From positions 4,154,001 through 4,218,000 of the forward strand of contig NZ_CP129212.1 in NCBI RefSeq assembly GCF_030413175.1: 64,000 bases of DNA. Direction: 5' to 3'. Both the position numbers and the translations under genes were made by a program. A model generated the notes under the pieces. It did no database searches, was not told the DNA's origin, and worked only from the letters and a program-made list of their open reading frames with translations. This document shows, one piece after another, positions 1 to 64,000 of the stretch (positions within the stretch are counted from its first letter, which is position 1; every line of letters begins with the position of its first letter). This DNA comes from Bradyrhizobium roseum. GTDB lineage: Bacteria > Pseudomonadota > Alphaproteobacteria > Rhizobiales > Xanthobacteraceae.

Positions 1-66
1 GTCGCCCAGTTCGAGATGGCGACGGCCGTCGTCCGTTCCATCACGTCGACGATCGCCTCCAAATGA
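1..66 (+). CDS. C-terminal end of an unidentified protein (partial)
   Basis: An open frame runs from the first base of the window to a TGA at 64-66 and gives the last 21 residues of a protein (ending in TSTIASK). Its stop overlaps the ATG of the next gene in an ATGA arrangement, which is typical of translationally coupled genes and is the main reason to believe the frame. The fragment is too short to assign a family. Confidence 0.55.
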   Translation, partial: VAQFEMATAVVRSITSTIASK

Positions 67-1430
67 CGGCCGCTGCGGAGCCGTTCGACGTCGTGATCCT
101 GGGCGGCGGCAATGCCGGGATCGGCGTCACCGGACCGGTGCGGCGCGCCGGCATGTCGGTCGCGATGATCGAGGCCCGCGATCTCGGCGGCACCTGCCCG
201 AACCGCGGATGCACGCCCAAGAAGGTCCTGGTCGCAGCCGGCCATGCCCTGCACGAGATCGAGCAGGCTTCGGTGCACCGCATTGCCGTCGGCAAGCCGA
301 GACTCGACTGGGCGGCGCTGATCGATCGCGAGAAAGACATGATCAAGGACATTCCGGAAAACCTCGCCCGGGCCATGGCGCGCCGCAACGTCGAGGTGAT
401 CAAGGGCCAGGCGGCGTTTGCCAGCCCCACCACCATCCGCGTCGGCGACCGCACGCTGGAAGCCAAACACATCGTGATCGCGACCGGCTCGAAGCCGCGG
501 CCACTGCCGATTTCGGGCGCGGAGCACATGATCACGTCGGACGAGATGCTGAGCGAACGCGAACTGCCGGGCTCCGTGATTTTCGTCGGCGGCGGCGTGA
601 TCTCGCTCGAATTCGGCCATGTCTACGCCCGCGTCGGGAGCGCCGTTACCATTCTCGAAGCGCTGCCGCAGCTTCTCCCGGCCATGGACGCCGATGCGGT
701 CGCACAATTACAGGCGCAGAGCGAGCGGATCGGCATCCGCATCAAAACTGCCGTTACCGTCAGCAGCATACAGCCCGCCAATGGCCGGTTGCGGGTCACC
801 TTCATTCACGACGGGACTGAGCAGGTGCTCGAGGCCGACCGTGTCGTCAACGGCGCCGGGCGCATCGCCAATGTCGATACGCTGCGGCTCGAGGCCGGCA
901 ACGTCGCACAGACGAATGGCCGCGTTTCCGTCGACGCGTACTTGCGTTCGACATCCAACCCGATCGTTCATGTCTGCGGCGACGCCGTGCCGACCTCGCC
1001 ACAGCTGTCGCCGATCGCGACCTATGAGGGCGACATCGTCGGGCGCAACATCGTCGAGGGTCCGAGATACCGTCCCGATTATTCCAGCATGGCAACGTCG
1101 GTCTACACCACGCCGCCGCTCGCCGCTGTCGGGCTCACCGAACGCGCCGCGCGGCAGCAGGGTCTCGCCATCGACGTTCACGTCAACGACATGCTCGGCT
1201 GGTTCTCCGCCCGCACCTATGCGGAAACGGTAGCCTGGTCGAAGGTCATCGTCGAACGGACAAGCGACCGAATTCTCGGCGCCCATTTCGTCGGTCATGC
1301 CGGGCAGGAGCTGATCAACGTCTTCGGCCTGGCGATGCGCTTCGGCATCACCGCAACGCAGATCCGCGAGAACGTCTACGCCTATCCGACGTTCGCGTCC
1401 GACATCAAGCACATGCTCGGACACGGCTGA
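63..1430 (+). CDS. FAD/NAD(P)-dependent disulfide oxidoreductase (mercuric/glutathione reductase-like)
   Basis: A 455-residue class I pyridine nucleotide-disulfide reductase. The N-terminal FAD-binding motif GGGNAG is at about residues 14-19. The redox pair Cys45/Cys50 lies in GGTCPNRGCTPKK, followed by ATGSKPRPLP and a second dinucleotide-binding fold (VGGGVISLEFG, about 174-184). The dimerisation domain starts near residue 345. The C-terminal site is unusual: where glutathione and lipoamide reductases carry His-Pro-Thr with a downstream Glu, this protein has Tyr441-Pro-Thr with Ser446/Asp447. MerA also has Tyr at this place, but the N-terminal metal-binding domain and the C-terminal Cys pair of MerA are absent. 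The substrate is unknown. The gene overlaps the upstream frame by 4 bases and is probably co-transcribed with it. Confidence 0.85.
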   Translation: MTAAAEPFDVVILGGGNAGIGVTGPVRRAGMSVAMIEARDLGGTCPNRGCTPKKVLVAAGHALHEIEQASVHRIAVGKPRLDWAALIDREKDMIKDIPENLARAMARRNVEVIKGQAAFASPTTIRVGDRTLEAKHIVIATGSKPRPLPISGAEHMITSDEMLSERELPGSVIFVGGGVISLEFGHVYARVGSAVTILEALPQLLPAMDADAVAQLQAQSERIGIRIKTAVTVSSIQPANGRLRVTFIHDGTEQVLEADRVVNGAGRIANVDTLRLEAGNVAQTNGRVSVDAYLRSTSNPIVHVCGDAVPTSPQLSPIATYEGDIVGRNIVEGPRYRPDYSSMATSVYTTPPLAAVGLTERAARQQGLAIDVHVNDMLGWFSARTYAETVAWSKVIVERTSDRILGAHFVGHAGQELINVFGLAMRFGITATQIRENVYAYPTFASDIKHMLGHG

Positions 1431-1568
1431 GCGCGAATAGCGCGGCGCTATCGAACCCAGAGCGACCAGGCATTTCCTTGTTGAAGAACGATCGACGAAA
1501 TTATTGCCGTAGCCGGCCGGATCGATCGGGCCGGGCCAACCGGCCGAGATGGCCAGAGGAGAACAGCC

Positions 1569-2045
1569 ATGTTCAAGCCCACCAAGATTTCTCACCCGTT
1601 GCTCGCCGTAACGACGATCGCAGGCCTGTTCGCGGCGACCCCCGCGTTCGCCGGCGAGTGTCCCGCCGACAAGATGAAGCCGAACGCGCGCGAAAAGGTC
1701 GACTACAAGGCGGTCGGCGTCAGCGACGTCACCCTCGGCGCAATCAACCTGGAAAAACAGCCGGCCCATATCAAAGACCGCGAACTGCGCTTCCGCAAGC
1801 TGACCATCGAGCCAGGCGGGATCGTGCCCTGGCACAGCCATGACGATCGCCCGGCGCTGATCTTCGTGCAGCAGGGCGAAATCGTGGAGTACGCCTCGAA
1901 CTGCATCGATCCGATCGTGCACAAGGCCGGCGATATCCGCCCCGAGGTGTCCGGCACGTCGCACTGGTGGAAGAACCTCGGCAAGGAGACCGTCATCCTC
2001 TACGTCGGCGACGTCCGCAAGGACCCGCACGACCACAACATGTAA
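1569..2045 (+). CDS. secreted cupin-domain protein
   Basis: A 158-residue protein with a Sec signal peptide (cleavage expected after residue 28, PAFA/GE) and one small cupin barrel. The first cupin motif is PGGIVPWHSHDD (His89 and His91 as likely metal ligands), and the second covers the region around GTSHWWKN. The tail is His-rich (DPHDHNM). It presumably binds a metal or small ligand in the periplasm. The start is preceded by a purine-rich GAGGAGAA ribosome site. It lies 138 bases after the flavin reductase and just upstream of an MFS exporter, both on the same strand. The function is not deducible from sequence. Confidence 0.8.
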   Translation: MFKPTKISHPLLAVTTIAGLFAATPAFAGECPADKMKPNAREKVDYKAVGVSDVTLGAINLEKQPAHIKDRELRFRKLTIEPGGIVPWHSHDDRPALIFVQQGEIVEYASNCIDPIVHKAGDIRPEVSGTSHWWKNLGKETVILYVGDVRKDPHDHNM

Positions 2046-2147
2046 CGAGCCACTGCCCCTGCCTCGTTGCACGATGTGATGCCCGGGATCGCCGTGTTGC
2101 CCCGCACGCACCCGGGCGTCGCATCCCTTCCCGTCCGGGAGAGGAAC

Positions 2148-3353
2148 ATGACCGAACTCGCCGCGCCGTTGAGAGAAGCCGACATGCAGGGCGAGCCGTC
2201 GGGCACTGCCCTGCGCAGCCTCGTCATCGGGCTCACCGCTTTTCTTACCGTCGTCGATCTGTTTGCGACCCAAGCCATTCTGCCGTCACTGACGAAGCAC
2301 TACGGCGTCACACCGGCCGCCATGGGCTTTGCGGTCAACGCCACGACGATGGGCATGGCGATCGCCAGTCTCGTGATCGGCTTCCTCAGTCCGCGCATCG
2401 ATCGCAGGCGCGGCATCCTGATCAGCCTGGTGTTGCTCGCGATACCGACCACGCTTCTCGCAACGGCGCCCGGTCTGACGACGTTTACGATCCTGCGCAT
2501 CATGCAGGGGCTGTGCATGGCCTCTGCCTTCGCGCTCACCCTCGCCTATCTCGGCGAGCAGTGCGGCGCCATGGACGCCGGCGGAGCGTTCGCGGCCTAT
2601 ATCGCCGGCAATGTCGCCAGCAATCTGGTCGGTCGCCTGATGTCGGCGGCCATAGCCGACACGTTCGGGCTCGCTTCGAACTTCTACTTCTTCGCGGCCC
2701 TGAACCTGGCCGGCGCCGCGCTGGTGTATTTCACGATCCGGCAGGTCCCGCCAATGCACGCGACCCAGGTGCTGCAGCGGCCGTTCGCCGCGATGGCCGC
2801 TCATTGGCGGGCGCCGCGGCTGAGAGCGGCATTCATCATCGGCTTCTGCATCCTGTTCGCCTTCATCGGCACGTTCACCTTTGTCAATTTCGTGCTGGTA
2901 CGGCCGCCTCTGGCGCTGGGCATGATGGACATCGGCCTCGTCTACTTCGTCTTCGCGCCATCGGTGGCCACGACATTGCTCGCCGGCAAAGCCGTGAAGC
3001 GGTTTGGCGCGCGGTCCTCGATCCGCGCGGCGCTCGGCGTTGCTGCCGCTGGGCTGCCATTGATGCTGCTCCCAAACCTCGCGGCCGTTCTGGCGGGCAT
3101 GGTGCTGGTCGGCGTCGGCACGTTCTTCGCACAGGCCTGCGCCACCGGGTTCGTCGGCCAGGCAGCGCAGGAGGCGCGCGGCATCGCCAGCGGGTCCTAT
3201 CTCGCGAGCTATTTTCTCGGCGGCTTGACCGGCAGCGCCGTGCTGGGCCGCCTGTTCGATCAGTTCGGGTGGCCGGCCTGTCTTGCGGGCATCGCAGCGT
3301 CCCTACTCGTAGCGTGGCTGCTTTCAGTGAAACTAACCGACGCCGAGCGCTAG
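2148..3353 (+). CDS. MFS transporter
   Basis: A 401-residue major facilitator superfamily permease with 12 predicted hydrophobic segments. The segment between helices 2 and 3 carries the basic loop SPRIDRRRG expected for the family. I chose the ATG at 2148 because it follows GGGAGAGGAA with good spacing. The frame is open a further 27 codons upstream, to 2067, but with no ribosome site there. The N-terminal leader (TELAAPLREADMQGEP) is cytoplasmic and hydrophilic. The family exports drugs or small metabolites by proton antiport; the substrate here is unknown. It ends 20 bases from the convergent holC. Confidence 0.85.
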   Translation: MTELAAPLREADMQGEPSGTALRSLVIGLTAFLTVVDLFATQAILPSLTKHYGVTPAAMGFAVNATTMGMAIASLVIGFLSPRIDRRRGILISLVLLAIPTTLLATAPGLTTFTILRIMQGLCMASAFALTLAYLGEQCGAMDAGGAFAAYIAGNVASNLVGRLMSAAIADTFGLASNFYFFAALNLAGAALVYFTIRQVPPMHATQVLQRPFAAMAAHWRAPRLRAAFIIGFCILFAFIGTFTFVNFVLVRPPLALGMMDIGLVYFVFAPSVATTLLAGKAVKRFGARSSIRAALGVAAAGLPLMLLPNLAAVLAGMVLVGVGTFFAQACATGFVGQAAQEARGIASGSYLASYFLGGLTGSAVLGRLFDQFGWPACLAGIAASLLVAWLLSVKLTDAER

Positions 3354-3373
3354 CCTATGCCATCGATGCGCGG

Positions 3374-3826
3374 TCATTGCTTGCGCTGCCAGCGGCCGCG
3401 CTCGTCGGTCTGCCAATAGGTCAGGTCGAACCCGCGCGTCTTGCAATCGGCCCAGGCGCCGCGCGCCGCCGCCAAGGCCTCGTCATCGTCGCCGTTGAAG
3501 ACCAGCACGATCCGCTCGTAGGTCTCGCAATCGGCCGGCAACGCCGCGTTGTCGATCAGGAAGCGGACATTGGCCTTGTTGGGATTGCCCTCCTCGACCG
3601 ACAGAATGATCGGCTGGTCCTGCGCATCCGCGGCGCGCCATGTGGCGTGCGGCAGGAACGAATCGTCGCTGTAGGTCCATAGATGCGCATCGAGCGCCTC
3701 GGTGCGCTCCGGCGACGTCGACTGCACGACCACGCGCCAGCCGCGCTCCAGCGATTTCTCCAGGAGCGGCGGCAACACGCCTTCGAGCGACATGCCCTGC
3801 AAATGATAGAACAGGATTTCCGTCAT
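3374..3826 (-). CDS. holC: DNA polymerase III subunit chi
   Basis: A 150-residue HolC protein, the chi subunit of the clamp-loader complex, which links the polymerase III holoenzyme to single-strand binding protein. It starts MTEILFYHLQ, carries the RGWRVVVQS and DDSFLPHA segments typical of the family, and has the usual length. The start lies 15 bases after the pepA stop. The pepA-holC pairing is common in Proteobacteria and indicates one transcript. Confidence 0.92.
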   Translation of the reverse strand: MTEILFYHLQGMSLEGVLPPLLEKSLERGWRVVVQSTSPERTEALDAHLWTYSDDSFLPHATWRAADAQDQPIILSVEEGNPNKANVRFLIDNAALPADCETYERIVLVFNGDDDEALAAARGAWADCKTRGFDLTYWQTDERGRWQRKQ

Positions 3827-3841
3827 CGCCCCGCGACCAAC

Positions 3842-5344
<1,503 letters not shown>

Positions 5345-5690
5345 GGGTAACCCTCCAGAATTGAGGCTGCTGACGGGTCCGGAATTAGGCCCGTTTGGAT
5401 GGAATATCTCGCTTCGCAACGGCCCAAATCGTTCGGGATCCGTGTTTTCCGCACTATGGCCCGCCAGCCGCCTGACTGCCAAGCGCCGCCGTGGCCGGAA
5501 GGCCACAAGAAATGAATTATTAACCACATATAGGCCGCGCCATGGCTCGGCCATTTTGTTGACGGATCAAAGGGATGGTAATGAGAGTGTAGACGGCTGG
5601 CGGTTAGCGGCCCGACCAAGGGGACCCCTTGAAAAAGGGATTGGTCGGAAGCCGGCGTTCGGGCGCGCAAGGTGGGAACGTACGGTAGCG
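5345..5690. other. pepA/lptF divergent intergenic region
   Basis: This 346-base region separates the divergent pepA and lptF genes and should hold both promoters. I see a perfect 6-bp hairpin with a GGAA loop at 5491-5506 and a small AAGGG/CCCTT hairpin near 5619-5631. A TTGACG hexamer at 5559-5564 points toward lptF but has no convincing -10 at the right distance. No protein of recognisable type is encoded here. Confidence 0.5.
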
Positions 5691-6860
5691 ATGGGGTCGA
5701 TCGACAGGTACATCTTCAAAACGACGCTCGCGTCGTTTGCGCTTGTGCTGGTCAGCCTCACCGGCGTGATCTGGATTACCCAGGCGTTGCGCGGCATCGA
5801 CCTGATGACGAGCCAAGGCCAGACCATCGTCACCTTTCTCGGCATCACCAGCCTGGTGATTCCGGCGCTGATATTGGTCATCGCGCCGATCGCGCTGATG
5901 ATTGCGATCTCGCACACGCTGAACAAGCTCGCCACCGATTCCGAAATCATCGTGATGAATGCCGCGGGCTTCTCCCCGTTCCGGCTGTTCCGCCCGTTTT
6001 TCTTCGCCACCTGCGTGGTCGCGGCCATGGTCATCTTCATCGCCGCTTTTCTCGCGCCCGACGGCCTGCGCCGGATCAAGCAATGGGACGCCGAGATCAC
6101 CGCCGATGTGCTGACCAACATCCTGCAACCCGGGCGTTTCGCCCAGCTCGACCAGAATCTGACGATTCGCATCCGCGAACGCCGGCCCGGCGGTGAGCTC
6201 GGCGGCATCTTCGTCGACGACCGCCGCGATCCCAAGGAGCGCGTCACCATCATTGCCGACCGCGGCACGGTGCTGAAGAATGAAAACGGCTCCTATTTGG
6301 TGCTCGAGGACGGCAACCTCGAACGTTTCGAGACCGGAAAACGCGATCCGGCGCTGGTGGCTTTCGCCCGCTACGCCTTCGACATGTCAAAGTTCTCCAA
6401 CCGCGGCCGCGACGTCGCGTTGGGCATTCGCGAGCGCTATCTGTGGGAGCTGGTGTCGCCCCCGGAGAACGATCCGGTCTTCAAGCAACTGTCCGGCCAG
6501 TTTTACGCCGAGCTGCATGACCGCTTCCTGGCACCGGTCTATCCGTTCGCATTCGCCGTCCTGACCTTTGCCTTTCTGGGTTCACCGCGCACCACGCGCC
6601 AGAGCCGCAATTTCTCGATCGGCGGATCGATCCTGGCGGTGTTCGGCCTGCGCATGGCGGGATTCGCCTGCTCGGTGATGACGGTGAAGACGCCCTCCAT
6701 GGCGGCCGTGCAATATCTGATGCTGTTCGGCTCGATCGGCATCGGGCTGTGGATGATCGTCGGCGGCGTCGTGGTGGAGCCGCCGGCGGCGCTGATGGAG
6801 GCCATCAACCGGTCGAACGCCCGACTGGCGCGACTCTTTGGGCGGCCGGCCACCGCATGA
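5691..6860 (+). CDS. lptF: LPS export ABC transporter permease LptF
   Basis: A 389-residue inner-membrane permease of the LptB2FGC lipopolysaccharide extractor (YjgP/YjgQ family). Three N-terminal membrane segments come first (about residues 13-35, 50-80, 100-120), then a periplasmic beta-jellyroll domain, then three C-terminal segments. The start MGSIDRYIFK at 5691 matches the usual LptF N-terminus; the same frame stays open much further upstream without resemblance. Its stop overlaps the lptG start (ATGA at 6857), so the two partners are translationally coupled. Confidence 0.92.
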   Translation: MGSIDRYIFKTTLASFALVLVSLTGVIWITQALRGIDLMTSQGQTIVTFLGITSLVIPALILVIAPIALMIAISHTLNKLATDSEIIVMNAAGFSPFRLFRPFFFATCVVAAMVIFIAAFLAPDGLRRIKQWDAEITADVLTNILQPGRFAQLDQNLTIRIRERRPGGELGGIFVDDRRDPKERVTIIADRGTVLKNENGSYLVLEDGNLERFETGKRDPALVAFARYAFDMSKFSNRGRDVALGIRERYLWELVSPPENDPVFKQLSGQFYAELHDRFLAPVYPFAFAVLTFAFLGSPRTTRQSRNFSIGGSILAVFGLRMAGFACSVMTVKTPSMAAVQYLMLFGSIGIGLWMIVGGVVVEPPAALMEAINRSNARLARLFGRPATA

Positions 6861-7960
6861 GCATGATGACCAACACCCTCGGGCGATACTTTGCCGGCCG
6901 CTTCCTGGTCTCGGCGGTGGGCGTGTTCGCGAGCATTTTCGTGCTGCTGGTGCTGGTCGACTACATCGAAATGGTCCGCAAGACCTCCGGGCTGGCGTCG
7001 GCCTCTGCGATCACGGTGGCGCAGACCTCGCTCTACCGGGTGCCGCAACTGCTCGAAAAGCTGATGCCGTTCTGCGTCCTGATCGGCGCCATGACCTGCT
7101 ACCTGGCGCTGTCGCGACGGCTCGAACTGGTGGTCGCGCGCGCCGCCGGCGTCTCCGCCTGGCAGTTCATCTTTCCGGCGTTGGCCAGTTCCATCATCCT
7201 CGGTACCCTCGCTACCGTGGCCTATAATCCGATGTCGGCGAACCTGCGCGAGCTCTCCAAGCGGATGGAAGCCGAACTGTTCGGTTCGGCGCCGGGCGGC
7301 GGCATCCAGGACGCCTCCGGCTTCTGGCTCAACCAGATCACCAACGACGGACAGTCGATCATCAATGCGGCGCGCAGCGAGCAGCAGGGCGTCCGCCTGA
7401 CCGGGCTGACCTTGTTCCGATTCGGTCCCGGCCCGAAGCTCGAGTTCGAGGAGCGAATCGAAGCGCGCGAAGCCACCCTGGAAGAGGGGCGCTGGGCCTT
7501 CAAATCGGTACGTCGGTACTCCCTAGACAAACCTCCGGTTGATCAGGACACATACTACCTCCCGACCACCCTGACCCCGGCCCAGGTTCGCAACAGCTTC
7601 TCGACCCCGGAAACCGTGTCCTTTTGGCAACTGCCGGGCTATATCCGCTCATCCGAAAGCTCCGGCTTTGCAACCGCGGGCTACCGTTTGCAGTACCAGA
7701 AGCTCATTGCACAGCCGTTTTTGCTGGCTGCAATGGTCATGTTGGCGGCCTCCGTGAGCCTTGGCTTCTTCCGGATGGGCGGCGTTCAAAAGATGGTTTT
7801 AAGTGGCGTGGGCGCAGGGTTTCTGCTCTACGTTCTATCGAAAGTTACTGAAGATTTGAGCAAGGCTGAGTTGATGCATCCGATCGCTGCGGCGTGGTTG
7901 CCCGTCTGTGTGGGTGGCCTCACCGGCTTTTTGGCCTTGCTGTACCAGGAGGACGGGTAG
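6857..7960 (+). CDS. lptG: LPS export ABC transporter permease LptG
   Basis: A 367-residue partner permease of LptF, with the same layout of three membrane helices, periplasmic jellyroll and three helices. It begins MSMMTNTLGRYFAGRFL, with the start inside the lptF stop. The stop TAG at 7958-7960 overlaps the GTG of lptD by one base. Together LptF and LptG pull LPS from the inner membrane toward the LptD outer-membrane translocon encoded next. Confidence 0.92.
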   Translation: MSMMTNTLGRYFAGRFLVSAVGVFASIFVLLVLVDYIEMVRKTSGLASASAITVAQTSLYRVPQLLEKLMPFCVLIGAMTCYLALSRRLELVVARAAGVSAWQFIFPALASSIILGTLATVAYNPMSANLRELSKRMEAELFGSAPGGGIQDASGFWLNQITNDGQSIINAARSEQQGVRLTGLTLFRFGPGPKLEFEERIEAREATLEEGRWAFKSVRRYSLDKPPVDQDTYYLPTTLTPAQVRNSFSTPETVSFWQLPGYIRSSESSGFATAGYRLQYQKLIAQPFLLAAMVMLAASVSLGFFRMGGVQKMVLSGVGAGFLLYVLSKVTEDLSKAELMHPIAAAWLPVCVGGLTGFLALLYQEDG

Positions 7961-10458
7961 TGGCCGTTGTCGCCGCCCGCCAGTTTAGGTCGCCTGCGTT
8001 GAGGCGGAGCACCCCCGTGCGCCGCTATCGAGCCCGCTTGGCCGCCGTTGGCGTCGCTATGTTTACCGTTCTCGCCGGGATCGTCCTGGCGGGCTCGCTC
8101 GAGCTTGCGCTGACCGCGCCGGCCGCAGCGCAAAGCTTCACCTACAATCCACGTCCGCCGAAACCGCCGCCACGCCCCGTCACCAACGACGGCAGGATGA
8201 CCGTGCAAGCGGTCGAGGTGGATTACGACTACAACAATCAGCGCGTGTCGGCCGTCGGCAACGTGCAGATGTTCTACAACGGCACCAGCGTGGAGGCCGA
8301 CAAGGTCATCTACGACCAGAAGACCAAGCGGCTGCATGCGGAGGGCAACATCCGCCTGACCGATGCGGAAGGCAAAGTCACCTACGCCAACGTCATGGAC
8401 CTGAGCGACGACTATCGCGACGGGTTCGTCGATTCGCTGCGCGTCGACACCGAGGACGCGACGCGGATGGCGGCGACGCGCGCCGACCGTTCCGCCGGCA
8501 ATTACACCGTGTTCGAAAACGGCGTGTACACCGCCTGCGCGCCCTGCAAGGACAATCCGAAGAAGCCGCCGCTGTGGCAGGTCAAGGGTGCGCGCATCAT
8601 CCACGACCAGACCGACAAGATGCTGTACTTCGAAAACGCGCAGCTCGAGTTCTTCGGCGTGCCGATGGCCTACCTGCCGTATTTCTCGACGCCCGATCCG
8701 ACCGTCAAGCGCAAGACCGGCTTCCTGATGCCGGCCTACTCGACGGTCACCGGCTACGGCTACGGCGTGGAAACCCCGTTCTACTGGGCGATCGCGCCGG
8801 ACTATGACGCGACCTTCAATCCGCGCTTCACCACCAAGCAAGGCGTGCTGTTGCAGGGCGAATTCCGCCAGCGCCTGATCAACGGCTCCTACCAGATCCG
8901 CGCCTACGGCATCGATCAGCTCGACAAGGGCGCCTATGCCGGCCAGCCCGGCGACCGCCAGTTCCGCGGCGGATTCGACACCAAGGGTCAGTTCGCGCTC
9001 AACGACAAATGGGTCTGGGGCTGGGACGGCGTCCTGCTGTCGGATTACTATTTCTTCTCGGACTATCGGCTGGCCCAGTACAAGGACCCGCTGGGCTCGT
9101 TCCTGAGCCTTCCGACGGAAGCCATCTCGCAGCTCTATCTGACCGGCGTCGGCAACCGCAGCTTCTTCGATGCGCGCACGATCTACTACCTGTCGTTCTC
9201 CGGCAGCCAGGACAAGGTGCCGGTGATCCATCCGGTGATCGACTACAGCAACGTCCTCAACCACCCGGTCCTCGGCGGCGAGGTCAGCTACAAGACCAAT
9301 TTCACCAGCCTGTCGCGCACCACCGCGGCGTTCGACCCGATCACGACGTTGGCCAACACCAACGGCCTGTGCCTCACCGCATCGGCCGACCCGCTGGCCC
9401 GCCTGCCCTCGCAGTGCCTGCTGCGCGGCATGCCCGGCACCTACACGCGGCTGACCGCCGAAGCGCAGTGGCGCAAGTCGTATACCGATCCGATCGGCCA
9501 GATCTGGACGCCGTTCGCGATCATGCGCGCCGACGCCATCAACGCCTCGATCTCGAACCAGCCCGGCGTTTCGAACTTCCTGCCGGTCGGCGACACCCAG
9601 GCGGTCCGCCTGATGCCGACGGTCGGTCTCGAATACCGCTATCCCTTCATCAACGTTCAGCCCTGGGGCACCACGACGATCGAGCCGATCGCGCAGATCA
9701 TCGCCCGTCCGAACGAGACCTTCGCCGGCAGGCTGCCGAACGAGGACGCGCAGAGCATGGTGTTCGACGCCAGCAACCTGTTCGCGGTCGACAAGTTCTC
9801 CGGCTACGACCGCGTCGAAGGCGGCGGCCGCGCCAATGTCGGCGTGCAGGCGACCACGCAGTTCGACCGCGGCGGCAGCGTCAACGTGCTGTTCGGCCAG
9901 TCCTACCAGCTGTTCGGGATGAACTCGTTCGCGGTGGTGGACGCGACCAATACCGCGCTGAATTCCGGCCTGCAGAACCCGCGCTCCGATTACGTCGCCC
10001 GCATCAACTATTCGCCAAACCGGACCTACACGTTCAGCGTCCGCTCGCGCATGGACGAGGCGACGCAGAACATCAACCGCTTCGAGGCCGAGGGCCGCGC
10101 CGCCTTCGACCGCTGGTCGGTGAGCATGATCTACGGCAATTACGCCGCGCAGCCGGAACTCGGCTATCTGACCAAGCGTGAGGGCCTGCTCGGCAGCGCC
10201 TCGGTCAAGGTGGCGTCGAACTGGGTGGTGTCGGGCTCGGCGCGCTGGGATCTTGAAGCCAACAAGCTGAACCAGTACATCGTCGGCGCCGGCTATGTGG
10301 ACGACTGCTTCGTGCTGGCGGCCAACTACGTCACCTCCTACAACTACGCCGCGGCGGGGACGACGCCGCCGGTGCTCAGCCACGCTTTCATGCTGCAGAT
10401 CGGCTTGCGGACCCTGGCGAATTCGTCTTCGACAGCCGGCAGCAACGGCGTCCAGTAA
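7960..10458 (+). CDS. lptD: LPS-assembly outer-membrane protein LptD
   Basis: An approximately 832-residue outer-membrane LPS translocon. An N-terminal signal segment (AMFTVLAGIVLAGSLELAL, cleavage near PAAAQ) is followed by an OstA/LptA-like jellyroll (TVQAVEVDYDYNNQRVSAVGN onward) and a long C-terminal beta-barrel ending in alternating hydrophobic residues (MLQIGLR). I chose GTG 7960 because AGGAGG sits just upstream and the base is shared with the lptG stop; an ATG 32 codons further in is the alternative. Cysteines near CAPCKDNPKK and DDCFVL are candidates for the LptD disulfide. Confidence 0.9.
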   Translation: MAVVAARQFRSPALRRSTPVRRYRARLAAVGVAMFTVLAGIVLAGSLELALTAPAAAQSFTYNPRPPKPPPRPVTNDGRMTVQAVEVDYDYNNQRVSAVGNVQMFYNGTSVEADKVIYDQKTKRLHAEGNIRLTDAEGKVTYANVMDLSDDYRDGFVDSLRVDTEDATRMAATRADRSAGNYTVFENGVYTACAPCKDNPKKPPLWQVKGARIIHDQTDKMLYFENAQLEFFGVPMAYLPYFSTPDPTVKRKTGFLMPAYSTVTGYGYGVETPFYWAIAPDYDATFNPRFTTKQGVLLQGEFRQRLINGSYQIRAYGIDQLDKGAYAGQPGDRQFRGGFDTKGQFALNDKWVWGWDGVLLSDYYFFSDYRLAQYKDPLGSFLSLPTEAISQLYLTGVGNRSFFDARTIYYLSFSGSQDKVPVIHPVIDYSNVLNHPVLGGEVSYKTNFTSLSRTTAAFDPITTLANTNGLCLTASADPLARLPSQCLLRGMPGTYTRLTAEAQWRKSYTDPIGQIWTPFAIMRADAINASISNQPGVSNFLPVGDTQAVRLMPTVGLEYRYPFINVQPWGTTTIEPIAQIIARPNETFAGRLPNEDAQSMVFDASNLFAVDKFSGYDRVEGGGRANVGVQATTQFDRGGSVNVLFGQSYQLFGMNSFAVVDATNTALNSGLQNPRSDYVARINYSPNRTYTFSVRSRMDEATQNINRFEAEGRAAFDRWSVSMIYGNYAAQPELGYLTKREGLLGSASVKVASNWVVSGSARWDLEANKLNQYIVGAGYVDDCFVLAANYVTSYNYAAAGTTPPVLSHAFMLQIGLRTLANSSSTAGSNGVQ

Positions 10459-10526
10459 CGTGAGGCCTTACACCGTGCCGGACGGTACCCAGCGTAGCGC
10501 GGTACGAATGTGTTGATACGGCTGAT

Positions 10527-11477
10527 ATGACCATGACGACCATCAAGCTCCTTTCGCGCCGGCACCGGTCCAGTATTCGGTCCCTCGGCGCCGGCTGCGC
10601 CGTGGCGATCGCCGTGCTCGCCGGCGGGATTTCGCCGCTGCCGGCGCAGACCATCGCCTGCATGATCAACGGCGAGCCGATCACCAACATGGACATCGAG
10701 CAGCGCACCAAGCTCAACTTCCTGACCACGCGCAAACAGATGCCGCGGCAGGAGGTGCTCGACGAGCTGACCAACGAGAAGGTGAAGCTCAAGGAGGCCA
10801 AGCGATTTGGCGTCGATCCCTCCGCCAGCGACGTCGATCAGGCCTTTGCGAGCATGAGCCAGAGGATGCGGCTGTCGCCCGAGCAACTGACCAAGACGCT
10901 GGAGGGCCAGGGTGTGCGGCCGGAAACGCTGAAGGCCCGCCTCAAGGCCGAGATGGTCTGGGGCAGCCTGGTGCGCGGCCGCTTCAAGGAGAGCCTGCAG
11001 GTCGGCGAGAAGGAAGTCGCCGCCGCCGCCGGCGATTCGGCCCAGGTCGATGCGTTCGAATACAAGCTGCGGCCGATCGTGCTGATCGTGCCGCGCGGCT
11101 CGGCGTCCGTCACGGTCGACCAGCGGCGCAAGGAAGCCGAAAGCCTGCGCGAGCGGGTCAAGAGCTGCGACGAGGCGAACGCCTACTTCAAGTCGATGCA
11201 GAACGCCGCGATCCGCGACACCGTCACCAAGACCTCGGCCGACATTCCGGGGCCACTTCGTGAACTGCTGGACAAGACGCCGGTCGGTCATTTGACCCCG
11301 CCGGAGATCACCAAGCAGGGCGTCGAGATGGTGGCGCTGTGCGAGCGGAAGCCGACCAAGGTCGATACGCCGAAGAAGCGGGAAATCCGCGAGAAGATGT
11401 TCACCGAGAAGTACGAGGCGAAACAGAAGGCCTACCTCGCCGACATCCGCAAAGCCGCGATGATCGAGTGTCGCTGA
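10527..11477 (+). CDS. surA: SurA-like periplasmic chaperone / peptidyl-prolyl isomerase
   Basis: A 316-residue secreted protein with a signal peptide (cleavage near residue 41, PLPAQ/T) and a SurA-type N-terminal chaperone domain ([14 protein letters not shown], then [18 protein letters not shown]). A C-terminal region occupies the place of a parvulin domain but looks divergent. The family escorts outer-membrane proteins. Its place between lptD and pdxA is the classic lptD-surA-pdxA-rsmA order, which supports the name more than sequence alone would. Confidence 0.8.
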
Positions 11478-11490
11478 TGGCCGGGCTCTG

Positions 11491-12525
11491 ATGGCCGAGG
11501 TTCAAAAGAGCGGGCCTCAGGAGACCAGGCCTCTCGCCCTGACATCCGGCGAACCGGCGGGCATCGGCCCCGATATCGCCCTGGCCGCGTGGATGCGGCG
11601 CGGCGAACTCGACCTTCCGCCGTTCTATCTGCTCGGCGATCGCGCCTTCTTCGCCGAGCGTGCGAAAATCCTCGGACTGCGCGTCGCGTTTGCCGATGCG
11701 ACCCCTGAGGAAGCGGTCGCGGCCTTTGCAAAAGCCCTGCCCGTGGCGGCGACGGGCGAAATCGCCACCGCCCGCCCCGGACAGCCCGACGACACCAGCG
11801 CGACCGCAGCACTCGCCTCCATCCGCCAGGCCGTCGACCATGTGAAGCGCGGCCGGGCCGGCGCCGTCGTCACCAACCCGATCGCCAAGAGCGTGCTGTA
11901 CCGCGCCGGCTTCCGTCATCCCGGCCACACCGAGTTTCTCGCCGAGCTCGCCGCCGATGGCGGCGCCGTGCCGCGGCCGGTGATGATGTTGTGGTCGCCG
12001 GCGCTCGCCGTCGTTCCCGTCACCATCCATTTGTCGCTGCGCGATGCGCTGGCGACGCTCTCGAGCGACCTGATCGTCGCGACCGCGCAGATCGCGGTGG
12101 CGGACATGAAAGCGCATTTCGGCCTCGTCCGGCCGCGACTTGCGATATCGGGCCTCAATCCGCATGCCGGCGAAGACGGCTCGCTCGGCCGCGAGGACAT
12201 CGAGATCGTGACGCCCGCCATCGAGACGCTGCGCGCCGAGGGCATCGACGCCCGCGGTCCGTTGCCGGCGGATACCATGTTCCACGCGGCCGCGCGCAAG
12301 ACCTATGACTGCGCCATCTGCATGTACCACGACCAGGCGCTGATCCCGATCAAGACCATCGCGTTCGAGGACGCCGTCAACGTCACGCTGGGACTGCCGT
12401 TCATTCGCACCTCGCCGGATCACGGCACAGCGTTCGACATTGCCGGCACCGGCAAGGCCAACCCGTCGAGCCTCGCCGCCGCCCTGCGGCTTGCCGCGCG
12501 GATGGCGACCACCAAACCTTCATGA
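11491..12525 (+). CDS. pdxA: 4-hydroxythreonine-4-phosphate dehydrogenase
   Basis: A 344-residue PdxA, which oxidises 4-phosphohydroxy-L-threonine in the DXP-dependent pathway to pyridoxal phosphate. Family motifs present are [12 protein letters not shown] at the N-terminus, the metal-binding [11 protein letters not shown], the [10 protein letters not shown] segment and HGTAFDIAG near the end. It starts 13 bases after surA, and its stop overlaps the rsmA start. Confidence 0.95.
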
Positions 12526-13388
12526 GCGCGATCGACGATCTGCCGCCGCTGCGCGACGTCATTCGCGAACATTCCCTGTCGGCGCGAAAGTCCCTCGGCC
12601 AGAATTTTCTGCTCGACCTCAACCTCACCGCGCGGATCGCGCGTGCCGCGGGCCCGCTCGAAGGCGCGACCATCATCGAGGTCGGGCCCGGCCCCGGCGG
12701 GCTGACACGGGCGCTGCTGGCCTTGGGCGCCAGGCGCGTCATCGCGGTCGAGCGCGACGAGCGCGCGCTGGCGCCGCTCGACTATATTTCGAAGCGCTAC
12801 CCCGGACGGCTCGAGATCGTGCACGCGGACGCGCAGCGCTTCGATCCGCGGGCGATGCTGGGCGGCGAGCGCGCCAAGATCGTCGCCAACCTGCCCTACA
12901 ATATCGCCACGACGCTGTTGGTGGACTGGCTTTCGATCGAACCGTGGCCGCCCTGGTACGACATGATGGTGCTGATGTTTCAGCGCGAGGTCGCCGAGCG
13001 CATCGTCGCAGCGGAGAATGACGAGGCCTATGGGCGGCTCGCGGTGCTCGCCAACTGGCGCGCCGAGACCAAGATCCTGTTCGACATTTCGCCGGCCGCG
13101 TTCGTGCCGCAGCCCAAGGTGACTTCCTCGGTGGTGCGGCTGGTGCCGCGCCCCTCACCCGAACCATGCGACCGCCGCGCGCTCGAACAGGTGGCCGCTG
13201 CGGCGTTCGGCCAGCGCCGCAAGATGCTGCGGCAGAGTCTCAAGTCGCTGTCGGTTGATCCGGCGCGGCTGGCCGCAGCCGCCGGCGTCGACGCCACCAG
13301 GCGGGCGGAGACCATTCCGGTGTCCGGCTTTGTTGCCATGGCCCGCGAATTGACGGATATACGAGGCACAAAAACTCAACCGCTCTGA
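12522..13388 (+). CDS. rsmA: 16S rRNA dimethyladenosine transferase
   Basis: A 288-residue RsmA/KsgA, which dimethylates the two adjacent adenines near the 3' end of 16S rRNA with S-adenosylmethionine during small-subunit assembly. Visible motifs are [10 protein letters not shown], the SAM-binding [10 protein letters not shown] and the catalytic NLPYNIAT. Its ATG overlaps the pdxA stop (ATGA), closing the lptF-to-rsmA gene string. Confidence 0.96.
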
Positions 13389-13417
13389 AGAAACGTCTGT
13401 TCAAGGGAGATATTGCC

Positions 13418-14476
13418 ATGGCGCTGATGCGTCGCCAGTCGCTGGTCAAGTTCGATGCGCCGTTGTGCGAAACCATCGTCGACACGCCGAAGCCGCAGGG
13501 CCGTGAAGTCCTGGTGCGGATCGAGCGCTGTGGGCTCTGCCATTCCGACCTGCATATCCAGGACGGCTATGCCGATCTGGGCGGCGGCAAGAAGCTCGAC
13601 ACCACGCGCGGCATGACGCTGCCGTTCACGCTCGGCCACGAGATCGCCGGCGTCGTCGACGAGGTCGGTCCCGATGCGCCGAACGAGCTGATCGGCAAGA
13701 AGCAGGCGGTATTCCCCTGGATCGGCTGCGGCCAGTGCCGCGACTGCGCCAATGGCGACGAGAACCTCTGCGTCAAACAGCGTTTCCTCGGCGTCTCGAT
13801 CGACGGCGGCTTTGCTACCCACGTGCTGGTGCCCGACGCAAAATATCTGCTGGATTACGATCCGCTGCCGGTGAACCAGGCGGCGACGCTGATGTGCTCG
13901 GGCGTTACCGCCTATGGCGCCCTGAAGCGGCTGGTCGATCGTCCGCGGCAGCGCAATCTCTTGCTGATCGGGCTCGGCGGCGTCGGCATGATGGGGCTTG
14001 CGTTCGCGCAGGCGATGTTCAAGCAGAACATCACCGTCGCCGATCTGTCGCCGGCCGCGCGCGAGACTGCGCTGAAGAACGGCGCGGCGAACGCCTACGA
14101 TCCGTCCGAACCCGAAATCGTCAGACGCATCCTGAAAGAGACCGAGGGCGGGTTTGACGGCGTGGTCGATTTCGCAGGCAACGAGAAGTCGATGCAGTTT
14201 GCCGTGTCGACGGTGGCGCGCGGCGGCAAGGTCGTGGTGTCGGGCCTGATGGGCGGCAATTTCAGCCTGCCGATGGTGCAATGGGTCTACAAGCGCATGA
14301 CCATCGAAGGCTTCATGGTCGGCACGTTGGCGGAAGCGAAGGAACTGATGGCGCTGGCCCGCGCCGGCAAGATCAAGCCGACGCCGATGAAGGAGGAGCC
14401 GATGGCCGATGTCCAGAAATGGATCGACGAATTGCGGGCCGGCAAGGTGGTTGGGCGCATCGTGCTGAAGAACTGA
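13418..14476 (+). CDS. zinc-dependent alcohol dehydrogenase
   Basis: A 352-residue medium-chain dehydrogenase. Catalytic zinc ligands lie in CGLCHSDLHI and GHEIAGVV, the structural zinc site in CGQCRDCANGDENLC, and the nucleotide-binding motif in GLGGVGMMG. A strong AAGGGAG ribosome site precedes ATG 13418. The substrate is unknown. A degraded duplicate of the last 101 bases of this gene lies about 0.7 kb downstream at 15188-15284. Confidence 0.92.
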   Translation: MALMRRQSLVKFDAPLCETIVDTPKPQGREVLVRIERCGLCHSDLHIQDGYADLGGGKKLDTTRGMTLPFTLGHEIAGVVDEVGPDAPNELIGKKQAVFPWIGCGQCRDCANGDENLCVKQRFLGVSIDGGFATHVLVPDAKYLLDYDPLPVNQAATLMCSGVTAYGALKRLVDRPRQRNLLLIGLGGVGMMGLAFAQAMFKQNITVADLSPAARETALKNGAANAYDPSEPEIVRRILKETEGGFDGVVDFAGNEKSMQFAVSTVARGGKVVVSGLMGGNFSLPMVQWVYKRMTIEGFMVGTLAEAKELMALARAGKIKPTPMKEEPMADVQKWIDELRAGKVVGRIVLKN

Positions 14477-14569
14477 GAGCGCATCGTCGTGACGACTATC
14501 ATGCGCGCCACCCATGCGGCGGCGCGCATGCGATCCTTGGCCCGAGACGTATCGTCCAGGGTGGATCGC

Positions 14570-14671
14570 CTAAGACAGGAACAGCAGGCTTGCCACCTGA
14601 TAGAGCGCAAACGCGAGCTGGCCCATCATGAGGACAAGCGCAATCGCGAAGAGATAGAGGCCATAGTACAT
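14570..14671 (-). CDS. 33-residue hydrophobic microprotein
   Basis: A very short gene: ATG TAC TAT opens a 33-residue product that begins MYYGLYLFAIALVLMMG and ends ASLLFLS. It is almost wholly one membrane-spanning helix with aromatic residues at the N-terminus and a single Gln in the middle. A candidate sigma-70 promoter (TTGACG, 17 bases, CATGTT) lies 68-96 bases upstream. The ribosome site is weak (GGGTGA). No function can be assigned; single-helix microproteins often bind larger membrane complexes. Confidence 0.5.
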   Translation of the reverse strand: MYYGLYLFAIALVLMMGQLAFALYQVASLLFLS

Positions 14672-14738
14672 CGCCGCGTCACCCAGATTCGAAGAGGTCT
14701 ACGCGGAAGCAACCCGACACGTGCAACGATGATTCGCT

Positions 14739-14767
14739 AACATGAGTCAGAGCTGAATCTTCGTCAA
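14739..14767 (-). promoter_or_regulatory. candidate promoter of the 33-residue microprotein
   Basis: On the minus strand TTGACG (14762-14767) is followed after 17 bases by CATGTT (14739-14744). The spacing is right for a housekeeping promoter reading toward the microprotein at 14671. The -10 match is only partial. Confidence 0.35.
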
Positions 14768-14940
14768 CGAGATTTCGGCTTTTCTTCGACCGACGGGAAA
14801 AAGTGAGTCTTTTTCATCACGCCTGATGAAGCGGCGCACAACAGGGCTCGGCAAGAAAATAAATCGTCAGCGCCGATCGTCAGCCGGCTTTCGGCCCGCC
14901 GGATCCACTCTTCTGATTGCGTCCGGCGCTGCCGCCGGCG

Positions 14941-15045
14941 TCAGGCCGACAATATCTTGATGCCCCACCACACAACGGCGATGGCAGCGACGACGCAGGC
15001 AGCCGTGAGCGCGCGCTCCAGGACATGGATCTTCATGGTTTCCAT
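14941..15045 (-). CDS. small membrane protein (31-34 residues)
   Basis: A short hydrophobic gene. From the ATG at 15045 the product is METMKIHVLERALTAACVVA followed by a helix ending WWGIKILSA (34 residues). An internal ATG at 15036 would give 31 residues. There is one transmembrane helix with a short charged N-terminus. Neither start has a strong ribosome site, so the start is uncertain. It lies between the dehydrogenase and its decayed duplicate, on the opposite strand. Confidence 0.5.
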   Translation of the reverse strand: METMKIHVLERALTAACVVAAIAVVWWGIKILSA

Positions 15046-15187
15046 CCCGATATCTTCGCTACCCCGCATGGACGCTATGTGATTCCAGGACATCTCGGCA
15101 ATGTCGGCAGTTGCCAAACCACCTATCATCGATAACGGCGCGGGAATCGCGCCGGCATTTCCGCCTGACGAGGTATCCTGTTGCAGG

Positions 15188-15284
15188 AGCCGACGCCGAT
15201 GAAGGAAGAGCCGATGGCCGATGGAAATGGACCGACAGGCTGCGAGCCGGCAAGGTCGCCTGACGCATCGTGCAGAGGAAGTGA
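15188..15284 (+). pseudogene. decayed copy of the alcohol dehydrogenase 3' end
   Basis: These 97 bases align without other gaps to 14376-14476, the last 101 bases of the zinc dehydrogenase. I count about 15 substitutions and one 4-base deletion (TCCA missing after GGCCGATG). The deletion shifts the frame after the conserved PTPMKEEPMAD. The terminal TGA is aligned with the real stop. No upstream part of the gene is recognisable before 15188. It is a relic of a partial tandem duplication. Confidence 0.75.
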
Positions 15285-15313
15285 GACGCGGCACGCGCGC
15301 ATCCGCCGCCATG

Positions 15314-15556
15314 TTAGAGTGGCAGGCTGATCTCAAATGTGAATCTCACCAGCAGGACGGGTCCGGCATCATCCCGGACCTCGATCGACATCGCGTGGGA
15401 GGGCGTGCTGGTGGCGGCATGAACTGCGTCCCGCGCCATATCGGCCAGCGAACGAGCGGCCTCCATCTGAACGACTTGCATATCGCGGCATTCGAGCCCG
15501 TCGTCATCGACGAAGAGGCCATTGTCATCCCGCAAGTCGAAATAGTATCTGCGCAT
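15314..15556 (-). CDS. DUF6894 family protein
   Basis: An 80-residue cytosolic protein starting MRRYYFDLRDDNGLFVDDDG, the characteristic N-terminus of a small alpha/beta family (DUF6894) that is abundant in Bradyrhizobium and relatives. The central part has MEAARSLADMARDAV, and the C-terminus is a predicted beta-strand (GPVLLVRFTFEI). The function is unknown; members are often found near stress-related small genes, as here. Confidence 0.75.
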   Translation of the reverse strand: MRRYYFDLRDDNGLFVDDDGLECRDMQVVQMEAARSLADMARDAVHAATSTPSHAMSIEVRDDAGPVLLVRFTFEISLPL

Positions 15557-15730
15557 CGCCTTCCGGGTCCGTGAATTGGTTCACGAACTAGAAGCCCGCA
15601 TCCATGCGATCCGTTCCTAAGACGTGTGACTCTTGTCACCCGATCGCCCGGACGGCGATCGCCGTCATCGCGGTGACGCGACCAACCCTCGTCGGAACAG
15701 GAACAATCGGCCACGTCGGAGATTGAGGAA

Positions 15731-15790
15731 ACGTCGCATTCCCCGTGCGACGACGGCCGCAAAGGGTCTCGGCGCCGCCGAGGCCCTTTT
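15731..15790 (+). ncRNA. candidate small RNA with C-rich loop and intrinsic terminator
   Basis: Two stable hairpins stand together in a gene-free stretch. The first pairs CGTCGCA (15732-15738) with TGCGACG (15746-15752) and exposes a TTCCCCG loop. The second (15761-15789) is a 13-bp stem with one G-U pair and a 3-base loop, and ends in TTTT, like an intrinsic terminator. GGAAC boxes at 15694-15698 and 15700-15704 could be the -35 of an EcfG-type promoter, though the -10 match (GATT at 15721) is poor. The hairpins could instead be a leader of the gene at 15816. The 5' end is a guess. Confidence 0.35.
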
Positions 15791-15815
15791 GCGTCGATAG
15801 ATAATGGAGGCATCG

Positions 15816-15974
15816 ATGAGCAAGGAAACGCCGAAAGAAGATCCCAGGGAGCAAACCGACTCTGGCTCGCACGCGCAGACGAACAAGCCCTGGAAAGGCA
15901 ACCCTGAAAAAGAGCAGCGATCCGGCACGAAGAAATCCGATCCGGACAAATGGCAGGAAACCAACACGCATTGA
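15816..15974 (+). CDS. 52-residue hydrophilic protein
   Basis: ATG 15816 follows an ideal GGAGG at 15806-15810. The 52-residue product starts MSKETPKEDPREQTDSGSHA and ends DPDKWQETNTH. It is rich in charged residues, Pro, Gly and Gln, has no hydrophobic core and is probably disordered. I recognise no named family, though similar short hydrophilic proteins occur in Bradyrhizobium. It sits 26 bases after a terminator-like hairpin and upstream of a one-helix membrane protein on the same strand. Confidence 0.6.
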   Translation: MSKETPKEDPREQTDSGSHAQTNKPWKGNPEKEQRSGTKKSDPDKWQETNTH

Positions 15975-16028
15975 ACGGCGCGGCAGGTGACTGCCCGCAA
16001 AAGCAACGAAAGCAGCGGGATCAGGCTG

Positions 16029-16172
16029 ATGGAGATCGTGTATTTTGTTGGAGCATTGCTGCTGCTGGCCGCGCTGTTTTACGGCGCCCTGCAGTACCAC
16101 TATCGGAACCGCGCCGCCGTTCGGGCCGGCCACGACGTCGTCAAGGAGCGCTACAGACAGGATGAAGCGTAG
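16029..16172 (+). CDS. 47-residue single-pass membrane protein
   Basis: From ATG 16029 the product is MEIVYFVGALLLLAALFYGA, then a polar tail QYHYRNRAAVRAGHDVVKER ending RQDEA. It has one N-terminal membrane helix and a basic cytoplasmic or periplasmic tail. An in-frame GTG at 15987 would add 14 residues; neither start has a strong ribosome site. It follows the 52-residue gene by 54 bases and may share its transcript. The function is unknown. Confidence 0.5.
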   Translation: MEIVYFVGALLLLAALFYGALQYHYRNRAAVRAGHDVVKERYRQDEA

Positions 16173-16219
16173 TTCTCGCTGGCGACACGGTCACGCGGCA
16201 ACTCTTCCCCGCCTACGCA

Positions 16220-16244
16220 GGAACAAACCGCCCGCTGCCATGTT
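16220..16244 (+). promoter_or_regulatory. EcfG-type general stress promoter
   Basis: GGAAC (16220-16224), 16 bases, then TGTT (16241-16244). The alphaproteobacterial EcfG sigma factor recognises GGAAC, 16-17 bases, CGTT, so this matches 8 of 9 positions at the preferred spacing. Transcription would begin near 16252, just ahead of the ribosome site of the zinc-ribbon gene at 16270. Confidence 0.55.
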
Positions 16245-16269
16245 GTTCAACCTGAACGGGAGAACGTCC

Positions 16270-16449
16270 ATGGATCGCGTAACGCGTTGCCTGCACTGCG
16301 GGAAGAGAATGGTGCCGGCGCCGAGCCTGACCGGTCGAACCAAGTTGATCTGCGTCTACTGCGACAAGACCGACCCGATGGAGAACGCGGAGACCGCCAA
16401 ATGGACGGAGAGCCCGCTGGCTCAGGCTATCACCGGGACATCACCGTAA
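16270..16449 (+). CDS. small zinc-ribbon protein
   Basis: A 59-residue protein with two CxxC pairs, CLHCGKRM and CVYCDKTDP, spaced about 20 residues apart, which form a rubredoxin-like zinc ribbon. ATG 16270 follows GGGAGAA. An upstream in-frame ATG would add ten residues but overlaps the proposed stress promoter. The promoter suggests induction in the EcfG general stress response. The function is unknown; zinc ribbons of this size often bind nucleic acid or partner proteins. Confidence 0.65.
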   Translation: MDRVTRCLHCGKRMVPAPSLTGRTKLICVYCDKTDPMENAETAKWTESPLAQAITGTSP

Positions 16450-16527
16450 AAAGAACTTCGGATCGTCTCGCACACCGCGCCGGCCCGCGCGGCGGCGGGC
16501 TACGTCGAAAAATGAGACGTCTCAGCC

Positions 16528-16848
16528 TTACCGCAATCGACCGGAACAATATGATCCCATCTGCCCCGGCCTGCCGTCGATCTCATCGTCGATCGCGATA
16601 ATCACCGTGGCGGCGCAGCGCTGCAGGCCGACGTTGGCGGGTTCGAGATCCATTGCCTTCATCAAATCGGGAAGCGCCGCTTTCAGATTTTTCTGCCCGA
16701 TCTTGGTCTGCGCGCTGGCGATCAGTGACGAAGCGGACGGACGCGCTTCATTCGCGGTTTTGGATACGACCTCCGCGAACGCCGGCGCCGACAGGTTGAC
16801 GGCAAGAACCGCCGCACAAGCCGCAATGAATGTGACTGGATTTTTCAT
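16528..16848 (-). CDS. small secreted protein of unknown function
   Basis: A 106-residue product with a clear signal peptide (MKNPVTFIAACAAVLAVNLS, cleavage near PAFA/E) and a strong ribosome site (AAAGGAGCGGG) before its start. The mature part contains a helical stretch ASAQTKIGQKNLKAALPDLM followed by AMDLEPANVG, which resembles a single tetratricopeptide-like hairpin. The C-terminus is short and polar. It is divergent from the caspase-like gene at 17119. Confidence 0.6.
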   Translation of the reverse strand: MKNPVTFIAACAAVLAVNLSAPAFAEVVSKTANEARPSASSLIASAQTKIGQKNLKAALPDLMKAMDLEPANVGLQRCAATVIIAIDDEIDGRPGQMGSYCSGRLR

Positions 16849-17118
16849 TCTTCCCGCTCCTTTGAGTAAAACTTGGCGGGAGTAAATTCACTTCACCCGG
16901 CACCGGGTATCTCCAACCATTTCGACCAACGGACGAACCGTACAGACGTCGATGGGGAACGACTGTGAGTGGTGTCACCGTGTCGGATGTCCCCGAAAGC
17001 GAGATCCATCGAAGACATCCGCGCGTATCTGAGCACCGGCATTACCCGGGCCCACACTTTTCGCCACCCGCGCCGGCTGGTAACCTGCCGTCATTTGATG
17101 ACGAGGTCTTATTTGATC

Positions 17119-18471
17119 ATGCGCCGGCTGTTGAGCGGGAATATCCGAAAAATCGCAACCTTGGCGTCCTGGCTCGCCCTCACCCTCACAGCGCCGGCCG
17201 CCGCCGAAAAGCGCGTCGCGCTGGTGGTCGGCAATTCCGCCTATCAGAACGTCACCCGGCTGGACAATCCGCGCAACGACGCCGGCTTGATGGCGGAGAC
17301 GCTCGCCAGCCTCGGCTTCACGCTGATCGGCGGCCGCGCCCAGCTCGATCTCGACAAGCCCGCGATGGACATTGCCGTGCAGAACTTCGGACGCCAGGTG
17401 CAGGGCGCCGACGTTGCGCTGTTCTATTATGCCGGCCATGGCGTGCAGGTCTCCGGCGCGAATTATCTCGTGCCGGTCACCGCCAATCCGACGCGCGAGG
17501 CCGATGTCGATTTCCAGATGGTCGACGTCAACCTCGTGCTGCGCCAGATGCAAGGCTCCGGCACGCGGCTCAACATGGTGATCCTCGACGCCTGCCGGAA
17601 CAATCCGTTCGGCGCCCGCGGCTTGCGCGCCTCCGACGGCGGCCTGGCGCAGATGCGCGCGCCGGAGGGCACGCTGATCTCCTATGCGACGCAGCCGGGC
17701 AACGTCGCGCTCGACGGCACCGACGGCCACAGCCCCTATACCAGAGCGCTGGCCGGGACCATCAAGCAGGCCGGGCTCGACATCTTCCAGACTTTCAACC
17801 AGGTCGGCCTCGCCGTGAAACGCCAGACCGGCGGATCGCAGCAGCCCTGGGTGTCGTCGTCGCCGATCGACGGCAATTTCTATTTCGTGGCCCCGGCCGC
17901 GCCGTCGCAGCAGCTCGCGGTCGCGGCGCAGCCCGAGCCGCTGGCTTCGACGCTGCGTCCCGATCCCGACCGCATTCCGATCAGGGATCCGGTGCTGCTG
18001 CGCGAACTGAGCGACCGCCTGTTCGAGCTGAACTACGACCCGGAGCCTGTGGACGGCAAGAACGGCATGCGGCTGGCGATCTCCAAGTTTCAGGACAAGG
18101 TGCGGATGACGCCGAATGGCGAGGCCACCGAAGGCGTGCTGACGCGGCTGCGCAAGATGGAGGATCTGAAACCGTGGGCCTCGATCGTCTACGGCCCGGA
18201 CAATGACAAATGGGGGATGTCCTGGAACCACGTGTCGCGCCGGGCCGCGATCGACGACGCGCGCGGAAAGTGCGGCGCCAGCAAATGTCCGATGGAGTTG
18301 AGTTTCTACGGCTCGCGCTGCGGCGCATTCGCGATCTCGGATGCGTCGTGGTCGCTGGTTCAGCGCGAAACCGTCCAGCAGGCCAGGAAGGCTGCGCTTG
18401 ACGAGTGCGGCAAGGCTGGCAAGTCTTGCCGCATTATCGGCGCGGTCTGTGCCGACGGCTCCGGCCGCTGA
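17119..18471 (+). CDS. secreted caspase-like protease with PG-binding-like and DUF4189-like domains
   Basis: A 450-residue exported cysteine peptidase of the C14 (caspase/metacaspase) family. The signal peptide ends near residue 29 (APAAA/E). The p20-like domain spans about 31-260, with catalytic His107 in YYAGHGVQ and Cys159 in LDACRNNPFG. After a linker, residues about 295-345 (YDPEPVDGKNGMRLAISKFQ) look like a peptidoglycan-binding type 1 repeat. The last 85 residues (from SWNHVSRRAAIDDARGKCG, with six cysteines) resemble DUF4189. I chose ATG 17119; an ATG at 17098 would add seven residues. Bacterial caspase homologues typically cut after Arg or Lys. Two small secreted genes follow at 32 and 34 bases. 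Confidence 0.85.
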   Translation: MRRLLSGNIRKIATLASWLALTLTAPAAAEKRVALVVGNSAYQNVTRLDNPRNDAGLMAETLASLGFTLIGGRAQLDLDKPAMDIAVQNFGRQVQGADVALFYYAGHGVQVSGANYLVPVTANPTREADVDFQMVDVNLVLRQMQGSGTRLNMVILDACRNNPFGARGLRASDGGLAQMRAPEGTLISYATQPGNVALDGTDGHSPYTRALAGTIKQAGLDIFQTFNQVGLAVKRQTGGSQQPWVSSSPIDGNFYFVAPAAPSQQLAVAAQPEPLASTLRPDPDRIPIRDPVLLRELSDRLFELNYDPEPVDGKNGMRLAISKFQDKVRMTPNGEATEGVLTRLRKMEDLKPWASIVYGPDNDKWGMSWNHVSRRAAIDDARGKCGASKCPMELSFYGSRCGAFAISDASWSLVQRETVQQARKAALDECGKAGKSCRIIGAVCADGSGR

Positions 18472-18503
18472 TTTTCAATCGAGCTATTTGGAAGCACCTG
18501 CTC

Positions 18504-18995
18504 ATGAGAAACGCCCTGCGGGGTTCGATCCCCTTCCTTGCCTTGTCGATCTTGTTGCTGTGCGGCGGCTCGCTGGCCCACGCACAATCCGGCAGTGCGG
18601 GCGGCAGCATCGGCAATGACGAAAAATCGCTGTCCGGCTCGCGCGCGAACGAATCCGCAAAGCCGGCGCGACGCAGCCCATCCGAGGCGGACGAACCGCG
18701 CCGCGCGTCGCGAAAGAGCGGCGGTGGCGGCAACAGTTTCGACGGGGCATGGATCGTCAGCGCGGTCGGGGTCACCTGCCAGGGCTCCAGCAGCAATGCG
18801 GTCGTGGTCACCAGCGGCAAGATCATCGGCCAGAAAGCCAAGGGTACCGTCAGTCCGGACGGGACGGTGTACGGCACCTCCACCGACCAGGGCGTCACGA
18901 TCATCACCACCGGCCGCCTGTCCGGCCGCAGCGGAGGCGGGACGTTCCGGCAATCGGATGGCTGCACCGGACGATGGACGGCGGCGAAGCAGTAG
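18504..18995 (+). CDS. secreted tandem paralogue A (unknown function)
   Basis: A 163-residue secreted protein. The signal peptide ends at residue 27 (LAHA/Q) and is followed by QSGSAGGSIGNDEKSLSGSR (28-47), a block identical in the next gene. A basic, disordered linker with Arg-Arg pairs (KPARRSPSEADEPRRASRKS) leads to a C-terminal domain of short beta-strands with two cysteines, ending SDGCTGRWTAAKQ. The gene begins 32 bases after the caspase-like gene, so the three genes are probably one operon. The linker contains several Arg and Lys residues that a caspase-like protease could cut; this is inference. Confidence 0.75.
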   Translation: MRNALRGSIPFLALSILLLCGGSLAHAQSGSAGGSIGNDEKSLSGSRANESAKPARRSPSEADEPRRASRKSGGGGNSFDGAWIVSAVGVTCQGSSSNAVVVTSGKIIGQKAKGTVSPDGTVYGTSTDQGVTIITTGRLSGRSGGGTFRQSDGCTGRWTAAKQ

Positions 18996-19029
18996 ACGCC
19001 GCGCAGCGCGGGATTGGAAACAAGTCATC

Positions 19030-19545
19030 ATGCAGAACAGAATTCGATCGGCGATGCGAATTGCGCTCCTGCCCTTGCTGATCTCGGCCGTGTTTCCGGC
19101 CGGTGCGGCACGGGCACAATCCGGCAGCGCCGGCGGCAGCATCGGCAACGACGAGAAATCGCTGTCCGGATCACGCGAAAAGCCGCGCGAGGTCGAATCT
19201 TCCCGGCCGGCACGCCGCGCCAGGCCCGAATCCGACGAGCCGCGGCGGACGCCGCGCGCAAGCGCGAGTGGTGGCGGCAGCGCTGGCAATTTCGACGGGA
19301 CGTGGGTTGCCGTTGCCGCGGGTTCGCCGTGCGGCAGCAGCACCGAGCGGTTTGTGATTTCGGGCGGCAGGCTGTCCGGCGAGCTGAGTTCCGGGTCGGT
19401 CAGCCCCAATGGCGCGACCCGGACCGCCGGCTCGGTACAAGGTCTGAGCTGGACCAGCACCGGCCGTTTTTCCGGCCGCAGCGGCTCGGGTTCCTTCGTC
19501 CGGTCGGACGGCTGCACGGGACGCTGGACAGCTTCTAAACAGTAG
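19030..19545 (+). CDS. secreted tandem paralogue B (unknown function)
   Basis: A 171-residue paralogue of the preceding gene, 34 bases downstream. The signal peptide ends at residue 29 (ARA/Q). The 20-residue block after it is identical to paralogue A, the linker is again Arg-rich (SSRPARRARPESDEPRRTPR), and the C-terminal domain ends SDGCTGRWTASKQ. The middle of the domain has diverged (VAAGSPCGSSTERFVISGG against VSAVGVTCQGSSSNAVVVTS), while glycine and cysteine positions are kept. A terminator-like hairpin follows at once. Confidence 0.75.
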   Translation: MQNRIRSAMRIALLPLLISAVFPAGAARAQSGSAGGSIGNDEKSLSGSREKPREVESSRPARRARPESDEPRRTPRASASGGGSAGNFDGTWVAVAAGSPCGSSTERFVISGGRLSGELSSGSVSPNGATRTAGSVQGLSWTSTGRFSGRSGSGSFVRSDGCTGRWTASKQ

Positions 19546-19590
19546 CCGGAAAGCACCACCAGACCCGATGTTTTTCGCTGGTTTTCCGGC
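19545..19590 (+). terminator. hairpin after the caspase operon
   Basis: GCCGGAAA (19545-19552) pairs with TTTCCGGC (19583-19590), with an inner ACCAG/CTGGT stem. It begins inside the stop codon of paralogue B. The loop-side T-tract does not follow the stem, so termination would be imperfect. Confidence 0.35.
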
Positions 19591-19744
19591 CACTTACAGC
19601 CGCCCGAATTGAGGCAGCCGACTGGCCTAAATTTTACCCCATATGATCCGGAATTGCGGCTCATTGCGACCCAAGTCTCTGACCAGATTGGCGAGGTGTA
19701 GAGTCGTGTTGCGTTAGTCGCGTTGCGTAGCGTTGCGTCCGGGG

Positions 19745-20932
19745 ATGCGTATGTCGATCCGTTCCGTGAAGTTCGTGCCGGCTGTATTCGCCGGTGTGGT
19801 GGCCGGCATCAGCCTGGCCACCACGACGGATCTCCAAGCCCAGTTGCTGACGACTTCCGCGGAAGCCGCCATCCAGGCGCCGCAGGTCGCCGCCGACAGC
19901 TGCCTGTCCGCGCCGAAGGGCGCGACCCCGCCCGGCAGCCATTGGTATTACCGGCTCGACCGCGTCACCAAACGCCAGTGCTGGTATCTGCGCGAGGAAA
20001 GCGACTCGGCCGACGACAAGTTCGCACGCGCTGCGCCGCCCGCTTCAGCCCCGGCGACCGCTTCAGCAGCGGACGAGCCCACGCCCCAGCAGCGAACCGC
20101 CAGCCGCAAGTCCACCTCCGATAAATCGCTCTCCGATGCGCGCGCCGAATGGCAACCCCGCATCGAGGCGAATCCGCCGGCCCGAATCGAACGGACGGCT
20201 GCAACAGCCGCCCCCGCTCCGATCGTATCGAGCAGCCCGCGCGCAGCCACGCCGAACGTGCTGGCCCCGGCGCCGCTGTCGTCGATGCGATGGAATGAGG
20301 CGACCCCGACGACGCGCGCTTCGGTCAATCCAACCGATATCCAGCTCGCCGCAGCCAACGCGCCCGCAGCCCAGCTACAGCAAGCCGAGGAAGTTCAGCA
20401 GCCCGCGGTAGAACAGTATGTCCCCGCGGACGCAGCCCCGGCAAAGCCGACCGCGTCGCTGCAGAAATTGCTAGGCGTGATGGCCGCAGCCCTGGCGCTC
20501 GCCGGCCTCACGGTCAGCGCGATCGTGCGGATCGGCCGCATCCGGGCACGCCGCGCCATGCGGCGCAAGCGCCGCGCGATGTGGGATGCCGCCAAGCCGG
20601 CGAACAACAACGCGAAGGCCAAGCGGCGCGCTCCGCAGCCGCAAGCACAGCCGCAACCGGTGTTCCGTGACGAAAATGCCGTGCTGCGACGCGCGGCTGC
20701 CGCTGACGCACCCCAGCCGCGCATGGCCTCGCCCACCCGCCCGCCGCGCGAGCGGCCGCAGCAGGAGCGGCCCTACGCGCCCCAGGAACGGCGGCACGCG
20801 CCGCAGGACCGCATGCCCCAGGAGCGTATGCCGCAAGCCCGCCAGCCGCAGGATCGCGTGCCGCAGGATCGGGACAGGGAACGGCAGGTGACGGAAATGC
20901 TGTCCCGCCTCGCCCGCACCGCGCATAGCTAG
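19745..20932 (+). CDS. membrane-anchored protein with conserved periplasmic motif and Arg-rich repeat tail
   Basis: An approximately 395-residue protein of no recognised family. It has an N-terminal signal segment (to about residue 33), then a short conserved-looking block SCLSAPKGATPPGSHWYYRL followed by DRVTKRQCWYLREE. About 180 disordered Ala/Pro/Thr-rich residues follow. One transmembrane helix near residue 245 (LLGVMAAALALAGLTVSAIV) is stopped by RIRARRAMRRKRRA. The tail is Arg/Gln/Pro-rich, with repeats of the form PQ(E/D)R. Topology should be periplasmic N-terminus and cytoplasmic tail. Starts at 19733 (GTG) and 19751 (ATG) are also possible. Confidence 0.65.
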   Translation: MRMSIRSVKFVPAVFAGVVAGISLATTTDLQAQLLTTSAEAAIQAPQVAADSCLSAPKGATPPGSHWYYRLDRVTKRQCWYLREESDSADDKFARAAPPASAPATASAADEPTPQQRTASRKSTSDKSLSDARAEWQPRIEANPPARIERTAATAAPAPIVSSSPRAATPNVLAPAPLSSMRWNEATPTTRASVNPTDIQLAAANAPAAQLQQAEEVQQPAVEQYVPADAAPAKPTASLQKLLGVMAAALALAGLTVSAIVRIGRIRARRAMRRKRRAMWDAAKPANNNAKAKRRAPQPQAQPQPVFRDENAVLRRAAAADAPQPRMASPTRPPRERPQQERPYAPQERRHAPQDRMPQERMPQARQPQDRVPQDRDRERQVTEMLSRLARTAHS

Positions 20933-20954
20933 ATAGAAGTGAAGAACGCGCCGG

Positions 20955-21608
20955 TTATTTTTCCAGCTGTCGCTGCAGGTTGCGAACGAACTCGGTCAAC
21001 CCGGTGCGGCGCTCGCGCTTGAGCCGCTCGGCCTTGAGGATCGACTGCACCTCGGCGAAGGCGTCATCGACGGTGTGGTTGACGACGATGTAGTCATATT
21101 CCGCCCAGTGGCTGAGTTCGTGGCTGGCGCGACTCATGCGGCCGCGAATGACCTCGTCGGAATCCTGCGCCCGGGTGTGCAGCCGCTTTTCCAGATCGGC
21201 GGCCGAGGGCGGCAGGATGAACACCCGCACCACATCGGCACTCGCCTTCTGGTGCAATTGCTGGGTGCCCTGCCAGTCGATATCGAACAGGACGTCCCGT
21301 CCTTTCGACAATGCCGCTTCGACCGGCGCGCGCGGCGTGCCGTAGAGATTGTCGAACACGGTTGCCCATTCGAGCAGTTCGCCCTGCTCGACCATCCCCT
21401 CGAACTTCGCCTTGTCGACGAAGAAGTAATCGCGTCCCTCGACCTCGCCCGGCCGCATCGGGCGCGTCGTCGCCGAGACCGACATCTTCAGGCCCGGCTC
21501 GCTTTCGAGCAGCATGCGCGACAGCGTCGTTTTGCCGGCGCCCGAAGGCGACGACAGCACGAACATCAGCCCGCGTCGCTCAACCCCGTCGAAACCAGAA
21601 GCCGCCAT
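20955..21608 (-). CDS. gmk: guanylate kinase
   Basis: A 217-residue guanylate kinase, which phosphorylates GMP to GDP. The P-loop SSPSGAGKTT is at about 19-28, followed by the GMP-binding segments SVSATTRPMRPGE and EGRDYFF, and the catalytic IDWQGTQQL. The start lies 3 bases after the yicC stop with GGAG inside the end of yicC, so the two are translationally coupled. Confidence 0.96.
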   Translation of the reverse strand: MAASGFDGVERRGLMFVLSSPSGAGKTTLSRMLLESEPGLKMSVSATTRPMRPGEVEGRDYFFVDKAKFEGMVEQGELLEWATVFDNLYGTPRAPVEAALSKGRDVLFDIDWQGTQQLHQKASADVVRVFILPPSAADLEKRLHTRAQDSDEVIRGRMSRASHELSHWAEYDYIVVNHTVDDAFAEVQSILKAERLKRERRTGLTEFVRNLQRQLEK

Positions 21609-21611
21609 TCG

Positions 21612-22499
21612 TCACTCCAGGTTCTGGACCTGCTCGCGGAACTGCTCGACCACGTTCTTCATCTCGAGCCCGGTCTGGGTCAATTCGAGGTCGTTGGATT
21701 TGGAACAGCAGGTGTTGACCTCGCGGTTGAATTCCTGGGCGAGGAAGTCGAGCCGCCGGCCGACCGGGCCGCCCTTGCCGATCATCTCGCGGGCCTGGGC
21801 GACGTGCGAGGCGATGCGGTCGAGCTCTTCTCGGATGTCGGCCTTGGCCGCGATCAGCAGCGCTTCCTGATTGAGACGGTCGGGATCGAAACGGTCGGAC
21901 GTTTCCAGCAACGCCGCGACCTGCTCGGCCAGCCGCGCCCTGATCGCTTCCGGCTTCCGGCCCGGCGCAGCCTCCGCCCTCTTCGCCAGCTTCTCGATTT
22001 CATCCATGCGCTGGATCAGAATTTGCCCAAGCGTCACGCCTTCGCGCCGGCGCATCTCGACGAGCTGGCCGAGCGCTTCTTCGAAGGCCTTTGCTGCCGC
22101 ATCCCGCGCCGCCTTGTCTTCCGCCTCGTCGCTTTCGGGTTCGACGACCTCGATGACGCCCTTGATGCCGAGCAGCCCGTCGATGCTGGGCGCCACCGCG
22201 TCGATCCTGCCGGCGAGCTCGCCCGCGACCTTCACGATCGATGCCAGCACGTCTTCATTGATGCGCACGGTGGAGACCGCGTTGGCGCGCTTGATGCTGA
22301 GATTGGCGTAGACCGTGCCGCGCGACAGCACCTCGCTGGCGCGTTTCTTGGCGAGCGCCTCCAGTTCGTCCCAACCGGGCGGCAGGCGCAGGCGCACGTC
22401 CAGACCCTTGGCGTTGACGGATTTCAGCTCCCACTCGAAGGTGTATGGGCCGCTGGCGCCGTGGCTCCGGGCAAAACCGGTCATGCTCGATAGCGCCAT
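21612..22499 (-). CDS. yicC: YicC family endoribonuclease
   Basis: A 295-residue YicC protein. It begins MALSSMTGFARSHG, the family hallmark, and ends with the DUF1732 domain (GRRLDFLAQEFNREVNTCCS, then SNDLELTQTGLEMKNVVEQF). E. coli YicC is an endoribonuclease implicated in small-RNA decay. The gene is placed between mltG and gmk, the usual alphaproteobacterial order. Confidence 0.93.
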   Translation of the reverse strand: MALSSMTGFARSHGASGPYTFEWELKSVNAKGLDVRLRLPPGWDELEALAKKRASEVLSRGTVYANLSIKRANAVSTVRINEDVLASIVKVAGELAGRIDAVAPSIDGLLGIKGVIEVVEPESDEAEDKAARDAAAKAFEEALGQLVEMRRREGVTLGQILIQRMDEIEKLAKRAEAAPGRKPEAIRARLAEQVAALLETSDRFDPDRLNQEALLIAAKADIREELDRIASHVAQAREMIGKGGPVGRRLDFLAQEFNREVNTCCSKSNDLELTQTGLEMKNVVEQFREQVQNLE

Positions 22500-22622
22500 C
22501 GCGTAACACTTTCCAAAAGACAGGGATTTCAAGACTCGAAAGGATCGCCGCGACCTTAGGCCGATTTCCGCCAAAGTGGAATTGCGTTCCCGTCGTAGCG
22601 GAAATGCCGGCTTAACGAGGGC

Positions 22623-23903
22623 TCAGCGCTGCACCACCGGCGACGTCGTGGTCGACTGCGCGGCGCCCTGGCGGCCCGGCGCCGTGGCCGGCGCAGCCGG
22701 ACGGGCGGGCGGCTTTTTCGCCGCTCCCGTCCGCGGCGTGGCAGCGGTCGGATTGGTGTCGGCCGGACCGCCGGCCGCAGTCGGCGGCGGCGCGTCTTCC
22801 GACGGTTCGACGGTGTCGTTCTGGATCTGCTTTTCGAGCGCCCGCAGCTTGGCGACGCCCTTCTGATGCTGGTCGTAGGTCTCGGTGAAGGTGTGCCCGC
22901 CGGTGCCGTCGGCGACGAAGAACAGGTCGCGCGTGCGCGCCGGATTGGCGGCGGCTTCGAGCGAGGCGCGACCGGGATTGGCGATCGGCCCGGGCGGCAG
23001 GCCTTCGATGACGTAGGTATTGTACGGCGAAGGCTGCGTGATCTCGCTGCGCTTGATCGGCCGGCCCAGCGTTCCCTTGCCACCGACCAGGCCGTAGATG
23101 ATCGTCGGGTCGGACTGCAGCTTGATTCGCTGCCGCAGGCGATTGGTGAACACGGCGGCGACGCGGCTGCGCTCATCGGCGCGGCCGGTTTCCTTCTCGA
23201 TGATCGATGCCAGCGTGATGAGCTGTTCCGGTGACTTGACCAGCACGTCGGGATTGCGGCGTTCCCAGATCTCCGCGAGCACGCGCTTCTGGGTCTGCTG
23301 CATGCGCTGAATCACTTGCTCGCGCGTGGTTCCCCGCGGGAACTTGTAGGTTTCCGGCAGCAGCGTGCCCTCGCGCGGCATTTCCCGAACGCTGCCCGCG
23401 AAGATATCGTTGTCGGTCAATCGCGCCACGATCTGTTCCGACGTCAGGCCTTCCGGAATGGTGACGGCGTGCTGCACCACCTTGCCCTCGACGATGGTGG
23501 CGATGACGTCGCGCAGGCTGGCCTTCTTCTGGAAGGAATATTCGCCCGGCTTGAGGTCGGAGCTTGCCTTGAGCGCAAACACGCCGCCGATGAAGACCCA
23601 GGGATTGACGTTGATCACGCCTTCGCGGAGCAGCGCATCGGCGATGTCGCGCTTGCCGGCGCGCGAGGGGATATTGACGATCTTGTCGTCCTGCAGCGGG
23701 CCCGGGGTTTCCAACATTTGCCGGCCGTAATAATAGACCGTGCCCGCGCCGATCATCAGAATGATCAGGATGGTGATGATGGCGTTGCCGACCACGACGA
23801 AGGGATTGCGGGCACGCTCCGACCGCCGCGGCGGCGGCGGCAACTGTTCGGGCTCCAGCGCGGCGCGCGGACTACGCGGTGAAATGGGCGGCCTCTCACT
23901 CAT
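22623..23903 (-). CDS. mltG: endolytic murein transglycosylase
   Basis: A 426-residue inner-membrane MltG/YceG that cleaves nascent glycan strands and terminates their growth. A Pro-rich cytoplasmic N-terminus comes first, then one membrane helix (about 38-60), a LysM-like segment and the catalytic domain with Glu in ASIIEKETG and QSDPTIIYGL. The last 70 residues are a disordered Pro/Ala/Thr tail not shared by the E. coli enzyme. It follows fabF by 125 bases. Confidence 0.93.
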   Translation of the reverse strand: MSERPPISPRSPRAALEPEQLPPPPRRSERARNPFVVVGNAIITILIILMIGAGTVYYYGRQMLETPGPLQDDKIVNIPSRAGKRDIADALLREGVINVNPWVFIGGVFALKASSDLKPGEYSFQKKASLRDVIATIVEGKVVQHAVTIPEGLTSEQIVARLTDNDIFAGSVREMPREGTLLPETYKFPRGTTREQVIQRMQQTQKRVLAEIWERRNPDVLVKSPEQLITLASIIEKETGRADERSRVAAVFTNRLRQRIKLQSDPTIIYGLVGGKGTLGRPIKRSEITQPSPYNTYVIEGLPPGPIANPGRASLEAAANPARTRDLFFVADGTGGHTFTETYDQHQKGVAKLRALEKQIQNDTVEPSEDAPPPTAAGGPADTNPTAATPRTGAAKKPPARPAAPATAPGRQGAAQSTTTSPVVQR

Positions 23904-24028
23904 CGATGCAACCTGAATCCTGTCGGTTCAATCGCGGCCCGGCAATCCACTGCCCGGCCGGATAGCATACGCCCGTGTGTAGAAGTCATCGCCGAATGCG
24001 GCAAAACGGTGGAGTAGTTCTAAACACC

Positions 24029-25294
24029 TTAGTCGCGCACGCGCTGAAGGATGACGGAGGCGTTCGTGCCCCCGAAACCGAAGGAATTCGACAGCGCGAC
24101 GTTGATATCGCGCTTGCGCGCCGTTTGCGGGACCAGATCGATCGCCGTTTCCACCGACGGGTTTTCCAGATTGATGGTGGGCGGAACTACATTATCGCGA
24201 ATCGCAAGGATGCTGAAAATCGCCTCGATCGCGCCGGCGGCACCGAGCAGGTGGCCGGTGGACGATTTGGTCGACGACATCGACACCCTGGAAGCGGCGT
24301 TGCCGAGCAGCCGCTCCACCGCGCCGAGCTCGATCTCGTCGCCGATCTGCGTCGAAGTGCCGTGGGCGTTGATGTAGTCGATATCGGATACCGTGATACC
24401 GGCCCGCTTGATCGCCGCACTCATGCTGCGGAAGCCGCCGTCACCGTCCGGCGAAGGCGACGTAATGTGGTAGGCGTCGCCTGACAGGCCATAGCCCACC
24501 ACCTCGGCATAAATTCTGGCACCGCGCTTTTTGGCGTGCTCATATTCCTCGAGCACCACGATGCCGGCGCCCTCGCCCATCACGAAGCCATCGCGATCCT
24601 TGTCGTAGGGCCGTGAAGCCTTTTGCGGGGTCTCATTGTAGCCGGTCGAAAGCGCGCGCGCGGCGCAAAAGCCGGCCATTCCAATCCGGCAGATCGGGGA
24701 CTCCGTTCCGCCCGCAACCATCACGTCGGCGTCGCCGAGCGCGATCAGGCGGGCGCCGTCGCCGATCGCATGCGCGCCGGTCGAACAGGCGGTGACCACG
24801 GAATGATTGGGGCCCTTGAGGCCGTGCTCGATCGAGACATAACCGGAGGCAAGATTGATCAGTCGCCCCGGAATGAAGAACGGCGATACCCGGCGAGGTC
24901 CGCGCTCCTTCAGCAGCAACGCCGTGTCGGCGATGCCTGAAAGACCGCCGATGCCGGAGCCGATCAGCGTGCCGGTGGCGCATTTGTCTTCTTCGGTCTG
25001 GGGATGCCAGTTGGCGTCGTCGAGCGCCTGGCGCGCAGCGGCCATTGCGAAGATGATAAAGTCGTCGACCTTGCGCTGTTCCTTTGGCTCCATCCACTGG
25101 TCGGGATTGAACGTGCCATTGCTGCCGTCGCCACGCGGAATCACGCAGGCGATCTGGCTGGTGAGATCGGCGACCTCGAACGTGTCGATCTTCTTGGCGC
25201 CGCTCTCGCCGTTGAGGATGCGCGCCCACGTTGCGTCAACGCCGCAGGCGAGCGGTGTGACCATGCCCAGCCCCGTGACGACAACCCGCCTCAT
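24029..25294 (-). CDS. fabF: beta-ketoacyl-ACP synthase II
   Basis: A 421-residue elongating condensing enzyme of type II fatty-acid synthesis. The catalytic Cys is in VVTACSTGAHA, and the His residues are in NAHGTSTQIGD and KSSTGHLLGA. It starts MRRVVVTGLGMVTPL and has the standard length. It lies 96 bases after acpP in the fabD-fabG-acpP-fabF series. Confidence 0.96.
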   Translation of the reverse strand: MRRVVVTGLGMVTPLACGVDATWARILNGESGAKKIDTFEVADLTSQIACVIPRGDGSNGTFNPDQWMEPKEQRKVDDFIIFAMAAARQALDDANWHPQTEEDKCATGTLIGSGIGGLSGIADTALLLKERGPRRVSPFFIPGRLINLASGYVSIEHGLKGPNHSVVTACSTGAHAIGDGARLIALGDADVMVAGGTESPICRIGMAGFCAARALSTGYNETPQKASRPYDKDRDGFVMGEGAGIVVLEEYEHAKKRGARIYAEVVGYGLSGDAYHITSPSPDGDGGFRSMSAAIKRAGITVSDIDYINAHGTSTQIGDEIELGAVERLLGNAASRVSMSSTKSSTGHLLGAAGAIEAIFSILAIRDNVVPPTINLENPSVETAIDLVPQTARKRDINVALSNSFGFGGTNASVILQRVRD

Positions 25295-25390
25295 ATCAGA
25301 AACTCCAACCCGAAAGCGGCGGCCAAAAACAAGAAACCGGGGGACCGCTGAGAACGGCCCGTCCGGTTCTGTCGCTACCCGCCCGGGACG

Positions 25391-25630
25391 TCAGCTTTTC
25401 GCGTTCTTCTCGAGAAACTTCGTGGCGTCGCCGACGGTCAAAATCGTCTCGGCGGCGTCATCGGGGATTTCGCAGCCGAACTCTTCTTCAAATGCCATCA
25501 CGAGCTCGACGGTGTCGAGACTGTCGGCGCCGAGGTCGTCGATGAAACTTGCGTTGTCGACAACCTTGTCGGGTTCAACACCGAGGTGCTCGACCACAAT
25601 CTTCTTAACCCGCTCGCCAATCTCACTCAT
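25391..25630 (-). CDS. acpP: acyl carrier protein
   Basis: A 79-residue acidic acyl carrier protein. The phosphopantetheine attachment Ser37 lies in [13 protein letters not shown]. It carries growing acyl chains between the Fab enzymes, and also serves lipid A and lipoprotein synthesis. A 304-base gap upstream suggests a promoter of its own, in line with the high expression usual for this gene. Confidence 0.97.
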
Positions 25631-25934
25631 CGTTCAACCTCGTCCTTGTTCCATTGGACCCGACCCCAAGACGCATCAAGACGCTACGAGCTATCGTGGT
25701 CGTTAAACTTCCTTCGCTATCGCGCATAGTCTTGGATCGGCCCGGTGGAGTAGCCGACAAAGCCCCGGCGAACGGCAGGCGTCGCCACGCCAATATACAG
25801 GGTTTCAAATTCCTGCAATGGCCTTGTTTGCCCATCCGTCGGGGGTTCGGTTACCATACTTCCCAAGCCTTGACTACAAGCCTCAACCACCCCGGGAACG
25901 GCCTTTGGCCACATCGATCGGGGCGGCAAGTGGC
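25631..25934. other. acpP upstream region
   Basis: This 304-base gene-free stretch lies between fabG and acpP, both on the minus strand. It must contain the acpP leader and probably its promoter. A TATGGT hexamer on the minus strand near 25850-25855 has GCTTGT 17 bases upstream, a weak promoter candidate. No convincing open frame, terminator or riboswitch was seen. Confidence 0.4.
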
Positions 25935-26672
25935 TCAAAACATGGCCATTCCGCCGTTGACGTGAATCGTCTGACCGGTGACATAGGCCGCCTCGTTGGA
26001 GGCGAGATAGACGGCTGCCGCGGCGATGTCCTCGGGCGTACCCAGCCGCGCCGCAGGAACCTTCGCCAGGATGGTTTCGCGCTGCTTGTCGTTGAGCGCG
26101 TCCGTCATCGCCGTCTTGATAAAGCCCGGCGCGATGCAATTGGCGGTCACGTTGCGCTTGGCATATTCCGCGCCCAGCGTCTTGATCAGGCCGATGATGC
26201 CGGCCTTCGAGGCGGTGTAGTTGGCCTGGCCGGGGTTGCCGGTGACGCCGACGATCGAGGTGATGGCGATGATGCGGCCGAAGCGCTTGCGCATCATCAG
26301 CTTGGTGGCGGCGCGGGCGAGACGGAAGGTCGCGGTCAGGTTGACCTGAATGACGTCGTCCCAGTCCTCGTCGCGCAACTGCACAAAGAGATTGTCTCGC
26401 GTGATGCCGGCATTGGCGATCAGGATATCGACCTGCCCCATGGCGGCTTCGGCGGCCGGCACCAGCGCCTCGACTTGCGCGCTGTCGGAAAGGTTGCACG
26501 GCAGCACGTGGACGCGTTCGCCCAGCTTGGCCGCGAACGAATCCAGTACTTCACGGCGCGTTCCTGAGATCGCCACCGTCGCGCCCTGCCCGTGCAGCGC
26601 CTGCGCGATCGCCGCGCCAATGCCTCCGGTCGCGCCGGTCACCAGCGCCGTCCTGCCCGTCAAATCGAACAT
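25935..26672 (-). CDS. fabG: 3-oxoacyl-ACP reductase
   Basis: A 245-residue NADPH-dependent short-chain reductase that reduces 3-oxoacyl-ACP. The nucleotide motif TGATGGIG is at 12-19, NAGI near residue 87, and the Ser-Tyr-Lys catalytic set is in ITSIVGVTGNPGQANYTASK. It ends MAMF, matching the conserved VNGGMAM terminus of FabG. The gene lies 22 bases downstream of fabD on the same transcript. Confidence 0.96.
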   Translation of the reverse strand: MFDLTGRTALVTGATGGIGAAIAQALHGQGATVAISGTRREVLDSFAAKLGERVHVLPCNLSDSAQVEALVPAAEAAMGQVDILIANAGITRDNLFVQLRDEDWDDVIQVNLTATFRLARAATKLMMRKRFGRIIAITSIVGVTGNPGQANYTASKAGIIGLIKTLGAEYAKRNVTANCIAPGFIKTAMTDALNDKQRETILAKVPAARLGTPEDIAAAAVYLASNEAAYVTGQTIHVNGGMAMF

Positions 26673-26694
26673 CTCATGTCTCCTTCCGGGCGCT

Positions 26695-27660
26695 TCAGGC
26701 CGAAGCCGCCAAGGCGTCCTTTAAGGCTTCCTTGGCCGCCGCAATATCGTTGGGTCCACCGACCGGGACGCCGACCGCGCCGTCGGCGATACGCTTGACC
26801 AGCCCGCTCAGTACCTTGCCGGCGCCGATCTCGAAGAATCGCGTCACGCCCTGCGACGCCATCCAGGCCACCGATTCGCGCCAGCGCACGGTGCCGGTGA
26901 CCTGCTCGATCAGGCGGCGGCGAATCTCGTCGGGATCGGTGATCGGGGCCGCCAGTACGTTCGATACCAGCGGCGAGGCCGGCGGCTTGATGGTCACGCC
27001 GGAAAGCGCCTGCGCCATCGCGTCGGCGGCGGGCTGCATCAGCGTGCAATGGAACGGCGCTGACACCGGCAGCAGCATCGCGCGCTTGGCGCCCTTGGTC
27101 TTGGCGATTTCGATCGCGCGCTCGACGGCGGCCTTGTCGCCGGACACGACGACCTGCCCGCCGCCATTGTCGTTGGCGGCCTGGCAAACCTGGCCCTGCG
27201 CGGCTTCAGCGGCGACCGCCATCGCGGCCTCATGATCCAGCCCGAGCAGCGCGGCCATGGCGCCGGCGCCGACCGGGACGGCTTTTTGCATCGCAAGGCC
27301 GCGGGTGCGCAGCAGACGCGCGGTATCGCTGAGGCTGAGGCTGCCGGCGGCCGCCAGCGCGGAATATTCGCCGAGCGAATGGCCGGCGACAAAGGCGGCA
27401 TCCCGCCCCACGGAAAAGCCCGCCTCGGTTTCCAGCACCCGCAGCGTGGCGATCGAGACCGCCATCAGGGCGGGCTGGGCATTTTCGGTGAGTTGCAGGG
27501 TTTCGGCCGGGCCGTCCCAGATGATCGCGGTCAGCTTCTCGCCGAGCGCCGAATCGACCTCGTCGAACACCGCGCGCGCGGCTGGAAAGGCTTCCGCCAG
27601 GGCCTTGCCCATGCCGACCGCCTGCGAACCCTGTCCCGGAAACGTAAATGCAGCCGTCAT
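26695..27660 (-). CDS. fabD: malonyl-CoA-ACP transacylase
   Basis: A 321-residue transacylase that loads malonate onto ACP. It begins MTAAFTFPGQGSQAVGMG. The nucleophile Ser is in GHSLGEYSA and the partner His in SAPFHCTLM. The start at 27660 follows AAAGGGAG; longer in-frame extensions have no family resemblance. It is the first gene of the fab series here. Confidence 0.95.
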   Translation of the reverse strand: MTAAFTFPGQGSQAVGMGKALAEAFPAARAVFDEVDSALGEKLTAIIWDGPAETLQLTENAQPALMAVSIATLRVLETEAGFSVGRDAAFVAGHSLGEYSALAAAGSLSLSDTARLLRTRGLAMQKAVPVGAGAMAALLGLDHEAAMAVAAEAAQGQVCQAANDNGGGQVVVSGDKAAVERAIEIAKTKGAKRAMLLPVSAPFHCTLMQPAADAMAQALSGVTIKPPASPLVSNVLAAPITDPDEIRRRLIEQVTGTVRWRESVAWMASQGVTRFFEIGAGKVLSGLVKRIADGAVGVPVGGPNDIAAAKEALKDALAASA

Positions 27661-27775
27661 CGGCGCTCCCTTTACTCGATGGGGGCCGTAAGACACTGAC
27701 CAAGGCGGGGATGTCAAGCCGCGGTGCGGAATCGCCGGGAACACCTCCCGGCCACAATTTCTGGAAGCCGCAGAT

Positions 27776-28801
27776 TTAGAACCCGCCCGCCTGCTGGTCG
27801 CCTCCGACCTCCTTGCCGGCGCGGGCGCGCCGTGCGGCGCTCGCGACATCGCCCGGACGGTCCTGATGGTTTGGCCTGGCGGTGGCGAGCCGCATCACCG
27901 ACGCGTAGTTGGGCTGCACCTCCATGCGGTCGGCATAGCGGCTTTCACTGAGGATGCGATGCACGCGCGGAAGATTGTAGCAGGGCACGTAGAACAGCAG
28001 ATGATGCTCGAGGTGGTAGTTGACGTAATAGGGCGCGATAAACAGCCGCTCGAAAAAATTGGCGCGCGTGGTGCGGGTGTTGCGCAGCGGATCGCCGGAA
28101 TCGGGAACGACCGCATGTTCGGCGATGTTGCGGATTCGGGTGATGACCATCTGCCAGGTCATGAGCGGCAACAGCCATAGCAACGGATAAGCCCACCACA
28201 CCCCGGCGGCGGCAAGGCCCGCGAACAGCACGGCGTTGGCGGCAAGCTGCGGGCCGAGCTTTTCCCGGAAGTGCGCGGCGCGGCGCGCAAGCGGCCACTC
28301 TTTCGGCCCGAGCGCGTTGAGGAATTGCGCCTTGCGCTGCTGGTAGCCGGTCTGCCCGGTGATATCGCGGAGGAATTTGCGGCGATAGCTCACGCCGGTG
28401 ATCGGAAACGGCGCCGACAGAACGAGATCCGGATCGTTGTCCTGCTGCGTGTGCGCGTGATGCTTGAGATGATAGCGGCGATAGGCACGGGTCTCGGCGA
28501 AGATCGGATAGGCGCAGAACCACTGGCTCAGCGTCAGGTTGGTTTTCTCATCCGCCGACAGGCAACCATGCGCGCCGTCATGCATCAGGATGGCGAGCCC
28601 AAGCTGGCGCGAGCCGATGATGCCGACCGCGAGCAGAAAAGTCAGCGGGTTGGGCCACCACGCGACCAGCGCGATCGAACCCAGGATCAACGCCCAGGCA
28701 TGCGCGATCAGGGCGATGCCCTTCCACGTCACGCGCTCGCGCACGGCGATCAGTTGGTCCTCGTTGAGGAAATCGCGGGCACGGATGCGAAGCGCAGTCA
28801 T
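27776..28801 (-). CDS. membrane fatty acid desaturase
   Basis: A 341-residue di-iron membrane desaturase. The three His boxes are HDGAH, HLKHHAH and HLEHH, in the expected order and spacing among about four membrane helices. The family introduces double bonds into acyl chains or related lipids. Its ATG overlaps the stop of the upstream TetR regulator (ATGA), so the two are co-translated, and the operator at 29533-29555 should control both. The C-terminal 35 residues are hydrophilic and basic. Confidence 0.9.
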   Translation of the reverse strand: MTALRIRARDFLNEDQLIAVRERVTWKGIALIAHAWALILGSIALVAWWPNPLTFLLAVGIIGSRQLGLAILMHDGAHGCLSADEKTNLTLSQWFCAYPIFAETRAYRRYHLKHHAHTQQDNDPDLVLSAPFPITGVSYRRKFLRDITGQTGYQQRKAQFLNALGPKEWPLARRAAHFREKLGPQLAANAVLFAGLAAAGVWWAYPLLWLLPLMTWQMVITRIRNIAEHAVVPDSGDPLRNTRTTRANFFERLFIAPYYVNYHLEHHLLFYVPCYNLPRVHRILSESRYADRMEVQPNYASVMRLATARPNHQDRPGDVASAARRARAGKEVGGDQQAGGF

Positions 28802-29517
28802 GACGATTTCTCCCCATCGGATGAAGTGGAATCGGACGTCTCGCGGTCGCCGACGAGACGCAGGCGCGTGTCGCCGGTCCTTGTCGTCGCCTGGTCGCCC
28901 AGCACGCGCAGCATCTCGGCGCCCATGTCCTCGGCCGAGCGGCCCATGGCGTGACCTTCCACCGTGACGCCGATGGCGAGCGCCCAGAAGCGCCGCGAAC
29001 TGGCGTCGGGATCGCGCAGGCTCTTCCAGCCGTGCCGTTCGATCTGGCCGGCGTAGGCGCGCATGCCCTCGCCGTGCAGCCGCTCGATGGTGCGCTCGAC
29101 CAGCGGCGCCAGATCCGGGCGGCGGCGGGTCAGCGTCAGCGCCTCGGCGAAGAATGCGACCGAATCCGTGGCGGTGACCGTGTCGACGAGCGCGCGCGTG
29201 TATTCGCCGGGCGTGGCGGCCTGCAGCGCGGCCTGCTCGGCGGCGCGGGCGACATACAGCACGTCGCGGCAGGCGGCTTCAACGAACAAAGCTTCCTTGG
29301 TGCGGAAGTAATAGGTGATCTGGCTCGGAAAGGCGTCGGCGGCGGCGGCAATATCAGAGATCGAGGTTCCGGCGAGGCCCCGCTCCTTGAACAGCCGGCT
29401 CGCGCCATCCAGCAGCCGCGAGCGCATCTGGCGGCCGGCCGAACGGGTCGCGCGGGCGGCGTGTTTGGGGTCCCCGGCCGGCGGTTCTGAAGCTGTCTGC
29501 GCGGAATTGGGAGCCAT
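28798..29517 (-). CDS. TetR family regulator of the desaturase
   Basis: A 239-residue TetR-type repressor. The helix-turn-helix is at about residues 50-75 (GTSISDIAAAADAFPSQITY then YFRTKEALF), followed by a ligand-binding helical domain. The start at 29517 follows AGAGGG. An N-terminal extension of about 28 polar residues precedes the DNA-binding domain. Overlap with the desaturase and a perfect palindrome over its own promoter indicate an autoregulated lipid-responsive switch; the ligand, perhaps an acyl-CoA or fatty acid, is inferred only. Confidence 0.88.
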   Translation of the reverse strand: MAPNSAQTASEPPAGDPKHAARATRSAGRQMRSRLLDGASRLFKERGLAGTSISDIAAAADAFPSQITYYFRTKEALFVEAACRDVLYVARAAEQAALQAATPGEYTRALVDTVTATDSVAFFAEALTLTRRRPDLAPLVERTIERLHGEGMRAYAGQIERHGWKSLRDPDASSRRFWALAIGVTVEGHAMGRSAEDMGAEMLRVLGDQATTRTGDTRLRLVGDRETSDSTSSDGEKSS

Positions 29518-29532
29518 TTTGCCCTCTTGGCA

Positions 29533-29564
29533 TTGTTTGTATGCCATACAAACAAACTGGTCAA
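29533..29564 (-). promoter_or_regulatory. TetR operator overlapping a promoter
   Basis: TTGTTTGTATG (29533-29543) and its exact reverse complement (29545-29555) flank a single central base, giving a perfect 23-base palindrome. On the minus strand TTGACC (29559-29564), 17 bases and TACAAA (29536-29541) form a promoter whose -10 lies inside the palindrome. The palindrome ends 15 bases before the start codon of the TetR gene, a layout that fits autorepression. Confidence 0.75.
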
Positions 29565-29629
29565 GGTGCGAGGTGCTCTGGTCCGGGGCTCCAGCGGGCG
29601 AAGAGCCCGGCCAATTCCGCCCAAAAGCC

Positions 29630-29657
29630 TTGTCAGCCGGCCGAAAATCCTTATAAC
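29630..29657 (+). promoter_or_regulatory. promoter of the rpsF operon
   Basis: TTGTCA (29630-29635), 16 bases, TATAAC (29652-29657). This is a strong housekeeping-type match reading toward rpsF, leaving a leader of roughly 180 bases before its start codon. The leader could carry ribosomal-protein feedback control, but I could not identify a specific motif. Confidence 0.6.
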
Positions 29658-29842
29658 CCGCGCATCCGTGGATCCCGGCCGGGAGCTGAACGGACGGTCT
29701 CAGCAATCACTTCTGGATTGATGTGGCAGGGCCAGTCGGCCCGTCGTCCCGTGCTTCCGCCTTCTGAGCTTATCCCGAGTCCTTTCCGAAGGTCTCGAAG
29801 GGCTTGCCGCCGGGAACCGCGCCAACACAGGAAAGGACACCC

Positions 29843-30316
29843 ATGCCTCTTTACGAGCATGTATTTCTCGCGCGCCAGGATGCGAGCACCCAGCAGGTTG
29901 AAGAGCTGACCACCCAGATGACCGGCATCGTCGAGAGCGCCGGCGGCAAGGTCACGAAGACCGAGAACTGGGGCGTGCGCTCCCTCACCTATCGCATGAA
30001 CAAGAACCGCAAGGCTCACTTCGTGCTGATGAACATCGATGCGCCCTCCGCTGCGGTCTCCGAGATCGAGCGTCAGGAGCGAATCTCCGAAGACGTCATC
30101 CGTTACCTCACCGTCCGCGTCGAAGAGCATGAGGAAGGTCCTTCCGCGATGATGCGCAAGGCCGATCGTGACCGCGAGCGCGACGATCGCGGCGGCGGTT
30201 TCCGCGGTGACCGCGAAGGCGGCTTCCGTGGCGATCGTGAAGGCGGTGGCTTCCGCGGCGACCGCGGCCCGCGCCGGCCGCGTGAAGAAGACGCAGCAGC
30301 AGCGGTAGAGGAGTAA
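29843..30316 (+). CDS. rpsF: 30S ribosomal protein S6 with RGG-like tail
   Basis: A 157-residue S6 protein that binds S18 on the small-subunit platform. The core ([13 protein letters not shown] to about residue 100) is standard. The last 55 residues are a charged disordered extension with three [12 protein letters not shown] repeats and an acidic end ([11 protein letters not shown]). The start at 29843 follows GGAAAGGA. It is followed after 5 bases by rpsR. Confidence 0.95.
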
Positions 30317-30321
30317 GAATC

Positions 30322-30561
30322 ATGGCTGAAGCTGGTGCACGCCGTCCGTTTTTCCGCCGCCGCAAGACCTGCCCGTTCACGGGTCCGAATGCGCCGAAGA
30401 TCGACTACAAGGATTCCAAGCTGTTGATGCGTTACGTCTCCGAGCGCGGCAAGATCGTGCCGAGCCGCATCACGGCCGTGTCCGCCAAGAAGCAGCGTGA
30501 ACTCGCCCGCGCCATCAAGCGCTCGCGTTTCCTCGGCCTGCTGCCCTACGTCATTCGCTAA
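30322..30561 (+). CDS. rpsR: 30S ribosomal protein S18
   Basis: A 79-residue S18 with the family core [20 protein letters not shown] and [20 protein letters not shown]. It forms a heterodimer with S6. A palindromic repeat begins two bases after its stop and may help end or stabilise the transcript. Confidence 0.97.
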
Positions 30562-30562
30562 C

Positions 30563-30614
30563 GAGCATCATCCGGAAAAGTGGACACCGGTTTTCCGAAT
30601 AAGATCATGCTCAA
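30563..30614 (-). repeat. dispersed palindromic repeat, copy 1
   Basis: About 52 bases that match, in inverted orientation, the element at 38911-38961 with only a few differences. The core hairpin pairs CGGAAAA (30573-30579) with TTTTCCG (30591-30597). It starts two bases after rpsR. It resembles REP-type elements that I recall as common in Bradyrhizobium. Confidence 0.7.
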
Positions 30615-30746
30615 TTAAAAGACGCTTCGATCGGCGGCGTCAGCGCCGCCGGTCGCACTACTTATACATAAGGCTTCCGGGTCGTCCGGTCGCCGATGGT
30701 TGGGGTCGAGACGACCTCTAACCGCTCGAAAGGAGCGGGACAGCTG

Positions 30747-31721
30747 ATGATCGCCAATATCGCCATCGCCATTGCCGCTGGATGCGCTTCCGCACTGATG
30801 TACGCATCGGTGATTTCGCGCGTGCGGGTGTCGCTGGCGCTGCTGTATCTGGCGCCGCTGCCGCTGATGGTCGCTTCGATCGGCTGGGGCCCGCTCGCGG
30901 GCGCGATCGGCGGCATTGCCGCCGCATGCGGCATCGCCCTGCTGTTCGGCCTGCCCTACGCGATTTCCTATGTACTGATGGCGGCGCTGCCGGCGTGGTG
31001 GCTCGGCCATCTGATCATGCTCGGCCGTCCGGTCGCGAATGCGGCCCCTGCCGGCAATGGCGCGACGCCGGCGCCGCCCGCGATGGAATGGTATCCGACC
31101 GGCCGCCTGCTGCTCTGGATCGCCGGATTCGGCTTTGTCACCACCCTGGCCGCGCTGCTTCCGCTCGGCACCGATGCGGCGGAAGTCGCGGCGTCGATGC
31201 GCGAAGGCCTGCTCGCTGCGCTCAAGGCGCGCGGCCTCGAGGCGTCGGCCGACATGGCGCGCGTGGTCAATTTGCTGGTCGCGGCCGTTCCGGCATTCAT
31301 GGTGATGGGCATCATGAAGATGCTCACGGTCAATCTGTGGCTCGCCGGCAAGATCGCCAAAACCTCCGGCCGGCTGAACCGTTCCTGGCCCGACATCCGG
31401 GGCACCACGCTGCCGCCGATGACGATGGTGGCCTTGTGCGTCGCGCTTGCCTTCAGCTTCTCCGGCGGCACGCTCTCGCTGGTGGCGCAGGTCGCAAGCA
31501 GCGCGTTGCTGATGGCCTATGCGCTGACCGGCTTTGCCGTGCTGCACACGCTGACGCTGGCGGCGCCGGGCCGCGCGGTATGGCTCGGCATCACCTACGT
31601 GGTCATGCTGACGCTGATCTGGCCGGTGCTTGTCATGGTCGTTCTCGGCCTCGCCGACGCCATGTTCGGATTTCGCGAACGCTTCATGCGCGGCCGGCCG
31701 CCGCCGCTGCCTGCATCCTGA
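30747..31721 (+). CDS. DUF2232 multi-pass membrane protein
   Basis: A 324-residue integral membrane protein with about eight hydrophobic segments and few polar loops (for example NGATPAPPAMEWYPTGRLLL in the middle). DUF2232 proteins are regularly found between rpsR and rplI in Rhizobiales. Their fold is related to S-component-like or YybS membrane proteins, and their role is unknown. ATG 30747 follows AAAGGAGCGGG. Confidence 0.8.
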   Translation: MIANIAIAIAAGCASALMYASVISRVRVSLALLYLAPLPLMVASIGWGPLAGAIGGIAAACGIALLFGLPYAISYVLMAALPAWWLGHLIMLGRPVANAAPAGNGATPAPPAMEWYPTGRLLLWIAGFGFVTTLAALLPLGTDAAEVAASMREGLLAALKARGLEASADMARVVNLLVAAVPAFMVMGIMKMLTVNLWLAGKIAKTSGRLNRSWPDIRGTTLPPMTMVALCVALAFSFSGGTLSLVAQVASSALLMAYALTGFAVLHTLTLAAPGRAVWLGITYVVMLTLIWPVLVMVVLGLADAMFGFRERFMRGRPPPLPAS

Positions 31722-31773
31722 ACTTCACCCCATCCATTCAACCTGATCATCATACTCAAAAAGGAGAACGAAA

Positions 31774-32367
31774 ATGGAAGTCATTCTGCTGGAACGCGTC
31801 GCCAAGCTCGGCCAGATGGGCGAAGTCGTCCGCGTCAAGGACGGGTTTGCCCGCAACTTTCTGCTCAAGCGCGGCAAGGCGCTGCGCGCCACCTCCGACA
31901 ACCGCGCCAAGTTCGACGGCATGAAGGCCGAACTCGAGGCCAACAACCTCAAGGCCAAGGGCGAAGCCACCAAGGTCGCCGAGAAGATCGACGGCCGCAA
32001 CGTGGTCGTGCTGCGCCAGGCCTCCGAGACCGGCCAGCTGTTCGGCTCGGTCAGCGTGCGCGACATCATCGCGTCCTTTGAAGCCGACGGCGTCATCATC
32101 AGCCGCAGCCAGGTGCTGCTCGATGCGCCGATCAAGACCATCGGCAAGCACGCGATCGCCATCGCGGTGCATCCGGAAGTCGAGGTCAGCGTCAGCGTCA
32201 CCGTGGCGCGCAGCGCCGATGAAGCCGAGCGCATCAACCGCGGCGAGGACATCTCGACCCGTCAGGAAGACCAGGACGCCGCCGCCGAAGCGCTCGCCGC
32301 CGCCGGCGAGTTTTTCGATCCGGATGCCCAGCACGACGACGAGCCGGCGCCGGCGAACGAGAAGTAA
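31774..32367 (+). CDS. rplI: 50S ribosomal protein L9
   Basis: A 197-residue L9. The N-terminal domain [20 protein letters not shown] binds 23S rRNA at the base of the L1 stalk, followed by the long helix and the C-terminal domain ([20 protein letters not shown]). About 45 extra acidic C-terminal residues ([20 protein letters not shown] then DEPAPANEK) go beyond the E. coli protein. AAGGAGAA precedes the start. Confidence 0.96.
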
Positions 32368-32379
32368 CGCGCCATCGAT

Positions 32380-32484
32380 CCTCATCCTGAAGGAGCGGCG
32401 TCTTAGTCGCATCTCGAAGGATGTAGGCCACAGACGGGGCCACATGGTTCAAGACGGCGCAAAGCGCCTCCTTACCATGAGGGG
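32380..32484. repeat. double-hairpin palindromic repeat
   Basis: Outer arms CCTCAT (32380-32385) and ATGAGG (32477-32482) enclose two hairpins: CATCCT (32383-32388) with AGGATG (32418-32423), and CATGGT (32443-32448) with ACCATG (32474-32479), which contains a GGCGC-AAA-GCGCC core. It separates rplI from a convergent thioesterase gene. The sequence resembles a repeat that I recall as frequent in Bradyrhizobium. Confidence 0.6.
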
Positions 32485-32511
32485 CCAACATGGCACCCAA
32501 AGCCCGGCCGC

Positions 32512-32976
32512 TCAGGCCGGGCTTTGGATTCGGGCCACGGCCTTCTCGTCGAGCATGGCGATCGACGCCAGCGCGGTCGCCGTATGCTTCTCGACCCCAT
32601 CGGTGACACAGAACACGTCGGCTGCGACCACGGCAACCTGACGTCCGGGCTTGATCACGCGCGCGCGGCAGATCAGTCGCTCGCCCACCGCCGGCGACAG
32701 CAGATTCAGTTTGTATTCCGCCGTCAACGCCGGCTGGCCGCGCGACGCCGCGGCCGCGATGGTGGTCGCGTTGTCGACCAGGAACGCGGTGACGCCGCCG
32801 TGAAACAGGCCGTGCTGCTGCAACAGTTCCGGCCGGCGGTCGACCGCCAGCGTGCAGGCGCCGCGCGTCAGTTCGGACAGTTCGGCTCCGACATGGCTCA
32901 TGAAGCCCTGGCGGCCCACATTGTCGCGGATGCGGGTCGCGATCGGTGCAAAATCAGGATCGTGGTTGGCACTCAT
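32512..32976 (-). CDS. PaaI-type hotdog thioesterase
   Basis: A 154-residue single-domain hotdog protein. The family segment QQHGLFHGGVTAFLVDNATT contains the His-Gly-Gly motif, followed by TAEYKLNLLSPAVGERLICR. Such enzymes hydrolyse acyl- or phenylacetyl-CoA thioesters. Its start overlaps the stop of an upstream TetR gene (ATGA at 32973-32976), so it is the likely target of that regulator. Confidence 0.85.
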   Translation of the reverse strand: MSANHDPDFAPIATRIRDNVGRQGFMSHVGAELSELTRGACTLAVDRRPELLQQHGLFHGGVTAFLVDNATTIAAAASRGQPALTAEYKLNLLSPAVGERLICRARVIKPGRQVAVVAADVFCVTDGVEKHTATALASIAMLDEKAVARIQSPA

Positions 32977-33578
32977 ACGGTTTCTCCCACCTTGTCGATC
33001 GCATTGGGCGCTACCACCGCGCGGATGGCGCAGGCGATCAGGATATCGGCCTGCTCTCTCGGGTCGGAGCGGTCGCGGCCGGACAGCCAGGCGCGGCAGA
33101 AAATCTGCGCCGGGCCGATGATCTGGCTGAAGAACACCGCAGACGACATCGGCAGCAATTCACCGCGCTCGACCAGCGGCGCGCGCCATCGCTGCACGGC
33201 TTCGGCAAGCCGGGTGTTTTGCGCGCGCTGCGCGCCACGGACCGCCTCGGTCCATTCGCTGCGGGAGATCTCGAACAGATAGCGCGCCTCGCGCCGGGAG
33301 GTGACGACCCAATCGAGATGCGCCCGGATCAGCCGCGCCACTCCCTCTGCCGCCGTGCAGGGTTCATCGAGCGCGGCTATGACGGCCGAGTGGTAGCGGG
33401 CGAGAATTTCCAGGAACAGCGTGCCGGCCAATTCCTTCTTCGAACCGAAGAAATGGAAGAAGCTGCCGTTGGATGCCCGCGCGCGGGTTCTGATGGCGGC
33501 GACGGTCGCGCCCTCGAAACCGTCGCGGTCGAACACCGCCAATCCCGCCGCCAGCAGATCCTCGCGCGCCGTCGTCAT
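32973..33578 (-). CDS. TetR family regulator of the thioesterase
   Basis: An approximately 201-residue TetR-type repressor. The helix-turn-helix (GATVAAIRTRARASNGSFFH then FFGSKKEL) is at about 24-52, followed by a C-terminal helical domain of the TetR_C kind. The ATG at 33578 is preceded by GGGAAA; a TTG five codons upstream is possible. It is translationally coupled to the thioesterase. An inverted repeat over its promoter suggests autoregulation. Confidence 0.85.
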   Translation of the reverse strand: MTTAREDLLAAGLAVFDRDGFEGATVAAIRTRARASNGSFFHFFGSKKELAGTLFLEILARYHSAVIAALDEPCTAAEGVARLIRAHLDWVVTSRREARYLFEISRSEWTEAVRGAQRAQNTRLAEAVQRWRAPLVERGELLPMSSAVFFSQIIGPAQIFCRAWLSGRDRSDPREQADILIACAIRAVVAPNAIDKVGETV

Positions 33579-33614
33579 CGGCCAGTTTCCCAAAGGACAA
33601 CCAGATCACCACTC

Positions 33615-33640
33615 TAGAGTAACACTCTAAAGGCGGTCAA
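33615..33640 (-). promoter_or_regulatory. TetR operator and promoter
   Basis: TAGAGT (33615-33620) and ACTCTA (33624-33629) form a 6-3-6 inverted repeat. It overlaps a second palindrome, ACTCTAGAGT (33611-33620). TTGACC on the minus strand (33635-33640) is a likely -35 element, placing the repeat over the spacer and -10 region, 37 bases from the regulator start. Confidence 0.5.
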
Positions 33641-33674
33641 GCGACGGCGTCGGGCATTTGGAAATCTTGAAATG

Positions 33675-34643
33675 TCAGCGGGAGATCGGCGGTGCGGGCG
33701 GGCCAGCGGGCCCCGCCGTCACCGGGGCCGCGGATGTCGTGGCCGGCGCACCCGGTGGATCGGCCGCCACGGAAGTGACAGGATCGGGCCGCAGCGGGTT
33801 GGGCTCGCTGATGTCTTTGATCGCTTCGACCTTGGAGCTCTCCGGCCTCATTTCGCGGATACCGCTGCCGATCGCGTCGGTGCTGGACGGATCGGATCTG
33901 ACGGAATCAGAATCCGACTTTGCCGCGGCGGGCTTGGCGGACTCGGTCGCAGCGGATTCGGACCTCGAGACATCCCGCGAGGTCTCGTCTTCCTTCGTGG
34001 TATTGCCCGGGGCAACCTGCTCTGTCCGCGGCGGCTCGTCGGGCACGGCCGCGGGCCGGCCGCGCCGGCCCTGCTTCTGCCGGCCGGGCGGCTTGCTGTC
34101 AGTGGCAGCCTGTACCGGGGCCTGCCCATCGGCGGCATCAGGCGCGACGCGCGGACGTCCGTACCGCTTCGCGTCGCGGCCGGGTCGCGCGCGCTCGCTT
34201 TGCGGCCGGGCCGCATCGGCATCCTGCGCAGCAGCCGGCCGCCGGCGACTGTACCGTTCGGACTGCTCCGGCCTTGCGTCCTGGCGCGGGTCTTGTCGCG
34301 CGTCTTCTCTGGGATCCTGCCGGGCGTTTCGCCTTGCATCCCTTTTGGATTGATCCTTGCTCTGATACCGCGGGTCGGCCGCGCCGTTGGAGATCAGGTA
34401 GGACGAGAGCACCGAGGCCATATCGGTGCCGGTGGTATAGTGTTGACGCAGGAAGCCCGGCAATGACGAGGCTGGCGTGTTCTTCAACAGGCCGCGCGGG
34501 CTCTTGTGGCAGGCGCTGCAGGTGCTCGAGAAAATCTGCGACGGGCTCTTGCCGGCGTCGAGATTTTGAGCCCGTACTGCGCCTGCCGGGAGGCAGGCGA
34601 TCAGGAGCGTTACCGTCGCTATACTGAGCGCTCGGCTCAACAT
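33675..34643 (-). CDS. secreted c-type haem protein with long disordered tail
   Basis: A 322-residue exported protein. The signal peptide ends near residue 25 (AVRA/Q). A compact domain of about 70 residues follows, with one haem-binding CSACH and later Met residues that could act as the distal ligand, as in small monohaem cytochromes. The remaining ~225 residues are disordered and of low complexity: first Arg/Asp/Gln repeats (ARQDPREDARQDPRQDARPE), then Ser/Asp/Pro-rich sequence. The family of the haem domain is not clear beyond cytochrome c-like. Confidence 0.65.
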   Translation of the reverse strand: MLSRALSIATVTLLIACLPAGAVRAQNLDAGKSPSQIFSSTCSACHKSPRGLLKNTPASSLPGFLRQHYTTGTDMASVLSSYLISNGAADPRYQSKDQSKRDARRNARQDPREDARQDPRQDARPEQSERYSRRRPAAAQDADAARPQSERARPGRDAKRYGRPRVAPDAADGQAPVQAATDSKPPGRQKQGRRGRPAAVPDEPPRTEQVAPGNTTKEDETSRDVSRSESAATESAKPAAAKSDSDSVRSDPSSTDAIGSGIREMRPESSKVEAIKDISEPNPLRPDPVTSVAADPPGAPATTSAAPVTAGPAGPPAPPISR

Positions 34644-34912
34644 TCCCTTGCTTCTCCAGACGTGGAATCACCACCAGCATCACATGATGGCCCGGCGGCG
34701 GGGTCACCTTTTAGCCGATTGTGAGGCGAATGGAAGCGCGCTCATTGCGCATCTGCGTGATCGCGATGGCCGATATCCGCTTTTAATCCAACGCTGTAGC
34801 GAAACAGCATCATGCGCTACATCTCACGGGGAGACGCAAGCAGCAAAGGCCGCAATGGCGGGCTGCAATGGGAGGGTTGCTAACGGCCATCACGCCGGCC
34901 GACGAGTGGCGG

Positions 34913-35116
34913 TCAGTTCCGATTGCGGTAGGACGAGGCATAAGGCGCACGAACCGACGCCGGACGGGCGAGTTGGGCGCGAACCGTAGCCAGCAACCGG
35001 TCATCACAGGGAACGCGCAGTTCAGGGCGGGAAATCGCTTCCATCGTCTCGATCAGTCGCGACAGCCACGAACGTTGGCTGCTCGCCGATCGCCATCCCT
35101 GGATTTGCTGACCCAT
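34913..35116 (-). CDS. small basic protein of unknown function
   Basis: An open frame whose internal ATG at 35116 follows GGAAGGGC at good distance and gives 67 residues (MGQQIQGWRSASSQRSWLSR, then LIETMEAISRPELRVPCDDR, ending SYRNRN). A longer version from 35191 would have 92 residues but no ribosome site. The protein is basic and helical, with no membrane segment. Only the ribosome site and protein-like composition support it. Confidence 0.4.
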   Translation of the reverse strand: MGQQIQGWRSASSQRSWLSRLIETMEAISRPELRVPCDDRLLATVRAQLARPASVRAPYASSYRNRN

Positions 35117-35266
35117 CGCCTGCCCTTCCGGTCCGTTATGCTTGGCAACTCGATAGTCGCCAGCCCGTTCCCGATTTCTTAACCACTTCATTCTGCGGCG
35201 AAGAAACCACCCTCGATGTGATCTACTTCACAGAGGCTCCCGGCGGCCTACCGTAGAAATACCGCC

Positions 35267-35383
35267 ATGAACCAGCAGACTTACCCAGCGCCTTTCGATT
35301 CCGACATCAGGATCGATTATGCCCTGATCGGCATCGGGATCGGCGCGACCTTGTTTGCGTTCGTCTACCTGATCCTGGTTTGA
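35267..35383 (+). CDS. 38-residue single-helix microprotein
   Basis: ATG 35267 opens a 38-residue product: a polar N-terminus MNQQTYPAPFDSDIRIDYAL, then one glycine-rich membrane helix (IGIGIGATLFAFVYLILV) that runs to the stop. The composition switches sharply from polar to hydrophobic, which favours a real gene. No strong ribosome site is visible. The function is unknown. It is the last gene before the dnaB upstream region. Confidence 0.45.
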   Translation: MNQQTYPAPFDSDIRIDYALIGIGIGATLFAFVYLILV

Positions 35384-35688
35384 CCAACGCTTAAGACGCT
35401 GCCGGAAAGTTCCCCGGACATTCGAGTAGGTCTGCCGAAGTCGCGGTAAGGTTCAGGCCTTGCTAAGATTTCAGGTGGCATTTTGCGCAAAAGCGCGCGG
35501 ATATCGCCGCGTTTTGGCCGAAAGCCCGTCAAGCGCGGCGCCGCTGGCCCGCTGCAGTCATCCACATTTTAGAAGAACGGTGCATAGCGCAGAGCTTTCG
35601 CTTCCGCTTTGCCCGCGACAGGCGCTTTATCGCCGCCCCTCTTCGGAATTGCTGGCAACACCAAAAATCACGAGCATAACCTGACACC
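35384..35688. other. dnaB upstream region
   Basis: This 305-base gene-free stretch holds one notable structure: CAAAA (35488-35492) and CGCGG (35496-35500) pair with CCGCG (35507-35511) and TTTTG (35512-35516), a hairpin with a small bulge that could terminate the 38-residue gene. The dnaB promoter should lie between here and 35688, but no clear -35/-10 pair was found. Confidence 0.4.
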
Positions 35689-37188
<1,500 letters not shown>

Positions 37189-37270
37189 GGCGAGCGGCGG
37201 TCGAACCGCCGCGTTCCGCCGCCTGGAGCCTTTTGCGTTCCGATTGAATCGGACGGGGCTGCGGATTGTT

Positions 37271-37322
37271 GTTTTGATGCGTTTTCTTGGCGCGAACCGC
37301 TTTCCACTTCGCTGGAAAACAA
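37271..37322 (+). repeat. possible short palindromic repeat upstream of alr
   Basis: GTTTTGATGCGTTTTCTTGG and the following CGCGAACCGCTTTCCACTTC resemble a repeat that I recall from many Bradyrhizobium intergenic regions. Within this window it shares the AACCG...CCACTT core with the elements at 30563 and 38911. The only support is recall and this partial similarity. Confidence 0.35.
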
Positions 37323-37336
37323 TCTAAAATGTGGCG

Positions 37337-38566
37337 ATGAACATCGCCCCCGACCCCAAATCCGTTCCGCACGCCACCCCGCTCTCGTCCGAGGCCAACC
37401 AGGCGCCGCCCGCCACCGCCACCGGCGTGCTGACGGTCGATCTCGACGCCATCGTCGCCAACTGGCGCAAGCTCGAGAAAACGGCGGTGCCCGCCGAATG
37501 CGCCGGGGTCGTCAAGGCCAACGCCTATGGCTGCGGCGCCGCGCAGGTCGCCGGCGCGCTTTCCCGCGCAGGCTGCAAGACGTTTTTCGTCGCCACGACC
37601 GATGAGGCCCGCGTGGTTCGCGCGGCAGTGCCGGCACAGGCCGCAATCTACGTGCTCAGCGGCTTCTTCCAGAATACCGGCGAGGCCTACGCCGAAATCG
37701 ACTGCAAGCCCGTGATCGGCGACCTCAACCAGCTCGCCGAATGGGACGTGTTCTGCCGCCGCTCGGGCTGGTCGGGCGGCGCGGCCATCCATATCGACAC
37801 CGGCATGAACCGGCTGGGCATGACCATCACCGAGGCGGAGGGGCTCATCCCGCGCATCAATGCCGGCGACCACGGCATCACGCTGGTCATGAGCCACCTC
37901 GCCTCCGCCGAGCTGCTCAACAGTCCCGCCAACGCCCGCCAGCTCGCCGCCTTCCGCGAGATCGCGAGTGCGTTTTCCGGCGTGCCGGCGTCGCTGGCGA
38001 ATTCGTCCGGTATTTTCTTGGGATCGCAATTCGTATTCGACCTGGTACGGCCAGGCTGCGCGCTGTACGGCATCAACCCGACGCCCGAATCCGACAACCC
38101 GATGCAGCCGGTCGTCGAACTGAAGGCGCGCATCGTGCAGATCCGCAACATCGAACGCGGCGATACCGTCGGCTATGGCGGCACCTGGACGGCGCGGCGT
38201 TCGACCCGGATCGCGATCGTTTCCGCAGGTTACGCCGACGGCTATTTCCGCGCCGCCAGCTCCAATGACGGCACCCGCGGCGCCGAAGTGGTGGTGGCCG
38301 GCCGGCGCTGCCCGATCGCGGGGCGGATTTCGATGGATCTGATCGCCGTCGACGTCACCGATCTCGACAAGAGTCTCGTGCGGCGCGGCCACATGGTGAC
38401 GCTGATCGGCGAAGGCATCACCGTCGACGAACTCGCCCACCATTTCGGCACTATCGGTTACGAAGTGATGACCAGCCTCGGCCGGCGTTACGCGCGGATC
38501 TACAAAGGCGGTGATGCCACGGTGGAGCCTCCGGCTCCGGTTGAGCCGGCTGCCGAGCCGACCTGA
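37337..38566 (+). CDS. alr: alanine racemase
   Basis: A 409-residue PLP enzyme that makes D-alanine for peptidoglycan. The PLP-binding Lys is in GVVKANAYGCG (near residue 59), and the second catalytic Tyr in DTVGYGGTW. The N-terminus carries about 33 extra Pro/Ala-rich residues before the barrel, and the C-terminus ends in a short Pro/Glu tail. A GTG two codons upstream (37331) is an alternative start; neither has a clear ribosome site. Confidence 0.93.
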   Translation: MNIAPDPKSVPHATPLSSEANQAPPATATGVLTVDLDAIVANWRKLEKTAVPAECAGVVKANAYGCGAAQVAGALSRAGCKTFFVATTDEARVVRAAVPAQAAIYVLSGFFQNTGEAYAEIDCKPVIGDLNQLAEWDVFCRRSGWSGGAAIHIDTGMNRLGMTITEAEGLIPRINAGDHGITLVMSHLASAELLNSPANARQLAAFREIASAFSGVPASLANSSGIFLGSQFVFDLVRPGCALYGINPTPESDNPMQPVVELKARIVQIRNIERGDTVGYGGTWTARRSTRIAIVSAGYADGYFRAASSNDGTRGAEVVVAGRRCPIAGRISMDLIAVDVTDLDKSLVRRGHMVTLIGEGITVDELAHHFGTIGYEVMTSLGRRYARIYKGGDATVEPPAPVEPAAEPT

Positions 38567-38606
38567 TCCGGTGCATGCTTGCGGCGGCTCCATGCCGGGG
38601 CGCGCC

Positions 38607-38828
38607 CTACTTCGCCTTCCGGCTGGCCAATACTTTCTTGCAGGGGTCGCTGAGCTGGTTCTGCTGCTTGTTCAGGCATGCGACGACGCGGCCGCCGCCG
38701 GGCGACGTGCCGGCGCAAAATTTGGCATAGTCCGACGCGCATGCGCCACGCCCGTCGCCGCTTTGGGCAAACGCGGATCCGGAGCATCCGATGGCGAGCA
38801 CGAGAACGGCGAAGCGCAGTTTCGACAT
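38607..38828 (-). CDS. secreted Cys-rich-repeat protein
   Basis: A 73-residue exported protein with a signal peptide (MSKLRFAVLVLAIGCSGSAF, cleavage near AQ) and one Cys-rich repeat: ACASDYAKFCAGTSPGGGRV, then ACLNKQQNQLSDPCKKVL. The Cys pattern (C-x8-C, C-x12-C) matches the GLG1-type repeat found in small rhizobial secreted proteins. GGAG precedes the start. The function is unknown. It is divergent from xthA, with two repeats between them. Confidence 0.75.
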   Translation of the reverse strand: MSKLRFAVLVLAIGCSGSAFAQSGDGRGACASDYAKFCAGTSPGGGRVVACLNKQQNQLSDPCKKVLASRKAK

Positions 38829-38861
38829 GGAGACTCCAGATTTCAGCACGCATGATGATGA

Positions 38862-38901
38862 CGGATCATGATACGATTTGGCGGAATCGCATCATGATCC
38901 G
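38862..38901. repeat. 40-base perfect-arm hairpin
   Basis: CGGATCATGAT (38862-38872) and ATCATGATCCG (38891-38901) are exact inverted repeats. An inner CGATT/AATCG stem extends the hairpin to 16 pairs with one mismatch and a six-base loop. It lies 10 bases before a second, different repeat (38911), giving a composite element. Confidence 0.65.
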
Positions 38902-38910
38902 ATCTTTTGT

Positions 38911-38961
38911 TTGAGCATGATCTTTTCGGAAAACCGGTGTCCACTTTTCCGGACCATGCCC
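38911..38961 (+). repeat. dispersed palindromic repeat, copy 2
   Basis: TTGAGCATGATCTT, a few variable bases, then GGAAAACCGGTGTCCACTTT and TCCGGA. It matches copy 1 (30563-30614) in inverted orientation across its full length. It ends 9 bases before the xthA start, so it lies in that gene's leader. Confidence 0.7.
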
Positions 38962-38970
38962 TAGCTCTAC

Positions 38971-39741
38971 ATGAAGATCGCGACCTTCAACATTAATAAT
39001 ATCAACCGCCGGCTGCCGAACCTGTTGCGCTGGATGCGCGCGGCCAAGCCCGATGTCGTCTGCCTGCAGGAACTGAAATCGACCGATGCCGAGTTCCCGA
39101 TGGCGGCGATCGAGAAGGCCGGCTTCGGTGCGGTGTGGCACGGACAAAAGACCTGGAACGGCGTTGCGATTCTGGCGCGCAAGACCGAGCCGGTGCTGAC
39201 GCGAACTGCGCTACCCGGCGACCGCGAGGATCACGAGGCGCGCTACATCGAAGCCGCCGTCAACGGCGTCCTCATCACCAGTCTTTATCTGCCGAACGGC
39301 AATCCGCAGCCCGGACCGAAATTCGACTACAAGCTCGCCTGGTTCAAGCGGCTGCGGTCGCACGCCGCCAAACTGCTCAAGCAGGATCTCCCGGTGGTGC
39401 TGGCCGGCGACTACAATGTCGCGCCGACCGCGTCGGATATCTATCCGACAAAATCGTGGGACAAGGATGCGCTGATCCAGCCGAAGAGCCGCGCCGCGTT
39501 CAAGGCGTTGCTCGACCAGGGCTGGACCGACGCGATCCGCACGCTGCATCCGTCAAAACCGATGTTCACGTTCTGGGATTACAAGCGCAACCGCTGGCCG
39601 CGCGACGCGGGCCTACGGCTCGATCACCTGTTGCTGAGCCCACAGCTCACGCCGCGCCTGCTGAAAGCCGGCGTCGATCGCAAGGTGCGCGGCGAGGAAG
39701 GCGCCAGCGATCACGCGCCGGCGTGGATCGTGCTGAAGTAA
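38971..39741 (+). CDS. xthA: exodeoxyribonuclease III
   Basis: A 256-residue AP endonuclease and 3' exonuclease of base-excision repair. Active-site motifs are LQELKSTDAEFP (metal-binding Glu), GDYNVAPT, LDHLLLS and SDHAPAW, all in order. The length fits the family. A palindromic repeat ends 9 bases upstream of its ATG and leaves no room for a normal ribosome site. Confidence 0.94.
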   Translation: MKIATFNINNINRRLPNLLRWMRAAKPDVVCLQELKSTDAEFPMAAIEKAGFGAVWHGQKTWNGVAILARKTEPVLTRTALPGDREDHEARYIEAAVNGVLITSLYLPNGNPQPGPKFDYKLAWFKRLRSHAAKLLKQDLPVVLAGDYNVAPTASDIYPTKSWDKDALIQPKSRAAFKALLDQGWTDAIRTLHPSKPMFTFWDYKRNRWPRDAGLRLDHLLLSPQLTPRLLKAGVDRKVRGEEGASDHAPAWIVLK

Positions 39742-39755
39742 CCGCTCACGCGGCC

Positions 39756-42020
39756 CTACCAGCCGAATTTCATGCGCAGCATGATGCCGAGAATGTTGGA
39801 ATAATCGTCCGTCCACAACGAACTCTTGGGATCCGGAAACAGCGGCCTCCATTGTTCCGCGACGCGTCCCGTATCATCGGCCGAGCGCGCCATTGCCACG
39901 ACCCGGGCGTTTGACGCGAATGTCGTCATGAATTCACCCGCCTGGTCGTCTTCACGGAGGAAGCTGACCAGCCCCAGGGATTGCGCGACGTTGGCGACCA
40001 CGGGCGCGAGATCGAGGTGGCGGTTGGAAATGTGCGCGACAATGACCCCGCCGGGCGAGAGTCTGGCGAGGTATCCCGCCATCGCCTCGCGGGTCAGCAG
40101 ATGCGCCGGAATACTATCGGACGAAAACGCATCCAGCACGATCAGGTCATAACGGTCGGGCGAGGCTTCCAGCGTCAATCGCGCATCGCCGGCGACGACC
40201 GTTGCATCCGCTGCGCAGTTCGACAGGAAGGTAAACAGGCGCGGATCCCGCGCAATGCGGATCACCTCGGGATCGATCTCGAAAAACGTCCATTGCTCGC
40301 CGGCCTTGCGATGGCAGGCCAGCGATCCCGTGCCGAGCCCGACGACGGCGACCCGCCCGAGGGCGCCATGGGTCATGCGTGCGACATCGATCGCCTCGGC
40401 CAGCGGACCTTGCGCGTAATAGTAGGTTAACGGGCTCGGCGAACCGACGACAGCCGTACCGTCGTCATTGCGCAGGCGCTGGGCGCCATGGATCGTGGTG
40501 CCGTGATAGAGAATGCGCGCTTTGCCTCCGGAAACGTCGGCCACCCGGTGGACACCGAAGAAGCTGCGGGCCGTCTCGATCGGCGCCATCCCGGGTCGCC
40601 AAAGGCCGGTGAAGACAAAGCTCAGAACCACGAGGGCGAAGAAGCGCGTCATCTTCTGCCGCTGAAACAACATCGCAGCCGCCAGCAGCGCGAGCCCCGC
40701 TTGAAATGGCAGCTCCAGCGCCGCGGATAGTTGCGGCCGGATCATGCACCAGGCAAGTACAAGGACCGCACTGGGCAGAAGCCACGGCCAGAGTTCCGTC
40801 GCCGCCTTGCGGATGCCCCCGGCAAAGAACCCCGGCATGCACAGCACCGCCAGCGCGACGAGGATGGGATATTCGTAATTGTCGTTGAACAGCTGCGGCG
40901 CCAGCAGGCCCGCAAACGCACCGCCGAGCACGCCGCCTAGCGAAGTGCAGAGGTAGAATTCCGTCAGTCGCCGCGGGCTTGGACGACGCCGGTAGAGTTC
41001 GCCATGGCACATCAGCGTCAGCAGCGCGAACGCAACGAGGTTGAGGGCAATCACGGTCAGCCAGAACACCTTGTCGCCGCCGATCAGGCTCACCGCGAGC
41101 GGCGCCACGACGAAAGGAACCAATCGGACCACGTTGGCATGTGCGATCCATGGCCGCTCCCGAAACACGGCGACGAAAGTAAGCAGGTATATCGCGAGCG
41201 GCAGCACCCAGAGGAACGGCGCGGCGGCGATATCGGTCGTCAGATGCGCCGTAACCGCGATCACGAGGCCGGAGGGCACCGCGGCCAGCCCGATCCAGCG
41301 CATTCGCTGCACGGCGCCTGCCCCCGCTTCGTCCTGCGCCGAAGCCGGCGCAGCGGCCGGCACTGCGCCGGAGGTGAACAGGCTGGCGATGGCCAGCAGC
41401 AGGACAAAGCCCGCAAATCCGAACGACCAGCCGGCCGCTTGCGCCTTCAGCGTCAGCAGCGGCTCGATCGCGATCGGGTAAGCGAACAAAGCGGCAAACG
41501 AACCGAGATTGGACGCGGCGTAGAGCACGTAGGGGTTACCCGCCTGCCGGTGCCCGCTGGCGGCAAACCAGCTTTGCAGCAGCGGCGCGCTCGCCGACAG
41601 CGTGAAGAACGGAAGGCCGATCGAGCAGGCGAACAGTCCGAACAGCCAGAGCGCCGTTCCTTCGGATGGCGGCGCAGACCATCCCGGAGCGATCGAGATC
41701 GGCAACGCCATCGCCGTCAGCCCGACCAGCGCCATATGGAACATCGCGGCCCGGCGCGATTGCAACAGGCGGTTCAGCAAATGCGCGTAGGCATACCCGG
41801 CCAGCAGGACCGTTTGAAAGAATACCATCGCGACCGACCAGACGGCCGGCGCACCGCCGAGTTTCGGCAGCACCATCTTTGCGAACATGGGCTGGATCGA
41901 AAACAGAAGCAGCGCCGAGACGAACAGCGTCAGCCCGTATAGAAACGGCAAGAGCCGGATGCCGGCCGCCTGCCGATCGAGGCCAGGCGGAATCCGGTCC
42001 GAAGCATGGAAAAGCGACAT
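39756..42020 (-). CDS. fused membrane transporter-like / spermidine synthase-like protein
   Basis: A 754-residue two-part protein. The first ~500 residues hold about 12-14 membrane segments of MFS-like character (LLPFLYGLTLFVSALLLFSI at the start). The last ~230 residues form a soluble spermidine-synthase-like Rossmann domain with a SAM-type motif VVGLGTGSLA, the acidic FFEIDPEVIRIA, and DLIVLDAFSSDSIPAHLLT. Such fusions are known in many Proteobacteria as membrane-bound polyamine synthase-like proteins. Whether they make, move or only sense polyamines is unresolved. The start at 42020 was chosen for GGGGAT upstream. Confidence 0.8.
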   Translation of the reverse strand: MSLFHASDRIPPGLDRQAAGIRLLPFLYGLTLFVSALLLFSIQPMFAKMVLPKLGGAPAVWSVAMVFFQTVLLAGYAYAHLLNRLLQSRRAAMFHMALVGLTAMALPISIAPGWSAPPSEGTALWLFGLFACSIGLPFFTLSASAPLLQSWFAASGHRQAGNPYVLYAASNLGSFAALFAYPIAIEPLLTLKAQAAGWSFGFAGFVLLLAIASLFTSGAVPAAAPASAQDEAGAGAVQRMRWIGLAAVPSGLVIAVTAHLTTDIAAAPFLWVLPLAIYLLTFVAVFRERPWIAHANVVRLVPFVVAPLAVSLIGGDKVFWLTVIALNLVAFALLTLMCHGELYRRRPSPRRLTEFYLCTSLGGVLGGAFAGLLAPQLFNDNYEYPILVALAVLCMPGFFAGGIRKAATELWPWLLPSAVLVLAWCMIRPQLSAALELPFQAGLALLAAAMLFQRQKMTRFFALVVLSFVFTGLWRPGMAPIETARSFFGVHRVADVSGGKARILYHGTTIHGAQRLRNDDGTAVVGSPSPLTYYYAQGPLAEAIDVARMTHGALGRVAVVGLGTGSLACHRKAGEQWTFFEIDPEVIRIARDPRLFTFLSNCAADATVVAGDARLTLEASPDRYDLIVLDAFSSDSIPAHLLTREAMAGYLARLSPGGVIVAHISNRHLDLAPVVANVAQSLGLVSFLREDDQAGEFMTTFASNARVVAMARSADDTGRVAEQWRPLFPDPKSSLWTDDYSNILGIMLRMKFGW

Positions 42021-42149
42021 CGATATCCCCGGCACCACCAAATCGCGGCACGGTACCGGCCCGCCCCTAAACAAGGCTTAACCGGCAGATCAGGGGACGG
42101 CGGATACCGGAGCAAGCGCCGCCTTGATCCGGGTGGAGGATAGCGGCAG

Positions 42150-42599
42150 TCAACCTTTTCGGGTGTGGCCCCAAGCCGCGTCCCAATCCTCGCCGGCGGC
42201 GTCGATGACGCGGCCGTCGGCCTCGAAGAATTTGTTCGGCACCTGGAAGATCGCGAGCATCAGCCCGCCTTGCGGACACCAGGCGACGTGGCGGCTGCCC
42301 TCCTCGCGCCAGATGAATTCGCCGGCTTTGCATTCGATGCCCTGCGCCGGGCCTTCCTTGTCGACCAGCGAGCCTTCGAGCACATAGGTCTGCTCGATAT
42401 TGACATGCTCGTGGTCGGGTAGCACCGCGCCCGGCGCAAACTTCATCAGCGCGGTCATCAGGCCGGTCTTGCGGTCGAACAGCAGCGTCTTGGCCTCGCA
42501 GCCGGGAAAGCGCGTCTTCTGCCACTCCATGCTGGCGGGGCGCACGAGATGGGAATGGGTGTCAGCGGTCTGCGCGCCCTGCGGGGTCACGGCATCCAT
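42150..42599 (-). CDS. cupin-domain protein (ChrR-like)
   Basis: A 149-residue cytosolic cupin. The metal-binding motif is PGAVLPDHEHVNIEQTYVLE, with two His and Glu, followed by EGSRHVAWCP as the second motif. It resembles the anti-sigma ChrR-type cupin and dioxygenase-like single-domain proteins. GGAGG precedes the start. It stands alone between two minus-strand genes, with no partner sigma factor next to it. Confidence 0.78.
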   Translation of the reverse strand: MDAVTPQGAQTADTHSHLVRPASMEWQKTRFPGCEAKTLLFDRKTGLMTALMKFAPGAVLPDHEHVNIEQTYVLEGSLVDKEGPAQGIECKAGEFIWREEGSRHVAWCPQGGLMLAIFQVPNKFFEADGRVIDAAGEDWDAAWGHTRKG

Positions 42600-42743
42600 G
42601 GCGGTCCTCCGGTCTGCTATTTTGACGCGATCCTAGCAGCTTTGACCGCCGCCGCCAGCCGGCAGGTGTGCGCTGCGGTGGCCTGGGTCGCGCGCGAACG
42701 CCAGAGGTTTCTTGCCGTCGGTAGCCGTCACCGGCGCCGAGCA

Positions 42744-43199
42744 TCAGGTATCCCGCGGACGCCAGACCTCCTGCAGGACGATCGAGCGCTCGGGACGTCC
42801 CTCGCTCAGCGTGGCGTCGCCGCCGCACGTCGGCAGGTGAACCGTCAGCGTTCTCCAATCCGGCGTGTCGTCACGCGGGGTGACGTTGCGCAACACGATC
42901 TTCGCATAGGTGCGATTGATCTCCATGAACTCGTAGCGAGGGGAGGCACTCCCGGCGGGGTATTCCCGCCAGACGCTGCCCTCCTTTTTGAAATCGCTCT
43001 GCGTGCCGAGATAGACGTCGGAAGTGCGGCAACCGGCGAGATTGAGGGTCTTGAGAATCACCGGAACGGCGGTATTCGCCTGGGTGATCATGGCGAACAC
43101 CGCGGTCGCGGTGGTCACGCCGCCGACGATCAGGGCGGCCAGGTTCGGCTTGAACCCACTCAGATAAGTCGAGAAGAAGGTCGCGTGTGCTTTCTCCAT
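42744..43199 (-). CDS. single-pass membrane protein of unknown function
   Basis: A 151-residue protein starting MEKAHATFFSTYLSGFKPNL, with one membrane helix (AALIVGGVTTATAVFAMITQ) at about 21-40 and an exported domain containing two cysteines (AGCRTSD, LPTCGGD) that could form a disulfide. AAGGGGAGA precedes the start, supporting the call. I do not recognise the family. It is divergent from the TauE-like gene. Confidence 0.6.
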   Translation of the reverse strand: MEKAHATFFSTYLSGFKPNLAALIVGGVTTATAVFAMITQANTAVPVILKTLNLAGCRTSDVYLGTQSDFKKEGSVWREYPAGSASPRYEFMEINRTYAKIVLRNVTPRDDTPDWRTLTVHLPTCGGDATLSEGRPERSIVLQEVWRPRDT

Positions 43200-43409
43200 G
43201 ACAGCGGTCTCCCCTTTTTGCGGCGACCGGCACTGGCGAAATTTGCGCTGCCGATCACTCCATCAGCCAAGATTCCGTCCGGCGACAAACCTCGCAGAAA
43301 TCGGCGGCAAAAAATGTGAGCAAAGTCACAATTGGCAATGACATTTGTAGGACCGCACCGATGTCGCGACGCGCGATTCCCGCTACCATCGCGGCCCGAT
43401 TCCGCTGTT

Positions 43410-44141
43410 GTGATCTCCTTGGGTTTCCTCTTCGTCCTCATCATCGGCCTGCTCGCCGGCACCATCTCCGGCATCGTCGGCACCGGCTCGTCGATCATGC
43501 TGATGCCGGTGCTCGTCTATCAGTACGGGCCGAAGGAGGCCGTGCCGATCATGGCGGTCGCGGCCGTGATGGCAAATTTTTCGCGTATTCTCGCCTGGTG
43601 GCGCGAGGTCGACTGGCGGGCGTGCCTCGCCTATTCCGCCACGGGAATTCCGGCGGCGGCGCTCGGCGCGCGGACGCTTCTGGTGCTGCCGTCGCACACG
43701 GTCGATATCGCGATCGGGCTGTTCCTGATCGTGATGGTGCCGGTGCGGCACTGGCTGGCGCGGCATCAACTCAAGGCGCAGCTCTGGCACCTGGCGGTGG
43801 GCGGCGCCGTGATCGGCTATCTCACCGGCATCGTGGTGTCCACCGGTCCGCTCAGCGTGCCGCTGTTTCTGTTCTACGGGCTGAACAAGGGCGCATTTCT
43901 CGCCACCGAAGCGGCGAGTTCTCTCGGACTCTATCTGAGCAAATCCGTGACGTTCGAACGCTTCGGCGCGCTAACGGCGGACATCGCGGTGAAGGGCCTG
44001 ATCGCGGGCTCCACGCTGATGTTCGGCGCGTTCATCGCCAGGCGTTTCGTGCTGAAGCTCGAGCCCGACATCTTCCGGTTGCTGATGGACGGCATCATGA
44101 TTGCCGCCGGCATCTTCCTGCTGTGGACGGCGTCTTCCTGA
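43410..44141 (+). CDS. sulfite exporter TauE/SafE family permease
   Basis: An approximately 243-residue inner-membrane protein with eight predicted helices and the family's two internal repeats (GLLAGTISGIVGTGSSIMLM in the first, VGGAVIGYLTGIVVSTGPLS in the second). It is likely to transport sulfite, sulfonates or another anion. I prefer GTG 43410 (VISLGFLFVL), which places the first helix at the N-terminus as in homologues; an ATG at 43338 would add 24 unconvincing residues. Confidence 0.82.
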   Translation: MISLGFLFVLIIGLLAGTISGIVGTGSSIMLMPVLVYQYGPKEAVPIMAVAAVMANFSRILAWWREVDWRACLAYSATGIPAAALGARTLLVLPSHTVDIAIGLFLIVMVPVRHWLARHQLKAQLWHLAVGGAVIGYLTGIVVSTGPLSVPLFLFYGLNKGAFLATEAASSLGLYLSKSVTFERFGALTADIAVKGLIAGSTLMFGAFIARRFVLKLEPDIFRLLMDGIMIAAGIFLLWTASS

Positions 44142-44244
44142 ACGCAGGTCCTGATCGTGTTCGGTACGGCCTGACCCTCGCCGCACCAATCCGATATAAC
44201 CCCGGTGCACGTTTGCATGGTCCGGTTCTCGGGGAGGATATGTC

Positions 44245-45648
44245 TTGAGCGCGATGACGGAAACAACTGACATCCCCTACGCCGGCGACCGGCCGTCCGG
44301 GCGAACCGACGCCCGGCAGGATGCGCTGAAATTCGCTGAAGCGGCCCTTGTCGACAGCAAGCGCGAGGGCCTGCTGCTCGCCGTCAGGGCGCGCTGGGCG
44401 GCGCTGGCTGTCACCGCCGTCACCCTGCCGATCATCAATCCGAATTGGGACGTAATCTACTACATCCTGATGCTGGGCTTTTTTGCCCTGATCGGCTGGG
44501 CCCAGCTCAAGGTCGGCAAAGTCGGCCGTTCGCCGCTCGAGGTGTTCCTGATCATTTGCGATCTGGCGCTGCTGACCTTTCTCGCCGTGGTGCCCAATCC
44601 CTGGAGCGACGTAAACTGGCCGATCGGGATGCAATTCCGGTTCGACAGCTTCATCTATTTCTTTATTTTCCTGGCGACCGCGACGCTGGCCTATTCGTGG
44701 CGAACGGTGCTCGCGATGGGCGGATGGACCGCCGTCCTGTGGGCGGCGGCCGTCGGCTGGGCCTGGCTGCAGCCCGCCAGCCATGCGGCACTCTCGGCGC
44801 GGGTCAGGGAGGCGGTCGGCGCGGATGTACGGCTGTTCGCGATCATCGATCCGTCGTCGATCGGCTTCGGCACCCGCTTTCAGCAGGTCACGGTGTTCAT
44901 CATCGTCGCCGCGATCCTGGCGCTGGCGGTGCGCCGCTCCAATGCGCTGCTGATCAGCCACGCCGGGATCGAACGCGAGCGCGCCAATCTCGCGCGCTAT
45001 TTCTCGCCCAACGTCGTCGAGCAATTGTCCGTCAACGACGAGCCGCTGACACGCGTTCACACCCAGGACGTCGCGGTGCTGTTTGCCGATATCGTCGGGT
45101 TCACCACCTATGCCGACGGTCGAGACCCGTCGGAGGTCATCGGCACGCTGCGGCAATTCCATGAGCGGATGGAGCGCGAAGTGTTCCGGCACGGCGGCAC
45201 GCTCGACAAATATCTCGGCGACGGCCTGATGGCGACGTTCGGCACGCCGTTCACCGGCGATAACGACGCGCTGAACGCCCTGCGTTGCGCGAGAGGCATG
45301 ATCGCCTCGATTGACGAACTGAACCGGGAGCGCCGCCGCCGCAACGAGCCGCCGATCCAGGCCAGCGTCGGACTGCATTACGGCGAGGTGGTGCTCGGCG
45401 ACATCGGTCTCAACCGGCTCGAATTCGCCGTGATCGGCACCACCGTGAACGCGGCGAGCCGGCTCGAAGCACTGACCCGCGAACTCGGTTGCGCCATCAT
45501 CGCCAGCGACGCGCTGGTGCAACGGGCGCGGACGGAGACCGGTCATTCGAACGAAGATTTTGCGGTGCTCGTCGAACGGCCGGCGCAGAGCATTCGCGGG
45601 CTGGAGCAGCCGGTCGGGATTTGGACGTGCGGAGGTGTTGCGTCCTGA
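44245..45648 (+). CDS. membrane-bound class III adenylate/guanylate cyclase
   Basis: A 467-residue protein with about six membrane helices (residues 45-235) and a C-terminal class III cyclase domain. Catalytic metal-binding Asp residues are in VLFADIVGFTTYAD and DKYLGDGLMATFG, and the substrate and transition-state region is in VIGTTVNAASRLE. It should make cAMP from ATP in response to a membrane signal. The start is TTG 44245, six bases after GGGGAGGA. An overlapping ATG-TCT-TGA (44240-44248) makes a two-codon frame at the same ribosome site. Confidence 0.88.
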   Translation: MSAMTETTDIPYAGDRPSGRTDARQDALKFAEAALVDSKREGLLLAVRARWAALAVTAVTLPIINPNWDVIYYILMLGFFALIGWAQLKVGKVGRSPLEVFLIICDLALLTFLAVVPNPWSDVNWPIGMQFRFDSFIYFFIFLATATLAYSWRTVLAMGGWTAVLWAAAVGWAWLQPASHAALSARVREAVGADVRLFAIIDPSSIGFGTRFQQVTVFIIVAAILALAVRRSNALLISHAGIERERANLARYFSPNVVEQLSVNDEPLTRVHTQDVAVLFADIVGFTTYADGRDPSEVIGTLRQFHERMEREVFRHGGTLDKYLGDGLMATFGTPFTGDNDALNALRCARGMIASIDELNRERRRRNEPPIQASVGLHYGEVVLGDIGLNRLEFAVIGTTVNAASRLEALTRELGCAIIASDALVQRARTETGHSNEDFAVLVERPAQSIRGLEQPVGIWTCGGVAS

Positions 45649-45706
45649 TACGTTGCTTCTTTTCGTGCTATGAGTCCGACCCGTTTCACCGAGACTCACT
45701 CCCTCC

Positions 45707-47176
<1,470 letters not shown>

Positions 47177-47341
47177 AGCGGCGTGACGCGCCCCGCCCTC
47201 GCCGCTATACAACCCGCGCGAAAGGCGGGTGGAATGGCGCGATATCCGGCCTTGCGGGATACGCCGTCAGCCCCTCACTTGGGGTGATCCCGAGCCGCCG
47301 ATTCGCTGCTTGAAGGATTTACGAGCGGACCTGACCAGCCG

Positions 47342-47971
47342 ATGCCGATAACGATACTCGATCTCGTCCTGCTCGGAGTGATGCTGATTTCGGGGCTGCT
47401 CGCGATGGTGCGCGGCTTCATGCGCGAGATCCTGTCGATCGCGGCATGGGGCGCGGCGGCGCTGGTGACGCTGTACGCCTTCGCAAAACTGTTGCCGACC
47501 GCAAAAGCCTATATCGGCAACGATACGGCCGCAGCCGTGGCAGTCGTCGCAGGCACGTTCATCGGTACGCTGATCGTGGTGTCGGTCATCACGGTCCGAA
47601 TCTCCGACATGATCCTGGATTCGCGGATCGGCGCGCTCGATCGCACGCTCGGATTCCTCTTTGGGTTGGGCCGCGGCCTTTTGATCGTCGTGGTCGCATT
47701 TCTGTTCTTCAGCTGGCTGGTGCCGGACAAGCAGCGCCCGGACTGGATCACCGGTGCAAAATCCCGTGTGGTCCTGCAGGGAACCGGGGATTGGTTAATG
47801 TCGCTCTTGCCGGACGACCCCGAGAACACCATCTTAAAGCGATTCAAGAAGAATAAACCTGAAGACGACCAAACTGACGCCGACCAGGCAGCCCCTGCGT
47901 CCGGCGATGGCTATAGCAAGCCTGCCCGCGACGGCCTTAAAAAGCTGATCGAGAAACCTGCAGGCCGCTAA
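47342..47971 (+). CDS. cvpA: CvpA family membrane protein
   Basis: A 209-residue protein with four N-terminal membrane helices (ITILDLVLLGVMLISGLLAM at the start; LGFLFGLGRGLLIVVVAFLF last) and a charged cytoplasmic tail. CvpA is named for colicin V production; in many bacteria it supports envelope integrity and bile or stress resistance. It lies 23 bases before purF, the conserved cvpA-purF pairing of Proteobacteria. Confidence 0.92.
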   Translation: MPITILDLVLLGVMLISGLLAMVRGFMREILSIAAWGAAALVTLYAFAKLLPTAKAYIGNDTAAAVAVVAGTFIGTLIVVSVITVRISDMILDSRIGALDRTLGFLFGLGRGLLIVVVAFLFFSWLVPDKQRPDWITGAKSRVVLQGTGDWLMSLLPDDPENTILKRFKKNKPEDDQTDADQAAPASGDGYSKPARDGLKKLIEKPAGR

Positions 47972-47994
47972 TTTAAGGCCACGATAGAGAGGCG

Positions 47995-49533
47995 ATGGAC
48001 GCGATGCAAAACCCTTCCGATCCCGCCGGCCAACTCGATCCGAATCCTGATTTGAATCTTGATTTAAATCTCGGCATCGAGTTGCAGGACGATCTCGAAG
48101 GCGACACGCTACGCGAGGAATGCGGCGTGTTCGGTATTTTCGGCCACCCCGAAGCCGCCGCCGTCACCGCGCTCGGGCTGCACGCTCTGCAGCACCGCGG
48201 CCAGGAGGCCGCCGGCATCGTCTCCTTCGACGGCTCGCGGTTTCACTCGGAGAAGCGGCTCGGCCTGGTCGGCGACGCCTTCTCCCGCCGCGAGGTGATC
48301 GAGCGCCTTCCCGGCAACCTCGCGATCGGCCATGTGCGCTATTCCACGACCGGCGGCAACATCCTGCGCAACGTGCAGCCGCTGTTCGCCGAACTCAATG
48401 CCGGCGGTTTCGCGGTCGGCCATAACGGCAACCTCACCAACGGTCTGACGCTGCGCCGCGAACTGGTGCGCAACGGCGCCTTGATGCAATCCACCAACGA
48501 CACCGAAGTGATCCTGCATTTGGTGGCGCAGTCGAAGCGCGGCCGCTTCATCGATCGCTTCATCGAAGCGCTGCGCGCGATCGAGGGCGCCTATGCGCTG
48601 GTGTCGATGACCAACAAGAAGCTTGTCGGCGCCCGCGATCCCCTCGGCATCCGCCCGCTGGTGCTCGGCGACCTCGACGGCCGCCCGATCCTGACGTCGG
48701 AAACCTGCGCGCTCGACATGATCGGCGCCAAATATGTCCGCGACATCGAGCCCGGCGAGATCATCGTGTTCGACGAAGCCGGCGCGCACAGCCACAAGCC
48801 GTTCCCGCCCAAGCCGTCGCGGCCCTGTATCTTCGAATACATCTATTTTGCGCGGCCGGATTCCATCGTCGGTGGCCGCGCGGTCTATGACGTCCGCAAG
48901 GCGTTTGGCGCCCAGCTGGCGCGCGAAAGCCATGTCGAGGTCGACGTCGTGGTGCCGGTGCCGGATTCCGGCGTGCCGGCCGCGGTCGGCTACAGCCAGC
49001 ATTCCGGCGTGCCGTTCGAACTCGGCATCATCCGCAACCACTATGTCGGCCGCACCTTCATCCAGCCGACCCAGAGCGTGCGCGAACTCGGCGTGCGCAT
49101 GAAGCATGCGGCCAACCGCGCCGCGATCGAAGGCAAGCGCATCATCCTGATCGACGACAGCCTCGTGCGCGGCACCACGTCGAAGAAAATCGTACGCATG
49201 ATGCGCGACGCCGGCGCCCGCGAAGTGCATTTCCGCCTCGCCTCGCCGCCGATCCTGTATCCCGACTATTACGGCATCGACCTGCCGGACCGCGGCGGAC
49301 TTCTCGCGGCCACCCATTCGCTCGAAGAGATGCGCGAGATCATCGGCGCGGACTCGCTGGCGTTCCTGTCGATCGACGGCATGTACCGCGCCATGGGCGA
49401 ACCCGGCCGCGATCCGGCCAATCCGAAGTTCTCGGATCATTGCTTTACCGGCGTTTATCCGACGCACCTCACCGACCAGACCCAGGTGGAGCCGCAGCCC
49501 CGGCAATTGTCGCTGCTGGCGGAGGCGAGCTGA
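47995..49533 (+). CDS. purF: amidophosphoribosyltransferase
   Basis: A 512-residue enzyme for the first committed step of purine synthesis. A ~42-residue acidic propeptide-like leader precedes the nucleophile Cys43 (REECGVFGIFGH), then the glutaminase domain, then the PRPP-binding domain (IILIDDSLVRGTT). Of the four cysteines that hold the Fe-S cluster in the B. subtilis enzyme, only part is conserved: the PDYYGID segment has Asp where Cys is expected, so a normal cluster is doubtful. Start codons at 47995 and 48004 are both possible. Confidence 0.95.
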   Translation: MDAMQNPSDPAGQLDPNPDLNLDLNLGIELQDDLEGDTLREECGVFGIFGHPEAAAVTALGLHALQHRGQEAAGIVSFDGSRFHSEKRLGLVGDAFSRREVIERLPGNLAIGHVRYSTTGGNILRNVQPLFAELNAGGFAVGHNGNLTNGLTLRRELVRNGALMQSTNDTEVILHLVAQSKRGRFIDRFIEALRAIEGAYALVSMTNKKLVGARDPLGIRPLVLGDLDGRPILTSETCALDMIGAKYVRDIEPGEIIVFDEAGAHSHKPFPPKPSRPCIFEYIYFARPDSIVGGRAVYDVRKAFGAQLARESHVEVDVVVPVPDSGVPAAVGYSQHSGVPFELGIIRNHYVGRTFIQPTQSVRELGVRMKHAANRAAIEGKRIILIDDSLVRGTTSKKIVRMMRDAGAREVHFRLASPPILYPDYYGIDLPDRGGLLAATHSLEEMREIIGADSLAFLSIDGMYRAMGEPGRDPANPKFSDHCFTGVYPTHLTDQTQVEPQPRQLSLLAEAS

Positions 49534-49570
49534 CGGCGCATTGCGGCGATTAATCTAGTCATTTTCCGTT

Positions 49571-49652
49571 GTGGCCGGGCTTGTCCCGGCCATCCACGTC
49601 TGTAAAACCCGCCGCAAAGACGTGGATGCCCGGCACGAGGCCGGGCATGACG
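49571..49652. repeat. palindromic repeat after purF
   Basis: ATCCACGTCT and AGACGTGGAT are exact inverted repeats around a 16-base spacer. They are flanked by related arms GTGGCCGGGCTTGTCCCGGC and CCCGGCACGAGGCCGGGCAT. It resembles one of the most frequent Bradyrhizobium intergenic repeats. It lies between purF and the SDR gene and can fold into a long hairpin. Confidence 0.65.
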
Positions 49653-49664
49653 AAGGCCTAGATC

Positions 49665-50405
49665 ATGACCAAACCCCTCGCCTCCCGCATCGCGCTCATC
49701 ACCGGCGCCTCGCGCGGCATCGGCTATGCCGCCGCGCGCGCACTAGCAAAAGCCGGCGCGCACATCGTTGCGGTCGCGCGCACGCAAGGCGGGCTGGAAG
49801 AGCTCGACGACGAGATCCGCAAAGACGGCGGCAGCGCCACGCTGGTGCCGCTCAACCTCACCGATTTCGACGGCATCGCACGTCTCGGCGCGGCGCTGCA
49901 CGAGCGCCACGGAAAGCTCGACATCCTCGTCGGCAATGCCGGCATCGCCGGCCCGTCCTCGCCGCTCGGGCATATCGAGTTGAAGCCGTGGAACGACGTG
50001 ATGGCGATCAACGTCACCGCGAACTTCCAGCTCATCCGCTGCATGGACCCGCTGCTGAGGGTCTCGGACGCCGGACGCGCCGTGTTTGTCACCTCGGGAG
50101 CCGCCAGCAAGGCGAACGCCTATCAAGGGCCCTATGCCGCGTCAAAGGCCGCACTCGACACGCTGGCGCGCTCCTGGGCCAACGAGACCGTGAGCACGAA
50201 ACTGCGCGTCAATCTGTTCAGCCCCGGCCCGATCCGCACCCGCATGCGTGCCAGCGTCTTTCCCGGCGAAGACCCGACCACGCTGGATACGCCGGAACAA
50301 GCAGCGGAATTCATCGTGCCGATGTGTGCGCCGGAATGGACCGAGACGGGTAAGTTGTACGACTACAGGACACGCACGCTGATGAGCTTTCATCCGCCGG
50401 CGTGA
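49665..50405 (+). CDS. SDR family oxidoreductase
   Basis: A 246-residue classical short-chain dehydrogenase. The nucleotide motif TGASRGIGYA is at about 14-23, NAGIAGP near 90, the catalytic YAASKAA, and a Ser in TSGAASKANA. It starts MTKPLASRIALIT. The substrate is unknown. It follows a palindromic repeat that separates it from purF. Confidence 0.9.
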   Translation: MTKPLASRIALITGASRGIGYAAARALAKAGAHIVAVARTQGGLEELDDEIRKDGGSATLVPLNLTDFDGIARLGAALHERHGKLDILVGNAGIAGPSSPLGHIELKPWNDVMAINVTANFQLIRCMDPLLRVSDAGRAVFVTSGAASKANAYQGPYAASKAALDTLARSWANETVSTKLRVNLFSPGPIRTRMRASVFPGEDPTTLDTPEQAAEFIVPMCAPEWTETGKLYDYRTRTLMSFHPPA

Positions 50406-50650
50406 TTGACCATTTATCGTTGTAGGACCGGTCCGGCGACCCGGGCGGCGCCGAGTTCCTTGGGCCAACACGAACGGTGCCAAAACGGGACAATGGTACC
50501 GTGACTGGCCAATTTTCAGGCAGAACTCCGACGCGCCACGATGACGCGCTACGTTAGGCGGATTGCCCCCGCAGGCTAGAAATACTATCGCAGGGGCAGC
50601 TGGCAGGTTCCAAAAAGAGAGCCGGCGAACAACATTCTGGAGGGAATACC

Positions 50651-51877
50651 ATGACTAAACGATTTGCGCGGCGCTTCGCCACTTCTGTGGCACTTGCCGC
50701 GCTCGGCCTCGCTGCGCCGGCGATGGCCCAGGAAAAGACCATCAAGATCGGCGTGCTCAACGATATGTCGAGCCTGTATGCCGACATCGGCGGCCCCAAC
50801 TCGGTCGTTGCGATCAAGATGGCGATCGAGGATTCCGGCCTCACCAAGAAGGGTTGGAAGATCGACGTCGTCTCCGGCGATCACCAGAACAAGCCGGATG
50901 TGGGCGTCAACATCGCAAGGCAATGGCTCGACAATGACAAGGTCGACGCCATCGCGGATACGCCGAATTCGGGCGTGGCGCTGGCCGTCAACAACCTCGT
51001 CAAGGAGAAGAACAAGGTTCTGCTCAACTCGGGTGCTGCGACCGCCGACCTCACCGGCAAGGCCTGCACCCCGAACACGATCTCCTTCACCTACGACACC
51101 TACATGCTGGCGAACGGCACCGGCAAGGCGCTGACCAAGGCCGGCGGCGACAGCTGGTTCTTCCTGACCGCAGACTATGCGTTCGGCCATGCGCTGGAAC
51201 GCGACACCTCGGCCGTCGTCACCGCCAATGGCGGCAAGGTGCTCGGCGGCGTCAAGGCCCCGATCAACACCGCCGATTTCTCCTCGTTCCTGCTGCAGGC
51301 GCAGGCTTCCAAGGCCAAGGTCATCGGGCTGGCCAATGCCGGCGGCGACACCACGAACTCGATCAAACAGGCGGCGGAATTCGGCGTCGTCGCGGGCGGC
51401 CAAAAGCTCGCCGCGCTGCTGCTGTTCATCAACGACGTGCATTCGCTGGGCCTGAAGACCGCGCAGGGCCTGACGTTCACCGAATCCTTCTACTGGGACA
51501 TGAACGACGCGACGCGCGCCTGGTCGAAGCGCTTTGCTTCGCTTACCAGCAAGAACGCGATGCCCTCGATGACGCAGGCCGGCAACTACGCCATGGTGCT
51601 GCATTATCTGAAGGCCATGGAAGCGCTCGGCGGCAATCCCAATGACGGCGCCAAGGTCGTCGCCAAGATGAAGGAATTGCCGACGGATGACACGCTGTTC
51701 GGCAAGGGCCCGTTGCGCGCCGACGGCCGTCGCCTGATCCCGGCCTATCTGTTCGAGGTGAAGAAGCCCGAGGAGTCGAAGGGACCGTGGGATTACTACA
51801 AGCAGATCGCCACGATCGCGCCGGAAGATGCGGCCAAGCCGCTTGAAACCAGCGACTGCCCGCTGCTGAAGAAGTAA
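50651..51877 (+). CDS. branched-chain amino acid-type ABC substrate-binding protein
   Basis: A 408-residue periplasmic binding protein of the LivJ/LivK type. The signal peptide ends near residue 26 (APAMA/Q), then KTIKIGVLNDMSSLYADIGG. The gene stands alone: no permease or ATPase genes adjoin it, so its transporter must be encoded elsewhere. ATG 50651 follows CTGGAGGGAA. A strong terminator lies just after its stop. Confidence 0.88.
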   Translation: MTKRFARRFATSVALAALGLAAPAMAQEKTIKIGVLNDMSSLYADIGGPNSVVAIKMAIEDSGLTKKGWKIDVVSGDHQNKPDVGVNIARQWLDNDKVDAIADTPNSGVALAVNNLVKEKNKVLLNSGAATADLTGKACTPNTISFTYDTYMLANGTGKALTKAGGDSWFFLTADYAFGHALERDTSAVVTANGGKVLGGVKAPINTADFSSFLLQAQASKAKVIGLANAGGDTTNSIKQAAEFGVVAGGQKLAALLLFINDVHSLGLKTAQGLTFTESFYWDMNDATRAWSKRFASLTSKNAMPSMTQAGNYAMVLHYLKAMEALGGNPNDGAKVVAKMKELPTDDTLFGKGPLRADGRRLIPAYLFEVKKPEESKGPWDYYKQIATIAPEDAAKPLETSDCPLLKK

Positions 51878-51884
51878 GAAAAGC

Positions 51885-51923
51885 AGGGTGGGTTAGCCGC
51901 AGGCGTAACCCACCCTACTTTTT
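51885..51923. terminator. bidirectional intrinsic terminator
   Basis: AGGGTGGGTTA (51885-51895) pairs perfectly with TAACCCACCCT (51906-51916) over a 10-base loop and is followed by ACTTTTT. On the other strand the stem is followed by GCTTTTCTT. It therefore serves both the binding-protein gene (plus) and the MFS gene (minus), whose stop codon lies in the stem. Confidence 0.8.
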
Positions 51924-53153
51924 AAGCGTGCGCCACGCGATCAACAGGCCCAATCCCAATAATCCCGCCGCCAGCAGGAACGGTGCGCCCGGCATCTTGA
52001 AGGGCGCCTGATCGCTGATGAAATACGCAAAGGTCAGCGTAAACAGAAACGGCCCCAGCATCTGGGCGATGCTGTTGACGCTGTTGGTCGCGCCCTGCAA
52101 CTGGCCCTGCTGATCGGGCGCCACGAGTTGCGTCGTCAGCGCCTGGATCGCGGCACCCGCCACGCCCCACAACGCCATCACGGGAATGCCGAGCCAGAAC
52201 AGCGGCCCGGTCGGGGCCGCGCCATAGATGAAGAATCCCAACGCACCGCTGGCAAGCCCCAGCAGCAGCGCGCGCCGCTCACCGAACCGTTTGACGATCG
52301 GGCCGACGCCCGCGCCCTGCACCACCATGGCGCAGACGCCGACCAGGGCCAGCGTGAGCCCGACCGTCGTGGTGTCCCAGCCATAGCGGTAGGTCGCGTA
52401 GAGCACGAAGGTGGACGGCAGCACCACATGCGCGACCTGGCCGAAGAAATTCGCCAGCGACAGCCCGGCGAGAATCCGGTTCGAGCGCAACAGATGCAGC
52501 GCGCCAAGCGGATTGGCGCTTTTCCAGCGAAACGGCGCGCGGCGTTCCGGCGGCAACGACTCGGGCAGGATCAGCCAGCCATAGAGCGTATTCGCAAAGC
52601 TCAAGCCCGCCGCGATCCAGAACGGCAGCCGCGGATCCATGCCGCCGAGCAGCCCACCGACGGCAGGGCCGAGAATGAATCCGGCACCGAACGCGGCGCC
52701 GATCTTGCCGAACACGGCCGCGCGCCGCTCCGGCGGCGTCACGTCGGCGATATAGGCAAACGCCGTGGAGATGCTCGCGGACGTGATGCCCGAGATCACC
52801 CGGCCGATGAACAGCCACAGCAGCGACGGCGCCAGCGCCATCAGCACATAATCCAGCGCCAGTCCGAAGTTCGACAGCAGCACCACCGGCCGCCGGCCGA
52901 ACCGGTCCGACAGCGCGCCGAGGATCGGCGAAAACAGGAACTGCATGAGCGCCCAGGCGGTGCCGAACAGCCCAAAAATCCGCGCTGCCGTCGCCGTATC
53001 GTTATCGACAAAACCTTCGACCAGCTTCGGCAGGATCGGCAGGATCAGGCCGAGCGCGAGCATATCGAGCAGGATGGTGACGAAGATGAAGGCCGCCGCG
53101 CCGCTGCGCGCCGGCGGCGTCTCGCCAGCCTGCGCGGACGCCGCCTCGCTCAT
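51915..53153 (-). CDS. TCR/Tet-type MFS transporter
   Basis: A 412-residue 12-helix exporter of the tetracycline-resistance-like DHA1 group. Motif A is [11 protein letters not shown], followed by [20 protein letters not shown] (motif C region) and [10 protein letters not shown]. Its ATG overlaps the der stop codon (53150-53153), an unexpected pairing of an exporter with a ribosome-assembly GTPase. The substrate is unknown. Confidence 0.88.
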
Positions 53154-54535
53154 GACGGCCGCTTGCGCTTGTGGGCGAACGGATTGGCTTTTTCGCGCAG
53201 CGTGATCCGGATCGGCGTGCCCGGCAGGTCGAACGCCTCGCGCATCGAGTTGGTGAGATAGCGCAAATAGGATTGCGGCACGGCGTCCGCGCGCGAGCAG
53301 AACAGAATGAAGCTCGGCGGCCGGGCCTTGGCCTGGGTAATGTAATTCAGCTTCAGCCGCCGGCCAGAGACCGCGGGCGGCGGGTTGGCGTCGACCGCCT
53401 GCTCGAACCAGCGATTGAGGGTGGCCGTCGGCACGCGCTTGTTCCATACCGCATAGGCGTCCTGGATCGCGGTCATCAGGCGATCGATGCCCTCGCCCAT
53501 CAGGCCGGATACCGCGACAATCGGAACGCCCTTCATCTGCGGCAGCCAGTGATCGGCATCGCTGCGCAGCGCGGAGATCAGATGGGTCTTGCGTTCCATC
53601 AGGTCCCATTTGTTGACCGCCAGCACGATCGCCCGCCCCTCGCGCTCGATCAGGTCGGCGATGCGCAGATCCTGTTCCTCGAACCGGTTCTGCGCATCCA
53701 TCATCATCACGACGACTTCGGCAAAGCGCACCGCGCGCAGAGCATCCGCCACCGACAGCTTTTCCAGCTTCTCCTCGATCCGCGAGCGCCGCCTTAAGCC
53801 TGCGGTATCGAACACGCGAAACTCGCGGCCCTGCCAGGTGATCTCGACCGAAATGGAATCGCGGGTGGTGCCGGCCTCGGCGCTGGTCAGCAGCCGCTCC
53901 TCGCCGAGCAGGTGATTGATCAGCGTGGATTTTCCGGCATTGGGACGGCCGACGATGGCGACGCGGATTGGACGCTGCGCGAGTTCTTCATCGGAAAAGA
54001 TGATGTCATCGTCGTCGAACTCCTCGCTCTCCTCGACCGGCTCCGGCATCAGCACGCGCAGGGCATCGTAGAGATCGCTCATGCCCTCGCCGTGTTCGGC
54101 GGAAATCTGGATGGGATCACCTAGTCCCAGCGCGTAGGATTCCATCGCGCCAATCTCGCCATGCCTGCCCTCGCTCTTGTTGGCGACCAGCACCACCGGC
54201 TTGTTGGCGCGGCGCGCGAAATCGGCAAAGGTACGATCGTTCGGCGTCAGGCCGGCGCGCGCGTCGATCACGAACATCAAAGCGTCCGCGAGGCCGATCG
54301 CAGTCTCGGTCTGCTCCTGCATCCGTGCGGTGAGCGACCCCTTGGCGCCCTCGTCGAGGCCGGCGGTGTCGATCACGGTGAAGTCGAGGTCGCCGAGACG
54401 CGCGTTGCCCTCGCGGCGGTCGCGGGTGACGCCGGGCGCATCGTCGACCAGCGCAAGCTTTTGCCCAACCAGCCGGTTGAACAGCGTCGACTTGCCCACA
54501 TTCGGGCGGCCGATGATGGCGATCGTAAAGGACAT
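53150..54535 (-). CDS. der: ribosome biogenesis GTPase Der
   Basis: A 461-residue double-GTPase (EngA). The two G1 loops are [10 protein letters not shown] (residues about 8-17) and [10 protein letters not shown], with matching VANKSEG and VNKWD specificity motifs and a C-terminal KH-like domain. It is needed for 50S subunit maturation. The start at 54535 ([12 protein letters not shown]) fits the family exactly. Confidence 0.96.
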
Positions 54536-54589
54536 AAATAATCCAGACGCCCTTTTCGCAGGGCGTGTCAACCGAACGATAAAAATGAA

Positions 54590-55090
54590 TCAGCGCGTGA
54601 ACGTACCGCTCGGCATTGGGGCCGGGAATGCGGATTGCTGCGGCGACTGCGCGGGCGCGGACGACTGGTCCGGCGGCGGTGCGGTGGTGCGCTTGCGCAC
54701 GATCTTGGCGGGCTTGGGCGCCGGCGGCGCGGCGGCGGTGCTGCCTTCCTCATCGGGCGCCGCGTCGGCCGGTGCCGCCGCCTGCTTGCCCTTGGATTTC
54801 GCACCGCGCTTGGCTTTAGGCTCTTCCACCGGCGGAGGCGCGGCGGCGGCCTGCGCGTTCGGGTCGTCCTGCTGGCGGGCGCCCCGGTAGAGATCCTTCG
54901 GCACGCCCTGTTCCAGGCCCGGGACGCCTTCGGGGAACACCGGCTTGCGGTCGCCGGGCAGCTTCTTCTTGGTGTCGAGGAAGTCGAGCAGGTCGGACGG
55001 GTCGAAACCGGCCGTGCTGCCACAACCCGCCAGCGCGCCCGACAGCGCGATGAGGACGGCGGTTGCGATCAAACGTTGCGGGCGGCGCAT
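54590..55090 (-). CDS. lipoprotein of unknown function
   Basis: A 166-residue protein with a lipobox (SGALAGCGS; Cys near residue 23), then PSDLLDFLDTKKKLPGDRKP and VFPEGVPGLEQGVPKDLYRG, a conserved-looking segment. The rest is a disordered Ala/Pro/Lys tail. It lies between der and a YfgM-like protein. In other bacteria the BamB lipoprotein occupies this place, but no PQQ-type beta-propeller is present here. Confidence 0.7.
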   Translation of the reverse strand: MRRPQRLIATAVLIALSGALAGCGSTAGFDPSDLLDFLDTKKKLPGDRKPVFPEGVPGLEQGVPKDLYRGARQQDDPNAQAAAAPPPVEEPKAKRGAKSKGKQAAAPADAAPDEEGSTAAAPPAPKPAKIVRKRTTAPPPDQSSAPAQSPQQSAFPAPMPSGTFTR

Positions 55091-55123
55091 ACTGGGTTTC
55101 CCACTCAAATCCGTTGGCACGCG

Positions 55124-55777
55124 TCAGCTCTTGGCGACCGGCGGCAGCAGGGCCTGCAGCGCTTCGGCGCGCGAACGCAGGCTCGGCGGCGTTTCTCCGT
55201 CATTGGCGATCGCATCCAGCCATTGCCGCGTCGCCGCGGCGTCATTGGCGCGCCATGCCGACAGCGCCAGCAATTCGCGCGCGGTGTGGCGGAAGGTCGA
55301 CCCCGGCGCAGCGGCGGCTTCGAGGCGCGATTTCATGTCGGCATAGCCGGCGCTTTCCAGCAGCAGCTGCGCGGCGCGAATCCGCGCCAGATCCTGCTCG
55401 GCGGTGCCGACGCTGCGATCGGCGGCGATCTCATCAAACAGCTTGGCCGCGGCCTGCGGATCGCGGCTCGCCACTTCGGTCGCCATCCGCAACCGAGCCA
55501 GTACGCGATAGCCGGATGGCGCCTTGGCGGCGAGATCGGCGAAGGCGGCTTCAGCTTCGGCGTGCTTGTTGGCTTCAGAAAGCTCGACGGCCTTGTCGAA
55601 CGCAGCGCCCGCCTCGGTCGCCTTCTTGGCCTCCAGATATTTGTAGCTTTGCCAGCCGCCCAAGGCGGCGACGATCAGAATCATCGCGGCAATGATATAA
55701 AGCCAGTATCGGTCCCACAGCTCCTTGAGCTGATCGCGGCGGACCTCCTCGTCTACTTCGTCAAATAATTCAGACAC
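55124..55777 (-). CDS. YfgM-like tetratricopeptide membrane protein
   Basis: A 217-residue protein with an N-terminal cytoplasmic segment (MSELFDEVDEEVRRDQLKEL), one membrane helix (LYIIAAMILIVAALGGWQSY), and a periplasmic TPR-like helical domain. This matches YfgM, a SecYEG-associated periplasmic chaperone helper. The yfgM-lipoprotein-der order parallels yfgM-bamB-der in gammaproteobacteria. Confidence 0.85.
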   Translation of the reverse strand: MSELFDEVDEEVRRDQLKELWDRYWLYIIAAMILIVAALGGWQSYKYLEAKKATEAGAAFDKAVELSEANKHAEAEAAFADLAAKAPSGYRVLARLRMATEVASRDPQAAAKLFDEIAADRSVGTAEQDLARIRAAQLLLESAGYADMKSRLEAAAAPGSTFRHTARELLALSAWRANDAAATRQWLDAIANDGETPPSLRSRAEALQALLPPVAKS

Positions 55778-56019
55778 TTAAGGACATCCCATGGCCGGGG
55801 AACCGTAGCCGGGCGGCAGCATGCTGCGCCCGCCCCCCGCATCGCCGCGACGTAGCCTATCGGTATGGCGGTGGCAAGGCAAAGCGAGGTGGATCAAAGC
55901 GTTAACAGCGTACCTTATCCGCCTGTCAAACCGGCCGGCCATGTTGACATCGCGGTTCAAAGTTTGGCGTAATCCCGTTCGCTTCCGTACTGGTTCGTTT
56001 CCGATTTTCCGGGTGTTTC

Positions 56020-56880
56020 ATGCCTCGCCATGCGCTGGTTTCAATGCTTGCCATGGGCCTCGGGGTGGCCTGCCTGCCCGCGGCGTCGCTGGCCGACGAG
56101 ATCAAGCCCAGGACGCCAGAGACGGCATTTTCCGGTAAACTCCGCCCCGACATTCTGGGGATATCGAACGAATCGACCGCTGAATCCGCACGCGCCGTGT
56201 TTGATTCCCTGTTCAGGGGCCGCACCGATACCAAGACCGACATCCAGCAGCAAAAAATCGGCGGCGCCAGCTATGTCGCCGCACTGAGTTTCAGCCTACT
56301 CGCCGGTCCGAAGCAGAACGGCGAGATGCTCTCCACCAGCTTCTCCTCGCCGGCCAGCGCCAACCGCGCCTACTTCGTCGCGCGCAACCTGACCTTCGCG
56401 CAGGACCAGCAGCCGTCGAAGGCTGACATGATCAAGGAAGTCATGGGCAAATACGGGGTGCCCACCATCGTCGGCGATCAGCATCTGTACTACATTTACC
56501 GTAAGGGCTCGATCATGTCGGTCGGCGGCAAATACAAGGAAGCGACTGCGCTGGAAGCGATCGACAAGCCGCTGGACCCGAAGGCCGCCGTCAAGCTCAA
56601 CGGCGACACGGTTCGCGGCAGTTGCGTGGCGGTGGTCAAACGCGCGCAGACCAAGGCCAAGGATCCGAGTGCCCTTCTCGCTGACGCCAAGGGCGCGAAC
56701 TGTGACGGCGTGTTGAGCGTCCAGCTCGTGCCCGGCACGCCAGCGAACCGCGTCGGCATCGCACAATTCACCCTGCTCGACCTCAAGCAATTGCTTAGCG
56801 CCGCGGCAATCGACGGCGCGGCGATCGCCGCGGGTCCGGGCGACGGCTCCAGCCCCAAGGGTAGCGCGCCAAAACTTTAG
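56020..56880 (+). CDS. secreted protein of unknown function
   Basis: A 286-residue exported protein. The signal peptide ends near residue 25 (ASLA/DE). The mature protein has no recognisable domain; it contains LDKPLDPKAA-like helical segments and two cysteines (RGSCVAVV, GANCDGV) that could pair. The composition is ordinary for secreted rhizobial proteins, and the last 15 residues are Gly/Ser/Pro-rich. It is a single gene divergent from yfgM. Confidence 0.7.
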   Translation: MPRHALVSMLAMGLGVACLPAASLADEIKPRTPETAFSGKLRPDILGISNESTAESARAVFDSLFRGRTDTKTDIQQQKIGGASYVAALSFSLLAGPKQNGEMLSTSFSSPASANRAYFVARNLTFAQDQQPSKADMIKEVMGKYGVPTIVGDQHLYYIYRKGSIMSVGGKYKEATALEAIDKPLDPKAAVKLNGDTVRGSCVAVVKRAQTKAKDPSALLADAKGANCDGVLSVQLVPGTPANRVGIAQFTLLDLKQLLSAAAIDGAAIAAGPGDGSSPKGSAPKL

Positions 56881-57009
56881 CGCTTTCATGATGAACCGGC
56901 GATTGGTGACGCTGGCCACAACCACATGCATACTTTCTCGCGCATTGGTCCGTCATGGGAACTTTTGACCTGCGTATCAATTGATTCTCCATTCAACGGA
57001 GATCGGGCA

Positions 57010-57312
57010 ATGCGCGGATTTCCTCAAGCAGTGCCGTACGGCGCCGACCGGACGATCTATCTGGTCGTGGAAGGTTCAGGGCCGCAGGGCGTTGTCCGGC
57101 AGACCGAGCATGCCGACATCGAAACCGTGATCACCGATCTTCTGGCAGGACGATTCAGCGACCCGGTCGAGGTGGTCGCCTTCAACACGCTGGAACACTG
57201 GAGCGACGATTTGTCCAAGGCGATCGCGACAGAAATTCGCTGCCGATGCGACATTGAAGGATACGATGTGCCTGTCTACCTAGATGAGTTCGTGGGCAGA
57301 GCTTCTGCCTGA
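57010..57312 (+). CDS. conserved-looking 100-residue protein
   Basis: A 100-residue acidic soluble protein starting MRGFPQAVPYGADRTIYLVV. It has an alpha/beta pattern (ADIETVITDLLAGRFSDPVE, then VVAFNTLEHWSDDLSKAIAT). ATG 57010 follows GGAGAT at good distance. I do not recognise a named family. It precedes a 42-residue membrane protein by 31 bases, and the two may be one transcript. Confidence 0.6.
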   Translation: MRGFPQAVPYGADRTIYLVVEGSGPQGVVRQTEHADIETVITDLLAGRFSDPVEVVAFNTLEHWSDDLSKAIATEIRCRCDIEGYDVPVYLDEFVGRASA

Positions 57313-57343
57313 TCTGCGGCTAAATTGTTGGGCGGGCAGGAAA

Positions 57344-57472
57344 ATGAACTGGGTCTACTGGAATACGTTTTGGTCGCTGGCTGTCAGCCTGGTCTGGTTC
57401 ATGACGATCGTGTCGCATCCCGACGCGGTCGTCGTTGACCGCCACTATCCCAAACCTAAACAGCCTCGGTAG
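57344..57472 (+). CDS. 42-residue single-pass membrane protein
   Basis: ATG 57344, after GGGCAGGAAA, opens MNWVYWNTFWSLAVSLVWFM, a Trp-rich membrane helix, followed by a basic tail ending HYPKPKQPR. An in-frame upstream ATG at 57284 would add 20 residues but overlaps the previous gene and has no ribosome site. The function is unknown. It is convergent with the acyl-CoA ligase. Confidence 0.55.
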   Translation: MNWVYWNTFWSLAVSLVWFMTIVSHPDAVVVDRHYPKPKQPR

Positions 57473-57490
57473 CAGGCGCCGGGTATTCTC

Positions 57491-59107
57491 TTACAGCCGC
57501 GATGCCGCCGATATCTGCGCCAAGAGCGCGTCGCGGAGCTGGCGCTTCATCACCTTGCCGTTGGCGTTGCGCGGCAGCGGCTCCAGCCTGATATCCATGG
57601 TTTCCGGCACCTTGTAATCGGACAGCCGTTTCGCGCACCAAACACGAATCGTCTCGGCCTGCACCTCGTTTCGGGTCACCACGACGGCATGGACGCGCTC
57701 GCCCAGCACCGGGCACGCTTTGGCAATGATCGCGCTCTCGATCACATCGGGATGACCGGCAAGGACCGACTCGACCTCCGCCGAATAGATCTTCAAGCCG
57801 CCGCGATTGATCATGTCCTTCTGGCGATCGAAGACGCGGACGAAGTTCTCGGCATCGACTGAGCCGAGGTCGCCGGAACGCCAGAAGCCGGCCGTGAAAC
57901 TTTCGGCGGTCGCTTTCGGATTGTTCCAGTAGCCCTTGATGACCGAGGCGCTGTGGATCCAGATTTCGCCGATCTCGCCGCGCGGCAGTTCGCGCCCATT
58001 GGCGTCCATCACCACGATCTGCGCGCCCGGACACGGCAGGCCGACGCTGTCGATATGGCTGGCGGTCAATTCGCCGGGCATCATGGTCGAGGGCGACGTC
58101 GTCTCGGTCGCGCCGTAGCAGTTCGCCAGCTTCAGTCCGGGAATCTTCTGGTCGAGCTTTTCGATGGTGGCGACCGGCATCGGCGCGCCGCCGAAACCGC
58201 CGATCCGCCAGCTCGACAAATCGTAGCTGTCGAAATCCGGCTGCAGCAGGCAGAGATTATACATCGCCGGCACCATCACGGTGTAGGTGACGCGCTCGCA
58301 CGCCGCCAGCTTCAGATATTCGGCCGCCTTGAACTCCGGCATGACGATCAGCGCGCCGGCGCAGCGGACCATGGTCATGATGTTGGCGACCACGCCGGTG
58401 ACGTGGCCGAGCGGCACCGCGGCGATCGAGCGATCGGCTTCGGTCAGCTTCAGGCACGACACGAACACCATCGCCGAATGGATGATGTTGCAATGGGCGA
58501 GCATGGCGCCCTTGGGCTTGCCCGTGGTGCCGGACGTATAGAGGATCATCGCGGTGTCTTCTTCGCCGACCTCGACCGGCGCCGTCATCGGCGCGTTGTC
58601 GGCGAGTTCAGAGAAGCGTGAGCGATTGGGATCGTCGTCGACCGCGATCCGGTGCGCCACCTCGGGAATGTCGACCGCATCCGGCACGCGGTCGGCGAGT
58701 GCTGCCTCGTGGACCAGCAGCCGCGCCCCGCAATCGGTGAGCACATAGGCGATCTCGGGCCTTTGCTGGCGCGTCGACAGCAGCACCGTCACCAGCCCGG
58801 CATGCGCCGCGCCCAGCATCGTCAGCACGAACTCGGTCCGGTTGCCGAGCAGCACCGCGACGCGATCGCCGCGCCTGAGCCCGAGCTTGGCAAAACCCGC
58901 CGCGATCTGCGCCGAGCGCTGCGCGAGTTCGCGCCACGTCAGCCGCGCGTCGCCGCAGACCAGGGCCTCGCCATCGCCGTTCCGCGCCACCGCGTCCGCC
59001 ACCATCGCGGGAATACTGTTGGGCCGCTCACAAAAGGCCGGAACAACACGGTCGCCGAAGCGGGGCTCGAGCCGCATCGCCGGAATGGAGTGCTGCGACC
59101 AGTCCAT
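57491..59107 (-). CDS. class I adenylate-forming acyl-CoA ligase
   Basis: A 538-residue ligase of the ANL superfamily. ATP and core motifs are LYTSGTTGKPKG, YGATETT, SGDLGSVDAENFV and DRQKDMINRGGLKI, with the C-terminal catalytic Lys in PRNANGKVMKRQL. It probably activates a medium- or long-chain acid to its CoA ester. TAAGGGG precedes the start, 10 bases after panB. The nnrU-like gene, panB and this ligase form one series. Confidence 0.92.
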   Translation of the reverse strand: MDWSQHSIPAMRLEPRFGDRVVPAFCERPNSIPAMVADAVARNGDGEALVCGDARLTWRELAQRSAQIAAGFAKLGLRRGDRVAVLLGNRTEFVLTMLGAAHAGLVTVLLSTRQQRPEIAYVLTDCGARLLVHEAALADRVPDAVDIPEVAHRIAVDDDPNRSRFSELADNAPMTAPVEVGEEDTAMILYTSGTTGKPKGAMLAHCNIIHSAMVFVSCLKLTEADRSIAAVPLGHVTGVVANIMTMVRCAGALIVMPEFKAAEYLKLAACERVTYTVMVPAMYNLCLLQPDFDSYDLSSWRIGGFGGAPMPVATIEKLDQKIPGLKLANCYGATETTSPSTMMPGELTASHIDSVGLPCPGAQIVVMDANGRELPRGEIGEIWIHSASVIKGYWNNPKATAESFTAGFWRSGDLGSVDAENFVRVFDRQKDMINRGGLKIYSAEVESVLAGHPDVIESAIIAKACPVLGERVHAVVVTRNEVQAETIRVWCAKRLSDYKVPETMDIRLEPLPRNANGKVMKRQLRDALLAQISAASRL

Positions 59108-59117
59108 GGCGCGCCCC

Positions 59118-59939
59118 TTAGTTCTTTTTCATCTCGTAGACGTGCTCGGGCCCCGGGAAAGCGCGCGAGCGCACGTCGCTGGCATAGCCCTGTACCGCGG
59201 CTTCGATCGCGGGGCCGAGCTCGCCGTAGCGGCAGACGAATTTCGGCGTCCGCGGCGACAGGCCGAGCATGTCCTCCAGCACCAGCACCTGCCCGTCGCA
59301 GGCGACGCTGGCGCCGATGCCGATGGTGGGGATAGCAATGGTCTCAGTGATCCTGCGCGCCAGCGGCTCGGCGACCGCCTCGACCACGACCGAAAACGCC
59401 CCGGCATCCGAGATCGCCTGGGCATCATTCAGGATCGGGTCCCAGCTGCCCTCGTCACGCCCTTGCGCGCGGAACGAACCGAGCGTGTTGATCGATTGCG
59501 GCGTCAGTCCGATATGGCCCATCACGGGCACCCCGCGCTCGGACAGGAAGGCGACGGTTTCCGCCATTCGCACCCCGCCTTCGAGCTTCACCGCGCCGCA
59601 ATGGGTCTCCTTCAATATCCGCACCGCGGAATGAAACGCCTGCTCCTTCGAGGCCTCGTAGGAACCGAACGGCATGTCCACCACGACCAGGGCATGCTGC
59701 GAGCCGCGCATCACTGCATGTCCCTGCAGAATCATCATATCGAGGGTGACAGGCACGGTGGTCTCGAAACCGTGCATGACGTTGCCAAGGGAATCGCCGA
59801 CCAGGATGACGTCGCAGTGCCGGTCGACCAGCGCTGCGGTATGCGCGTGGTAGGAGGTCAGCATCACGATCGGGTCGCCGTTCTTGCGCGCGCGGATGTC
59901 CGGCGCGGTCTTGCGCTTGATGGCCGACTGAACAGACAT
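59118..59939 (-). CDS. panB: ketopantoate hydroxymethyltransferase
   Basis: A 273-residue PanB that makes ketopantoate from 2-oxoisovalerate for coenzyme A synthesis. Motifs are [44 protein letters not shown] and the catalytic VVEAV segment. GGAG precedes the start at 59939, which is one base after the end of the NnrU gene. Confidence 0.96.
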
Positions 59940-59940
59940 G

Positions 59941-60525
59941 CTAGGCTCCAACCACGGGGACGCCGATCACGACCGGATGGAACGCGAATGCGAGCGCCAG
60001 ATAGGCGACGAGGCCGACCGCGATCGCGATCAGGTCGTTGCCGGGGCCACCGACGGGAATCGGCGGAGCGCCGGCGTCGGTACGGGATTTCAGCGAGATG
60101 CGGTCAAAAACCGCCCAGGCGAGGAACGAGCCGAACAGGATGATCGAGCCGAGATCGCCGTTGGCGAGCAGATGCGTCGCGGCCCACAGCTTGATGCCCG
60201 TCAGCATCGGATGCTTGAGCGTCGTATAGATCCGGCCGCGGATATAGGACGCAACCACCATGATGACGGCGGGCAGCATCAGGGCGACCGCGATGTGCCT
60301 GAACGCCGTCGGCGGGGTCCAGACGTCGATCCAGCCGGTCGCGCGATATTTGGAAAAACCCCAGATGATCAGCGCCAGGCCGACGAGCGAGGCCACCGAA
60401 TAGCCGATCTTGTAGCCGCCCTCGCCGGTCGCGGCGATCACCTGTGCGCGGAGCTTTCGCTGGGTGGTGAGCGTGTGGACACCGAAGAACAGGAGCAAAC
60501 CCAGGATCATCACCAGCAGTCCCAT
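59941..60525 (-). CDS. NnrU family membrane protein
   Basis: A 194-residue protein with about six membrane helices and the family pattern ([20 protein letters not shown], then [20 protein letters not shown]). NnrU was named in nitric-oxide/nitrite reductase clusters, where its role is unclear; no denitrification genes are near here. It ends one base before panB and is probably co-transcribed with it. Confidence 0.85.
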
Positions 60526-60610
60526 GATGTCGCTCCCGTTGCTCGGCTGATTTCCTCGTCTATTCGCGTATCATTTTACGGGCTTGGTGCGCAATGCGCC
60601 AAGAGGCGCC

Positions 60611-61213
60611 TCACGGTTTGCCGGCCTGACGACCGAGGTCGCGATTGTCGACGTAGCGGATGGCGATCGGCCGGCCTGCCAGCGCGCCGCCCAATCCGCC
60701 GGTGAATTTGAGAGGCATGCAGGCCGAAAGCGAGGCGTTGATCGCTTTCAGATAGGTGTCACGGGTGTCGCTGGGGATGCCGGCCGTGGCGTAGGTCACG
60801 CGGGGGGCGGCGATGATTTCGCCTGTCCGTTTGAAGCTGAAGCGGACCGACATCTGCATGCCTTCGCGCGCCATATCGGGTGGCGGCGGCGACCAGCACG
60901 AGCGCAACGCCGCAAACAGGTCCCCGATCGTATCGAGATCGTGGTCGGGCTTGCGGTATTTCGCGGCCTGGTCCGGTGGCGGCACGCTTTCGATCGTGAG
61001 TTGCAGGTTCTGTCCGGTGGGATAATCGATCTCGGGAATGCACGGACCATCATTGAACACGCTGCAGAACGACGGCGTGCACGGCTGGCCATCGAGCACG
61101 CTGCAGGGCGCGTGCGCAAACGGCGTGGCGTCGATCTGCCGCCGCGACTGGGCGGTGGCGGCGCTTGTGCCGACGAACAGGGCGATCAGGCAGGCGATGA
61201 TGCACCGAAACAT
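60611..61213 (-). CDS. secreted protein of unknown function with Cys-rich N-terminus
   Basis: A 200-residue exported protein. The signal peptide ends near residue 22 (SAATA/Q). Cys-containing repeats of the form PCSVLDGQPC, FCSVFNDGPC follow, then a domain ending in LKFTGGLGGALAGRPIAIRY, which resembles the C-terminal TonB-like fold (MPLKF...RPIAIRY). It may bind a membrane partner; the function is not known. Confidence 0.65.
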   Translation of the reverse strand: MFRCIIACLIALFVGTSAATAQSRRQIDATPFAHAPCSVLDGQPCTPSFCSVFNDGPCIPEIDYPTGQNLQLTIESVPPPDQAAKYRKPDHDLDTIGDLFAALRSCWSPPPPDMAREGMQMSVRFSFKRTGEIIAAPRVTYATAGIPSDTRDTYLKAINASLSACMPLKFTGGLGGALAGRPIAIRYVDNRDLGRQAGKP

Positions 61214-61310
61214 GCGGCAATCCCTGGACACGGTCTAACAAACGTGATGCCGGCTTTGGCCGGTATCAAGGCAGGCGCGTTCACTTCCCCGCGTTCGGGG
61301 CGGCCCCACT

Positions 61311-61414
61311 ATCGTCCGGCTTGACCGGACGATCCAGTATTCCAGAGACGGGAGTGGTCAACCGAGAGGCCGCAGCGTACTGGGTCCCCCGCTTTCGCGG
61401 AGGACGACAGCGGA
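61311..61414. repeat. palindromic repeat between prfC and a secreted-protein gene
   Basis: ATCGTCCGG (61311-61319) and CCGGACGAT (61325-61333) form a perfect 9-bp hairpin with a 5-base loop. CCAGTA (61334-61339) and TACTGG (61378-61383) form a second arm pair, and a short CCCGC-GCGG hairpin follows. It matches a type I recall as frequent in Bradyrhizobium. It can serve as a transcription end for prfC. Confidence 0.6.
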
Positions 61415-61439
61415 GGGGCGCGGGGCACCGCGGGCCGCC

Positions 61440-63059
61440 TCACGCCTTTTTCTTCACGTCCTTGACGTTGGAAAAATTGATGCCCTCGGCCCGCTCACGG
61501 GTGTAGCCGAGATAGAATTCGTTCTTGGCCATGAACACCGGATCGCCGTCGACGTCGTCGGCGATGCCGGAGCCGTTGGCGGCGATGAAGGTGTCGAGTT
61601 TCTTGCGGTCGTCGGAAGAGACCCAGCGCGCCAATTGAAATTCCGAGACCTCGAATTCCACCGGCAGCGAGTATTCCGCATCGAGGCGTGCCTTGAGCAC
61701 GTCAAGCTGCAGCGGGCCGACGACGCCGACCAGCGCCGGCGCGCCGTCGCGCGGCCGGAACACCTGCACGACGCCCTCTTCCGACATCTGCTGCAGGGCT
61801 TCCTTCAGCTTCTTGGCCTTCATCGCATCCGTCAGGCGCACGCGGCGGACGATTTCCGGCGCAAAGCTGGGAACGCCGACAAAGGTGATGTCCTCACCTT
61901 CCGTCAGCGTATCGCCGATCCGCAAGGTGCCGTGGTTCGGGATGCCGACAACATCGCCGGCATACGCCTCGTCGGCCACTGAACGGTCCTGCGCGAAGAA
62001 GAATTGCGGGCTCGACAGGCTCATGTTCTTGCCGGTCCGCACCAGCTTGGCCTTCATGCCGCGACTGAGCTTGCCCGAGCACAGCCGCGCAAAGGCGATA
62101 CGGTCGCGGTGGTTGGGATCCATGTTGGCCTGGATCTTGAACACGAACGCGCTCATGCGCGGCTCGGCCGCCTCGACCTTGCGCAGATTGGATTCCTGCG
62201 CGCGCGGCGGCGGTGCGAACTTGCCGAGGCCTTCCAGCAGGTCGCCGACGCCGAAATTGCGCAGCGCGCTGCCGAAATAGACCGGCGTCAGATGGCCCTC
62301 GCGAAACGCCTCCAGCTCGAACGGCTTGCAGGCTTCGGAGACCAGCGCGAGTTCGTCCTTGATTTCGCCAACGTCGAGGTTGGCGTTGCGCCCGGCGAGA
62401 TCGGCGATGTCGATCTGCTCGGTCGCGCCGGTCTTGGCGCCGCCGCCTTCGAGCAGTCGCACGCCGCCATTGACGACATCGTAGGTGCCGAGGAAATCGC
62501 GGCCGCGACCGACCGGCCAGGTCATCGGCGTGGTGTCGAGCGCCAGCGTCTTCTCGATCTCGTCCAGCAGGTCGAACGTATCGCGGCTCTCGCGGTCCAT
62601 CTTGTTGATGAAGGTGATGATCGGAATGTCGCGCAGCCGGCACACTTCGAACAGTTTTCGGGTGCGTGCCTCGATGCCCTTGGCCGCGTCGATCACCATC
62701 ACCGCGGAATCGACCGCCGTCAGCGTGCGATAAGTGTCCTCGGAAAAGTCCTCGTGACCTGGCGTATCCAGCAGGTTGAAGACGAGGTCCTGGAACTCGA
62801 ACGTCATCACCGAGGTCACGACCGAGATGCCGCGCTCGCGCTCGATCTTCATCCAGTCGGAGCGGGTGTTGCGACGCTCGCCCTTGGCCTTGACCTGCCC
62901 CGCCAGATTGATCGCGCCGCCGAACAGCAGCAGCTTTTCGGTCAGCGTGGTCTTGCCGGCGTCCGGATGGGAAATGATCGCAAACGTGCGCCGCCGCGCC
63001 ACTTCATCGGCAAGCGGCGAGCGGGACGGCGATTCGGCATTGATGACGATGTCGGACAT
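61440..63059 (-). CDS. prfC: peptide chain release factor 3
   Basis: A 539-residue GTPase that removes RF1 and RF2 from the ribosome after termination. G motifs are SHPDAGKTTLTEK, the DTPGHEDFSED switch, and NKMDRE. The later domains have the RF3 segment SALRNFGVGDLLEGL. The start at 63059 (MSDIVINAE) was chosen over an in-frame ATG 13 codons upstream, which lacks family resemblance. Confidence 0.96.
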   Translation of the reverse strand: MSDIVINAESPSRSPLADEVARRRTFAIISHPDAGKTTLTEKLLLFGGAINLAGQVKAKGERRNTRSDWMKIERERGISVVTSVMTFEFQDLVFNLLDTPGHEDFSEDTYRTLTAVDSAVMVIDAAKGIEARTRKLFEVCRLRDIPIITFINKMDRESRDTFDLLDEIEKTLALDTTPMTWPVGRGRDFLGTYDVVNGGVRLLEGGGAKTGATEQIDIADLAGRNANLDVGEIKDELALVSEACKPFELEAFREGHLTPVYFGSALRNFGVGDLLEGLGKFAPPPRAQESNLRKVEAAEPRMSAFVFKIQANMDPNHRDRIAFARLCSGKLSRGMKAKLVRTGKNMSLSSPQFFFAQDRSVADEAYAGDVVGIPNHGTLRIGDTLTEGEDITFVGVPSFAPEIVRRVRLTDAMKAKKLKEALQQMSEEGVVQVFRPRDGAPALVGVVGPLQLDVLKARLDAEYSLPVEFEVSEFQLARWVSSDDRKKLDTFIAANGSGIADDVDGDPVFMAKNEFYLGYTRERAEGINFSNVKDVKKKA

Positions 63060-63148
63060 GAGGCACGAGCGTTTGGCAGGGAAATTTGGGCTAATCAAGC
63101 CTCATTTGGTGATTGTGGAACCCGCTCACCAGCCCCATATCGCCGTGT

Positions 63149-63209
63149 GGAAGGACGACCTTCCTTTTCACGGCATTTTGGCGGGGACGGCCCTGCCCGG
63201 TTTGGAGGG
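63149..63209 (+). promoter_or_regulatory. guanidine-II riboswitch (mini-ykkC)
   Basis: Two hairpins with ACGR loops, the hallmark of the guanidine-II class. P1 pairs GGAAGG (63149-63154) with CCTTCC (63159-63164) around ACGA. P2 pairs GCGGGG (63181-63186) with CCCTGC (63191-63196), with one G-U, around ACGG. A 16-base linker joins them. The ribosome site GGAGGG (63204-63209) lies seven bases after P2, so guanidine binding would free it for translation of sugE. The next gene is the expected target. Confidence 0.88.
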
Positions 63210-63214
63210 TCGTG

Positions 63215-63538
63215 ATGGCGTGGGCTGTGTTGTTTGCCGCAGGTCTGCTCGAAATCGGTTGGGCCATCGGTCTCAAATACACCGAAGGTTTTACGCGTCT
63301 GATACCGTCGGTGCTCACGCTGGCGGCGATGACCGGGAGCATCGTCCTGCTCGGCCTCGCCCTGAAAACGCTGCCGATCGGAACGGCTTACGCGGTCTGG
63401 ACCGGTATTGGTGCGGTCGGGACGGCGATCCTCGGCATCGCCCTGTTCGGCGAGCCTGCCACGCTTGCCCGCCTCGCCTGCATCGGACTGATCGTGGCAG
63501 GCATCCTCGGGCTCAAACTCGTCAGCGGATCAGCGTAG
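63215..63538 (+). CDS. sugE: guanidinium exporter of the SMR family
   Basis: A 107-residue four-helix small multidrug resistance protein. It starts [20 protein letters not shown], with the essential membrane Glu13 (LLEIGW), then [20 protein letters not shown] and ends LVSGSA. SugE/Gdx members export guanidinium in exchange for protons. The guanidine-II riboswitch directly upstream makes that substrate very likely here. Confidence 0.93.
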
Positions 63539-64000
63539 CAACTGCACCGCCCAGTAGGTCAGCGCCGCCACGATGGCGGACGCCGGAATGGTGATCACCC
63601 AGGCGTAGACGATCGAACTCGCCACGTTCCAGCGGACCGCCGAAACCCGCCGCGCTGCGCCGACGCCGACGATGGCGCCGGTAATGGTATGGGTCGTGGA
63701 GACGGGAATCCCCAGATAGGTCGCCATGAACAGCGTCGCCGCCCCGCCGGTCTCGGCGCAAAAACCCTGCATCGGCGTCAGCTTGGTGATCCGCAGCCCC
63801 ATGGTGCGGACGATCCGCCAGCCGCCCATCAGCGTGCCCAGCCCCATCGCGGCCTGGCAGGAGATCACGACCCAGAACGGAATGCTGAATTCGCTGCCGA
63901 GATGCCCTTGCGAGTACAGCAGGACGGCGATGATGCCCATGGTCTTCTGCGCGTCGTTGCCGCCATGGCCGAGCGAATAGAGTGAGGCCGAGACGAATTG
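63530..64000 (-). CDS. inorganic phosphate transporter, PiT family (partial)
   Basis: The C-terminal 156 residues of a PiT permease; the gene runs off the window. The repeat motif [16 protein letters not shown] near the window edge, then [20 protein letters not shown] and [20 protein letters not shown], identify the C-terminal half. Such permeases take up phosphate with protons or sodium. Its stop lies within the 3' end of sugE, so the two convergent genes overlap by 9 bases. Confidence 0.9.

Follow-up and report, generated by a model that had tools for sequence, protein, structure and literature searches.

In front of the sugE/gdx gene of Bradyrhizobium roseum, two short hairpins precede the ribosome-binding site, which raises the question of whether this leader is a guanidine riboswitch and, if so, how it would control the gene. 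When the window, the whole 64-kb stretch of DNA that was analysed, was scanned with Rfam at gathering thresholds, the sole match of any family was to RF01068, the Guanidine-II (mini-ykkC) model, at 43.5 bits (E 2.5e-5; gathering score, 32 bits; Table 1). A search of the genome (7.32 Mb, single contig) gave one Guanidine-II match, at the same site (E 6.7e-7), and no second copy. The alignment spans 48 of 48 model positions and contains one non-standard pair, a U-U close to the base of P1. The sequence-only reading, which had named a covariance-model scan as its check, had claimed the full guanidine-II pattern, and the score above the curated cut-off bears this out. We put the probability that the leader is a Guanidine-II riboswitch turning gdx translation ON, with switch, sense and gene taken together, at about 0.95.

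Table 1. Features of the gdx leader region, in window coordinates
Feature	Position	Strand	Evidence
Likely -35 hexamer TTGTGG	63113..63118	+	Conserved spacing to -10-like hexamer in genus leaders
Likely -10 hexamer CATATC	63136..63141	+	Conserved AUA-type element ahead of P1
Guanidine-II (mini-ykkC) riboswitch aptamer, RF01068	63147..63195	+	Rfam covariance match, 43.5 bits
P1 hairpin, 6 bp, GGAAGG-ACGA-CCUUCC, ACGA loop 63155-63158	63149..63164	+	Sequence, Rfam alignment, fold
P2 hairpin, 7 bp, GGCGGGG-ACGG-CCCUGCC, ACGG loop 63187-63190	63180..63197	+	Sequence, Rfam alignment of 5-bp core, pair counts
P2 loop and 3' arm ACGGCCCU, proposed anti-SD strand of ligand-free form	63187..63194	+	8 contiguous pairs, fold
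SD GGAGGG (63204-63209) and spacer UCGU, antisense to P2 loop/3' arm	63204..63213	+	Sequence, pair counts, conservation
sugE/gdx, SMR-family guanidinium exporter, 107 aa	63215..63538	+	NF008512, PDB relatives, only PF00893 match in genome

Both stems, with their ACGA and ACGG loops, are present as the earlier reading had described them. P2 has 7 pairs, including one G-U, of which the Rfam model takes in a 5-pair core (63182-63195). The cores of P1 and P2 are 17 nt apart; the gap is 15 nt when P2 is counted with 7 bp or P1 with the 8 bp of Rfam, hence the spacing of 16 first proposed is correct to within one base. The ribosome site, placed seven bases after the second stem, lies 8 or 6 bases downstream of it, counted from the core of P2 or from the full 7 bp, respectively. 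The features of the class are thus found together, namely two GC-rich hairpins with the ACGR loop signature given for Guanidine-II (PMC9300104), 15-17 nt between the stems, and an SD and gdx adjoining; a linker range of 7-40 nt is described for the class in PMC7544219. CG dinucleotides stand in both loops (63156-63157 and 63188-63189) and are predicted to be able to kiss, and the aptamer ends 19 nt ahead of the gdx start codon. The bare pattern, defined as two hairpins with ACGR loops, each stem having at least 5 bp and the loops being separated by 12-60 nt, on either strand, is seen once in the window; of 100 first-order random sequences of 64 kb, 4 contain it. It is only moderately rare, and hence what decides the matter is the covariance score along with the gene context. 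Tandem hairpins arising by chance are ruled out by that score together with the place before the SD of the cognate gene. Judged from its sequence, the aptamer is an ordinary, well-supported Guanidine-II riboswitch preceding gdx.

The gdx reading frame runs from an ATG at 63215-63217 to a stop codon at 63536-63538, an in-frame GTG at 63212 being the less likely start. Its product scores 144.4 bits with NCBIfam NF008512 (SugE; cut-off 126), and the nearest solved relatives are 6wk5 chain B (E 4.8e-31) and 8vxu (E 1.7e-30). The chain of the best relative, common to PDB entries 6wk5/6wk8/6wk9, is one that we take to be Gdx-Clo. The translation has E13, W16, S42, Y59 and W62, which are the Gdx-Clo binding residues; the roles of E13, S42, Y59 and W62 in the SMR site have been described for Gdx-Clo, and W16 is reported as conserved in Gdx, whereas glycine or alanine stands there in Qac-type SMRs (PMC7695847). 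By the family score, the PDB relatives and the binding-site residues, the downstream gene does belong to the cognate guanidinium exporter family, as had been claimed, and it is the sole SMR gene of the genome (single PF00893 match). That the aptamer is real and the chief substrate of the exporter nevertheless another cation, for example quaternary ammonium compounds, is very unlikely, as the best PDB relative is the chain that is presumably Gdx-Clo. The presence of the Gdx-typical W16 (PMC7695847) likewise speaks against another substrate, whereas NF008512 itself carries the name quaternary ammonium efflux SMR transporter, Gdx-linked QAC tolerance is given in a review (PMC12186494) and low-affinity Cs+ export is reported from a study in E. 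coli (PMC13064478).

Among the other guanidine functions searched for in the B. roseum genome, the Guanidine-I riboswitch had no match at E 0.001, and the urea/guanidine carboxylase had none above the model cut-off, with partial matches only (best 556/1304 bits). The single DUF1989 protein reaches neither of the two UAAP cut-offs, and the single arginase-family protein is named arginase. With Guanidine-I, carboxylase and UAAP absent above the cut-offs and the arginase-family protein an arginase, export is, as far as gene content indicates, the only guanidine-specific response of the genome among the families searched, which were these together with Guanidine-II and the SMR exporters. The earlier statement that the organism meets and expels guanidine goes too far as regards an encounter with guanidine now; what does stand, from the sequence, is that the lineage keeps a module for guanidine sensing and export.

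Of the 146 genus genomes searched, 104 have a match to RF01068, 97 of them above the cut-off; 120 matches were returned from the 104 genomes, of which 110 loci, that of B. roseum included, were taken up and 10 low-scoring ones left out. SugE is carried by 95 of the 110 loci, and both hairpins are found by the search rule in 93. A second set of Gdx loci from named genomes comprised the best 80 of 571 confirmed relatives (597 stretches). Among these best 80, Guanidine-II scores above the gathering score in 36 and both hairpins are present by the search rule in 45, an Rfam scan gave two further matches, both tRNA, and the two closest full-length SugE relatives are from Bradyrhizobium (89 and 88% identity). 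On its 5' side, gdx is divergent from prfC (likely ATG at 63059, - strand), and on its 3' side it converges with a phosphate-permease-like gene that is cut by the window end and does not reach the NCBIfam cut-offs (62 bits with the PitA model). The coding regions of gdx and the permease-like gene overlap by 9 nt (63530-63538). Among 17 three-kb genus loci with sugE, 15 retain the divergent prfC and 15 the permease neighbour; in the 80 named loci (best 80 of 571 relatives), these neighbours are retained in 30 and 29, respectively. Merging of identical leaders from all sources left 125 distinct ones, namely 88 from the genus set, 13 from further Bradyrhizobium and 24 others; merging over other lengths gave 91 genus leaders (longer stretch, used for entropy) and 93 (whole 140 nt, used for promoter elements).

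Translational ON control is the best reading of the locus. Transcriptional control by a terminator was considered and rejected, as no terminator-like site was found in 63000-63700; shuffled sequences average only 0.6 such sites, hence this absence is a weak argument for translational control. The class mechanism of Guanidine-II has been described (PMC9561414, PMC9300104, PMC7544219), and proton-coupled guanidinium export is covered in a review (PMC12186494). Applied to B. roseum, transcription would begin at or beside P1, and as long as guanidine is absent ACGGCCCU, from the P2 loop and 3' arm, would capture the SD and spacer AGGGUCGU. In the B. roseum leader, a pairing of UCACGGC with GUCGUGA, which involves the linker, may compete with this, and either pairing would hide the ribosome site. 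Guanidinium in the ACGA and ACGG loops would then allow P1 and P2 to kiss via their CG dinucleotides, kissing would keep P2 folded and free the SD, and the Gdx so made would export guanidinium in exchange for protons. Taken alone, the P2-antisense step has even odds in our estimate.

The basis for this step is that ACGGCCCU (63187-63194) and AGGGUCGU (63206-63213) are complementary over 8 contiguous pairs. At least 7 contiguous P2:SD pairs are found in 59 of the 88 distinct genus leaders and at least 8 in 56, counts that are non-independent because the sequences are related. With random spacers, at least 7 pairs arise in 5.9% and 8 pairs in 1.3% of cases, and with real upstream 5-mers in 7.5% and 0.6%, respectively. 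In folds of 63141-63229, the P2:SD pairing probability of the window's own leader is reached by 26 of 2000 random 5-nt spacers, and by 2 of 30 permutations of the real spacer, the real one counted. At least 7 pairs are also present in 8 of the 13 further Bradyrhizobium leaders, compared with 1 of the 24 others, and the long P2:SD antisense is thus mostly missing outside Bradyrhizobium. The one exception, L109, comes from an alphaproteobacterial MAG outside Bradyrhizobium and has a 9-nt P2:SD antisense, in which ACGG stands with CCGU, giving G-C where A-U stands in most Bradyrhizobium leaders. Several leaders have a mismatch at this position (loop position 4), and covariation is therefore weak; the antisense evidence is conservation rather than covariation, since ligand binding fixes the P2 loop. 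In the 61 of 91 genus leaders that have GGAGG followed by 6 nt, the last 6 nt before the start are conserved, with a mean entropy of 0.40 bit. The mean is 1.26 immediately upstream of the SD and 1.37 in the linker, and the codon positions average 0.62 bit for the third and 0.26 for the first and second.

Where the RNA begins bears on which partner the SD can have. In 82 of the 93 distinct genus leaders, an AUA-type element lies within the 22 nt that precede the P1 core, in 76 of the 82 at a distance of 6-8 nt. A TTG hexamer lies exactly 17 nt from the -10-like hexamer in 65 of the 93, with varying bases between and CATAT invariant across these 65; the spacing is 16 nt in 1 leader and 18 nt in 1, and of the remainder 17 are without TTG at 15-19 nt and 9 without a -10-like hexamer. 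A generic sigma-70 consensus scan found no promoter, and the promoter call therefore rests on conservation, part of which could be due to the divergent prfC promoter. The position of these elements suggests that the RNA is likely to start near 63147-63149, at P1, and such an RNA would be without a P0 helix of the P. aeruginosa type. With the conserved promoter-like sequence ending at 63141, transcription probably begins downstream of the 5' flank. Folds also show an outer P1 helix, GCCGUG/CACGGC (63142-63147 with 63169-63174), which was set aside, its 5' strand being probably mostly untranscribed. Given the SD antisense and an RNA start at P1, guanidine binding and masking of the ribosome site may be alternative roles of one set of P2 nucleotides. 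It is about an even bet that Bradyrhizobium has in this way a compact direct-competition design, in which the RNA starts at P1, the SD and spacer have evolved complementarity to the P2 loop and 3' arm, and the ligand-binding nucleotides serve as the anti-SD, without a separate expression platform or P0 helix.

In the minimum-energy fold of 63130-63240, ACGGCCCU pairs with AGGGUCGU and P2 is destroyed (z = -1.3 against shuffles, 19 of 200 of which are equally stable). At 30 C, free folding of 63141-63229 pairs the SD with a probability of 0.83 (0.72 through P2); enforcing P1 and P2 costs 1.5 kcal/mol and lowers this to 0.29. This stretch, the one with clean SD release, starts 5' of the likely RNA start. 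The corresponding values are 0.81 free (0.46 through P2) and 0.64 enforced for 63147-63226, 0.70 (0.01 through P2) and 0.67 for 63147-63217, and 0.81 (0.07 through P2) and 0.80 for 63125-63244, with hardly any release in these stretches. Over 132 start/end combinations, the SD is paired to at least 0.5 (to one decimal) in all 132, and P2 is the main partner in 63; among 60 combinations with starts at 63146-63149, it is the main partner in 12. In the rest, the SD is held by the 5' flank, linker, P1 or coding region. SD sequestration is hence more robustly predicted than its partner.

It is possible, if the less favoured view, that the riboswitch is the same and the SD is hidden by another anti-SD, either the P1-P2 linker or a P0 helix formed with the 5' flank, a view that overlaps with the main reading. 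In several folds that retain both P1 and P2, the partner of the SD is the linker (63147-63217) or the 5' flank (63125-63244), and published models of the class place the anti-SD in the linker for E. coli (PMC9300104) and in P0 for P. aeruginosa (PMC9561414). Against the linker, when the 81 genus leaders with GGAGG were folded from one base before the P1 core, the SD paired predominantly with the P2 loop and 3' arm in 56, 71 and 70 leaders at three 3' ends, and with the linker in 10, 0 and 0. The linker is also, with its mean entropy of 1.37, among the most variable parts of the leader. Against P0, the promoter-like element ending at 63141 makes it probable that the 5' flank is not transcribed, and a P0 helix as the main anti-SD thus appears disfavoured. 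In the folding of all distinct leaders, from which L079 was left out as it is without the SD motif, P2:SD pairing exceeds 0.5 in 68 of the 88 genus leaders, yet it does so in 16 of 36 of the other set too, hence folding alone discriminates poorly between them.

The folds also bear on whether the leader still switches. Across the 88 genus leaders, enforcing P1 and P2 leaves a median SD pairing of 0.70, with values below 0.2 in 1 of 88, a weak release. Nearest-neighbour folding thus does not reproduce the ON form, which it does not model fairly as it ignores kissing loops and ligand. A decayed remnant, with the hairpins kept and regulation lost, would agree with the SD staying largely paired under enforced P1 and P2 (the genus median and three of the four window stretches) and with a folding energy only modestly better than that of shuffles. 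Such a remnant is nonetheless extremely unlikely, as the loops are intact, the P1 and P2 cores are fully paired, the score is well above the cut-off, and the P2 columns are nearly invariant in the 61 genus leaders while the linker varies.

Outside the genus, the closest parallels are found in three known systems, and the published models of how Guanidine-II exposes the SD differ between species (PMC9300104, PMC9561414, PMC5486947). The gdx/sugE leader of E. coli K-12 (NC_000913.3) resembles that of B. roseum in its P1 ACGA and P2 ACGG loops, its gene family and its place before the SD, but its longest P2:SD run is 3, compared with 8 in B. roseum. In the published model its anti-SD sits in the linker (PMC9300104), with which the lack of a P2:SD antisense agrees. 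The Guanidine-II RNA of P. aeruginosa is described as turning translation ON, as proposed here, and its two hairpins stand ahead of a transporter gene of the multidrug-resistance type; ligand-dependent ribosome loading was measured with a K1/2 of ~2.2 mM (PMC9561414). The model for that species forms a P0 helix from the 5' and 3' flanks (PMC9561414), whereas the 5' flank of B. roseum probably lies upstream of the RNA start. For Gloeobacter violaceus, Huang et al. (2017) pointed to a possible stem-loop that overlaps P2 and the ribosome site and excludes the folded riboswitch (PMC5486947), which is the same overlap logic as proposed for B. roseum. Their passage concerns that species alone, and its leader is compared here by description, whereas in Bradyrhizobium the spacer is conserved genus-wide. 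The idea of an overlap between P2 and the ribosome site is therefore already in print, and the addition made here is its conservation across the genus. No account of a Guanidine-II gdx leader in Bradyrhizobium was found, judged by title for the genus, in literature searches on the class and on guanidine riboswitches in the genus; P2-SD pairing may already be described in Sherlock 2017, Reiss and Strobel 2017 or Slipski 2020. A well-studied class gains the chromosomal gdx riboswitch of a soil bacterium, and a leader whose spacer mirrors P2 is a clean test case for aptamer nucleotides that double as anti-SD; guanidine biology as known is unchanged by the B. roseum riboswitch.

The RNA family is also found in front of another gene in the genus. 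In at least one genus locus, L012, a Guanidine-II RNA (1501-1549, 43.8 bits) stands before a UAAP1-type gene (TIGR03425, 1574-2419) and after a reading frame that resembles an ABC-transporter ATPase. The locus is likely, from its gene content, a guanidine assimilation operon. The same RNA family thus precedes a urea-amidolyase-associated gene there, whereas in B. roseum its single match lies before gdx. Judged by eye, leaders of the L012 type occur in several of the other 14 genus loci without SugE. Two further loci, L023 and L025, have gdx with the riboswitch, and are without a divergent prfC in 3 kb and without a -10-like element before P1; as both are missing, this suggests that gdx is a relocated copy in these two loci.
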